Origin: a virus
DNA length: 31,791 nucleotides
Reading direction: 5' to 3' (one strand)
Virus record (IMG/VR): IMGVR_UViG_3300032086_000459
Location: 1-31,791 of that record
Of this stretch, positions 1 to 31,791 are shown in pieces (within the stretch, counting starts at the first letter, position 1; the number at the start of each line of letters is the position of its first letter). The notes below the pieces were generated by a model that saw only the letters and a list, made by a program, of their open reading frames with translations, did no database searches and had not been told where the DNA came from. Both the position numbers and the translations under genes were made by a program.

Positions 1-365
1 AAGTACAATGGACCAGTCCATTGAATATTGTAATTACCAGTAAGTACGTTTCCTCTTGGTGAGTTTAAAGCAGGTGCATTATAACCAGCAGGTTTCAATA
101 TATCACCTTTTTTAAAGTGTTTAAAATCTTCTTTTACAATAAAAGCAAAAACAGTGTTTCCTTGTACAACCTTAATGTATTTTTTACCGTGATTTACTTT
201 TGTTTTACTGTCATACGTCTTCAATTCAGTATCCCCATGTGAACCAGGTACTATTTCTTTTTTTCCATTAGAAGTATGGAATCTCTCATAGTCTTTTTTA
301 GCACAATTCATCATTATTTTAATACCTTCTTCAATGTTTTTAGCAGTATAATTTACATTTATCAT
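1..365 (-). CDS. Hypothetical phage protein, 3' end beyond the window
   Basis: An uninterrupted reverse-strand reading frame begins with ATG at 365-363 and runs off the left edge, giving 121 visible residues. A good ribosome binding site (AAAGGA on the minus strand) precedes the start. The protein is Lys-rich and starts MINVNYTAKNIEEG. A central stretch (GKKYIKVVQGNTVFAFIVKE) looks like paired beta strands. It is followed by GDILKPAGYNAPALNSPRGN, a motif style I associate with small hypothetical proteins of marine T4-like phages. I see no catalytic motif, signal peptide or membrane segment. It is the only gene transcribed leftwards, so it belongs to a different transcription unit from the structural genes. 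Function unknown. Confidence 0.75.
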   Translation of the reverse strand, partial: MINVNYTAKNIEEGIKIMMNCAKKDYERFHTSNGKKEIVPGSHGDTELKTYDSKTKVNHGKKYIKVVQGNTVFAFIVKEDFKHFKKGDILKPAGYNAPALNSPRGNVLTGNYNIQWTGPLY

Positions 366-385
366 AGTGTTTTCCTTTTGTTTGT

Positions 386-416
386 TTTATAAGTATAATT
401 TACACGAAAAAGTCAA
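386..416 (-). promoter_or_regulatory. Possible sigma70-like promoter for the leftward gene
   Basis: Read on the minus strand, TTGACT (416-411) is followed 19 bases later by TATAAA (391-386), about 20 bases upstream of the start codon at 365. The -35 is close to consensus. The spacer is longer than ideal, and the alternative TATACT box gives a spacer that is too short. Moderate to weak support. Confidence 0.35.
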
Positions 417-546
417 GTTCCTCAAGCAAAAAATGGTGAAAATTGTCCGATTCTTCCGTAACCCCTCGGCATTCTGGCGTGTATAGAACAAAATGTGAAC
501 AAAAACCCTTTATTTTACTCATTTTTTCCGTAAATTTGCCGATTCC

Positions 547-554
547 TATAAATA
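547..554 (+). promoter_or_regulatory. T4-type late promoter (TATAAATA)
   Basis: Exact match to the T4 late -10 octamer, which in T4 is read by gp55-modified RNA polymerase. The predicted start near 560 would give a leader of about 74 bases before the ATG at 634. This is the first late promoter of the rightward structural block. Confidence 0.65.
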
Positions 555-633
555 GATTCGAATCATTCCCTATAATTTTAGAAAATAAACTTGAAAATTG
601 CGTTGAAAAACACAAATTAACAAGGAACCATTC

Positions 634-795
634 ATGGCCGAAGAAAATAAAAACATCCTAGAAAGACTTGAAGAAAAAATTGACAATTTAGAGCAAAGAA
701 TTGAAGAAATTGAGTCAGTTTTAGAAATTGAAGCGCCACAAGATGAAGATTTTGATGAAGATGATGATGATAATAATGATGAAGATAAAGACTAA
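634..795 (+). CDS. Small acidic coiled-coil protein (53 aa)
   Basis: ATG at 634 follows AAGGA at 622-626 with a 7-base gap, which fixes the start. The first about 33 residues carry heptad-spaced Leu/Ile among Glu/Lys (ILERLEEKIDNLEQRIEEIE), predicting a short coiled coil. The last about 20 residues are almost entirely Asp/Glu/Asn. This layout suits a small oligomeric protein with a DNA-mimic-like or chaperone-like acidic tail, but I recognise no family. It is the first gene of the rightward block, and a strong hairpin follows it at 813-834. Function unknown. Confidence 0.7.
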   Translation: MAEENKNILERLEEKIDNLEQRIEEIESVLEIEAPQDEDFDEDDDDNNDEDKD

Positions 796-812
796 ATAAT
801 AGTATAACTTTA

Positions 813-834
813 GGCGCCTTTTTTTAAAGGCGCC
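813..834 (+). terminator. Perfect 9-bp hairpin, possible terminator or mRNA stabiliser
   Basis: Arms GGCGCCTTT (813-821) and AAAGGCGCC (826-834) enclose a TTTT loop. It is the most GC-rich stem noticed in this AT-rich window and lies between two small genes. No U tract follows on either strand, so a classical intrinsic terminator is not proven. An RNA end or processing/stability element is equally possible. Confidence 0.5.
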
Positions 835-853
835 GTAAAGAAAGGACACTAAA

Positions 854-973
854 ATGGCTAAAAATGACGAAGGTACAGAATTGTGTAGCGATTGCAATGC
901 TCCTCAGCATTGTAATAATGTAAATACACAGGACAATTGTGATGATTGTAGATGTGCTGAATGTGTAGAATAA
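854..973 (+). CDS. Cysteine-rich mini-protein (39 aa), putative metal-binding
   Basis: ATG at 854 is preceded by AAAGGA (841-846) with a 7-base gap, typical of the well-translated genes here. The 39-residue product has seven cysteines (C11, C14, C20, C29, C32, C34, C37) plus H19, arranged as CxxC near the N terminus and CxxCxCxxC at the C terminus. Such spacing is typical of structural zinc or iron sites, so a small zinc-ribbon-like fold is plausible. I cannot name a family. It is flanked by the acidic coiled-coil gene and a basic small protein, 20 bases before the latter. Confidence 0.7.
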   Translation: MAKNDEGTELCSDCNAPQHCNNVNTQDNCDDCRCAECVE

Positions 974-993
974 TATAATAAAGGAATCATATA

Positions 994-1263
994 ATGGCAA
1001 AAATGAGAATGTACAAATTTTGGAATGTAGCAGGTGAAGAAAAAGAAAAAGAAGCTTTGAGTTTAAAAAAGGCAGTAATGTCTGTTCAAAACGACTATAA
1101 AGATGATAAATTTATAAGTGTTGAATATATTAGTAAAAAAGGCAAATCAATAACAGACACAGTTAAAATACCTATGGGTAGAAAAATCAGACAGGCAATA
1201 GTTATTGAAAAACGAAGAGCTGAACAAAAAGCAAAATTAGAAGCAAGAAGAAGAAGTGCGTAA
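994..1263 (+). CDS. Small basic hypothetical protein (89 aa)
   Basis: ATG at 994 follows AAGGA (981-985). The N-terminal half (YKFWNVAGEEKEKEALSLKK) and a middle strand pair (FISVEYISKKGKSITDTVKI) suggest a small alpha/beta fold. The last about 25 residues are a Lys/Arg/Glu helix ending in RRRSA. The stop TAA overlaps the next ATG by one base (TAATG), so it is probably translationally coupled to the PAAR spike-tip gene and may serve baseplate assembly. No recognised domain; function unknown. Confidence 0.75.
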   Translation: MAKMRMYKFWNVAGEEKEKEALSLKKAVMSVQNDYKDDKFISVEYISKKGKSITDTVKIPMGRKIRQAIVIEKRRAEQKAKLEARRRSA

Positions 1264-1562
1264 TGCCAGCAATAAGCAGACAAGGTGATAGTTTAAGTAC
1301 AGGTCATATATGTTCAAGTACGACAACTTTAGCAACACCTCTACAATCAACAGTAAGAGCAAATAGTATCTTAATATCGGTTGTAGGAACCCCAACTGTT
1401 GCACATCCATTTCCCCCAAATCCTCCATGTGCTAATCATGTAGCAAATTTAAATGCAGGATCAAATACAGTTAGAATTAATAGTATACCTGTAGGTCGTA
1501 TTGGTGATAGTGCAGACGCAGGTGCAATGACATCAGGTTCTTCTAATGTCTTTAGTGGATAG
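1263..1562 (+). CDS. 5.4: PAAR-repeat baseplate spike tip protein (gp5.4-like)
   Basis: At 99 residues it is the size of T4 gp5.4 (about 97). PAAR proteins form a small metal-stabilised cone that caps the central gp5 spike and pierces the host envelope. The sequence has the PAAR hallmarks: N-terminal MPAISRQGD, TGHIC, a Pro-rich central turn, then short Gly-rich strands (RINSIPVGRIGD). Candidate metal ligands are H15, C17, H48, C56 and H59. The start overlaps the previous stop as TAATG. gp5 itself is not in the window, but the neighbours gp25, gp6 and gp7 confirm the baseplate context. Confidence 0.85.
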   Translation: MPAISRQGDSLSTGHICSSTTTLATPLQSTVRANSILISVVGTPTVAHPFPPNPPCANHVANLNAGSNTVRINSIPVGRIGDSADAGAMTSGSSNVFSG

Positions 1563-1564
1563 TG

Positions 1565-1572
1565 TATAAATA
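1565..1572 (+). promoter_or_regulatory. T4-type late promoter (TATAAATA) abutting gp25
   Basis: Exact octamer ending 9 bases before the gp25 ATG. With the T4 spacing, transcription would begin near 1578, leaving at most a three-base leader. No Shine-Dalgarno is present. Confidence 0.65.
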
Positions 1573-1580
1573 TTAGCACT

Positions 1581-2012
1581 ATGGCACTATCTAACTATGA
1601 CGCACAAAGCACTAACAATTCAAAAAGATCAAATAGAACATACAGCGATCTAAATTTGAATTTTACAAGAAATCCTGCAACAAGTGATGTTGCAAGATTG
1701 ACAGATGTTGAGGCAGTAAAAAGATCAGTTCGTAATTTAATATTAACAAACAGATTTGAGAAACCTTTTCATCCTGAGATTGGTTCAAGTGTTAGAGATT
1801 TATTGTTTGAAAATATTAATCCACTAACTGCTGTGTTATTACAAGATAGAATAGAAGAAGTTTTAATAAACTTTGAGCCAAGAGTAAATATAAATCAGAT
1901 TATCGTACAAGATGATATAGCAAGAAATCAATATAAGGTAACAATTTCTTTTTATGTTTTAAATAGACCTGAACCAGTTACCATAACAGAATTTTTACAA
2001 AGATTAAGATAA
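1581..2012 (+). CDS. 25: Baseplate wedge subunit gp25
   Basis: The 143-residue protein matches the gp25 / type VI TssE family: LNFTRNPATSDVARLTD, KRSVRNLILTNRFEKPF, then HPEIGSSVRDLLFE. The family's EPR core motif is at about residues 97-100 (INFEPRVNI). gp25 sits with gp6 and gp53 at the sheath-baseplate interface and primes sheath polymerisation. T4 gp25 is 132 residues, so this is slightly longer at the N terminus. No Shine-Dalgarno precedes the ATG, only a late promoter. gp6 starts two bases after the stop, so the two are co-translated. Confidence 0.93.
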   Translation: MALSNYDAQSTNNSKRSNRTYSDLNLNFTRNPATSDVARLTDVEAVKRSVRNLILTNRFEKPFHPEIGSSVRDLLFENINPLTAVLLQDRIEEVLINFEPRVNINQIIVQDDIARNQYKVTISFYVLNRPEPVTITEFLQRLR

Positions 2013-2013
2013 G

Positions 2014-3867
2014 ATGGCAAGTAAATTAAATATATCACAATTAGATTTTGATAATATCAAAGCAAATTTAAAAAGATTTTTATCACAACAAAATACTTTT
2101 AACGATTATAACTTTGAAGGATCAGGTATGTCTGTTCTATTGGACTTACTTGCTTACAATACTCACTATCTTTCTTATAACGCAAATATTTTAGCAAATG
2201 AAATGTACATTGACACAGCTGACTTACGAAACAGCATTGTGTCTTTGGCAAAGGCATTAGGTTATACACCTAATTCACCAAGAGCACCAATGGCAGATTT
2301 AACCATTGTTGTTAATGGTGCTTCAGGTTCTTCTTTAACAATGGCTGCTGGTACTAAGTTTCAAACAACTGTAGATAATTTAACTTACAATTTTGTGACA
2401 ACAGACTCTACAACAATTTCGCCAGTTGACAATGTTTATACTTTTTCAAATGTAAAAGTTTACGAAGGTACATATGTAACCTATCAATATACAGCAAATA
2501 CCTCAGACTTAGATCAAAGATTTTTAATTCAATCAGCAAATGCTGATACAACAACTTTATCTGTTCAAGTACAAAACAGTCCTACTGATACAACAATTAA
2601 TACTTACACAAAAGCAACTTCAATTACAGAATTAGATAACACATCAAAAGTTTATTTTTTACAAGAAGCTGAAGATGGTAAATTTGAAGTTTATTTTGGT
2701 GATGATGTAATTGGTAAAGCACTTGAAGATGGTAACGTAGTTATTTTAAAATATGTGGTTACAAATAAAACAAATGCTAACGGTGCTAGTTCATTTACTC
2801 TTTCAGGTAACATTGGTGGTTTTAGTGATGTAACCATAACAACAAATTCAAATGCAGCTAATGGCGCTGAAGCTGAAACAAAAGAAAGTGTTAAGTTTAA
2901 TGCACCTAAATCATATTCTGCTCAGGACAGAGCGGTTACTGTTGAAGATTATAAAGTTAAAGTAAATGAGTTATATGCAAATGCAAAATCTGTATCTGCT
3001 TGGGGTGGTGAAGATAATGATACACCTTTTTATGGTAGAGTTTATATTTCAATCAAAGCAAAATCAGGTTCTAATTTAACTCAAACAACTAAAGATGATT
3101 TGGTTACTCAATTAAAAAAATATTCAATTGCTTCGGTTACACCAGTAATTGTTGATCCAGAACAAACAGATATTTTATTAACTTCTAATGTTAAATATAA
3201 CGAGCAGTCAACAACTAAAACTACTGCAACATTAAAAACTGATATTACCAATTCATTAACAAATTATAATGATAATACGTTAAATCAATTTGATGGTGTG
3301 TTTAGATATTCAAAAGTTTTAGAATTAATTGATGACGCTGATACAAGTATTTTATCAAATATAACAACTTTGAAAATAAGAAAAACATTTACGCCAACTT
3401 TAAATAGTGCAACAAATTATACAGTTTCTTATTCAAACGCATTGTACAATCCACACTCTGGACATAATGCAAGTGCTGGTGGTATTTTGTCAACAACAGG
3501 TTTTAAAGTATCAGGAGATACAACAAACATTTATTTTTTTGATGATGATGGTGCAGGAACAATTAGAAGATATTATCTAGTTGGTTCAGTTAGAACATAC
3601 GTTGATAATTCTGCTGGTACTATAGATTACAGCGCTGGTACTTTATCAATTAATTCAGTTAATATTACAAGTATAGAAAATATAAGAGGTTCAGCTTCGA
3701 CAGTTGTTGAATGTACTGTTGTTCCTAATTCAAATGACATAGTGCCTGTAAGAAATCAAGTTATTAACATTGATGTAGCTAACAGTTCATTTACGGTGAC
3801 TGCTGACACTCTTGTAGGCGGTTCTGCTAATGCTGGTGTTGGTTACACAACAACATCTAGTTATTAG
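2014..3867 (+). CDS. 6: Baseplate wedge subunit gp6
   Basis: A 617-residue protein, close to T4 gp6 (660). The N terminus is diagnostic of gp6 in T4-like marine phages: NISQLDFDNIKANLKRFLSQ, then GMSVLLDLLAYNTHYLSYNA, and MYIDTADLRNSIVSLAKALG. The middle contains the baseplate-J-like part, including the YFGDDVIGK and AQDRAVTVEDYK segments (about residues 225-320). gp6 dimers form the inner ring that links wedges in the baseplate. It follows gp25 directly and is followed by the gp7-like gene after two bases, so the three form one cistron block. The C-terminal about 150 residues are Thr/Ser/Asn-rich and diverged. Confidence 0.93.
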   Translation: MASKLNISQLDFDNIKANLKRFLSQQNTFNDYNFEGSGMSVLLDLLAYNTHYLSYNANILANEMYIDTADLRNSIVSLAKALGYTPNSPRAPMADLTIVVNGASGSSLTMAAGTKFQTTVDNLTYNFVTTDSTTISPVDNVYTFSNVKVYEGTYVTYQYTANTSDLDQRFLIQSANADTTTLSVQVQNSPTDTTINTYTKATSITELDNTSKVYFLQEAEDGKFEVYFGDDVIGKALEDGNVVILKYVVTNKTNANGASSFTLSGNIGGFSDVTITTNSNAANGAEAETKESVKFNAPKSYSAQDRAVTVEDYKVKVNELYANAKSVSAWGGEDNDTPFYGRVYISIKAKSGSNLTQTTKDDLVTQLKKYSIASVTPVIVDPEQTDILLTSNVKYNEQSTTKTTATLKTDITNSLTNYNDNTLNQFDGVFRYSKVLELIDDADTSILSNITTLKIRKTFTPTLNSATNYTVSYSNALYNPHSGHNASAGGILSTTGFKVSGDTTNIYFFDDDGAGTIRRYYLVGSVRTYVDNSAGTIDYSAGTLSINSVNITSIENIRGSASTVVECTVVPNSNDIVPVRNQVINIDVANSSFTVTADTLVGGSANAGVGYTTTSSY

Positions 3868-3869
3868 TA

Positions 3870-6449
3870 ATGGCAGACTTTAAAGATAAAATATCTCATA
3901 TAATAAAACATCAAGTACCAGAATTTGTACTTGAAGATCATCCTTATTTTTTAGATTTTGTAAAAGAGTATTACAAATTTTTAGAGTGTGCTGAAATAAA
4001 ATTAACCGACATTGGAACACCTAATTCTTTATTATTAGAAAATCAAACAACAAATATAAACCGATTAGTTCTTAACGCTACAAATAGACAAAAAAGAGAT
4101 GACGGTGATAATTTATTATTAGAAGATTCAACTATAGGTGATTTTATAAATGGTGAGATTATTACAGGTTCTACATCAGGCGCTACAACAACAGTTTTAA
4201 TAGAAGACATAGACGCCAACAGTAGATTGTTTGTTTCACATGATAATAAATTTGAAGAGGGTGAAACTATTACAGGTTCAACTTCAGGTGCAACTGCAAC
4301 AATATCAACTTATAGAGCAAATCCAGTTCAAAACATACAACAACTTTTAGACTATCCTGATCCAGATAAAGTTATACAAAGTTTTTTAACTAAATTTAGA
4401 AATGCTTTTTTACAATCTATACCTGAAACTTTAACAACGGGTTTAGATAAAAGAAAATTAATAAAAAATGTTAAGTCATTATATAGAGCAAAAGGAACTA
4501 AAAGAGCTTCAGAAATATTTTTTAGATTGTTATTTAATGAAAATGCCAATTTAACTTTTCCTAAAGATAATATGTTAAGAGTATCTGATGGTAAATGGGA
4601 TACTCAAAAAGTTTTAAGATGTACTGAAGTAGGTACCTCAGACGCTTTGAATTTAATAGGTCAAACAATTACACAAGCAAATAATCCTGGTGACGCTGGT
4701 ATTAATCTTGCAACAGCAATAGTAGAAAATGTATTTAAGTTTTCTATTGGTGGTGAAACTATTGTTGAAATAGTTTTAAATGAAGATAGTATCGTAGGTA
4801 CTTTTGTGTCAGGTCAAAATATTACAGGCGTTGATAATACTAATGAAGACTCATTGGTAACTTGTACTTTAGAAGGAAGTATTGCGACAAAAACAATTAC
4901 AAATGATGGTGTATATTATAACGTAGGTGATCAGTTAGTAATAACTGGTGGTGGTAATGGTGCTGTAATGACTATTGACGCTGTAGGTTCTGGTCCTATT
5001 ACTGAAATTTTTGTTGACTCAGGAGGTTCTAATTATGAAATAGGTGATACAGTCAATTTTAGTTCAAGTAATGCAACAGCTAAAGTTTCTGTTGTAAATG
5101 GTGGTATAGGAACTGAAGAAGGAACAAGTGGTGCAACAGATGGTACAGATCATATTATATTAGAAGATGAAACAGTTAGAGGTGACCCATATACAGGTAA
5201 TAAAATAGTACAAGAGACAGATACAGGCACTGGTGATATAACAGACGTTAGAATTATTAATGGTGGTGATTACTCATCATTACCAAGTTTAACAATTACA
5301 TCTACTAGTGGTTCTGGTGCTTCTATTTTTGCAAGTGGATCAGAAATTGGTAAAGTTCAAAAAATTAAAACAACTGAATTAGGTGCTAACTACGCAGACT
5401 CACCAAGTCCACCAACATTAACATTACCTACTTACTTGCTATTAAGAAGTAGATCAGGTGCATTTACAGTTGGCGAAACAATTTCAGGACTAGACGCAAG
5501 TTCAACTGTGGTTACTGCCACTGTGGTTTCATTAGACACAAATACAAATGTTTTAAAATGTTCAGGTGCAAATGGAATTTTTGCAGCTGACACAGTTATA
5601 ACAGGTGGTACATCAGCTGTCACTGCAACAATTCAACAAGTAGATCAAGCAACTGCAACATCAACAGTGGCTGTAGTTGTAGATACAGATGGTGCATATA
5701 TTAACCAAGATGGTCACGTATCAGAAACATCTATGGTTATACAAGATAGTTTATTGTACCAAGATTATTCATACATTATTCAAGTTGGTCGTTCTATTAA
5801 TGACTGGAGAGATACGTACAAGAAAACTTTACACTCTGCTGGTTTTTACTTTCAAGGTGAGGTAGATATTCAAACTCAACTTGATATGAGAATTAGAAAT
5901 GTGACAGGTCTTAATACTAATGTCACTGAAGAAATACTTGGAGTTATTAGAACAGTATTTACAACAATACTTGGTAGAAGACTTGGTACTGTTGATGACG
6001 GAACAACATTAAGATCAAATCCATTATTAGGTGTTGCAGCTGATTTAGATGACAGTACAAGTGAACACTTCCCAGCAAATACAAGAGATTTGACTTTAAG
6101 AAGAGCATTTACTATTGGACCAATGAGAATAAAACATCTTACATCAATTAGAAGTAATACATCTAGTTATGGTGTACCAGTTGCAGGACCTACATTAAAA
6201 GGAATTAATCATAGATTAATGGGTGGTTATATGTCAACTCAATATACAATTGATGATATAACAAATTTAAGACTAATGGGAACTTTAAATTCAGATATAG
6301 ATGGAGAATTAAATAATCTATCAGATTTTGAATTTAAATTAAAACACTCTTTAGCAATACCTGCTGAGGTATTTCAAGTTTCTGGTGATAGTTTTGATGA
6401 AACATTTACTTTCTTTGATACTACCACAACAACTTTTGATAAGGCGTAG
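3870..6449 (+). CDS. 7: Baseplate wedge protein, gp7-like, with inserted repeat modules
   Basis: 859 residues. Residues about 15-40 (VPEFVLEDHPYFLDFVKEYY) and about 190-235 (LIKNVKSLYRAKGTKRASEI, then FFRLLFNENANLTF) resemble the segment that lies in the C-terminal third of T4 gp7, which has STKGIEASYKFLFKVLYNEE. Residues about 649-675 (SAGFYFQGEVDIQTQL) align in spirit with the later gp7 VHPVGFGF region. Between them are Gly/Thr-rich beta modules: GETITGSTSGATA-type repeats at about 93-145 and 535-595, and NYEIGD-type repeats at about 350-410. The position between gp6 and gp8 agrees with gp7. The T4 N-terminal domain appears absent. gp7 organises the wedge by binding gp10, gp8 and gp6. Confidence 0.75.
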   Translation: MADFKDKISHIIKHQVPEFVLEDHPYFLDFVKEYYKFLECAEIKLTDIGTPNSLLLENQTTNINRLVLNATNRQKRDDGDNLLLEDSTIGDFINGEIITGSTSGATTTVLIEDIDANSRLFVSHDNKFEEGETITGSTSGATATISTYRANPVQNIQQLLDYPDPDKVIQSFLTKFRNAFLQSIPETLTTGLDKRKLIKNVKSLYRAKGTKRASEIFFRLLFNENANLTFPKDNMLRVSDGKWDTQKVLRCTEVGTSDALNLIGQTITQANNPGDAGINLATAIVENVFKFSIGGETIVEIVLNEDSIVGTFVSGQNITGVDNTNEDSLVTCTLEGSIATKTITNDGVYYNVGDQLVITGGGNGAVMTIDAVGSGPITEIFVDSGGSNYEIGDTVNFSSSNATAKVSVVNGGIGTEEGTSGATDGTDHIILEDETVRGDPYTGNKIVQETDTGTGDITDVRIINGGDYSSLPSLTITSTSGSGASIFASGSEIGKVQKIKTTELGANYADSPSPPTLTLPTYLLLRSRSGAFTVGETISGLDASSTVVTATVVSLDTNTNVLKCSGANGIFAADTVITGGTSAVTATIQQVDQATATSTVAVVVDTDGAYINQDGHVSETSMVIQDSLLYQDYSYIIQVGRSINDWRDTYKKTLHSAGFYFQGEVDIQTQLDMRIRNVTGLNTNVTEEILGVIRTVFTTILGRRLGTVDDGTTLRSNPLLGVAADLDDSTSEHFPANTRDLTLRRAFTIGPMRIKHLTSIRSNTSSYGVPVAGPTLKGINHRLMGGYMSTQYTIDDITNLRLMGTLNSDIDGELNNLSDFEFKLKHSLAIPAEVFQVSGDSFDETFTFFDTTTTTFDKA

Positions 6450-6451
6450 TT

Positions 6452-6604
6452 ATGATTATAAATAGTAATAAAATTGAAGTAGTTGTAAACGATAAAGTAT
6501 TATCTGAAGAAGAATACGAATTAACAGATAATGTTTTAACATTTAAAGAAACACCAGATATAGGTGACAAAATAGTAGTTAGGAAAATAGAAGATAATGG
6601 GTAA
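6452..6604 (+). CDS. Stand-alone fiber-module mini-protein (50 aa)
   Basis: ATG at 6452 is preceded by AAGG (6441-6444) with a 7-base gap. The frame ends at 6604, overlapping the next start (6597) by 8 bases. Its whole length resembles one structural module (VVVNDKVLSEEEYEL, LTFKETPDIGDKIVVRK). That module also ends the 460-residue fiber just downstream and occurs in the genes at 12905 and 20494. The pattern is a beta-rich unit: VNG, then xxYTVSG, then TLTFETAP, then IVIR. A free copy next to the fiber gene could be a fiber cap, an assembly factor or a relic of module duplication. Function inferred only from the repeat. Confidence 0.65.
   Translation: MIINSNKIEVVVNDKVLSEEEYELTDNVLTFKETPDIGDKIVVRKIEDNG
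6457..6464 (+). promoter_or_regulatory. T4-type late promoter motif (TATAAATA) inside a short gene
   Basis: Exact octamer within codons 2-5 of the 50-residue gene. A transcript would start near 6470 and serve the fiber gene at 6597. It could be a chance match, since the codons ATT ATA AAT create it. Confidence 0.4.
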
Positions 6605-7979
6605 ACAAACAATCAATGTAGGAACTACAGCCAATGACGGAACGGGTAGTACTATACGAGTTGGTGGTCAAATAACAAATTCAAATTTTACTGAATTGTA
6701 TAATGGTCTAGGTGATGGTTCAACTATATCATTTGACCTTAACACTCAATCACCTACTGATGGACAAGCATTAGTATATAACGCATCCTCTGGTAAGTTT
6801 AGACCAGGTACTGCAACTGCAACCTCAACATTTACAGTTGCTGGTGATGGTGGTTCAAATCAAACTATTACAACAGGTGTAGATACTTTAACAATTCAAG
6901 GTGGTGTTGGTATAACAACTGCTGGTGTTGCAACTGACATTTTATCTGTTGCTATAGATGGTACGGTAACTACACTTACAGGTTCACAAACTTTAACAAA
7001 CAAAAATTTAACTGCAAGTACAAACACATTTAATCCTATTACTTTTGTTGATGACAGTTCTACTGCTTCAACTATTGGTCTAGGCGAAACTTTAAAAGTT
7101 TCAGGTGGTACTGGATTAACTTCAGCAGTTTCAGGTGACACATTAACATTAAATTTAGATAATACTGCTGTTAGTGCAGCCGTTTATGGTAGTTCAACAG
7201 CTGTGCCTGTTATTACTGTTGACGCTCAAGGTAGAATTACAAATGCCACAACAGCAAACATTTCTACAGATTTAAGTATCGTAGATGATAGTTCAACAGC
7301 TGCAACAATTTCACTTTTAAGTGACACATTAAAAGTTGCTGGTGGTCTTGGTATCACTTCATCTATTTCAGGTGATACACTTACAATAGGACAAGACACT
7401 GCTTTTGCAAGTAGTTATTTAAATGCTGTTGCGACAATTGATGTAACCAATAGTGGTGCTTCTGCTTTTTTATTTAATTCACATTATAGTGGAAATAATC
7501 CTACGTTATATTTTAAACCAGGTATAACATACTCATTTAATTTAAATGTATCAGGTCACCCATTTCATTTACAAACAGTTTCAGGCGCTTATAGTTCAGG
7601 TGACGCATATTCAACAGGATTAACACACGTTGCAACAGACGGTACAGTATCAACAGGTGCAAGTGCATTAAATAAACAAACAGGAACATTATTTTATGAA
7701 GTTCCAACTGCGACAAATACTACTATTTACTATGTTTGTCAAAATCATTCTGCTATGCAAGGTAAGATAGTTATAGGTAATATAACAGACAGATCAAATA
7801 CAGGTGACGGTTCAACGACTGCATTTACTATAAATAGTGGTAGAACAGTTGATGATTTAATTGTTATTGTAAACGGTATAACTTTAGTTCCAACAGACGA
7901 TTATACTGTATCAGGAACAACTTTAACATTTGAAACTGCTCCAGCAAGTAGTGCTGAAATAGTAATAAGGTATCTATAA
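6597..7979 (+). CDS. Tail fiber / adhesin with a cupredoxin-like domain
   Basis: 460 residues. The N terminus (GKQTINVGTTANDGTGSTIR, then NSNFTELYN) is a typical marine phage fiber head. Residues about 60-275 are repetitive beta fiber (DDSSTAATISL, DTLKVAGGLGI repeats). Residues about 285-395 look like a type-I copper fold: SGHPFH supplies H321/H324, and YVCQNHSAMQGKIVIG supplies C381, H384 and M387, matching the CxxHxxM of plastocyanin/amicyanin proteins. The last about 45 residues carry the VNG-x-YTVSG-TLTF module. The gene lies between the gp7-like gene and a propeller-like adhesin, and its stop overlaps the next start as TAATG. Fiber role is well supported. Copper binding is inferred from motif alone. 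Confidence 0.75.
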   Translation: MGKQTINVGTTANDGTGSTIRVGGQITNSNFTELYNGLGDGSTISFDLNTQSPTDGQALVYNASSGKFRPGTATATSTFTVAGDGGSNQTITTGVDTLTIQGGVGITTAGVATDILSVAIDGTVTTLTGSQTLTNKNLTASTNTFNPITFVDDSSTASTIGLGETLKVSGGTGLTSAVSGDTLTLNLDNTAVSAAVYGSSTAVPVITVDAQGRITNATTANISTDLSIVDDSSTAATISLLSDTLKVAGGLGITSSISGDTLTIGQDTAFASSYLNAVATIDVTNSGASAFLFNSHYSGNNPTLYFKPGITYSFNLNVSGHPFHLQTVSGAYSSGDAYSTGLTHVATDGTVSTGASALNKQTGTLFYEVPTATNTTIYYVCQNHSAMQGKIVIGNITDRSNTGDGSTTAFTINSGRTVDDLIVIVNGITLVPTDDYTVSGTTLTFETAPASSAEIVIRYL

Positions 7980-9130
7980 TGGGAAATATAACAAGAACAT
8001 TTGCAAATAATATAACTGCTAACGGCGTAAGCGCTGTTGCACCAGGAACAGTTGCACCTGAAGATACAACAACAGGCACACTAGGTATTTCAGCAGTTAG
8101 CTCAGATCCACCATCGCCTAGTTTTGGTGAAGTATGGTTAAGAACAGACTTAAAAAAAATTAAAACATATTTATTAGGTACTGCAGCTTGGGCAAGTGGT
8201 ACATCAATGCCTTACGGATTTACTGGTGGTAATAATGGCGGCCCATTTAATGCAACATGGCATACTTCTGGATATGGTTCTCACCCTAAAACAGGTGGTG
8301 ATAACGGTGCTAGAGGTTACGATCATTTATTTTGGAATGGTACTTCATGGTCAATACAAACAGATTATCCTTATCCTAACTCAGGTGCTTTTGGATTTGG
8401 TACGCAAGATACTCATATGTGTGGTGGAGGTCACGGTGTGGCTTCAGTATCACCAACACAAGCATTAGCAGGTGGTAGTTATACAGGAACACAAGCAACT
8501 TATCAATGGGCAGGTTCACCTGGTTCATGGAGTTCAGAGGCAAACTTACCAACCTCTAATTCTGGAGTAGATACTCAAGGTGCTGGGGCACCAACATCAG
8601 ACTTTATGTTGATGTATGGTTGGACACCAGCAGGTAATGGTAACCAAACTACAGTATTTACATATAATGGTACTGCATGGGCTTCTGGAACAAATGCACC
8701 AAGAGGTGGAAGTGCTAAAAGTTCAGGTGGCGCATCTAGTAGTGATGTGTATTCAGTTGGTGGTGGTTCACCAGGTAATCAATCAGAATACTGGAATGGC
8801 TCTGCTTGGGCAGTAGGACCTACTTTAAATACGGCAGTTCCAGAGGGTCGTGCAAGTGAAACTTTAAAATATAATGCTAGTAATGGTAACGCTCTATCAA
8901 TAAATGCCCCTAATGGTAACACAGAAATTTGGAATGGTACTGCATGGGCAAATGATGTAGATGTTCCTGGTTCACCTTTTCCTAATCAGTTAACAGGTGG
9001 TGCTGGCGCAGGTGCAAGTACAGGATTAGCATTTGCCGGTGGTACTCCACCATATCCAGCAAGTTCGGTTTATAACTATACAGGTGCTGTTAATGCACCA
9101 CACGAAATACCAGCGTTTGCTGCTTCGTAA
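7979..9130 (+). CDS. Kelch-like beta-propeller virion protein, probable adhesin
   Basis: 383 residues, start overlapping the previous stop (TAATG) with AAGG at 7967-7970. After an N-terminal about 60-residue segment with SPSFGEVWLRTDLKK, the protein has five to seven repeats of about 45-50 residues. Each begins with a strand such as FWNGTSWS, TYNGTAWA, YWNGSAWA or IWNGTAWA and ends in a Gly-rich turn (CGGGH, YSVGGG, LAFAGG). This pattern predicts a beta-propeller related to kelch or galactose-oxidase-like repeats, which often bind glycans. Position directly after a fiber gene suggests a receptor-binding or fiber-tip protein. No enzyme motif seen. Confidence 0.7.
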   Translation: MGNITRTFANNITANGVSAVAPGTVAPEDTTTGTLGISAVSSDPPSPSFGEVWLRTDLKKIKTYLLGTAAWASGTSMPYGFTGGNNGGPFNATWHTSGYGSHPKTGGDNGARGYDHLFWNGTSWSIQTDYPYPNSGAFGFGTQDTHMCGGGHGVASVSPTQALAGGSYTGTQATYQWAGSPGSWSSEANLPTSNSGVDTQGAGAPTSDFMLMYGWTPAGNGNQTTVFTYNGTAWASGTNAPRGGSAKSSGGASSSDVYSVGGGSPGNQSEYWNGSAWAVGPTLNTAVPEGRASETLKYNASNGNALSINAPNGNTEIWNGTAWANDVDVPGSPFPNQLTGGAGAGASTGLAFAGGTPPYPASSVYNYTGAVNAPHEIPAFAAS

Positions 9131-9136
9131 TAAATA
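9129..9136 (+). promoter_or_regulatory. Late promoter variant (AATAAATA) abutting the next start
   Basis: NATAAATA match spanning the stop of the propeller gene and ending 7 bases before the ATG at 9143. No Shine-Dalgarno lies between. The predicted transcript would begin at about the start codon. Confidence 0.45.
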
Positions 9137-9142
9137 ACTAAT

Positions 9143-9433
9143 ATGGCAAAAAAATATTATATAGCAAATAGAAAACAAACAGAGTTTATAACAACTAAAG
9201 ACAAAACTGATGGCCTTGACATACAAGGTTTTGGTGGTGATGTTTGGGTTGTTGAAGATAATTCTGCTGGTACAGCATGGGCAAGTAGAGTAAATGCTGT
9301 AGAAAAAACAAAAGCAGAATGTCAAACATTATTAAATAATTCAATTACAACATCACAGTCAGCATATGACGCAATGGATGATATATACAAAGGATACCCA
9401 AACAACAGACCTACTAGTATAACATTACCATAA
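9143..9433 (+). CDS. Small hypothetical protein (96 aa) in the fiber block
   Basis: Starts MAKKYYIANRKQTEFITTKD. Residues about 28-50 (QGFGGDVWVVEDNSAGTAWA) look like a beta hairpin, and a helical middle (VEKTKAECQTLLNNSITTSQ) follows. The C terminus ends in GYPNNRPTSITLP. The ATG has no Shine-Dalgarno but a late promoter-like octamer just upstream, and a second late promoter covers its stop. Sitting after two adhesin genes, it may be a minor virion protein or fiber chaperone. I recognise no family. Confidence 0.7.
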   Translation: MAKKYYIANRKQTEFITTKDKTDGLDIQGFGGDVWVVEDNSAGTAWASRVNAVEKTKAECQTLLNNSITTSQSAYDAMDDIYKGYPNNRPTSITLP

Positions 9434-9436
9434 ATA
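9429..9436 (+). promoter_or_regulatory. Late promoter variant (CATAAATA)
   Basis: Seven of eight match to TATAAATA, overlapping the stop at 9431. The ATG at 9457 follows with AAGGAG (9446-9451) in between, so transcripts from here keep a Shine-Dalgarno. Confidence 0.5.
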
Positions 9437-9456
9437 TAATATATTAAGGAGATATA

Positions 9457-10161
9457 ATGCCAAGTGAATTTGAAAAAAGACCATTAACAACATACGAAGA
9501 ACCAACAGTACCAGCCGAAGAAGATTTATCAATGTGTTTGTCACCAGAGGACACAAAAACTTTCTATGCCTTAAAAGGTGAAATGAAAGAGAGTTGGGAA
9601 AAAAGACAAATTTACAGAACCGAAGTTGAAATGAGAATAGGTGTTTTAGAGGACTTTAGACATCCAACACCTAGTGCAAAATATTGGCAAGCTGTTAGAG
9701 AAATGTCTCACTATTATGAAAATGTTGTAAATGGTTATTTTGAATATAAAAGAAATGAAATAGAAATTAAAAAAATAGAAAGACAAATTAAAGAAGAAAA
9801 AGATGTTTTAGAAAAAGAATTACTAAACATATCTAAACAAGAATTATTTTTTAAAAGAGCGACTTTGCAACAACATCAAAAAGATCGTATTAGAGAATTA
9901 AGATTATGGTCTAAAATTAAAGCAGAATTAAAAGAAGAAAATCCTAATTTAGAAACTGAAGATGTTAATGAGTCTCAAAAAATATCTTTACCTTTAGAAT
10001 TACAACAAAGATTTAGATTTTTAAAACATAGTCCAGATGTAGGTGGTGCTAAAAATGCAGCTGCACAAATAGAAACTGCTGAAAGATTAAAACGTGAAGG
10101 TAAGTTAGAACCTAAGAATTTATTAAAAAATGATAAAAAGCATAAAAAACTTTCTAAGTAA
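9457..10161 (+). CDS. Coiled-coil hypothetical protein (234 aa)
   Basis: A strong AAGGAG site 5 bases before the ATG fixes the start. The N-terminal about 40 residues are acidic and extended (YEEPTVPAEEDLSMCLSPED). Residues about 45-160 are mostly charged helix with heptads (IEIKKIERQIKEEKDVLEKE), predicting a coiled coil. The C terminus has QQRFRFLKHSP, then a basic tail rich in Lys. It is highly charged, with no membrane segment or signal. The next gene begins inside its last 32 bases. It may be a scaffold or assembly chaperone, but this is a guess; no family recognised. Confidence 0.75.
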   Translation: MPSEFEKRPLTTYEEPTVPAEEDLSMCLSPEDTKTFYALKGEMKESWEKRQIYRTEVEMRIGVLEDFRHPTPSAKYWQAVREMSHYYENVVNGYFEYKRNEIEIKKIERQIKEEKDVLEKELLNISKQELFFKRATLQQHQKDRIRELRLWSKIKAELKEENPNLETEDVNESQKISLPLELQQRFRFLKHSPDVGGAKNAAAQIETAERLKREGKLEPKNLLKNDKKHKKLSK

Positions 10162-10708
10162 AGACGAGTTAAAGTTATCAGTCGCATACTGGAATATAAA
10201 AAAACATACACTTAAACCATGTCCTCAAGTACCTGGTTCATTTTCAGATTATTCAGATACACTAGGAGAAACAATTTTAATTGCAAAACAAAAACTTGTT
10301 GAAAAATATGCAGGTGAAAAACTATTACCTACATATACTTTTACAAGAGTGTATAAAAAAGGTAATACTTTAGAAAAACATTTTGATAGACCTAGTTGCG
10401 AAGTTTCAGTATCTATTAACTTTTATGCAGATAAAGAATGGCCATTAAAATTTAAAAAACTTGAATATGAAAGAGGACCAGTAGATAAAAAAGCAAAAAT
10501 ACAAAGTCTTATTACAAAACCAGGTGACGCTGTTGTTTACGAAGGTATGCAATATGAACACTGGAGAGACGCATACGAAGGTGAGGAATGTGTACAAATT
10601 TTTACTCACTATGTAAGAGCAAATGGTCAGTATAAATTATTTAATAGAGACGGAAGAAAAGATCATAATGAATCTACAAATGAAAGGGTAAAAAGAATAT
10701 GGGGATAA
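10130..10708 (+). CDS. 2-oxoglutarate/Fe(II) oxygenase, prolyl-hydroxylase-like
   Basis: 192 residues, overlapping the previous gene by 32 bases. The N terminus (MIKSIKNFLSKDELK) is the usual opening of this fold. The jelly-roll core shows an HxD at H84/D86 (LEKHFDRPSCEVSVSIN), a turn KPGDAVVYEG at about 130-139, and the distal H144 (MQYEHWRDAYEG) followed by HYV. These supply the iron triad. The usual Lys/Arg about 10 residues after the distal His, which binds 2-oxoglutarate, is not obvious (C154/V155 there). R146 is a possible substitute. It is the first of a tandem oxygenase pair. The substrate is unknown; virion or host proteins are possible. Confidence 0.8.
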   Translation: MIKSIKNFLSKDELKLSVAYWNIKKHTLKPCPQVPGSFSDYSDTLGETILIAKQKLVEKYAGEKLLPTYTFTRVYKKGNTLEKHFDRPSCEVSVSINFYADKEWPLKFKKLEYERGPVDKKAKIQSLITKPGDAVVYEGMQYEHWRDAYEGEECVQIFTHYVRANGQYKLFNRDGRKDHNESTNERVKRIWG

Positions 10709-11319
10709 GATTCACAGAACCAAGATGGAAATCATTAATTGTTAGAACAAACACGCCAATATTTACACCTGAACAATGTGATGATATTATAAGATTAGGA
10801 CAAAGATATACTCCTGAAGTTGCTAAAGTCGGCACTGAAAATATTGATGATAAAAAGAAAAAGGGTGGTACAATTGACAAAAAGAAAAGAATAACACAAA
10901 TTACTTGGATTCCATTTAACGATCCTAACGCAATGCCTATGTATAGTCTTGTTGAAAATGCAATGAATAGAGTCAATACAAATCATTTTGGATATGATTT
11001 TCCACAATTAACAGAATTTGCACAGTTTACTCATTACCCAAAAGGCGCATTTTACGATTGGCATATGGATAGTGAAGTTCATTTTGTTGATGAACCTTTA
11101 GTAAGAAAAATATCAATGACAGTTCTTTTAAATGATCCTAAAGAATTTAAAGGGGGAGAATTACAATTTTTAGATGATGATAAAGATAAAACAAATAATG
11201 ATTTAAAAAGAGGTGAAGCCGTGTTTTTTGCAAGTTATCTACGTCATAGGGTTACTCCAGTTACCCAAGGAGATAGAAAATCTTTAGTAATGTGGTTTGG
11301 TGGACCTCCTTTAAAATAG
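10699..11319 (+). CDS. 2-oxoglutarate/Fe(II) oxygenase, PKHD-type hydroxylase
   Basis: 206 residues. The C-terminal catalytic half is classic PKHD-type: HMDSE gives H122/D124, RKISMTVLLNDP and FKGGELQF form core strands, and LRHRVTPVTQGDRKSLVMWF provides H183 with R193 ten residues later for 2-oxoglutarate. GGPPLK ends the protein as in bacterial relatives. These enzymes hydroxylate amino-acid side chains or small molecules using O2, Fe(II) and 2-oxoglutarate. The gene overlaps the preceding oxygenase by 10 bases, with AAAGGG (10683-10688) upstream. The two are co-expressed, ahead of the gp8 gene and in the middle of virion genes. Confidence 0.9.
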   Translation: MGIRFTEPRWKSLIVRTNTPIFTPEQCDDIIRLGQRYTPEVAKVGTENIDDKKKKGGTIDKKKRITQITWIPFNDPNAMPMYSLVENAMNRVNTNHFGYDFPQLTEFAQFTHYPKGAFYDWHMDSEVHFVDEPLVRKISMTVLLNDPKEFKGGELQFLDDDKDKTNNDLKRGEAVFFASYLRHRVTPVTQGDRKSLVMWFGGPPLK

Positions 11320-11327
11320 TATAAATA
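11320..11327 (+). promoter_or_regulatory. T4-type late promoter (TATAAATA), first of a tandem pair
   Basis: Exact octamer directly after the stop of the PKHD-type oxygenase (stop ends at 11319), 68 bases before the gp8 start. Confidence 0.6.
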
Positions 11328-11341
11328 TAATTAAATATATG

Positions 11342-11362
11342 TATTGTTTAAGTAAAACAATA
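11342..11362 (+). other. AT-rich hairpin between tandem late promoters
   Basis: TATTGTTT (11342-11349) pairs with AAACAATA (11355-11362) around a 5-base loop. Its 3' arm runs into the second TATAAATA. It could mark the end of the oxygenase mRNA or fold in the longer gp8 leader. Confidence 0.35.
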
Positions 11363-11368
11363 TAAATA
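11361..11368 (+). promoter_or_regulatory. T4-type late promoter (TATAAATA) for gp8
   Basis: Exact octamer 27 bases before the gp8 ATG. The predicted start near 11374 leaves a leader of about 20 bases containing AGAGAGAAAA. Confidence 0.65.
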
Positions 11369-11394
11369 ATAGAATAAGAGAGAAAATAATAACT

Positions 11395-12882
11395 ATGCCA
11401 GCAATAGTAACCAACAAGTTTAGAATACACAACCAAGAACAGTTTGTAGAGTCTTTTAGCGAAGCTTCAGCAAATGTGTATTATATGATATTGGGTAGAC
11501 CCCAAGCATTTGCTACATCTACAAGACCAGATAGTAGAACAGAAAACGAAGGATCAGATAGTGCACCAATCGCTGCACCTGATTCAGTAGATTCAGAATT
11601 TTATGCCTTTGATGAGGCACTTGCAGCTAAAAAGATTACAAGTTCAGATGTTTCAATAGTAATACCTAGAAGAAACTGGACAACAGGTACAACTTACGAT
11701 TACTACAGACACGACTATGGAAGAAGAGTGACTGGCGGAACATCAACTCAAACATCAGATAGTGGCGCTACAAACTTATTTGACGCAACTTATTATGTTG
11801 TATCTTCAGCATATAATGTTTATAAGTGTTTAGATAATAACAGTGGTGCAGCTTCAACAGTTGAACCAACAGGAACTTCAACATCTATTTTAACAACAGG
11901 TGATGGATACAAGTGGAAATATATGTACACTTTAACAGCAGCTCAACAATCAAATTTCTTATCCACAGACTTTATGGCAGTTGCAACTGATAGTACAGTT
12001 TCAGCAGCCGCTGTTGATGGTTCATTAGATATAGTAAAAGTTAAAACTGCTGGTTCAGCATATACAACTTCAGGCGCTGCTTCAACTGGAACAATTACTT
12101 CAGTGCCAATAAGAGGTGACGGTTCTTCAGGTGCTTGTACGGTTACAATTTCTTCAGGCGCAATTTCAAGTGTTGCAATAACAACTGCTGGTACTGGATA
12201 CACTTATGGATATATTAGAAATGCTGATATACTATCGCAAGGTGGTGGTACAGGTTCTGGTGGTGAGTTAGATGTAATTATTGGACCTAAAGGTGGTCAC
12301 GGTTCTAACGCAATTAAAGAATTAGGTGGTTTCTTTACAATGTTAAACGTCAACTTTGTTGGTGTAGAATCAGGTTCAGGTTCAGATGTAACCGCAGCTA
12401 ATGATTTTAGAAACATTGCATTAATAAGAGATCCTGACTCTGGTGGTTCTGCTGCTTCTGCAACAACACTAAGAGCAACAAAAGCAATTAGATTTGCAGC
12501 TTCTCCAACACCAGGAACATTTACAGTTGACGAAGAAATTAATCAGGCAACTACTGGTGCTGTAGGAAAAGTAGTTGAGTATGACTCAACAAACAGAATT
12601 TTATATTATATACAAACACGATTCAATGACGAGGGTGCTGACAGTAATGGTAATTTAACTGCGTTTAGTGGTGCTAATGTGGTTACTGGACAAAGTTCTA
12701 GTGCAACAGGTACTCCTGATACAGCTTTTTCTAGTACAGTAAATGGTGCTTCATTTACTTCTGGTTATTCCGCTTCTGAATTAGACTCAGACACAGGTGA
12801 CATTATGTACCTTGAACAACGTGCTCCTATAACAAGAGCAACTGACCAAACTGAAAATGTCAAACTTGTTGTTGAATTTTAA
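11395..12882 (+). CDS. 8: Baseplate wedge subunit gp8
   Basis: 495 residues against 334 in T4. The family core is clear at both ends. Near the N terminus are IVTNKFRIHN, an ILGRPQAF strand, IPRRNW (about 101) and VYKCLDNN, followed by TTGDGYKWKYMYTL (about 167-180). At the C terminus GDIMYLEQRAPITRATDQTE matches the T4 ending GEMIYMENRPPIIMAMDQTE. The extra length is a central Gly/Thr-rich insertion (about 205-330) with GSAYTTSG and GTGYTYGYIR beta repeats, and a TTGAVGKVVEYD module near 395. gp8 dimers brace gp7 and gp10 in each wedge. Confidence 0.9.
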   Translation: MPAIVTNKFRIHNQEQFVESFSEASANVYYMILGRPQAFATSTRPDSRTENEGSDSAPIAAPDSVDSEFYAFDEALAAKKITSSDVSIVIPRRNWTTGTTYDYYRHDYGRRVTGGTSTQTSDSGATNLFDATYYVVSSAYNVYKCLDNNSGAASTVEPTGTSTSILTTGDGYKWKYMYTLTAAQQSNFLSTDFMAVATDSTVSAAAVDGSLDIVKVKTAGSAYTTSGAASTGTITSVPIRGDGSSGACTVTISSGAISSVAITTAGTGYTYGYIRNADILSQGGGTGSGGELDVIIGPKGGHGSNAIKELGGFFTMLNVNFVGVESGSGSDVTAANDFRNIALIRDPDSGGSAASATTLRATKAIRFAASPTPGTFTVDEEINQATTGAVGKVVEYDSTNRILYYIQTRFNDEGADSNGNLTAFSGANVVTGQSSSATGTPDTAFSSTVNGASFTSGYSASELDSDTGDIMYLEQRAPITRATDQTENVKLVVEF

Positions 12883-12904
12883 TTTAGAAAAAAGAGGATA
12901 ATAA

Positions 12905-15900
12905 ATGCCAGCAAAAACTGATTTTAATATCAGTCCCTATTATGACGATTTTACAGAGTCGAAGAAGTTTCATAGAATACTTTTTAGACCTGCATTTGCT
13001 GTTCAAGCAAGAGAATTAACACAATCTCAAACTATTATTCAAAATCAAATAGAAAGAGTTGGCGATCACCTTTTCAAACAAGGTGCAATGGTTATTCCTG
13101 GTCAAGTTTCTATAGACACTCAATACTATGCTATTAAGTTAACATCTAAATCAGCAAGTTCAATAAATGATTATAATAATTCTACAATAACAGGTGGTAC
13201 ATCTGGTGTAGTTGCTGAAGTTATTGGGGTATCAGCTGATGATGGTACTGATCCAGATACGTTATTTGTTAAATACAATAAATCAGGTACTAACAATACA
13301 GATTTAGTTTTTACTGATGGAGAGACAATTACTTCAGACGCAAGTGGCACACCAACTGCTGTTGTAAATACAACTGCTACAGGTTCAGCTGCAGGTGTTC
13401 AAGCAGGAGTTTATTACATTAATGGTTATTTTGTTCAAGTTGACGCTGCAACTTTAGTATTAGACAAATATACAAACACACCATCTTATAGAATTGGTTT
13501 TACTGCAACAGAATCTTTTGTGACTGCAAATGATGATTCTAGTTTAAATGACAATGCAGCTGGTTCGTCTAATGCAAACGCACCTGGTGCTCACAGATTT
13601 AAAATTTTACTAACACTTGCTAAAAAAACATTATCATCTACTGAAGATGATAACTTCTTTGAAGTTGCTAGAGTAGAGTCTGGTACAATTAAAAAAATAG
13701 TAAGAGAAACAGAATATGCTGTATTAGAAGACACACTTGCTCGTAGAACACATGACGAGTCTGGCGACTATGTTTTAAATAATCCTGATTTTGATGTAAG
13801 AGAACATTTAAGTTCAGGAAATAATAGAGGTATATTTACATCAGGTAATGGTGGTTTAGAAAGTAAACTTGCAATTGGTGTTTCACCTTTTAAAGCTTAT
13901 GTAAATGGTTATGAGAATACAAATTTAGCAACAACTTTTGTTGCAATAGATAAAGCAAGAGATTTTGATACAGAAAATAATCACAAAACAAGATTTACTT
14001 TAGATAATTTTATTAACGTAAACAATGTTTATGGCACTCCAGATGTAGGATTTGTTTCTGGTGATGTAGAGGCTTTTAAAACAGTAAATTTATTTGACAC
14101 TGCAACAAGTGTAAGAGGTACTCAACAATCAACAGTAGGTACAACTGTTCCTCAAATTGGTAGAGCAAAATCTCGTGGATATGAAACAGTTTCAGCTACT
14201 GAGACAGACGATATAAACGCAACAACTTCAATTTATAGACATTATATTTTTGATATAGAATTATTTACACACTTAAATTTGACAACTTCAGTTTCTTATA
14301 CAACTGGTGAAGTCGTATCAGGCGCAACTTCAGGTGCAACTGGTATTGTTCAAAGTGTGACAGCAACAACATCAACAACAGTTGCTTCTTGTAGTACAAC
14401 AGCTGCTCCAGATGGTGCTGGTGTATTTACTCAAACTGCTCATGGATTTACAGACGGTCAACAAGTTAATGTATCTGGTGGTTCAATGCAAGTTAACTCA
14501 ACTGCTTACACTGAAGGTGTTTATACAATTAGAAATACAACAGCAAACACTTTTGAATTATATGATGGTTCTAATCCTGTTGTGGTTACATCTTTTTCAT
14601 CTTCACCAACTTTTGAACATACAACCTTAGTTTTATCAACTGTTGAAGGCACATTTAGTGCTAGTGAAGTGGTAACAGGACAAACATCAAATGCAACTGC
14701 AACTATTCAATCAAATATTTTAGGATTTAATGGTGTAAGAGTAAGAGATATTACAGCTGTTAAACAAATTGGTATGGCAGGTTCTCCTACATACACAGCA
14801 GATACAGATTTAACAAACACTTACGGAACAAATGAAACGATTACAGGTAACGTATCAATTGCTAATTCAGACGCTACATTATTTGGTAAAGGTACAAATT
14901 TTACAACAGATTTAAAAATCGGAGAATCTATATCATTTACAAATGACGCAGGTACTACAATTACAAAAACAATTAAATATATTGTATCTCAAACAGAATT
15001 AGAATTAGATAGTGCTGTAGGTTCAAGTGATGTATCAACAGCTTCTATTTTAACTAGAAGAAGAGCAAAACTACAGAATTCAGATAATAATGTTTCTGTA
15101 TTTAAGTTACCATACCAAACAGTTAAGACATTAAAAACAACTGCTAATAGTGGTGCAACTGATACTAACTTTAATGTTAGAAGACAGTTTACTGCTACGT
15201 TATCATCAAATGGTGACGCTACAATTACTGCAGGAACAAATGAAACTTTTGCCTCTTTAGCAAGTGACGATTTTACAGTTTCAATTATGACAACAGGCGC
15301 TGGTTCTACAGGTGCTGTTGGTGATGTATTAAACTTATCTGGTAATAACCACGAAGGTGATTCTATTTTTACATTAACTGGTTCACCTACAGGTAAAACT
15401 TTAACTTTAGATTTTGGTGCAAACTTTAATGGTCACAAAATTAAAATACTTGCTACTGTTCAAAGATCAGTTGCAGGTTCAAAAACAAAAACTGCAAATA
15501 CAAGTCAAACAGTTCAAATTACTTCTCAAACAACAATTGAAAGTGGAACAATTGGTTTAGGTAAGGCAGATGTTTATCAAATAAACAATGTTTATATGTC
15601 TGCTGACTTTAGTACAAACGCTACTTCTAGTGATACAGATATTGCAAGTAGATTTGAATTAGATACAGGACAAAGAGACAACTACTATGACATTGGTAGA
15701 TTAAAATTAAAACCAGGTGCAATAAGACCAACTGGTAGACTACTAGTAAACTTCAATTTCTTTTCACATGGTGCAGGTGACTACTTTGATGTTGACTCAT
15801 ATTCAGGTATTGTAGATTACACAGCAATACCAAGTTATACTTCAGACACTTCTGGTGAAAGATTTGAATTAAGAGATTGTTTAGATTTTAGACCTAGAGT

Positions 15901-18900
15901 TGATGACGCAAGTACAATTAATTCTGGTTCAAATGATAGAAGTTATGACGGTACTGGTGCTTCAACAGTTGACTTTGTACAATTTGGTTCAGACGTGACT
16001 TCAGATTTTGAATATTATTTAAATAGAATAGACAAAATCTTTATGACAAGAGAAGGACAACTAAAAGCTATTGCAGGCGCTTCTGCTTTAAATCCGTTAG
16101 AACCTGGCAATTTAGATGGTCACTTACTACTTGCTACTCTACAAATTCCTAGTTATACTTTAGATACCAGAGACGTAATTATAGAAAAAGAAGACAATAT
16201 CAGATACACTATGAGAGATATTGGTAGATTAGAAAGTAGAATTAAAAACTTAGAATACTACACACAATTAACTTTATTAGAGGCAGACGCACAGTCTTTA
16301 CAGATACAAGACGCTGATGGTTTTGACAGATTTAAAAATGGTTTCGTTGTTGATAACTTTACTGGTCACAATGTTGGTGATGTAGGTAATAATGATTACA
16401 AATTATCAATTGATAGAGGAAGAGGTGAGGCAAGAACACCTTTTAACGAAGATGTTGTTGCTTTAGAAGAAATAGATGACGACTTAACTGCAATAGTGGC
16501 AGCAGATAGAACAGCTGCAAACTATCAAAAAACTGGCGATTTAATTACTTTACCATATACTGAGTCAACTTTAATTTCTCAACCTTACGCTACTAAAACA
16601 GAAAATTTAAATCCATTTTTAGTATTTGACTGGATTGGTAACATTGAATTAGATCCACCAGTTGATGAATGGAAAGAAACAAGAGTTGCACCAGAAGTTG
16701 TTGTAAACATAAACGGTACTTTTGATAACCTTGTTAGAGATAGAGGATTAGATAACGCAAGTACAACAGAAATACCTGTTGGTACCGAGTGGAATGAATG
16801 GCAAGATCAATGGTCAGGTAATCCTAGAACGTCACAAAGTTGGCAAGGTAATGCCTTAGTTTCAACTACAAATAGAGACGTTGTACAAACTCGTGCTGGC
16901 ATTAGAACAACAATTATTCCACAAACAATAAGACAAAGTTTAGGTAATAGAGTTGTATCAGTTAACTTTGTTCCATTTATTAGAAGTAGAACAATTACAT
17001 TTACTGCAAGAGGAATGAGACCTAATACTAGAGTACATCCGTTCTTTGATAATATAGATATATCAACTTATGTGACACCAGACGGTGGCGCTTTGGGTGG
17101 TAATGTTGTCACAGACGCAAATGGTTCCGTCACAGGTACTTTTGCAATACCTGATCCAAATACTGCGTCTAATCCAAGATGGAGAACAGGTAAAAGAGTA
17201 TTCAGGTTAACAAGTTCATCTACAAACAGCACAGATAATACAGCAGTTGCTACATCAGCAGAAGCTGATTATGACGCAAAAGGATTATTAGAAACAACGC
17301 AAGAAGCTATTGTTTCAACAAGAGAAGCTAGAACAGTTAGAACAACAACAACTGAAACTAGAAGAACAACAAGATCAACTAGAAATATTGTAAGAATAGT
17401 AAACAATGAACCTGACAATAATGGCGGTGGTGGTGGAGACCCATTAGCACAATCATTTATTATAGATCAGGAAGATGGAGTTTTTATTACAAGTGTTAAC
17501 GCTTACTTTGCTACTAAGTCAAGCACGATACCTGTAAGAGCAGAAATTAGAACGATGGATAATGGTTACCCATCAACAAAAATTCTACCTTTTGCTCAAA
17601 AATATTTAAATCCAAGTTCAGTAAATACAAGTACAGACGGATCAACTGCGACAACATTTACTTTTGACTCGCCAGTTTATTTACAAGAAGGAAGAGAATA
17701 TGTGATAGTTTTATATTCTGACTCAACTGATTATACTGCGTATGTGGCAAGATTAGGTGATACAGTTATTAATGGAGATAGAACAGTATCTAAACAACCA
17801 AATATTGGAGTATTATTTAAATCAGCAAATAATAGAACATGGTCACCAGATCAGATGGAAGATTTAAAATTTGATTTAAAACAGGCAAGATTTGATATAA
17901 CTTCTTCTGGTACTTTAACATTATCAAATGCTACTTTACCAACAAAAACATTAGACTCAAATCCAATTAGAACATTTAATGGTTCAGGAGTTATAAGAGT
18001 ATTCCACAAAAACCATGGTATGCACAGTTCAACTGATAATGTGACTATTGCAGGACTTGCTTCTGGAACATACAATGGTATTGCTCATAGTGATATTAAC
18101 GGAACATACACATCAATTTCTAACATAACTTTAGATAGTTATGATATTACAACTTCAGGTACTGCAACTGCAACAGGTGACATTGGTGGTTCATCTGTCA
18201 CTGCAACACAAAATAGATTATTTGATGTTTTACAATTACAAATAGGTCACGTAGTACATCCAGATACAGCAATTTCAAGTACAATTAGAACAACAACAGG
18301 TAAATCTGTACATGGTTCTGAAACTGCGTTTACTTTAGACGCTGCAACGGCTGCTAATAATACAGTTCTTGGAGACAATATTTACTTTACAGTTCCAAGA
18401 ATGGTTGCAAGTGGTATAAATGAAACAAACGAAATGTCAGGTTCTAAATCTTTTGTTGCTAATTTAACTTTAAGTTCATCAAATGCTAATTTATCTCCTG
18501 TAATTGATTTACAAAGGGTTAATGTTTTTGCAATATCAAACAGATTAAATAATCCAACTGTATCTTCAACTGATACTTTTACAGGTGACGGATCAACAGT
18601 TGCATTTACACTTTCTGGAACACCATCAAGTGTTCATTTATTAAGTATCAAAAAAGATGGTAAAAAATTAACACCAGTTGTTGACTTTACTGTTTCTGGA
18701 ACAACTTTAACTTTAGGAACTGCACCTGCAAGTAATTCAAAAGTAATTGCAAAAATAACAAATACAGTAGATTACGAAGATGATACTGCTACTGAAGGCG
18801 GCTCAAGTGCTGGTTCATATATAACTAAACCAATTAATCTTGCAAATGCTTCAACAGCCTTAGATGTAAGAGTTGCGGCTAGTGTTAGATCAACATCATC

Positions 18901-19174
18901 AATTAAAATGTTTTACAGATTATCTGGTGGTGAAGAAACAAGAAGAATAGAAGACATTCCATATACACCATTTAATTCAGATGGTACTTCAGATACAACT
19001 GTTGCACCATCAGATGGTGACGTTGTTTTAGATACAGATTTTAAAGAATATCAATTTACAACTTCAGGTGAACACGATTTTACAACATTCCAAATTAAAA
19101 TTGTGTTTACAGGAACTAACTCAGCTTACACTGCAAGAATAAAAGATTTAAGGGCAATTGCACTGGCGGTATAA
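12905..19174 (+). CDS. Giant virion structural protein (2089 aa), DUF4815-like
   Basis: The start is set by AGAGGA (12893-12898). The N terminus (FNISPYYDDFTESKKFHRIL, RPAFAVQARELTQSQ, then VGDHLFKQGAMVIPGQV) is a conserved baseplate-attachment type found in cyanophage structural proteins. GDYFDVDSYSGIVDYTAIPS (about 952-972) and LRDCLDFRPRVDD follow, a combination I associate with DUF4815. Later come an Arg/Thr-rich linker (about 1465-1495), DPLAQSFIIDQ (about 1511) and a carbohydrate-binding-like beta domain with EGREYVIVLYSDS. GATSGATG/GQTSNATA modules lie at about 465-600, and a VSGTTLTL fiber module at about 1890-1955. It probably replaces the gp9-gp10-gp11 periphery. Exact T4 equivalence is not established. 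Confidence 0.75.
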   Translation: MPAKTDFNISPYYDDFTESKKFHRILFRPAFAVQARELTQSQTIIQNQIERVGDHLFKQGAMVIPGQVSIDTQYYAIKLTSKSASSINDYNNSTITGGTSGVVAEVIGVSADDGTDPDTLFVKYNKSGTNNTDLVFTDGETITSDASGTPTAVVNTTATGSAAGVQAGVYYINGYFVQVDAATLVLDKYTNTPSYRIGFTATESFVTANDDSSLNDNAAGSSNANAPGAHRFKILLTLAKKTLSSTEDDNFFEVARVESGTIKKIVRETEYAVLEDTLARRTHDESGDYVLNNPDFDVREHLSSGNNRGIFTSGNGGLESKLAIGVSPFKAYVNGYENTNLATTFVAIDKARDFDTENNHKTRFTLDNFINVNNVYGTPDVGFVSGDVEAFKTVNLFDTATSVRGTQQSTVGTTVPQIGRAKSRGYETVSATETDDINATTSIYRHYIFDIELFTHLNLTTSVSYTTGEVVSGATSGATGIVQSVTATTSTTVASCSTTAAPDGAGVFTQTAHGFTDGQQVNVSGGSMQVNSTAYTEGVYTIRNTTANTFELYDGSNPVVVTSFSSSPTFEHTTLVLSTVEGTFSASEVVTGQTSNATATIQSNILGFNGVRVRDITAVKQIGMAGSPTYTADTDLTNTYGTNETITGNVSIANSDATLFGKGTNFTTDLKIGESISFTNDAGTTITKTIKYIVSQTELELDSAVGSSDVSTASILTRRRAKLQNSDNNVSVFKLPYQTVKTLKTTANSGATDTNFNVRRQFTATLSSNGDATITAGTNETFASLASDDFTVSIMTTGAGSTGAVGDVLNLSGNNHEGDSIFTLTGSPTGKTLTLDFGANFNGHKIKILATVQRSVAGSKTKTANTSQTVQITSQTTIESGTIGLGKADVYQINNVYMSADFSTNATSSDTDIASRFELDTGQRDNYYDIGRLKLKPGAIRPTGRLLVNFNFFSHGAGDYFDVDSYSGIVDYTAIPSYTSDTSGERFELRDCLDFRPRVDDASTINSGSNDRSYDGTGASTVDFVQFGSDVTSDFEYYLNRIDKIFMTREGQLKAIAGASALNPLEPGNLDGHLLLATLQIPSYTLDTRDVIIEKEDNIRYTMRDIGRLESRIKNLEYYTQLTLLEADAQSLQIQDADGFDRFKNGFVVDNFTGHNVGDVGNNDYKLSIDRGRGEARTPFNEDVVALEEIDDDLTAIVAADRTAANYQKTGDLITLPYTESTLISQPYATKTENLNPFLVFDWIGNIELDPPVDEWKETRVAPEVVVNINGTFDNLVRDRGLDNASTTEIPVGTEWNEWQDQWSGNPRTSQSWQGNALVSTTNRDVVQTRAGIRTTIIPQTIRQSLGNRVVSVNFVPFIRSRTITFTARGMRPNTRVHPFFDNIDISTYVTPDGGALGGNVVTDANGSVTGTFAIPDPNTASNPRWRTGKRVFRLTSSSTNSTDNTAVATSAEADYDAKGLLETTQEAIVSTREARTVRTTTTETRRTTRSTRNIVRIVNNEPDNNGGGGGDPLAQSFIIDQEDGVFITSVNAYFATKSSTIPVRAEIRTMDNGYPSTKILPFAQKYLNPSSVNTSTDGSTATTFTFDSPVYLQEGREYVIVLYSDSTDYTAYVARLGDTVINGDRTVSKQPNIGVLFKSANNRTWSPDQMEDLKFDLKQARFDITSSGTLTLSNATLPTKTLDSNPIRTFNGSGVIRVFHKNHGMHSSTDNVTIAGLASGTYNGIAHSDINGTYTSISNITLDSYDITTSGTATATGDIGGSSVTATQNRLFDVLQLQIGHVVHPDTAISSTIRTTTGKSVHGSETAFTLDAATAANNTVLGDNIYFTVPRMVASGINETNEMSGSKSFVANLTLSSSNANLSPVIDLQRVNVFAISNRLNNPTVSSTDTFTGDGSTVAFTLSGTPSSVHLLSIKKDGKKLTPVVDFTVSGTTLTLGTAPASNSKVIAKITNTVDYEDDTATEGGSSAGSYITKPINLANASTALDVRVAASVRSTSSIKMFYRLSGGEETRRIEDIPYTPFNSDGTSDTTVAPSDGDVVLDTDFKEYQFTTSGEHDFTTFQIKIVFTGTNSAYTARIKDLRAIALAV

Positions 19175-19175
19175 T

Positions 19176-19397
19176 ATGGCAAAAGTTAAAGTTGATGGAC
19201 ATACTGATTTATTAAGAGATACTAAAACAAATGCAATAATTAACAGCTCTACAAGTGCTTATTCAATTTATATGAAAAATTATAAAAGTAGAGAAAAAAA
19301 TAATGATATGTTGAGAAATACTGTTAAAGAAATAAATAGTATTAAAAACGAAATGAAAGAAATTAAAAGTTTACTAACAAAGGTATTAGACAAATAA
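19176..19397 (+). CDS. Small coiled-coil protein (73 aa)
   Basis: I place the start at ATG 19176, two bases after the preceding stop, giving MAKVKVDGHTDLLRDTKTNA. An in-frame ATG at 19158 lies inside the upstream gene and adds six unlikely residues. The N-terminal half (DGHTDLLRDTKTNAIINSST) followed by a Tyr-rich turn is a style I recall in small marine T4-like phage proteins. The C-terminal about 35 residues are a Lys/Glu/Asn helix with hydrophobic heptads. Function unknown; its place between the giant protein and fibers suggests an assembly or linker role. Confidence 0.7.
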   Translation: MAKVKVDGHTDLLRDTKTNAIINSSTSAYSIYMKNYKSREKNNDMLRNTVKEINSIKNEMKEIKSLLTKVLDK

Positions 19398-19398
19398 A

Positions 19399-19884
19399 AT
19401 GGCTGTAAGAAGTGTAGCAACAACAAGTACAATAAACGGGTTTAGAACCACGTTTAACGATTTAGGTACAGATGTAGGTGATTTAACAACTCTTAATACA
19501 TCTCATAAGTCAAGTATTGTTGGTGCAATTAATGAAACATTATCTTCAACTGCCTCTTTCTTTTTAAGAGACGCAACATCTTCAATACAAGAATTATCAA
19601 CAGGAGACACTTTAAATGTTATAGGTGCTGCCAATGAGATTACAGCAGTAGTGTCTGCAACTGATACATTAACAATCGGTTTAGCCGATACAGTATCAGG
19701 ATTAACAAGTATTAGTGCTGCCACACTGACAGACGGTACGGCTTCACTTAATAGTGGTTCATTAAGTAGTATTGTAAATATTACTGGTTCTGGGACTGCA
19801 AATTTTACAACAGATGTACAAGTAAATAGTGTGTCTGTTGCAACAAAACCCTTTGCGATAGCACAATCTATAGCATTAGGGTAA
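19399..19884 (+). CDS. Short fiber-like virion protein with conserved C-terminal tag
   Basis: 161 residues. The N-terminal segment (GFRTTFNDLGTDVGDLTTLN, TSHKSSIVGAINETL) is the KSSLVxAINE motif common at the head of phage fiber proteins. The middle is repetitive beta (STGDTLNVIGA, TDTLTIGLADTVSGL, LTDGTASLNSGSL). The last 16 residues (SVATKPFAIAQSIALG) nearly duplicate the end of the 138-residue protein at 26464, although the DNA differs. This implies a shared docking or trimerisation element. It begins one base after the previous stop. Predicted minor fiber; target unknown. Confidence 0.7.
   Translation: MAVRSVATTSTINGFRTTFNDLGTDVGDLTTLNTSHKSSIVGAINETLSSTASFFLRDATSSIQELSTGDTLNVIGAANEITAVVSATDTLTIGLADTVSGLTSISAATLTDGTASLNSGSLSSIVNITGSGTANFTTDVQVNSVSVATKPFAIAQSIALG
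19834..19881 (+). repeat. C-terminal tag copy 1 (TKPFAIAQxIALG)
   Basis: Encodes the 16-residue C terminus shared with 26830-26877. The protein is conserved (13 of 16 identical) but synonymous sites differ, so it is not a recent DNA duplication. Confidence 0.7.
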
Positions 19885-19891
19885 AAACTAA

Positions 19892-19899
19892 TATAAATA
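19892..19899 (+). promoter_or_regulatory. T4-type late promoter (TATAAATA)
   Basis: Exact octamer 20 bases before the ATG at 19919, just after the stop of the preceding gene (ends 19884). Confidence 0.65.
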
Positions 19900-19918
19900 A
19901 ATATAAGGTAACATAACA

Positions 19919-20287
19919 ATGGCTAACGATTTTAAAAGATTTGCAAAACCCAATGTAGGAACGAGTACTGGTGCGTCAGGAGACGCTGTGTACACTGTAC
20001 CTGCAGGTGCTGGTTCAACTGCATTAGAATCAATCATTATCGGTATTTCAATCTGTAATAAAAATGCTTCTGAAAGAACGGTCGGTATCTTTTTAGATAA
20101 CGAAGACGGTTCAAATGACGCATACATTGTTAACGGATTAAAAGTACCTGGTAATACTACAGTTGAAATAATGCAAGGTAACAAAATTGTTGTTCAAAAC
20201 GATGGTTCAAATGCTGATGTAATCAGAGCAGAAGCTTCTGCTGGTTCATCTATTGATGTTGTACTATCGGTTTTAGAAGACGTATAA
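19919..20287 (+). CDS. Probable virion structural protein (122 aa), beta-rich
   Basis: Starts MANDFKRFAKPNVGTSTGA. It continues with alternating beta strands and turns: DAVYTVPAGAGSTALESI, IIGISICNKN, RTVGIFLDNEDGS, LKVPGNTTVEIMQGNKIVVQ, ending IDVVLSVLEDV. The composition (Gly/Ser/Asn/Val, few charged clusters) suits a compact beta-sandwich in the virion, and similar short proteins occur in cyanophage fiber regions. A late promoter 20 bases upstream and AAGG at 19905-19908 lead it. It heads a four-gene run (122, 64, 80 and 625 residues). No specific family identified. Confidence 0.7.
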   Translation: MANDFKRFAKPNVGTSTGASGDAVYTVPAGAGSTALESIIIGISICNKNASERTVGIFLDNEDGSNDAYIVNGLKVPGNTTVEIMQGNKIVVQNDGSNADVIRAEASAGSSIDVVLSVLEDV

Positions 20288-20299
20288 TAGAGGATTATT

Positions 20300-20494
20300 A
20301 TGGCAGTTAAGACATTAGTCCCAAGTGGGTCAAAGGCTAATAACTCACCACAAAATGGTGCTAAATCATTGACACCAAATGGTGATACGTATGTTCAACT
20401 GTCAAACCCAGCATTTGACGCAAGTGCTGAGGGAGAAACAAGACAAGTAAGAAGTCACGGTTATTGGACTAAAAAAGTAGGAACGGATATTTAA
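20300..20494 (+). CDS. Small hypothetical protein (64 aa)
   Basis: ATG at 20300 with GAGGA (20290-20294) 5 bases upstream. The protein is polar and flexible in its first half (LVPSGSKANNSPQNGAKS) and ends in ETRQVRSHGYWTKKVGTDI. Its stop overlaps the next ATG as TAATG, so it is coupled to the 80-residue module protein. This suggests a joint role in the same fiber assembly. No family recognised. Confidence 0.65.
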   Translation: MAVKTLVPSGSKANNSPQNGAKSLTPNGDTYVQLSNPAFDASAEGETRQVRSHGYWTKKVGTDI

Positions 20495-20736
20495 TGGTTA
20501 GATATATTAGAGGAAAAGACGCACCAACAGAAATTAACGTAAGAGAATTTACAGGTGATGGTTCAACCTTAACATCAACGGTCACGCAAGGTATGACAGT
20601 TGATAAAATTTTGGTTACAGAAAATGGAGTTTTACAAAAACCTACTTCCGATTACACTATTTCAGGAACAACAATTACTTTTGCAGCTGCACCTGAAACT
20701 GGAGTACAAGTTTTAATTAGAGAATTGCCAATTTAA
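20494..20736 (+). CDS. Fiber-module protein (80 aa)
   Basis: After an N-terminal head of about 17 residues (MVRYIRGKDAPTEINV) the protein consists of one copy of the fiber module: FTGDGSTLTSTV, then VDKILVTENGVLQKPTSDYT, then ISGTTITFAAAP, then VQVLIRELPI. The same unit is at the end of the 460-residue fiber, near residue 1900 of the 2089-residue protein, and in the free 50-residue protein at 6452. The family looks like a small beta domain of phage fibers. Coupled to the preceding gene by TAATG. Likely a small fiber subunit or connector. Confidence 0.7.
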   Translation: MVRYIRGKDAPTEINVREFTGDGSTLTSTVTQGMTVDKILVTENGVLQKPTSDYTISGTTITFAAAPETGVQVLIRELPI

Positions 20737-20737
20737 G

Positions 20738-20745
20738 GATAAATA
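20738..20745 (+). promoter_or_regulatory. Late promoter variant (GATAAATA) abutting the adhesin gene
   Basis: NATAAATA match ending exactly 6 bases before the ATG at 20751, so the predicted start would be the A of the start codon. AAGGA (20735-20739) overlaps the octamer and would serve only read-through mRNA. Confidence 0.5.
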
Positions 20746-20750
20746 GTAGT

Positions 20751-22628
20751 ATGACAACTAAAATAACAAATGCAAATATTACAACAAGAACCATAGAAGC
20801 AGATAAAGTAAAATCTAATGTATTAACAGCTGACGAAATTGCAAATAATGCTGTAACCTCAAACGAAATTAATGATGGTGCTATTGTTAACGCTGATGTA
20901 AGTCCTTCAGCTGCAATCGGTATTTCAAAAATTGACGGTGCTGCTAGTTCATCAGACTTAAATAAAATTAAAGACAATATTGGTCTATTAGGTTTTAAAA
21001 TGGCTGTTAATGAAAGTTTAACAGTTTTCAATTTTGTTGATGGTGTTGTTGACGAGTTCCATGATGAATCAGGAACTGAAGAAACTGCAAGTTCTAATGA
21101 TAGATACAATGCTACAAACGATTTCTACATCAACTCTACACAGGATGATGGTCAATCATCTCCAATGGCAACATTTGCAGGCGGATTTTTATTTGAAAAT
21201 CATTCTGGTACGGTAACAGAACCAGATACTTCAACTGCACAAACTGTTCACCCACAATCATATCAACCTTTAGGAATGCACTATACAGACGCAACTTACA
21301 CAGTTGATCCATCTGTATCTACGGTCACAGTAAAAGGCTGGGGTGGTGGAGGACGAGGTCCTTATAACCAACCTGCATTTATGAGAGGAACTGGTGGTGG
21401 TGGAGGTCACGTTTCTGGTGACTTAACGGTTACTGCTGGTCAAACACTTTACATTGGAGTAGGAACAGATAATCAAACAACATCTTCTCCTGCACCTTTA
21501 CTTGGTCCTGGTAACCCATGGCCAAATTCAAACCCAATGTCAAACGATCATCCTAGATCAGGAATTTATCAATATTTTCCAGACTCTGCTAACCCAGGTG
21601 GTTGGGGACAAAGACATACAGGACAAGGTCACTTTGGTGGCGGTGGATCAATGTCATATGTATCTGTAGGTCCTGCAGAAATAGATTGGGAAAATACAGG
21701 AAATACTTTTGGGGTTACAACTAACTCCGTACCTCAAGTTGCTGGGGCTGCTCCACCTTATACAGGCGGACAAAGAATGAATTACACACCTATATCACCA
21801 CAAATCGCATTTGTTGCTGGAGGTGGTGGAGGTGCAAATGGTTCACAACCATTAGGTACACCAACAAGAAATGGTGGTGCTGGTGGAGGACTAACTGGAG
21901 AAGCTGCAGGTGCTGGAGAACAAACTTCTAGTGGACCAAACGGTGGTGGTGGAGGTGACCAAGAACAAGCTGGGTTAAGACACCCAAGTGCTGGTACTTC
22001 ACCTGATAGTAATGAACCTGAAAGATTTATGTTTACCGAACAAGCTGGGGCTGGTATGGGATGGTTTGCTGGCGGTGGCGGTGGTGGTCAAATGGGTAAC
22101 CACGGTGCATGGGCAGGTGGTGGAGGTTCATCATATTATGGACACCCACAGGTTTCTTCTGGTGCTACAACAGCAGGTTCAACAACAAGTGTTGCTGATT
22201 CTGCCGATCCTGTATATCAACCAGGTGTTGGTAATGGCACAAACTACTGGAATACATCACAAGGTGGTTATGTCTTTATTACTGCAACAGGATTTAATGC
22301 TGCTAGTACAACATCAACTGATATAGTTTCACAACCTTTTACAGCTCAAACTGCACCTACAAGTGCTAGAATTGTAGTATTTGAAGAAAACGTAGATACA
22401 CCTACTTTAAATACAGACATTATTGCTAGAGTAAGTAGAGACGGTGGTTCAAATTACTCACAGGCTACTTTATCTGATAGTGGTTATGTGACAGGTTCAA
22501 GTGGACAAAGAATTTTAACAGGTACTGCTGACGTATCTGGTCAACCATCTGGTACAAATATGAGATGGAAATTAGAATTAAGAAACAATACTGTTAAGAT
22601 ACACGGTGTATCTCTTCAGTGGGCTTAA
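20751..22628 (+). CDS. Glycine-rich tail fiber adhesin candidate (625 aa)
   Basis: Residues 1-65 are degenerate short repeats of fiber type (ITNANITTRTIEADKVKSNV, NNAVTSNEINDGAIVNADV). Residues about 95-190 form a beta domain. Residues about 195-465 are extremely Gly-rich, with runs such as WGGGGRGP, TGGGGGHVSG, GGGGGANGSQ, NGGGGGDQEQ and WAGGGGSSYYG. Each is separated by hydrophobic or polar loops, as in T4-like gp38 adhesins where polyglycine-II helices display receptor-binding loops. Residues about 500-625 are a final beta domain (ISRDGGSNYSQ-like strand, MRWKLELRNNTVKIHGVSLQW). No collagen-type GXY repeat is present. Best reading: receptor-binding fiber; adhesin role inferred. Confidence 0.7.
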   Translation: MTTKITNANITTRTIEADKVKSNVLTADEIANNAVTSNEINDGAIVNADVSPSAAIGISKIDGAASSSDLNKIKDNIGLLGFKMAVNESLTVFNFVDGVVDEFHDESGTEETASSNDRYNATNDFYINSTQDDGQSSPMATFAGGFLFENHSGTVTEPDTSTAQTVHPQSYQPLGMHYTDATYTVDPSVSTVTVKGWGGGGRGPYNQPAFMRGTGGGGGHVSGDLTVTAGQTLYIGVGTDNQTTSSPAPLLGPGNPWPNSNPMSNDHPRSGIYQYFPDSANPGGWGQRHTGQGHFGGGGSMSYVSVGPAEIDWENTGNTFGVTTNSVPQVAGAAPPYTGGQRMNYTPISPQIAFVAGGGGGANGSQPLGTPTRNGGAGGGLTGEAAGAGEQTSSGPNGGGGGDQEQAGLRHPSAGTSPDSNEPERFMFTEQAGAGMGWFAGGGGGGQMGNHGAWAGGGGSSYYGHPQVSSGATTAGSTTSVADSADPVYQPGVGNGTNYWNTSQGGYVFITATGFNAASTTSTDIVSQPFTAQTAPTSARIVVFEENVDTPTLNTDIIARVSRDGGSNYSQATLSDSGYVTGSSGQRILTGTADVSGQPSGTNMRWKLELRNNTVKIHGVSLQWA

Positions 22629-22636
22629 TACAAACT

Positions 22637-22644
22637 ACTAAATA
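22637..22644 (+). promoter_or_regulatory. Weak late promoter-like motif (ACTAAATA)
   Basis: Six of eight match to TATAAATA, 8 bases before the ATG at 22652, which lacks a Shine-Dalgarno. Reported for its position rather than its score. Confidence 0.25.
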
Positions 22645-22651
22645 ATACATT

Positions 22652-23362
22652 ATGACATTTGATTTTAAAAAATACATACCTACTCAGTTTAAGTTTCCTA
22701 AAAAACCAAACGACAGTTATGAGTACATGAATGTCAATCAGGTGCGTTGGAAAGAATTACTTAAACAACACAAAGAAGATCCTGCAAAAGTCACAAAAGA
22801 AAGACTTGAAAAATTCCGTGCAAAATGGATGGAAACTGAAGAAGATAGATTTAAAAGATGGGAACAACAATTTCATCAAAAACATTTAGAAGAAAGATTA
22901 TTAAGAGATTACTCTACATTTAAAGACAACCCAAAAGATTATTTACGAAAAGCAATGGATTTAGGCTCTAGAGGTATAGGTCAATTTACAAAATGGTGGT
23001 GGACTAAACCTAAAAAGTCTGTAGGTGCAGGTAAACTTGTTCAAAGCCCTATAACAGGTAAATGGTCGCAACAATATAAACCTCATAAAAGTCGAAAAAT
23101 TAGAGATTGGTTAAAGGCTGCTGAAAGAGGAGATGTCTTTAGAGGCTCATTAAATCCAAATGGCATACCAATTAAGTTGAATGAACCAACTGAAGAAATG
23201 AAATATATTCATGGCGAAGCAACACGTAAAAGAGAAATGATAAAATGGAGATGGTTTTTAAAAGAAACAAACTTTATGGGAAGTAAAGATGATAAGAAAA
23301 GAAAAATGATGTGGGATGACCCAATAGTAGGTTTCTGGAAAACTATGGATATACAGCATTAA
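22652..23362 (+). CDS. Basic, tryptophan-rich hypothetical protein (236 aa)
   Basis: The product is strongly basic and Trp-rich: MNVNQVRWKELLKQHKEDP, FRAKWMETEEDRFKRWEQQF, FTKWWWTKPKKS, IKWRWFLKETN, GFWKTMDIQH. The first half is mainly charged helix. A short Gly/Pro linker (GAGKLVQSPITGKWSQQY) separates it from a second helical part. There is no signal peptide or membrane segment. Such composition suits a structural or nucleic-acid/envelope-contacting protein, but I recognise no family. It follows the glycine-rich adhesin, so it could be that fiber's chaperone (as T4 gp57/gp38 aid other fibers). That is only positional inference. Confidence 0.7.
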   Translation: MTFDFKKYIPTQFKFPKKPNDSYEYMNVNQVRWKELLKQHKEDPAKVTKERLEKFRAKWMETEEDRFKRWEQQFHQKHLEERLLRDYSTFKDNPKDYLRKAMDLGSRGIGQFTKWWWTKPKKSVGAGKLVQSPITGKWSQQYKPHKSRKIRDWLKAAERGDVFRGSLNPNGIPIKLNEPTEEMKYIHGEATRKREMIKWRWFLKETNFMGSKDDKKRKMMWDDPIVGFWKTMDIQH

Positions 23363-23365
23363 CGC

Positions 23366-23394
23366 TTGACATTTTATTAAGAAAGTGATACAAT
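23366..23394 (+). promoter_or_regulatory. Near-consensus sigma70 promoter with extended -10
   Basis: TTGACA (23366-23371), a 17-base spacer, then TACAAT (23389-23394) preceded by TGA as an extended -10 element. The -35 is perfect and the -10 has five of six matches. The predicted start, about 7 bases after the -10, falls on the ATG at 23401. It would be read by unmodified host polymerase and is the strongest such promoter noticed here. Confidence 0.75.
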
Positions 23395-23400
23395 ATTAAT

Positions 23401-24003
23401 ATGAGTGAAAATACCCAAAAACAAGTACCTCTTACTTCTACAAAACAATTAGAAACTATTAGACTTAACAATACCTTTTGTTCAATTATACACACCGATA
23501 TTTTAAGTAGTAAACAGTGTGATTTAATTACAAAAGAAATAGTACCTGAGTTATGGGTAGATGTTAATGCTAAAGGTGATTTAATTAAAAATATTAGACA
23601 ACAACCTTTACCTATTAACACAGATGGTTGGCCTTTAACACATATTTTAGCAGGATTAAAAGAGGCAGACAAAGAAAAATTTAAGTTTGATCTAAGAGGA
23701 TTTTTAGAAAATGACGCACCTACTTTATGGGAATATTCTAAAGGTAGTCATTATGATTTACATATAGATATAGGTAATAACTTTCCTACAAGAAAATTAA
23801 GTTTTATAGTTCAATTATCAGACTCAAAAGATTATGAGGGTGGTGATATAGAATTTTTAAATAGTAAAACAGATAAAGAACAACTAAGAAAAAAAGGTAA
23901 GTTAATTATTTTTCCTTCTTTCATAACACACAAAATTACTAAAATAACTAAAGGCACTAGACACGCTATAGTTGGATGGGTTCATGGTCCTACTTTCTTT
24001 TAA
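23401..24003 (+). CDS. 2-oxoglutarate/Fe(II) oxygenase (200 aa)
   Basis: The catalytic core is complete: HYDLHIDIG gives H121/D123, RKLSFIVQLSD and YEGGDIEFL are the core strands, KGKLIIFPSFITHKITKITK gives H177, and R187 lies ten residues later for 2-oxoglutarate. This is the prolyl 4-hydroxylase / PKHD-like jelly-roll family, which hydroxylates protein or small-molecule substrates. The N-terminal 100 residues vary and probably define the substrate. It is driven by a sigma70-type promoter rather than a late one, so early expression is predicted. It is followed by a second oxygenase two bases after its stop. Confidence 0.88.
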   Translation: MSENTQKQVPLTSTKQLETIRLNNTFCSIIHTDILSSKQCDLITKEIVPELWVDVNAKGDLIKNIRQQPLPINTDGWPLTHILAGLKEADKEKFKFDLRGFLENDAPTLWEYSKGSHYDLHIDIGNNFPTRKLSFIVQLSDSKDYEGGDIEFLNSKTDKEQLRKKGKLIIFPSFITHKITKITKGTRHAIVGWVHGPTFF

Positions 24004-24005
24004 AA

Positions 24006-24623
24006 ATGCCTACAATTACAGATAACTCTCGTATAGATAATTTATTTGGTGTAAAAATATTTTACAAAATACTTCCTAATTTAGAAGAAGAAAATAAAAA
24101 AATAATTAACAGACTTTATCTTATTAAAAAAAATGATCCTAAAGGTGTTAATAGATCAAATCAATTAGGTTGGCATAGTCATACAGACTTAATGCAATTT
24201 CCCGAATTAGATGAATTTAAAAAACATCTTAACTTTACTTTAGGTGAAATATTTACATATTACGATTACAAACATGGTTATAAATTAGAATTAGATACTT
24301 GTTGGGGTAATATTAATCCTAAATACGGTTTTAATACAACACACTCTCATCCAAGTTGTTTATGGTCAGGTGTTTATTATTTACAGGTTCCTGAAAACTG
24401 TGGAAATATATATTTTGTAGATCCAATTAAACCTAGAATACATTATGGCGCACAATATAATAACGAAAATAGTGAGTTAGCGTCAACATCTATTTTCTAT
24501 AAACCACAAGTTAGTAAGTTAATTATTTTTCCTGCATACTTAGAACACTTTGTTAGACCCAACTTATCAGACACAGATAGAATATCTTTATCTTTTAACA
24601 TAAGACTAAACGAATATAAATAG
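24006..24623 (+). CDS. Putative 2OG-Fe(II) oxygenase, TIGR02466-like (205 aa)
   Basis: I choose ATG 24006, two bases after the previous stop. An in-frame ATG at 23976 would lie within the upstream gene. The family signature is THSHPSCLWSGVYYLQVPE (H113/H115, about residues 112-130), GNIYFVDP, then KLIIFPAYLEHFVRPNLSDT with H181 and R192, ending ISLSFNIRL. This matches the 2OG-FeII_Oxy_5 / TIGR02466 type common in marine phages. The first metal pair reads HxH rather than HxD. WHSHTDL near residue 57 is the usual N-terminal motif. Cotranscribed with the preceding oxygenase. Confidence 0.85.
   Translation: MPTITDNSRIDNLFGVKIFYKILPNLEEENKKIINRLYLIKKNDPKGVNRSNQLGWHSHTDLMQFPELDEFKKHLNFTLGEIFTYYDYKHGYKLELDTCWGNINPKYGFNTTHSHPSCLWSGVYYLQVPENCGNIYFVDPIKPRIHYGAQYNNENSELASTSIFYKPQVSKLIIFPAYLEHFVRPNLSDTDRISLSFNIRLNEYK
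24615..24622 (+). promoter_or_regulatory. T4-type late promoter (TATAAATA)
   Basis: Exact octamer overlapping the last codons of the oxygenase (TAT AAA TAG), 19 bases before the ATG at 24641. AGGAGA (24630-24635) lies between, so the mRNA keeps a good Shine-Dalgarno. Confidence 0.65.
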
Positions 24624-24640
24624 TCTAATAGGAGATAGAT

Positions 24641-24991
24641 ATGGCAGTAACCGTAAAAACGGCAGAAAATTTTTCAATAGATCAAGGTGCAGATTTCAGT
24701 AGGACTTTAACAGTCACAACTGATGGCACAACAGCATACGACATATCAGGTTTAACTTTACAGGCACAAATGAGAAAATCTTTTGCGTCTTCAACTGCGT
24801 CAGCTACGTTTACTTGTACAATAGTCTCAGGTTCAGATGGCACATATAAATTAACTCTAACAGATACAGTGACAGCTGCTTTAGATGACGGCAGATACTT
24901 ATATGATGTTGAATTAATACTTGCAGATTCAACTATAGAAAAAGTACATCACGGTATTATTACTGTTAATCCAGAGGCAACAAAAATTTAA
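24641..24991 (+). CDS. Ig-like virion structural protein (116 aa)
   Basis: A strong AGGAGA fixes the start. The protein is one beta-sandwich domain: FSIDQGADFSRTLTVTTDGT, AYDISGLTLQAQMRKSF, GTYKLTLTDTVTAALDDGRY, LYDVELILAD, ending HHGIITVNPEATKI. The DQGADF, AQMRKS and GRYxYDVE motifs recur in Ig-like baseplate and fiber modules of marine phages (similar in plan to BppU N-terminal domains). The stop overlaps the next start (TAATG), so it probably works with the 482-residue fiber. Likely a decoration or fiber-attachment subunit. Confidence 0.75.
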   Translation: MAVTVKTAENFSIDQGADFSRTLTVTTDGTTAYDISGLTLQAQMRKSFASSTASATFTCTIVSGSDGTYKLTLTDTVTAALDDGRYLYDVELILADSTIEKVHHGIITVNPEATKI

Positions 24992-26439
24992 TGACTAAAA
25001 AGAAAACAGGACTAGAAAGTTTTTTTACTGATATTTCAGGTGTTGACTTTGTTGCAAAACTAGACGAAGAAAAAAAACAAAAAGAATTACAAAAGAAAAA
25101 ACAAATAGAAGAGGCTGCTGAAAAACAAAGAAAAATTATTGTTGAACAAAAAGAAAAAGATAAAAAAAGAAAATTAAATGAAACAAAAAAATTATCAGTA
25201 TTAGAAGATTTATTTGGCATACAAGAATTTAAAGAACAAATCAAAGAAACAATTGAAACTAACGCAAAAACTATAAATCAAAAATCACCAGCAGAAGAGA
25301 AAAAACTTTTAGAATCATTAGGAGATTTATATGGTTCTTTAACAGAATTTGCCAAAAAGAAACCTGTTAAGAAAAAAGAATATGTTAGAGAATATAAAGA
25401 TCCTCAATTAGGTAGTATTAAAGAAGGTGAATTTAAACCTCATAGAGTACAAACTTTATTTAATAATAATCTTGTAGATAAAGTAAATCAAATTGTAGAA
25501 AAAGATGAGAAACCTTATTGGCAATTAGGTATTGGTGAAAGTTTACCTGCAACTGAACATCACGTTAATACAAATCAAGTATATGAATTATTAACAAAAC
25601 GTGCAAATCAAATTAGAGAGCAAATTGAAACTAACGCTAATATGTCACTTGAAGAGTTGACACAAAGTTTCAATAAATTTAAACAATTAACAAGTTTACA
25701 ATTACAATCTATCGGTGGTGGTGGTTCTGTAAGAATATCTGAAATGGATGATGTTGATACATCAGCACAACAAGATGGATATGCTTTAAAATATAATGCA
25801 AGTACAGGACAATATGACTTTGGTGAAGTTGCAAGTGATCTAACTGCTGTTGATCAAAATATTATACCAGACGCTGACGGTACTAGAGATATTGGTTCAA
25901 CTGCAAAAGCATTTAACAATGGATATTTTAAAAATGTTTATGTAGAAGGAACTACATTAGAAGTAGATACAGATACAACATTAAAAGGCAGTACAACAAT
26001 TGGTGTGACTAGTGTTGACTCAACTGAAGACACACTTACAATTAACGCAAAAATTAATTCTAGTTTAGAACCATTAACAACACTTACACATGATATAGGT
26101 TCTCCTAATAGAAGATGGAGAGACATATATCTATCAGGTAATACAATTGACCTTGCAGGTGCAACTATATCAGGAGATGGTACAGGTGCAATTACAATAT
26201 CTGCTACAGGTGCAACTTTACCTGTTGGTTCAAAAGTAGGTACGGCTTCAATTGCAGCCTCAGACGCAAAAACAGGAGTAGTGACTAAAACAGTGCCTCT
26301 ATTTACACAGGCAGGTGGTTTATCAACTGCAGCAACTACATTTACTATGGCTGCAGGTTCTTCAAATGCCTCAGTATTTACTGCATTTACAAAGGCAAAC
26401 GGTACCGCACAAAGTAAATTTGAATTGTTTAGTTTTTAA
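24991..26439 (+). CDS. Fiber protein with N-terminal coiled coil (482 aa)
   Basis: Residues about 20-75 are a Lys/Glu/Gln coiled coil (KLDEEKKQKELQKKKQIEEA), with more charged helix to about 235. Then comes a fiber part with SIGGGGSVRISEMDDVDTS and DGYALKYNASTGQYDFGEV. Two DIGS repeats follow: TRDIGSTAKAFNNGYFKNVY (about 298-317) and HDIGSPNRRWRDIYLSG (about 365-381). These are typical of beta-helical marine phage fibers. The gene is placed shortly before gp13, where T4 has the whisker gene wac, and combines coiled coil with a fiber. It is therefore a candidate neck or collar fiber, but no wac foldon is visible. Confidence 0.75.
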   Translation: MTKKKTGLESFFTDISGVDFVAKLDEEKKQKELQKKKQIEEAAEKQRKIIVEQKEKDKKRKLNETKKLSVLEDLFGIQEFKEQIKETIETNAKTINQKSPAEEKKLLESLGDLYGSLTEFAKKKPVKKKEYVREYKDPQLGSIKEGEFKPHRVQTLFNNNLVDKVNQIVEKDEKPYWQLGIGESLPATEHHVNTNQVYELLTKRANQIREQIETNANMSLEELTQSFNKFKQLTSLQLQSIGGGGSVRISEMDDVDTSAQQDGYALKYNASTGQYDFGEVASDLTAVDQNIIPDADGTRDIGSTAKAFNNGYFKNVYVEGTTLEVDTDTTLKGSTTIGVTSVDSTEDTLTINAKINSSLEPLTTLTHDIGSPNRRWRDIYLSGNTIDLAGATISGDGTGAITISATGATLPVGSKVGTASIAASDAKTGVVTKTVPLFTQAGGLSTAATTFTMAAGSSNASVFTAFTKANGTAQSKFELFSF

Positions 26440-26450
26440 TAAAGAAAGGT

Positions 26451-26458
26451 TATAAATA
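26451..26458 (+). promoter_or_regulatory. T4-type late promoter (TATAAATA) abutting the next start
   Basis: Exact octamer ending 6 bases before the ATG at 26464. The predicted start is the A of the ATG. AAAGG (26445-26449) lies upstream of the octamer and would be missing from such a transcript. Confidence 0.65.
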
Positions 26459-26463
26459 TAGTT

Positions 26464-26880
26464 ATGAGTTCAAAAGTCCCTATAAGAACAGTATTCGACG
26501 GAGAAGGAAACGCAACAGGTTTAGCAGAATATCAATCTGGTGAATTTATACCTCTAACACATGGTGGTATAGGTGCCTCATTATCTATTGGTAGTGCTGG
26601 TCAAGTATTAAAAGTAAACTCAGGTGCTACTGCATTAGAATTTGGCTCAGTAGAAGCAGTTATTAATATTGATGGTGCAACTGATTTAACAAGTCAAACA
26701 TTAGTAGATAACGATCAACTTATTGCTTCTGATGGAGGCACTGAGGGTAGAATTAGATTATCTCAAATTAAGACTTATATTACGACTTCAAGTTTAGACA
26801 TTACAGGTTCTTTAAGTATTAATAGTGCTGAAGTATCAACTAAACCATTTGCAATTGCACAAGCAATAGCACTTGGTTAA
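26464..26880 (+). CDS. Short fiber-like protein with C-terminal tag (138 aa)
   Basis: The N terminus (VPIRTVFDGEGNATGLAEYQ, then SGEFIPLTHGGIGASLSIGS, AGQVLKVNSGATALEFG) is a common phage fiber unit (LTHGGTGA, GQVLKxxSGxTAL). The middle reads DGATDLTSQTLVDNDQLIAS and GTEGRIRLSQIKTYI. The last 16 residues (EVSTKPFAIAQAIALG) are shared with the 161-residue protein at 19399. It is immediately upstream of gp13, the wac position. Predicted minor fiber, possibly neck-associated. The shared tag suggests both proteins bind one partner. Confidence 0.7.
   Translation: MSSKVPIRTVFDGEGNATGLAEYQSGEFIPLTHGGIGASLSIGSAGQVLKVNSGATALEFGSVEAVINIDGATDLTSQTLVDNDQLIASDGGTEGRIRLSQIKTYITTSSLDITGSLSINSAEVSTKPFAIAQAIALG
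26830..26877 (+). repeat. C-terminal tag copy 2 (TKPFAIAQxIALG)
   Basis: Protein-level repeat of 19834-19881 at the end of the gene just upstream of gp13. Confidence 0.7.
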
Positions 26881-26883
26881 TCT

Positions 26884-26891
26884 TATAAATA
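26884..26891 (+). promoter_or_regulatory. T4-type late promoter (TATAAATA) for the neck genes
   Basis: Exact octamer 23 bases before the gp13 ATG. It drives gp13-gp14-gp15. Confidence 0.65.
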
Positions 26892-26910
26892 TACCTGAAA
26901 ACGAGGTATA
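26890..26910 (+). other. Leader hairpin covering the gp13 ribosome binding site
   Basis: TATACCT (26890-26896) pairs with AGGTATA (26904-26910) around GAAAACG. The 3' arm contains GAGG (26903-26906), the only Shine-Dalgarno for gp13. A transcript from the late promoter just upstream would start at about 26897 and lack the 5' arm. Only read-through mRNA could form the stem. Confidence 0.45.
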
Positions 26911-26913
26911 TTG

Positions 26914-27720
26914 ATGGCAACCCCAGCTACAAGAGAACAGTTAAAACAATACGCATTACGAACATTAGGTAAGCCTGTAATTGAAATTAACGTAGATGAC
27001 GCACAATTAGAAGATAGACTTGATGAAGCTCTACAATATTTTGCTCAATATCACTACGATGGTGTTGAAAGAGTATATTTAAAATATCAATTTACAGAAG
27101 CAGACAAAACAAGATTAACCTCAAACACGTCTGAAACAGTCACTAAAAATTCAGAAAGCACAACTTTTAAAACTCAAAACAATTATTTAATTGTACCTGA
27201 AGGTGTATTAGCAGTTAACAGAATTTTTAATCTTTCAGACAAAAGTAATTTAAATTTATTTGATGTAAGATACCAATTAAGATTAAATGACTTGTATGAT
27301 TTTTCTTCAACAAGTATTATTCACTATGATATGGTATTAAGACATTTAGATTTTTTAGACCATATTTTAGTTGGTGAAAAACCTTTAAGATTTAATCAAC
27401 ACAATAATAGATTATATATTGATATGGATTGGACTAATGATTTAACAGTTGGTGAGTATCTAGTAATAGAGTGTTATAGAAAATTAGATCCAAGTGTTAT
27501 GACAGATGTATTTAATGATATATTTTTAAAAAGATATGTCACAGCTTTGTTTAAAAAACAATGGGGTGCTAACTTATCTAAATTTAATGGTGTTGCAATG
27601 ATTGGTGGAGTGACACTTAATGGGCAACAAATTTATTCAGAAGCGCTACAGGATGTTGAAAAACTAGAACAAGAAATTAGAGGAACATACGAAACGCCTG
27701 TAACCTACATGATAGGATAA
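26914..27720 (+). CDS. 13: Neck protein gp13
   Basis: I use ATG 26914. A TTG at 26911 would add one residue and is less likely, as GAGG (26903-26906) fits the ATG with a 7-base gap. 268 residues against 309 in T4. The family start is plain: ATREQLKQYALRTLGKPVIE, then NVDDAQLEDRLDEALQYFAQ and YHYDGVERVYLKY. Later segments include LIVPEGVLAVNRIFNL, RYQLRLNDLYDF and FNDIFLKRYVTALFKKQWG. gp13 and gp14 close the filled head and form the connector to which the tail attaches. Transcribed with gp14 and gp15. Confidence 0.93.
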   Translation: MATPATREQLKQYALRTLGKPVIEINVDDAQLEDRLDEALQYFAQYHYDGVERVYLKYQFTEADKTRLTSNTSETVTKNSESTTFKTQNNYLIVPEGVLAVNRIFNLSDKSNLNLFDVRYQLRLNDLYDFSSTSIIHYDMVLRHLDFLDHILVGEKPLRFNQHNNRLYIDMDWTNDLTVGEYLVIECYRKLDPSVMTDVFNDIFLKRYVTALFKKQWGANLSKFNGVAMIGGVTLNGQQIYSEALQDVEKLEQEIRGTYETPVTYMIG

Positions 27721-27724
27721 TCAC

Positions 27725-28525
27725 ATGGCAGTAAATCATTATTTTCAAGGTGGTGATGGTATAGGAAACACCGCCGAAAAAAGATTACATGAAAATTTAA
27801 TTATTGAAGGTCTAAAAATATATGGCCATGATGTTTACTATTTACCAAGAACATTAGTTAACCAAGACTTAGTATTAGGTGAAGATGTATCTAGTAAATT
27901 TACATCTTCTTATCTAATAGAAATGTATATGGAAACAACTGAAGGTTTCCAAGGCGAACAAGAATTAGTATCTAAATTTGGTTTAGAGATTAGAGAAGAT
28001 ACAACATTTACAGTTGCAAAAAGACGTTGGGCAGACTCAGTAGATGATCCTGCAACATTAATAAAAGGTGGTAGACCTAATGAGGGTGACTTAATTTACT
28101 TCCCTCTAATGAATAGTTTTTTTGAAATACAGTTTGTTGAAGACCAAGAGCCGTTCTTTCAATTAGGTAATCTACCTGTTTATAAATTAAGATGTACTAG
28201 ATTTGAATATGCGTCTGAAAAAATTGATACAAATGTTTCTGATATTAATAAACTAGAAGACAACTTATCAGTAGATCAATTAAATCATCAATTTAGTTTA
28301 GAAACTGCAACAGATGGTGGTACTGGTGCAATATTACTTGAGTCATTAACTGGTGAAGTTAATTACTTAATTAATGAAGATTACAATATACAAACACAAA
28401 CAAGAGATTATGCTGACAATAGTACATACGAATCAGACGCAGGTTTTGGCACAACAAGTACAGCAGATGACATATTAGACTTTACAGAAAGAAACCCTTT
28501 TGGTGAAGTAGATGAAGGATTTTAA
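27725..28525 (+). CDS. 14: Neck protein gp14
   Basis: AGGA (27714-27717) precedes the ATG by 7 bases. 266 residues, close to T4 gp14 (256). Diagnostic segments are AVNHYFQGGDGIGNTAEKRL, HENLIIEGLKIYGHDVYYLP and RTLVNQDLVLGEDVSSKF, then FGLEIREDTTFTVAKRRW and RPNEGDLIYFPLMNSFFEI. The C-terminal part contains an acidic tail ending NPFGEVDEGF. gp14 pairs with gp13 at the portal/neck after packaging. The stop overlaps the gp15 start as TAATG, so the two are translationally coupled. Confidence 0.93.
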   Translation: MAVNHYFQGGDGIGNTAEKRLHENLIIEGLKIYGHDVYYLPRTLVNQDLVLGEDVSSKFTSSYLIEMYMETTEGFQGEQELVSKFGLEIREDTTFTVAKRRWADSVDDPATLIKGGRPNEGDLIYFPLMNSFFEIQFVEDQEPFFQLGNLPVYKLRCTRFEYASEKIDTNVSDINKLEDNLSVDQLNHQFSLETATDGGTGAILLESLTGEVNYLINEDYNIQTQTRDYADNSTYESDAGFGTTSTADDILDFTERNPFGEVDEGF

Positions 28526-29325
28526 TGTTCGGAAAACATTTTTACCATGAAAGTTTAAGAAAAATTGTAGTAGCATTTGGTACTATCTTTAATAATATTG
28601 TTATACACAGAAAAGATAGTAGTGGTAATGTTATACAATCATTAAAGGTACCACTTGCATATTCACCTAAAGAAAAGTTTTTAACAAGATTAGAACAACA
28701 ATCAAGTTTAGATAATAGAGAAGTTGCAATAACTTTGCCTCGTATGGGTTTTGAAATTGCAGGTCTTAATTATGACCCAACTCGTAAATTACAAAGACTT
28801 GGTAGATTTAAGGCAGTTAGAAGTGATCGTAGTGATGTAATGGATTATCAATACAATCCTGTGCCTTATAATATATCGTTTAACTTATATTCATTTACAG
28901 CAACTGCTGAAGGTGGATTACAAATTGTTGAACAAATATTACCATACTTTCAACCAGATTATACTATAACAGTAAATGCAATACCAACTATGGGTGTTAA
29001 ACGAGACGTGCCTGTAGTTTTAAACAGTGTTAATTACGAAGATACTTACGATGGTTCATTTACAACAAGACGAGCAGTAAATTACACTATGAATTTTACT
29101 GCAAAAACATATTTGTATGGTCCTGTTTATGCGAAAAGAGTTATCAAAGAAACACAGGCAGATAGTTATACAGATACAGAAAATAATCCAAAAAGAGAAC
29201 AAAGAATTATTGTTGTTCCTAATCCTACAAGTGCTGACGCAAATGATGACTTCGGGTTTACAACAACAATAACTAACTTTACAGACTCTAAAAACTATAA
29301 TCCTGAGACTGATACAGACGAATAA
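28525..29325 (+). CDS. 15: Tail completion / sheath terminator protein gp15
   Basis: AAGGA (28515-28519) lies inside the end of gp14. 266 residues (T4 gp15: 272). Diagnostic segments are MFGKHFYHESLRKIVVAFGT, IFNNIVIHRKDSSGN, VPLAYSPKEKFLTRL, NREVAITLPRMGFEIAGLNY and DPTRKLQRLGRF. They are followed by PYNISFNLYSFTATAEGGLQ and FQPDYTITVNAIPTMGVKRD. gp15 hexamers cap the sheath and tube and join the tail to the neck. It ends the neck operon; a late promoter-like octamer covers its stop before the halogenase gene. Confidence 0.93.
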   Translation: MFGKHFYHESLRKIVVAFGTIFNNIVIHRKDSSGNVIQSLKVPLAYSPKEKFLTRLEQQSSLDNREVAITLPRMGFEIAGLNYDPTRKLQRLGRFKAVRSDRSDVMDYQYNPVPYNISFNLYSFTATAEGGLQIVEQILPYFQPDYTITVNAIPTMGVKRDVPVVLNSVNYEDTYDGSFTTRRAVNYTMNFTAKTYLYGPVYAKRVIKETQADSYTDTENNPKREQRIIVVPNPTSADANDDFGFTTTITNFTDSKNYNPETDTDE

Positions 29326-29328
29326 ATA
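29321..29328 (+). promoter_or_regulatory. Late promoter variant (AATAAATA)
   Basis: NATAAATA match spanning the gp15 stop, 14 bases before the halogenase ATG. No Shine-Dalgarno is visible before that ATG. Confidence 0.45.
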
Positions 29329-29341
29329 CTAATATATTATT

Positions 29342-30799
29342 ATGAAAAAAAACTTTGTTATTTTAGGTGGTGGTACAGCAGGCTGGTTCACAGCTTTGTT
29401 TATCAAAAAAGTTAGGCCTAACGATAATGTATCTTTAATAGAAAGTACTAAAATTGGTACAATAGGTGTAGGTGAAGCTACAACACCTAATATAATAAAC
29501 TTTTTTCATTATCTAGGTATTTCTAAAGAAGAAGTAATCAAAAACACAAACGGAACAATCAAAAATGGTATCAGTTTTGAAAACTGGAATGGTGATGGTA
29601 AAAAATATTTTCATGCCTTTTATGAACATCTAACTGATTTTAAACTTGACCCTATATTTTCACACGATTGTTTTGAATTTTATTTAAAAAATTTAATTGC
29701 ACAAAATAAAAACTTAGATGATTATCAGTATTCATCTTTACTTTCATATCAAAATAAAGTAGATGACAAAAACATTTCTTACGCATTACATTTTGACGCA
29801 GGTATGTTGGCTGAGTTTTTAAAGAAAAAAGCATTAGAAAGAGGTATTACACACATTGACGCTGAGTTTGAAAGTTTAACTACAAATGATAAAAATGATA
29901 TTACAAGTATTACATTAAATAACAAACAAACAGTTAATTTAGATTTTATTTTTGATTGTTCAGGTATGGCAAGAAAAATTATAGGTGAACATTATAAACA
30001 AAAATGGATATCCTATAGAGATCATTTGCCTATGAAAAAGGCAATCATAATACCAAAAGAAAAAGAAGATTTATTTCCTTACACAAAAGCGATTGCTTTA
30101 AAACACGGATGGGTTTTTGAAATACCTTTACAACATAGAGTAGGTAGAGGATATATTTTTGACTCAGATTATATCAATGAAGAACAAGCACTTAAAGAAG
30201 TTGAAGAACATTACAATGAGAAAATAGAAGTAAAAAAAGTAATAGATTTTGACGCAGGTAGATTTAAAGATGTATGGATTAATAACTGTATTGCTATAGG
30301 TTTATCATCTACTTTTATAGAGCCATTAGAATCAACTTCATTGTTTTTAACAATAGAACAATTATTAGCATTAAATCATTTTCAAAATACTTGGTTTGAA
30401 AATAATAAACACGATAGAGAATTGTATAATGAATTGTGTAGTAAAAATATGCAAGAGACTTTAAATTTTGTTTACCTACATTACATCACTAAAAGAAAAG
30501 ACAGTCAATTTTGGATTGACTTTCCTAATAAACATAAACCACCTAAAGGTTATGAAGAGAAGATAAAACTTTTAAAAGAAAATAATTTTAGACATTTTGA
30601 TATTTTAGATTTTAAAGTGACTGCAAGTTTTAGAATGACAAGTTATATTCAAGTGGCACGTGGTTTAGATGTTGCTACAAAACCTATTAATGTTAAAAAT
30701 TTTGAAAACATTAGTCCTTCTATTGATGAATATAAAAAATTAATTGAATATCATGCTAAATACGCACCTACAATGGCTGAGTATTTAACAAAACTATAA
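29342..30799 (+). CDS. Flavin-dependent halogenase, tryptophan-halogenase family
   Basis: 485 residues. The FAD-binding Rossmann motif GGGTAGW is at about 9-15, followed by GVGEATTPN (about 42-50). K74 (GTIKNGISFENW) sits where the catalytic Lys of PrnA-type enzymes lies. WVFEIP (257-262) corresponds to the family's WxWxIP. SSTFIEPLESTSLFL supplies the Glu/Ser pair (E330-S331). These enzymes use FADH2, O2 and halide to make HOX, which is steered to the Lys. A cyanophage enzyme of this family that iodinates substrates (VirX1) has been described. This copy is placed between gp15 and gp16 in the late operon. No flavin reductase is seen here. Substrate unknown. Confidence 0.88.
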   Translation: MKKNFVILGGGTAGWFTALFIKKVRPNDNVSLIESTKIGTIGVGEATTPNIINFFHYLGISKEEVIKNTNGTIKNGISFENWNGDGKKYFHAFYEHLTDFKLDPIFSHDCFEFYLKNLIAQNKNLDDYQYSSLLSYQNKVDDKNISYALHFDAGMLAEFLKKKALERGITHIDAEFESLTTNDKNDITSITLNNKQTVNLDFIFDCSGMARKIIGEHYKQKWISYRDHLPMKKAIIIPKEKEDLFPYTKAIALKHGWVFEIPLQHRVGRGYIFDSDYINEEQALKEVEEHYNEKIEVKKVIDFDAGRFKDVWINNCIAIGLSSTFIEPLESTSLFLTIEQLLALNHFQNTWFENNKHDRELYNELCSKNMQETLNFVYLHYITKRKDSQFWIDFPNKHKPPKGYEEKIKLLKENNFRHFDILDFKVTASFRMTSYIQVARGLDVATKPINVKNFENISPSIDEYKKLIEYHAKYAPTMAEYLTKL

Positions 30800-30802
30800 A
30801 TA
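30795..30802 (+). promoter_or_regulatory. T4-type late promoter (TATAAATA) abutting gp16
   Basis: Exact octamer overlapping the halogenase stop and ending 6 bases before the gp16 ATG, so transcription should begin at the A of the ATG. No Shine-Dalgarno precedes gp16 (the bases are TACTCCT). Confidence 0.65.
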
Positions 30803-30807
30803 CTCCT

Positions 30808-31302
30808 ATGGGTATTAATGATAAAATAAATGAAGTTTTAGGTATTCCAACAGTAGAAAATATTAAAAACTTACCAGAAAAAAAATCTACTCCTGCTGTA
30901 CCAAGAGTTGAAGATAAGAAAAAAGAAGATATTGACAACGATTACAAATACAGTAGAGAAAACTACTATAACTTGATTGAGCGTGGCCAAGACGCAATAC
31001 AAGGTATATTAGATATTGCTCAGGAAAGTCAACACCCAAGAGCATATGAAGTTGCTGGTAATCTAATTAAACAAGTTGCTGATACAGTAGATAAATTACA
31101 AGACTTGCAAGGTAAACTTAAAACTTTAAAAGAAGTTCCTAATAAAGCAAATACTAATATTAAACAAGCATTATTTGTAGGTTCTTCAAAAGAATTACAT
31201 AACCTTTTAAAGAATAAAAATAAAGAAGTGCAAAGTAATGAAGATAAAAGTTTTGAAGGCAAAGTTATCACACCCACAGAAACAGACGTTTCTGATAAGT
31301 GA
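30808..31302 (+). CDS. 16: Small terminase subunit gp16
   Basis: 164 residues, the same length as T4 gp16. The central helical core fits the family: YSRENYYNLIERGQDAIQGI, LDIAQESQHPRAYEVAGNLI and KQVADTVDKLQDLQGKLKTL, matching T4 SPRHMEVFATLMGQM. Then IKQALFVGSSKELHNLL corresponds to T4 NATVFMGSPTELMDEI. gp16 rings regulate the gp17 packaging motor and recognise DNA. The N-terminal about 45 residues are Pro/Lys/Glu-rich and flexible. The start has no Shine-Dalgarno. The next gene begins inside its 3' end. Confidence 0.9.
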   Translation: MGINDKINEVLGIPTVENIKNLPEKKSTPAVPRVEDKKKEDIDNDYKYSRENYYNLIERGQDAIQGILDIAQESQHPRAYEVAGNLIKQVADTVDKLQDLQGKLKTLKEVPNKANTNIKQALFVGSSKELHNLLKNKNKEVQSNEDKSFEGKVITPTETDVSDK

Positions 31303-31534
31303 ACTAAAGTACATTAAAAAAAGACCTTGGCCATCTTTAATGCAAGGCGAAACAATGCAAGAACCAATACAGATTATAAAACATTACATAAGCGATCAAC
31401 CTAGAAAAGGTGCAGGTGGTGTTGAATATGTTGAAAAAAAATATTCTGTTAAAAAAGGTAGCAGTAGAATTAATGCAGCCTTATTAAAAGGTTATAACGC
31501 AATAGAAGGCATAATAGTAGAATCTTATGAGTGA
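31238..31534 (+). CDS. Small hypothetical protein between gp16 and gp17
   Basis: The frame from ATG 31238 gives 98 residues, overlapping gp16 by 65 bases. The conserved-looking part begins near residue 21 (SELKYIKKRPWPSLMQGETM) and continues EPIQIIKHYISDQPRKGAGG, VEYVEKKYSVKKGSS and ALLKGYNAIEGIIVES. The true start may be later (for example a non-ATG codon near 31290 or ATG 31338), because no Shine-Dalgarno supports 31238. It is basic. The gp17 ATG overlaps its last 8 bases, implying coupling with the packaging motor. T4 has no gene between 16 and 17. Function unknown. Confidence 0.65.
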   Translation: MKIKVLKAKLSHPQKQTFLISELKYIKKRPWPSLMQGETMQEPIQIIKHYISDQPRKGAGGVEYVEKKYSVKKGSSRINAALLKGYNAIEGIIVESYE

Positions 31535-31791
31535 AAATTATTTAGGTAATCCTAATTTATTTAAAGCAAATACGCAACAGCAATACACCGAAGAGCAAGT
31601 AAGAGAAATTGCAAAGTGTATGGAAGACCCTATTTACTTTATTAAAACATATACAAAGATTGTAAACATAGATGATGGTTTAGTGCCTTTTGAAATGTAT
31701 AAGTTTCAGGAAAAGATGGTAGACACTTTTCATAACAACAGATTTTCTATTTGTAAACTACCAAGACAATCAGGTAAGTCAACTACTATCA
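31527..31791 (+). CDS. 17: Large terminase subunit gp17 (N-terminal part)
   Basis: ATG at 31527 overlaps the previous stop by 8 bases. The 88 visible residues run off the right edge. After a variable N terminus (NPNLFKANTQQQYTEEQV) come CMEDPIYFIKTYTKIVNIDD, VPFEMYKFQEKMVDTFHNNR and FSICKLPRQSGKSTT. The last is the terminase Walker A motif (residues about 78-86, K84), matching T4 SRQLGKTT. This is the ATPase of the DNA packaging motor. Its nuclease domain lies outside the window. Confidence 0.92.
   Translation, partial: MSENYLGNPNLFKANTQQQYTEEQVREIAKCMEDPIYFIKTYTKIVNIDDGLVPFEMYKFQEKMVDTFHNNRFSICKLPRQSGKSTTI

Follow-up and report, generated by a model that had tools for sequence, protein, structure and literature searches.

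A divergent cupredoxin-like domain with a predicted type-1 copper site in a gp9-type baseplate connector of a T4-like phage

A 460-residue baseplate protein encoded in a 31.8-kb virus record (the whole stretch of DNA analysed here, referred to as the window) carries, at residues 276-397, a domain that we read as a divergent cupredoxin with a complete type-1 ligand set, H321, C381, H384 and M387. We assign a probability of about 0.7 to this reading, in which the domain would bind a metal, copper being the likeliest. The evidence comes from the predicted fold, from the register with cellular cupredoxins, and from the way in which the four residues are kept or lost among viral relatives.

The connector protein and its surroundings

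The original prediction had described the reading frame at 6597-7979 as a phage tail fiber with a type-I copper domain. Translation confirmed the reading frame as well as the residues and positions given for it. The protein is better described as a gp9-type baseplate wedge/fiber connector than as a tail fiber. Its N-terminus matched PF07880 (T4_gp9_10_N) with 29.6 bits, above the cut-off of 25, and the protein matched phrog_677 (E 6.9e-45), which PHROGs labels as baseplate wedge tail fiber protein connector. A comparison with the PDB likewise pointed to similarity of the N-terminus to T4 gp10 and gp9. The N-terminal domain is thus shared with T4 gp9 and gp10 and with the phrog_677 proteins of cyanophages, whereas similarity to T4 gp9 or gp10 could not be found beyond this part; the protein in the window ends in the cupredoxin-like domain and a short C-terminal module. 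If the phrog_677 annotation holds for this protein, it would be a baseplate homotrimer to which the long tail fiber is bound. The features are as follows.

6597-7979, + strand: gp9-type baseplate wedge / tail-fiber connector, 460 residues (PF07880, phrog_677, gp10/gp9-like N-terminus)
6603-7061, + strand: T4 gp9/gp10-like N-terminal part, residues 3-155 (PF07880 match)
7422-7787, + strand: cupredoxin-like domain, residues 276-397 (predicted fold, structure matches)
7557-7559, + strand: codon of H321, predicted first His ligand, immediately ahead of a strand
7566-7568, + strand: codon of H324, a position without a conserved ligand
7737-7739, + strand: codon of C381, predicted Cys ligand, at a strand end
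7746-7748, + strand: codon of H384, predicted second His ligand
7755-7757, + strand: codon of M387, predicted axial Met ligand, replaced by Gln or His in a few relatives
7797-7967, + strand: C-terminal module, residues 401-457, behind the cupredoxin-like domain (also present in Mosig gp9)

Further baseplate wedge genes surround the gene, and neck and sheath genes lie beyond them. The order, a gp25-like gene, a gp6-like gene, the gp9-type gene and then a gp8-like gene, is the same in Pelagibacter phage Mosig, whose gp6-like protein shares 60% identity with that of the window; the corresponding values for HTVC008M and Methylophilales phages are 55-56%. Mosig has the same gp9-type gene with an identical domain order, including the cupredoxin-like domain and the C-terminal module. 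The 460-residue protein is thus a gp9-type connector of a T4-like phage that is closest to Mosig. The gp9-type gene is missing at the corresponding place in HTVC008M, and the gp9-like protein of Melnitz-3 is shorter and does not contain the cupredoxin-like domain.

Several other genes of the window were noted. Two more copies of the C-terminal module occur at 18575-18754 and 20509-20724, one within a 2089-residue protein and one in an 80-residue open reading frame. A PAAR-like protein (1263-1562), below the Pfam cut-off, adjoins the baseplate genes. The regions 10130-11319 and 23401-24623 encode three 2OG-Fe(II) oxygenase-like proteins, and one protein there is labelled ferrochelatase by PHROGs and is not recognised by Pfam. 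A full-length tryptophan halogenase (PF04820, E 6.4e-109; phrog_2928) is encoded at 29342-30799, beyond the neck and sheath genes.

Predicted fold and kinship to cupredoxins

The 460-residue protein has H296, H321, H324, H344, C381, H384 and M387. C381 is the sole Cys, and M387 the sole Met besides the initiator. H321 and H324 lie in the motif SGHPFHL, and C381, H384 and M387 in the motif YVCQNHSAMQGKIVIG, which has a C-x2-H-x2-M loop of amicyanin length. A structure of the domain was predicted with AlphaFold2 from 39 diverse viral copies that had been aligned (mean pLDDT 95.0, pTM 0.88). When the model was compared with the PDB using Foldseek, all top rows were cupredoxins or cupredoxin-fold domains, among them AcoP (E 3.6e-5) and rusticyanin (E 4.2e-5), followed by amicyanin, plastocyanin, multicopper oxidases and nitrite reductases. 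The VIA Z score was 11.3 against domain 2 of NirK (110 residues, 2.3 Å) and 9.3 against rusticyanin (97 residues, 2.5 Å). The model agrees in these respects with the cupredoxin fold at the superfamily level, that is, a Greek-key β-sandwich of seven or eight strands, and residues 276-397 almost certainly adopt it. The comparison of a predicted structure with cupredoxins, which had been proposed as a check, bore out the originally expected fold. Matches in a viral structure library were fiber, connector and lectin-like proteins from many cyanophages, as well as β-sandwich proteins of giant viruses.

In the numbering of the model, H321, C381, H384 and M387 are residues 49, 109, 112 and 115, and the strands concerned span 51-54, 103-109 and 116-121. 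H321 immediately precedes a strand, C381 closes one, and the loop ahead of the last strand contains H384 and M387, which places the predicted ligands as in cupredoxins. A type-1 copper site calls for His, Cys, His and an axial Met or Gln in this order, and its Cys-to-Met loop connects the two final strands; the order and the loop were recognised in the sequence, in the strand positions of the model and in the register with cellular cupredoxins described below. Plastocyanin, amicyanin, rusticyanin, AcoP and azurin share the predicted fold, the His...Cys-x2-His-x2-Met order and the strand positions of the ligands with the window domain, and amicyanin also the length of the Cys-to-Met loop. The GHPF stretch of the window domain is similar to GHN of azurin and to the GHSF motif of rusticyanin.

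Could the motif have arisen by chance in a low-complexity fiber? The protein outside the domain is indeed rich in Ser, Thr and Gly. In 20,000 composition shuffles of the 460-residue protein, however, the pattern H-x(40-90)-C-x2-H-x(2-4)-M never arose, and no other open reading frame of the window contains it. Taking these shuffles together with the confident fold, the Foldseek matches to cupredoxins and conservation across phage families, we rejected a chance origin, whose probability is negligible.

Sequence profiles placed the domain at a distance from the named families. The HMM search against Copper-bind and related Pfam families, also proposed as a check, gave no family assignment: neither the 460-residue protein nor the isolated domain matched PF00127 Copper-bind at its curated cut-off, and the window domain had no match to any Pfam copper family. 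Among the relatives, Copper-bind was the Pfam family matched most often (12 of 39, best E 0.0013). The leading NCBIfam matches were halocyanin, amicyanin and plastocyanin, with the window domain far under the amicyanin and halocyanin cut-offs (12.8 bits against 110.2 for amicyanin TIGR02657). Membership of the Copper-bind or amicyanin families by cut-off was therefore rejected; with no curated copper-protein cut-off passed, we regard the domain as a divergent cupredoxin outside Copper-bind. A phmmer search of PDB sequences with single domains returned mainly antibodies and was set aside. With the domain profile, plastocyanins and amicyanins appeared at E values of about 0.003-0.04, intermixed with antibodies, which have a YYC stretch in common with the domain.

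The register was addressed by a direct profile comparison. Bacteroidota cupredoxins scoring above the Copper-bind cut-off (12 segments) were aligned with the 39 viral copies using hhalign, and this single comparison gave a probability of 95.5 and an E value of 1.6e-8. H321, C381, H384 and M387 each fell opposite a known cupredoxin ligand column. One of the 12 segments (L446) was in the wrong reading frame, which weakens the comparison and does not help it. The domain differs from cellular cupredoxins in its low identity (about 8-26% in structural alignments), in the step of 60 residues from the first His to the Cys, in reaching no family cut-off, and in residing within a virion protein rather than a secreted electron carrier.

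Conservation and joint loss of the ligands

In a first alignment of 26 relatives, the positions of H321, C381, H384 and M387 were invariant. The position of H324, which had originally been proposed as the first His ligand, varied in this alignment and was His in only 29 of 355 copies. H324 was accordingly rejected as a ligand in favour of H321, and a refutation test that rests on the convergence of H324 with the other residues would be misdirected.

The domain is widespread. A tblastn search with the window domain matched 337 phage records, nearly all of them marine cyanophages. In P-SSM4 it is found in gp9 (T4-GC 398) and again in the product of the next gene (T4-GC 399), and it also occurs in other baseplate proteins, long fibers and podovirus fibers. 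Some GC399-type proteins have an HCHQ copy nested inside an HCHM copy; in 831-residue proteins of this type (L230, L195, L203 and relatives), the inserted Gln-type domain sits in a loop of the other and separates the His of the outer domain from its Cys-His-Met. Among cellular sequences, relatives were found in 8 of 198 Bacteroidota genomes, some of them beside CHRD or fasciclin domains; the ligands are retained in those copies that were read. These proteins have the same domain as the phage connector but are cellular, apparently secreted and no part of a virion; the secreted-looking ones (L433-L440) are perhaps an unnamed family of cellular cupredoxins. The only match in a scan of genome contigs was a short one, to a Bacteroidia MAG cupredoxin, and the plasmid searches for the domain gave no match.

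Conservation among viral contig copies is inflated, as they were gathered with short peptide patterns that in part include ligand residues. For this reason, 23 isolate phages (cyanophages, SAR11 phages, OM43 phages and podoviruses) were reached by tblastn, with no ligand patterns. Of their 26 copies, 23 have the His, the Cys-x2-His and the Met; the set is lost in the second copy of P-SSM4 (that of the next gene), in S-B05 and in the first copy of P-HM2. Among 353 distinct copies, 318 keep His-Cys-His (306 HCHM, 10 HCHQ and 2 HCHH) and 35 have no Cys. In the two HCHH copies, at residues 72-160 of the L301 and L303 open reading frames, the axial position is taken by His (CGNHSNH).

These counts bear on the possibility that the cupredoxin fold has been retained only as a scaffold, with the four residues left over or structural and no metal bound. 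Degenerate copies do seem to retain the fold without the ligands, and some related phages do not have the domain at all. The degenerate copies keep the structural positions G309, F314 and Y378, and a model of one was closest to cupredoxins with a VIA Z score of only 7.8, which makes the cupredoxin fold likely but not firm there. Leftover residues, on the other hand, would be expected to erode singly, yet in the 353 copies the Cys never stands without the two His, and the set is gone from 35. After clustering at 60%, the table of His321 against Cys-His was 29/1/0/10 (Fisher 1.3e-8, with shared descent ignored). In a tree from which the ligand columns had been left out, the state changed five times, and a test of independent pairs gave 3:0, too few events for significance. 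About five lineages without the ligands indicate that a metal is dispensable in some phages, while the joint loss of the ligands favours a metal site in the intact majority. We therefore consider a mere scaffold quite improbable for the window domain.

Fold-keeping homologues with varied ligands, which had been named as grounds for abandoning the idea, do exist as a minority (35 of 353), but their ligands were lost jointly and not individually. Predicted fold, register, conservation and concerted loss all uphold the original proposal of a domain of cupredoxin type whose type-1 ligand set is intact.

The metal, its possible role and the setting

A divergent cupredoxin with a metal in its site is the reading we prefer, and the type-1 ligand set, including the Gln variant, points to copper; Gln in the axial position is known from stellacyanin. 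Ten relatives share this feature with stellacyanin, but the Gln occurs only in the sister copy nested in another cupredoxin-like domain and not in the window. That the predicted site can bind copper in vitro seems likely to us.

A real site might nevertheless be filled with zinc, or be empty, in the virion, with Zn(II) from the cytosol acting purely as a structural staple without copper chemistry. Cupredoxins produced in the bacterial cytosol can acquire zinc. The ligand unit is conserved across the relatives, and some of the fourth residues found there (Gln, His) tolerate other metals. Against this, H-C-H with Met or Gln is typical of type-1 copper and not of zinc sites, and the secreted-looking cellular relatives have the same ligand set. 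We judge a site with zinc, or an empty one, unlikely, but zinc is an alternative to be taken seriously.

Returning to copper, we propose that virions hold a metal in the domain of the gp9-type connector and that this metal is most likely copper. Virions are assembled in the bacterial cytosol, which has nearly no free copper, so that loading would be expected at or after lysis; most of it may take place post-lysis or upon contact with a cell. We put the chance that copper occupies the site in mature virions at about even. The metal would staple a small β-sandwich, which would act on the trimeric fibers of the baseplate as a module for adhesion or as a joint, comparable to the Ig-like domains of other phages. 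A stapling or adhesion role would fit the behaviour of the module, which is exchanged between fibers, occurs together with lectin-like and chaperone domains, and is sometimes devoid of the site.

A redox-active or copper-sensing element, in which copper at the host surface switches the conformation of the fiber or electrons pass during adsorption, is possible but less likely. The type-1 ligand set with its loop of amicyanin length would suit it, and a baseplate connector is a plausible place for a switch. No partner, coupling residue or precedent in paper titles and abstracts was found, however, and the domain is common to phages of cyanobacterial, SAR11 and OM43 hosts, which gives no tie to photosynthetic electron transfer. 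The probability of such an element is in our view very low, and if copper is bound, a staple or adhesion role is probably to be preferred.

In a limited collection of titles and abstracts, we found no paper joining cupredoxins or copper with phage tails, tail fibers or cyanophages. The nearest precedent concerns iron: HxH motifs of T4 gp37 and of marine phage fibers bind iron, and such phages are possible metal carriers in seawater (PMC11705849). The connector resembles these fibers in having a metal, here predicted, in a phage tail protein that could carry it in seawater, but in those fibers octahedral iron is held between His pairs of the trimer, with no cupredoxin site (PMC11705849). We therefore regard the fold and the site as known and their place in the phage baseplate as new.

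For annotators, the result is a caution that cupredoxin matches on viral contigs may represent structural proteins and not metabolic genes. A conserved copper-type site in the gp9 of cyanophages and their ocean relatives would add a second metal to iron, which a few phage tail proteins are known to hold and which marine phages have been proposed to carry, and it would concern viruses that rank among the most abundant on Earth. Marine picocyanobacteria are poisoned by copper, and the free form of this metal is scarce; copper bound to virions could thus matter for adsorption, stability and trace-metal cycling. We tentatively suggest, as a possibility rather than an expectation, that the virions of a large share of T4-like marine phages and of some podoviruses may be copper metalloproteins, with many baseplate and fiber sites loaded from the lysate or seawater, and that this may affect adsorption, stability and the copper chemistry of the sea.

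Follow-up and report, generated by a model that had tools for sequence, protein, structure and literature searches.

A conserved promoter of prereplicative type predicted to drive an oxygenase gene pair in the late region of a pelagimyophage-like genome fragment

The virus record IMGVR_UViG_3300032086_000459, analysed here over its entire length of 31,791 bases (the window), carries among its tail-fibre and neck genes a pair of oxygenase genes preceded by a sequence (23366–23394) that we consider, with a probability of about three in four, a true prereplicative promoter of the pelagimyophages' own type. This promoter would be read by host RNA polymerase carrying the principal sigma factor, sigma70, at a stage when gp55, the late sigma factor of the phage, has yet to be synthesised; transcription would begin at the ATG at 23401, give or take one base, yielding a leaderless mRNA for two 2OG-Fe(II) oxygenases of the prolyl-hydroxylase type, with read-through into the late genes to be expected. 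As judged from its relatives, the cassette is old and the class of its promoter has changed between lineages. The promoter classes of pelagimyophages are poorly known, and a usable early consensus is now at hand; moreover, an early promoter kept by selection within a late region, together with a sharp 5-nt placement of late boxes, makes both the timing of expression and leaderless translation testable in culture.

Table 1. Features of the oxygenase cassette and its surroundings in the window
Feature	Position	Strand	Remarks
Tail-fibre-like gene, at the left end of the syntenic block	20751–22628	+	box GATAAATA at 20738, 5 nt from the ATG
CTAAATA, perhaps a variant late box belonging to the gene at 22652–23362 (weak)	22638–22644	+	
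Preceding gene, part of the syntenic block	22652–23362	+	no family assigned
Promoter block of 35 nt, selectively conserved	23366–23400	+	34/35 in three orthologue groups; 27/35 in L048
−35 hexamer TTGACA	23366–23371	+	common to all 8 distinct strong promoters of the family (17-nt spacer, n = 5; 16-nt spacer, n = 3)
Extended −10: TG, A, TACAAT	23386–23394	+	TATAAT in L048 and L006
Predicted +1, the A of the start codon	23401	+	from the −10 geometry; no Shine-Dalgarno site; ATGAGTGAAAAT kept in orthologues
Gene 1: 2OG-Fe(II) oxygenase, PF13640, prolyl-4-hydroxylase-type fold	23401–24003	+	
Gene 2: PF13759/TIGR02466 oxygenase-like protein	24006–24623	+	starts 2 nt past the gene 1 stop
Late-type box TATAAATA of the gene that follows (24641)	24615–24622	+	overlaps the end of gene 2

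Phage fragment and host

The order of PHROG matches in the window (baseplate wedge, tail-fibre, head-tail adaptor of the gp13 type, head closure of the gp14 type, tail sheath stabiliser, tryptophan halogenase, and small terminase) and the identity of the sheath stabiliser to its counterparts in Pelagibacter phage Mosig (62%) and in HTVC008M (54%) mark the window, by sequence similarity, as a piece of the late region of a T4-like phage, pelagimyophage-like and nearest to these two; a DNA similarity search of the window against GenBank phage records gave no match. The host, assigned by similarity, is probably SAR11, the commonest bacteria of the ocean. The tryptophan halogenase gene (29342–30799), situated between the sheath stabiliser and the small terminase genes, is missing in L019–L021, in which the flanking genes are adjacent. 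The listed reading frame of the gp13-type gene starts with TTG at 26911, the ATG at 26914 being the likelier start.

Promoter sequence and its conservation

A TTGACA hexamer followed, after a 17-nt spacer ending in TGA, by TACAAT (23389–23394) had been proposed from the sequence alone as a promoter with its start on the ATG at 23401, and the site indeed stands at exactly that place, an 11-of-12 match with an extended −10. The −10 hexamer is counted as −12 to −7, and the assignment of +1 to the A of the ATG rests on this convention. The site ranks first among 77 promoter-like sites found between 14000 and 31791, being the sole one with 11/12, and with the TG; the total does not exceed that in shuffled sequences (83.5 ± 7.8), so the weak sites are meaningless. 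Of 500 dinucleotide shuffles of the window, 23 contain at least one site with 11/12 or more, a 17-nt spacer, and TG, and the hexamers by themselves are only mildly surprising. About 2% of positions on the two strands have a listed start no more than 40 nt downstream; it is its position together with its conservation that makes the 23366 site convincing.

The promoter block retains 34 of its 35 positions in L041, L043, and L046, against 31/45, 33/44, and 29/46 fourfold-degenerate sites of gene 1, respectively (63–75%). In L048, both hexamers are perfect and 27/35 block positions are kept, compared with 13/35 fourfold sites (37%). In the 35 nt directly upstream of the block, 17 positions are kept (12 in L048). 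A scan of viral_contigs with the block pattern retrieved nine contigs, in every one of which the pattern lies at gene 1. Since the block is kept beyond the level of the fourfold sites, the promoter is, on this comparison, under selection.

The oxygenase cassette in related phages

The order of tail-fibre gene, 22652-like gene, gene 1, and gene 2 is kept in many lineages, including those with late boxes, and differs in L062–L064 and L068–L074. A single-sequence scan for relatives of the 22652 gene returned a near-identical contig only. The sequence CTAAATA, found upstream of this gene (Table 1), is described for the late promoters of phage Aeh1 in the available text of PMC1524935. As the sequence-only reading had it, the rightward motifs of the window are mostly of the TATAAATA kind, the exact sequence occurring 11 times on the plus strand and 0 times on the minus strand.

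Strong sigma70-type sites (at least 10/12, with TG, within 100 nt) precede nine of 24 distinct members of the gene 1 family, vs one of 96 other genes in the same contigs, the nine representing few independent events: one lineage with the 17-nt spacer, one with the 16-nt spacer, and L081. The first comprises five upstream sequences with a 6-nt distance to the ATG; the second (L060, L061, and L071) has perfect hexamers (12/12) and 25–26 nt between the −10 and the ATG; the site in L081 is marginal (10/12, 30% identity). A late box is found in six of the 24 upstream sequences. In L050, L052, L053, L055, and L057, it lies 25–28 nt upstream and is accompanied by a Shine-Dalgarno site. L048 has a late box 39 nt upstream of its start, overlapping the previous stop; the upstream sequence of L058 precedes another oxygenase and was given no weight in the late group. 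On the gene 1 tree, the early label requires two changes, one change being also compatible with the starred branches. A second lineage has a 12/12 sigma70 site of its own, and late boxes are present in a third; the comparison indicates a change of promoter class within a cassette that is syntenic.

Large oxygenase clusters occupy the same site, before gp13, in Mosig (record positions 39650–44735, L028) and HTVC008M (56402–59681, L026), the former holding heme-oxygenase and bilin-reductase annotations and the latter lying on the opposite strand. The early motif described below was not found in front of either cluster.

A moron is recognised by a promoter and a terminator of its own and by being a recent insertion, absent from relatives at the site. 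The oxygenase pair, which had been likened to morons, shares with them a promoter of its own amid phage genes of another class. It differs from them in that no terminator-like site was found between 21988 and 29379 and in that the same cassette with its neighbours is conserved and syntenic in many related contigs; the comparison is therefore abandoned. Moreover, as there is no visible stop to transcription at 24623, early reads confined to 23401–24623, proposed earlier as the signature of the promoter, are not predicted.

The oxygenases and their possible target

The start of gene 2, placed previously at 23976, is corrected to 24006, and the two genes are likely co-transcribed. Both products look like peptide-type hydroxylases, a putative function based on family matches and modelled folds. 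In gene 1, H121 and D123 of the HxD motif are invariant in all nine aligned homologues, the distal histidine being replaced by tyrosine in L013, and the model (pLDDT 77) matches PiuC and viral and bacterial prolyl hydroxylases with TM of about 0.5–0.6. The modelled fold and the HxD motif are thus those of the PKHD-type and P4H 2OG-Fe(II) oxygenases (PiuC, Pseudomonas putida P4H, and PBCV-1 vCPH), but gene 1 scores at best 66 bits against the NCBIfam PKHD models, below every cut-off (143–399), and falls within the PF13640 superfamily. The gene 2 product scores 135 bits against TIGR02466 (cut-off 62.5), and its model (pLDDT 86) matches the structures 3bvc and 2rg4 with TM of 0.75–0.77; no function was found for a member of this family (TIGR02466/PF13759). 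A further oxygenase pair had been proposed elsewhere in the window, of which one half stands, 10699–11319 encoding an oxygenase domain, and the other does not, the 10130–10708 protein giving no Pfam match. The latter is similar to phrog_2954 and to the N-terminal portion of phrog_3531.

Action of the pair on the host rather than on virions, suggested earlier, is not implied by the promoter, because timing does not fix the target, and homologues at the same site have late promoters. An early promoter may be a head start: the pair would be made in advance and would hydroxylate tail-fibre or neck proteins as they appear, a reading compatible with the promoter and one to which we give somewhat less than even odds. 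It is favoured by the constant position of the pair between tail-fibre-like and neck genes, in lineages with early and with late promoters alike, and by the Mosig and HTVC008M clusters at the same place, although a fixed site may be a mere insertion hot spot and the heme-oxygenase and bilin-reductase annotations of the Mosig cluster fit it poorly. Nor was a collagen-like repeat (at least five G-x-y), a possible hydroxylase substrate, found in the 30 window proteins examined. The alternative of a phage hydroxylase of the P4H kind that acts on a host protein, e.g., a translation factor, or on host 2OG or iron status, is likewise compatible with the promoter and draws on its early class and on the match of both models to bacterial P4H, including the P. 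putida enzyme solved with EF-Tu (4iw3), and of gene 1 also to PiuC; nevertheless, the matches are at the level of fold (TM of about 0.5–0.77, 10–23% identity, many substrates named) and homologues with late promoters exist, which makes it rather unlikely. If the promoter is what we propose, these phages, which have many oxygenases, would need at least a part of them ahead of virion proteins.

Placement of promoters on start codons

Among late boxes near a start codon, the distance from NATAAATA to the ATG is exactly 5 nt in 3/12 in the window (20738, 26451, and 30795), 6/35 in Mosig (L028–L030), and 9/24 in HTVC008M (L025–L027), i.e., 18/71 in total, far too often to be accidental. The same placement is found in 0/18 boxes in a 50-kb stretch of T4, 0/10 in a stretch of S-SSM5, and 1/11 in a stretch of Melnitz, and distances of 0 to 4 nt are absent in all six sets. 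In other contigs, it accounts for 9/65 boxes, with 9/40 for TATAAATA itself vs 18/774 for permuted words. In the window, Mosig, and HTVC008M summed, Shine-Dalgarno-like sites accompany 4/24 boxes at most 8 nt from the ATG vs 25/30 boxes at 13–30 nt. Since the T4 late box spans −13 to −6 according to the available text of PMC1524935, the 5-nt placement puts +1 on the ATG, and its excess predicts leaderless late mRNAs.

The early site at 23366 has the same design, its −10 ending 6 nt before the ATG, with no Shine-Dalgarno site. Early-type sites with this 6-nt distance also occur at 76441–76476 in the HTVC008M record and 15718–15683 in the Mosig record and are candidates for leaderless early mRNAs; the HTVC008M gene concerned (76476), annotated as DNA endonuclease V, was considered as a further oxygenase and rejected, as it has no 2OG domain. 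In the SAR11 genome G001 (L243–L262), a Shine-Dalgarno-like site precedes 9% of 353 ORFs, vs about 40% in two phages, and 17 −10-like hexamers lie at 6 nt, vs about 7.5 per distance, an excess only suggestive of leaderless mRNAs in the host. We put at even odds the broader proposal that in pelagimyophages the 5' end of many transcripts coincides exactly with the start codon, by way of two promoter classes, the late gp55-type one and the early sigma70 one at the oxygenase pair, that leaderless translation is a normal mode of these phages in the Shine-Dalgarno-poor SAR11, and that control of the syntenic cassette has switched between an early leaderless and a late leadered mode.

Class of the promoter

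HTVC008M possesses a uniform motif, TTGACW, 14 nt, TGA, TATAAT, which precedes the genes for DNA polymerase, primase, gp55, and exonuclease and is found also near gp45, uvsX, and gp32. A matrix trained on 11 HTVC008M sites, hand-picked for consensus, TG, and place, has one strong match in the window, the 23366 site, whose score of 18.3 lies below that of every training site (24.1–35.8) and is matched by one of 500 window shuffles (1/60 in an earlier set); the next match (11.5) is antisense. In Mosig, which is outside the training set, the top five matches are found upstream of uvsY, of gp55, of an AAA-family gene next to S21, and of two hypothetical genes of the early region, and the next two are antisense in late genes, the lower matches being unsure since Mosig shuffles score up to 18.6. 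Exact matches to TTGAC-N15-TGNTANNAT number 14 in HTVC008M, three in Mosig, and one in the window. Early-class sites of the cultured pelagimyophages are thus of the TTGACW/TGNTATAAT type and precede replication or early genes in both relatives, and the 23366 site shows the features of this type (TTGACW, a 17-nt spacer with TGN, TANNAT).

As the motif is plentiful in HTVC008M and was found in none of five SAR11 genomes, nor in 592 kb of SAR11 loci, its earlier description as host-type is misleading, and the site, on sequence grounds, is most aptly termed a prereplicative pelagimyophage promoter of the sigma70 type. SAR11 rRNA promoters, used as a yardstick, have best sites of 9–11 of 12 in 55 of the 80 loci with enough upstream sequence, with no clear common promoter; the 16S probe was a sequence that we take to be that of SAR11. 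The proposal that the promoter is unlike those of the surrounding late genes holds, its class being distinct from the late boxes. Since two cultured relatives carry this motif ahead of their replication genes, the pair would most naturally be expressed before late transcription. The likeliest outcome is a two-gene oxygenase mRNA, probably leaderless, which the conserved early promoter would yield before the late genes are switched on.

Like the early promoters of T4-like phages, which are used by the host enzyme for prereplicative genes and often serve novel ORFs (available text of PMC1524935), the site has sigma70-like hexamers. It differs from the T4 ones, with their GTTTAC −35, by belonging to a class with TTGACW, a constant 17-nt spacer, and TGN, by lying inside a tail-fibre and neck late region, and by its predicted +1 on the ATG. 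The early promoters predicted with BPROM in Melnitz and in pelagimyophages (PMC9004378 and PMC7029224) concern the same phage family and the same idea of an early class, but the available text of these papers, which reports 31 early and 15 late promoters for Melnitz (PMC9004378), contains neither a consensus nor a promoter upstream of an oxygenase pair. Prediction of middle and late promoters was unsuccessful in the main comparative study, as far as its available text goes (PMC7029224), and a pelagiphage transcriptome paper concerns, in its available text, phages HTVC022P and HTVC027P (PMC12753301).

A middle promoter of the T4 type, in need of an activator like MotA, would share the extended −10, and in the relatives this motif is also found ahead of middle-type genes; however, near −30 of 23401 there is no MotA box TGCTT (consensus from the available text of PMC1524935), the −35 is a full TTGACA, and the available text of PMC7029224 reports motA and asi homologues as absent from pelagimyophages, so that this reading is very improbable. 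Slightly less probable still is a chance or vestigial site in an AT-rich spacer, with the pair read solely from upstream late promoters, for although equally good sites arise in shuffles at the rate given above, the block is conserved beyond synonymous sites, a second lineage has a 12/12 site, and the position is on the ATG. No TATAAATA is present at −13 to −6 before 23401.

Antisense early-type motifs inside genes occur in both HTVC008M and Mosig; the strong ones at 13039 and 23571 of the HTVC008M record (minus strand) may possibly represent antisense transcripts or origins.
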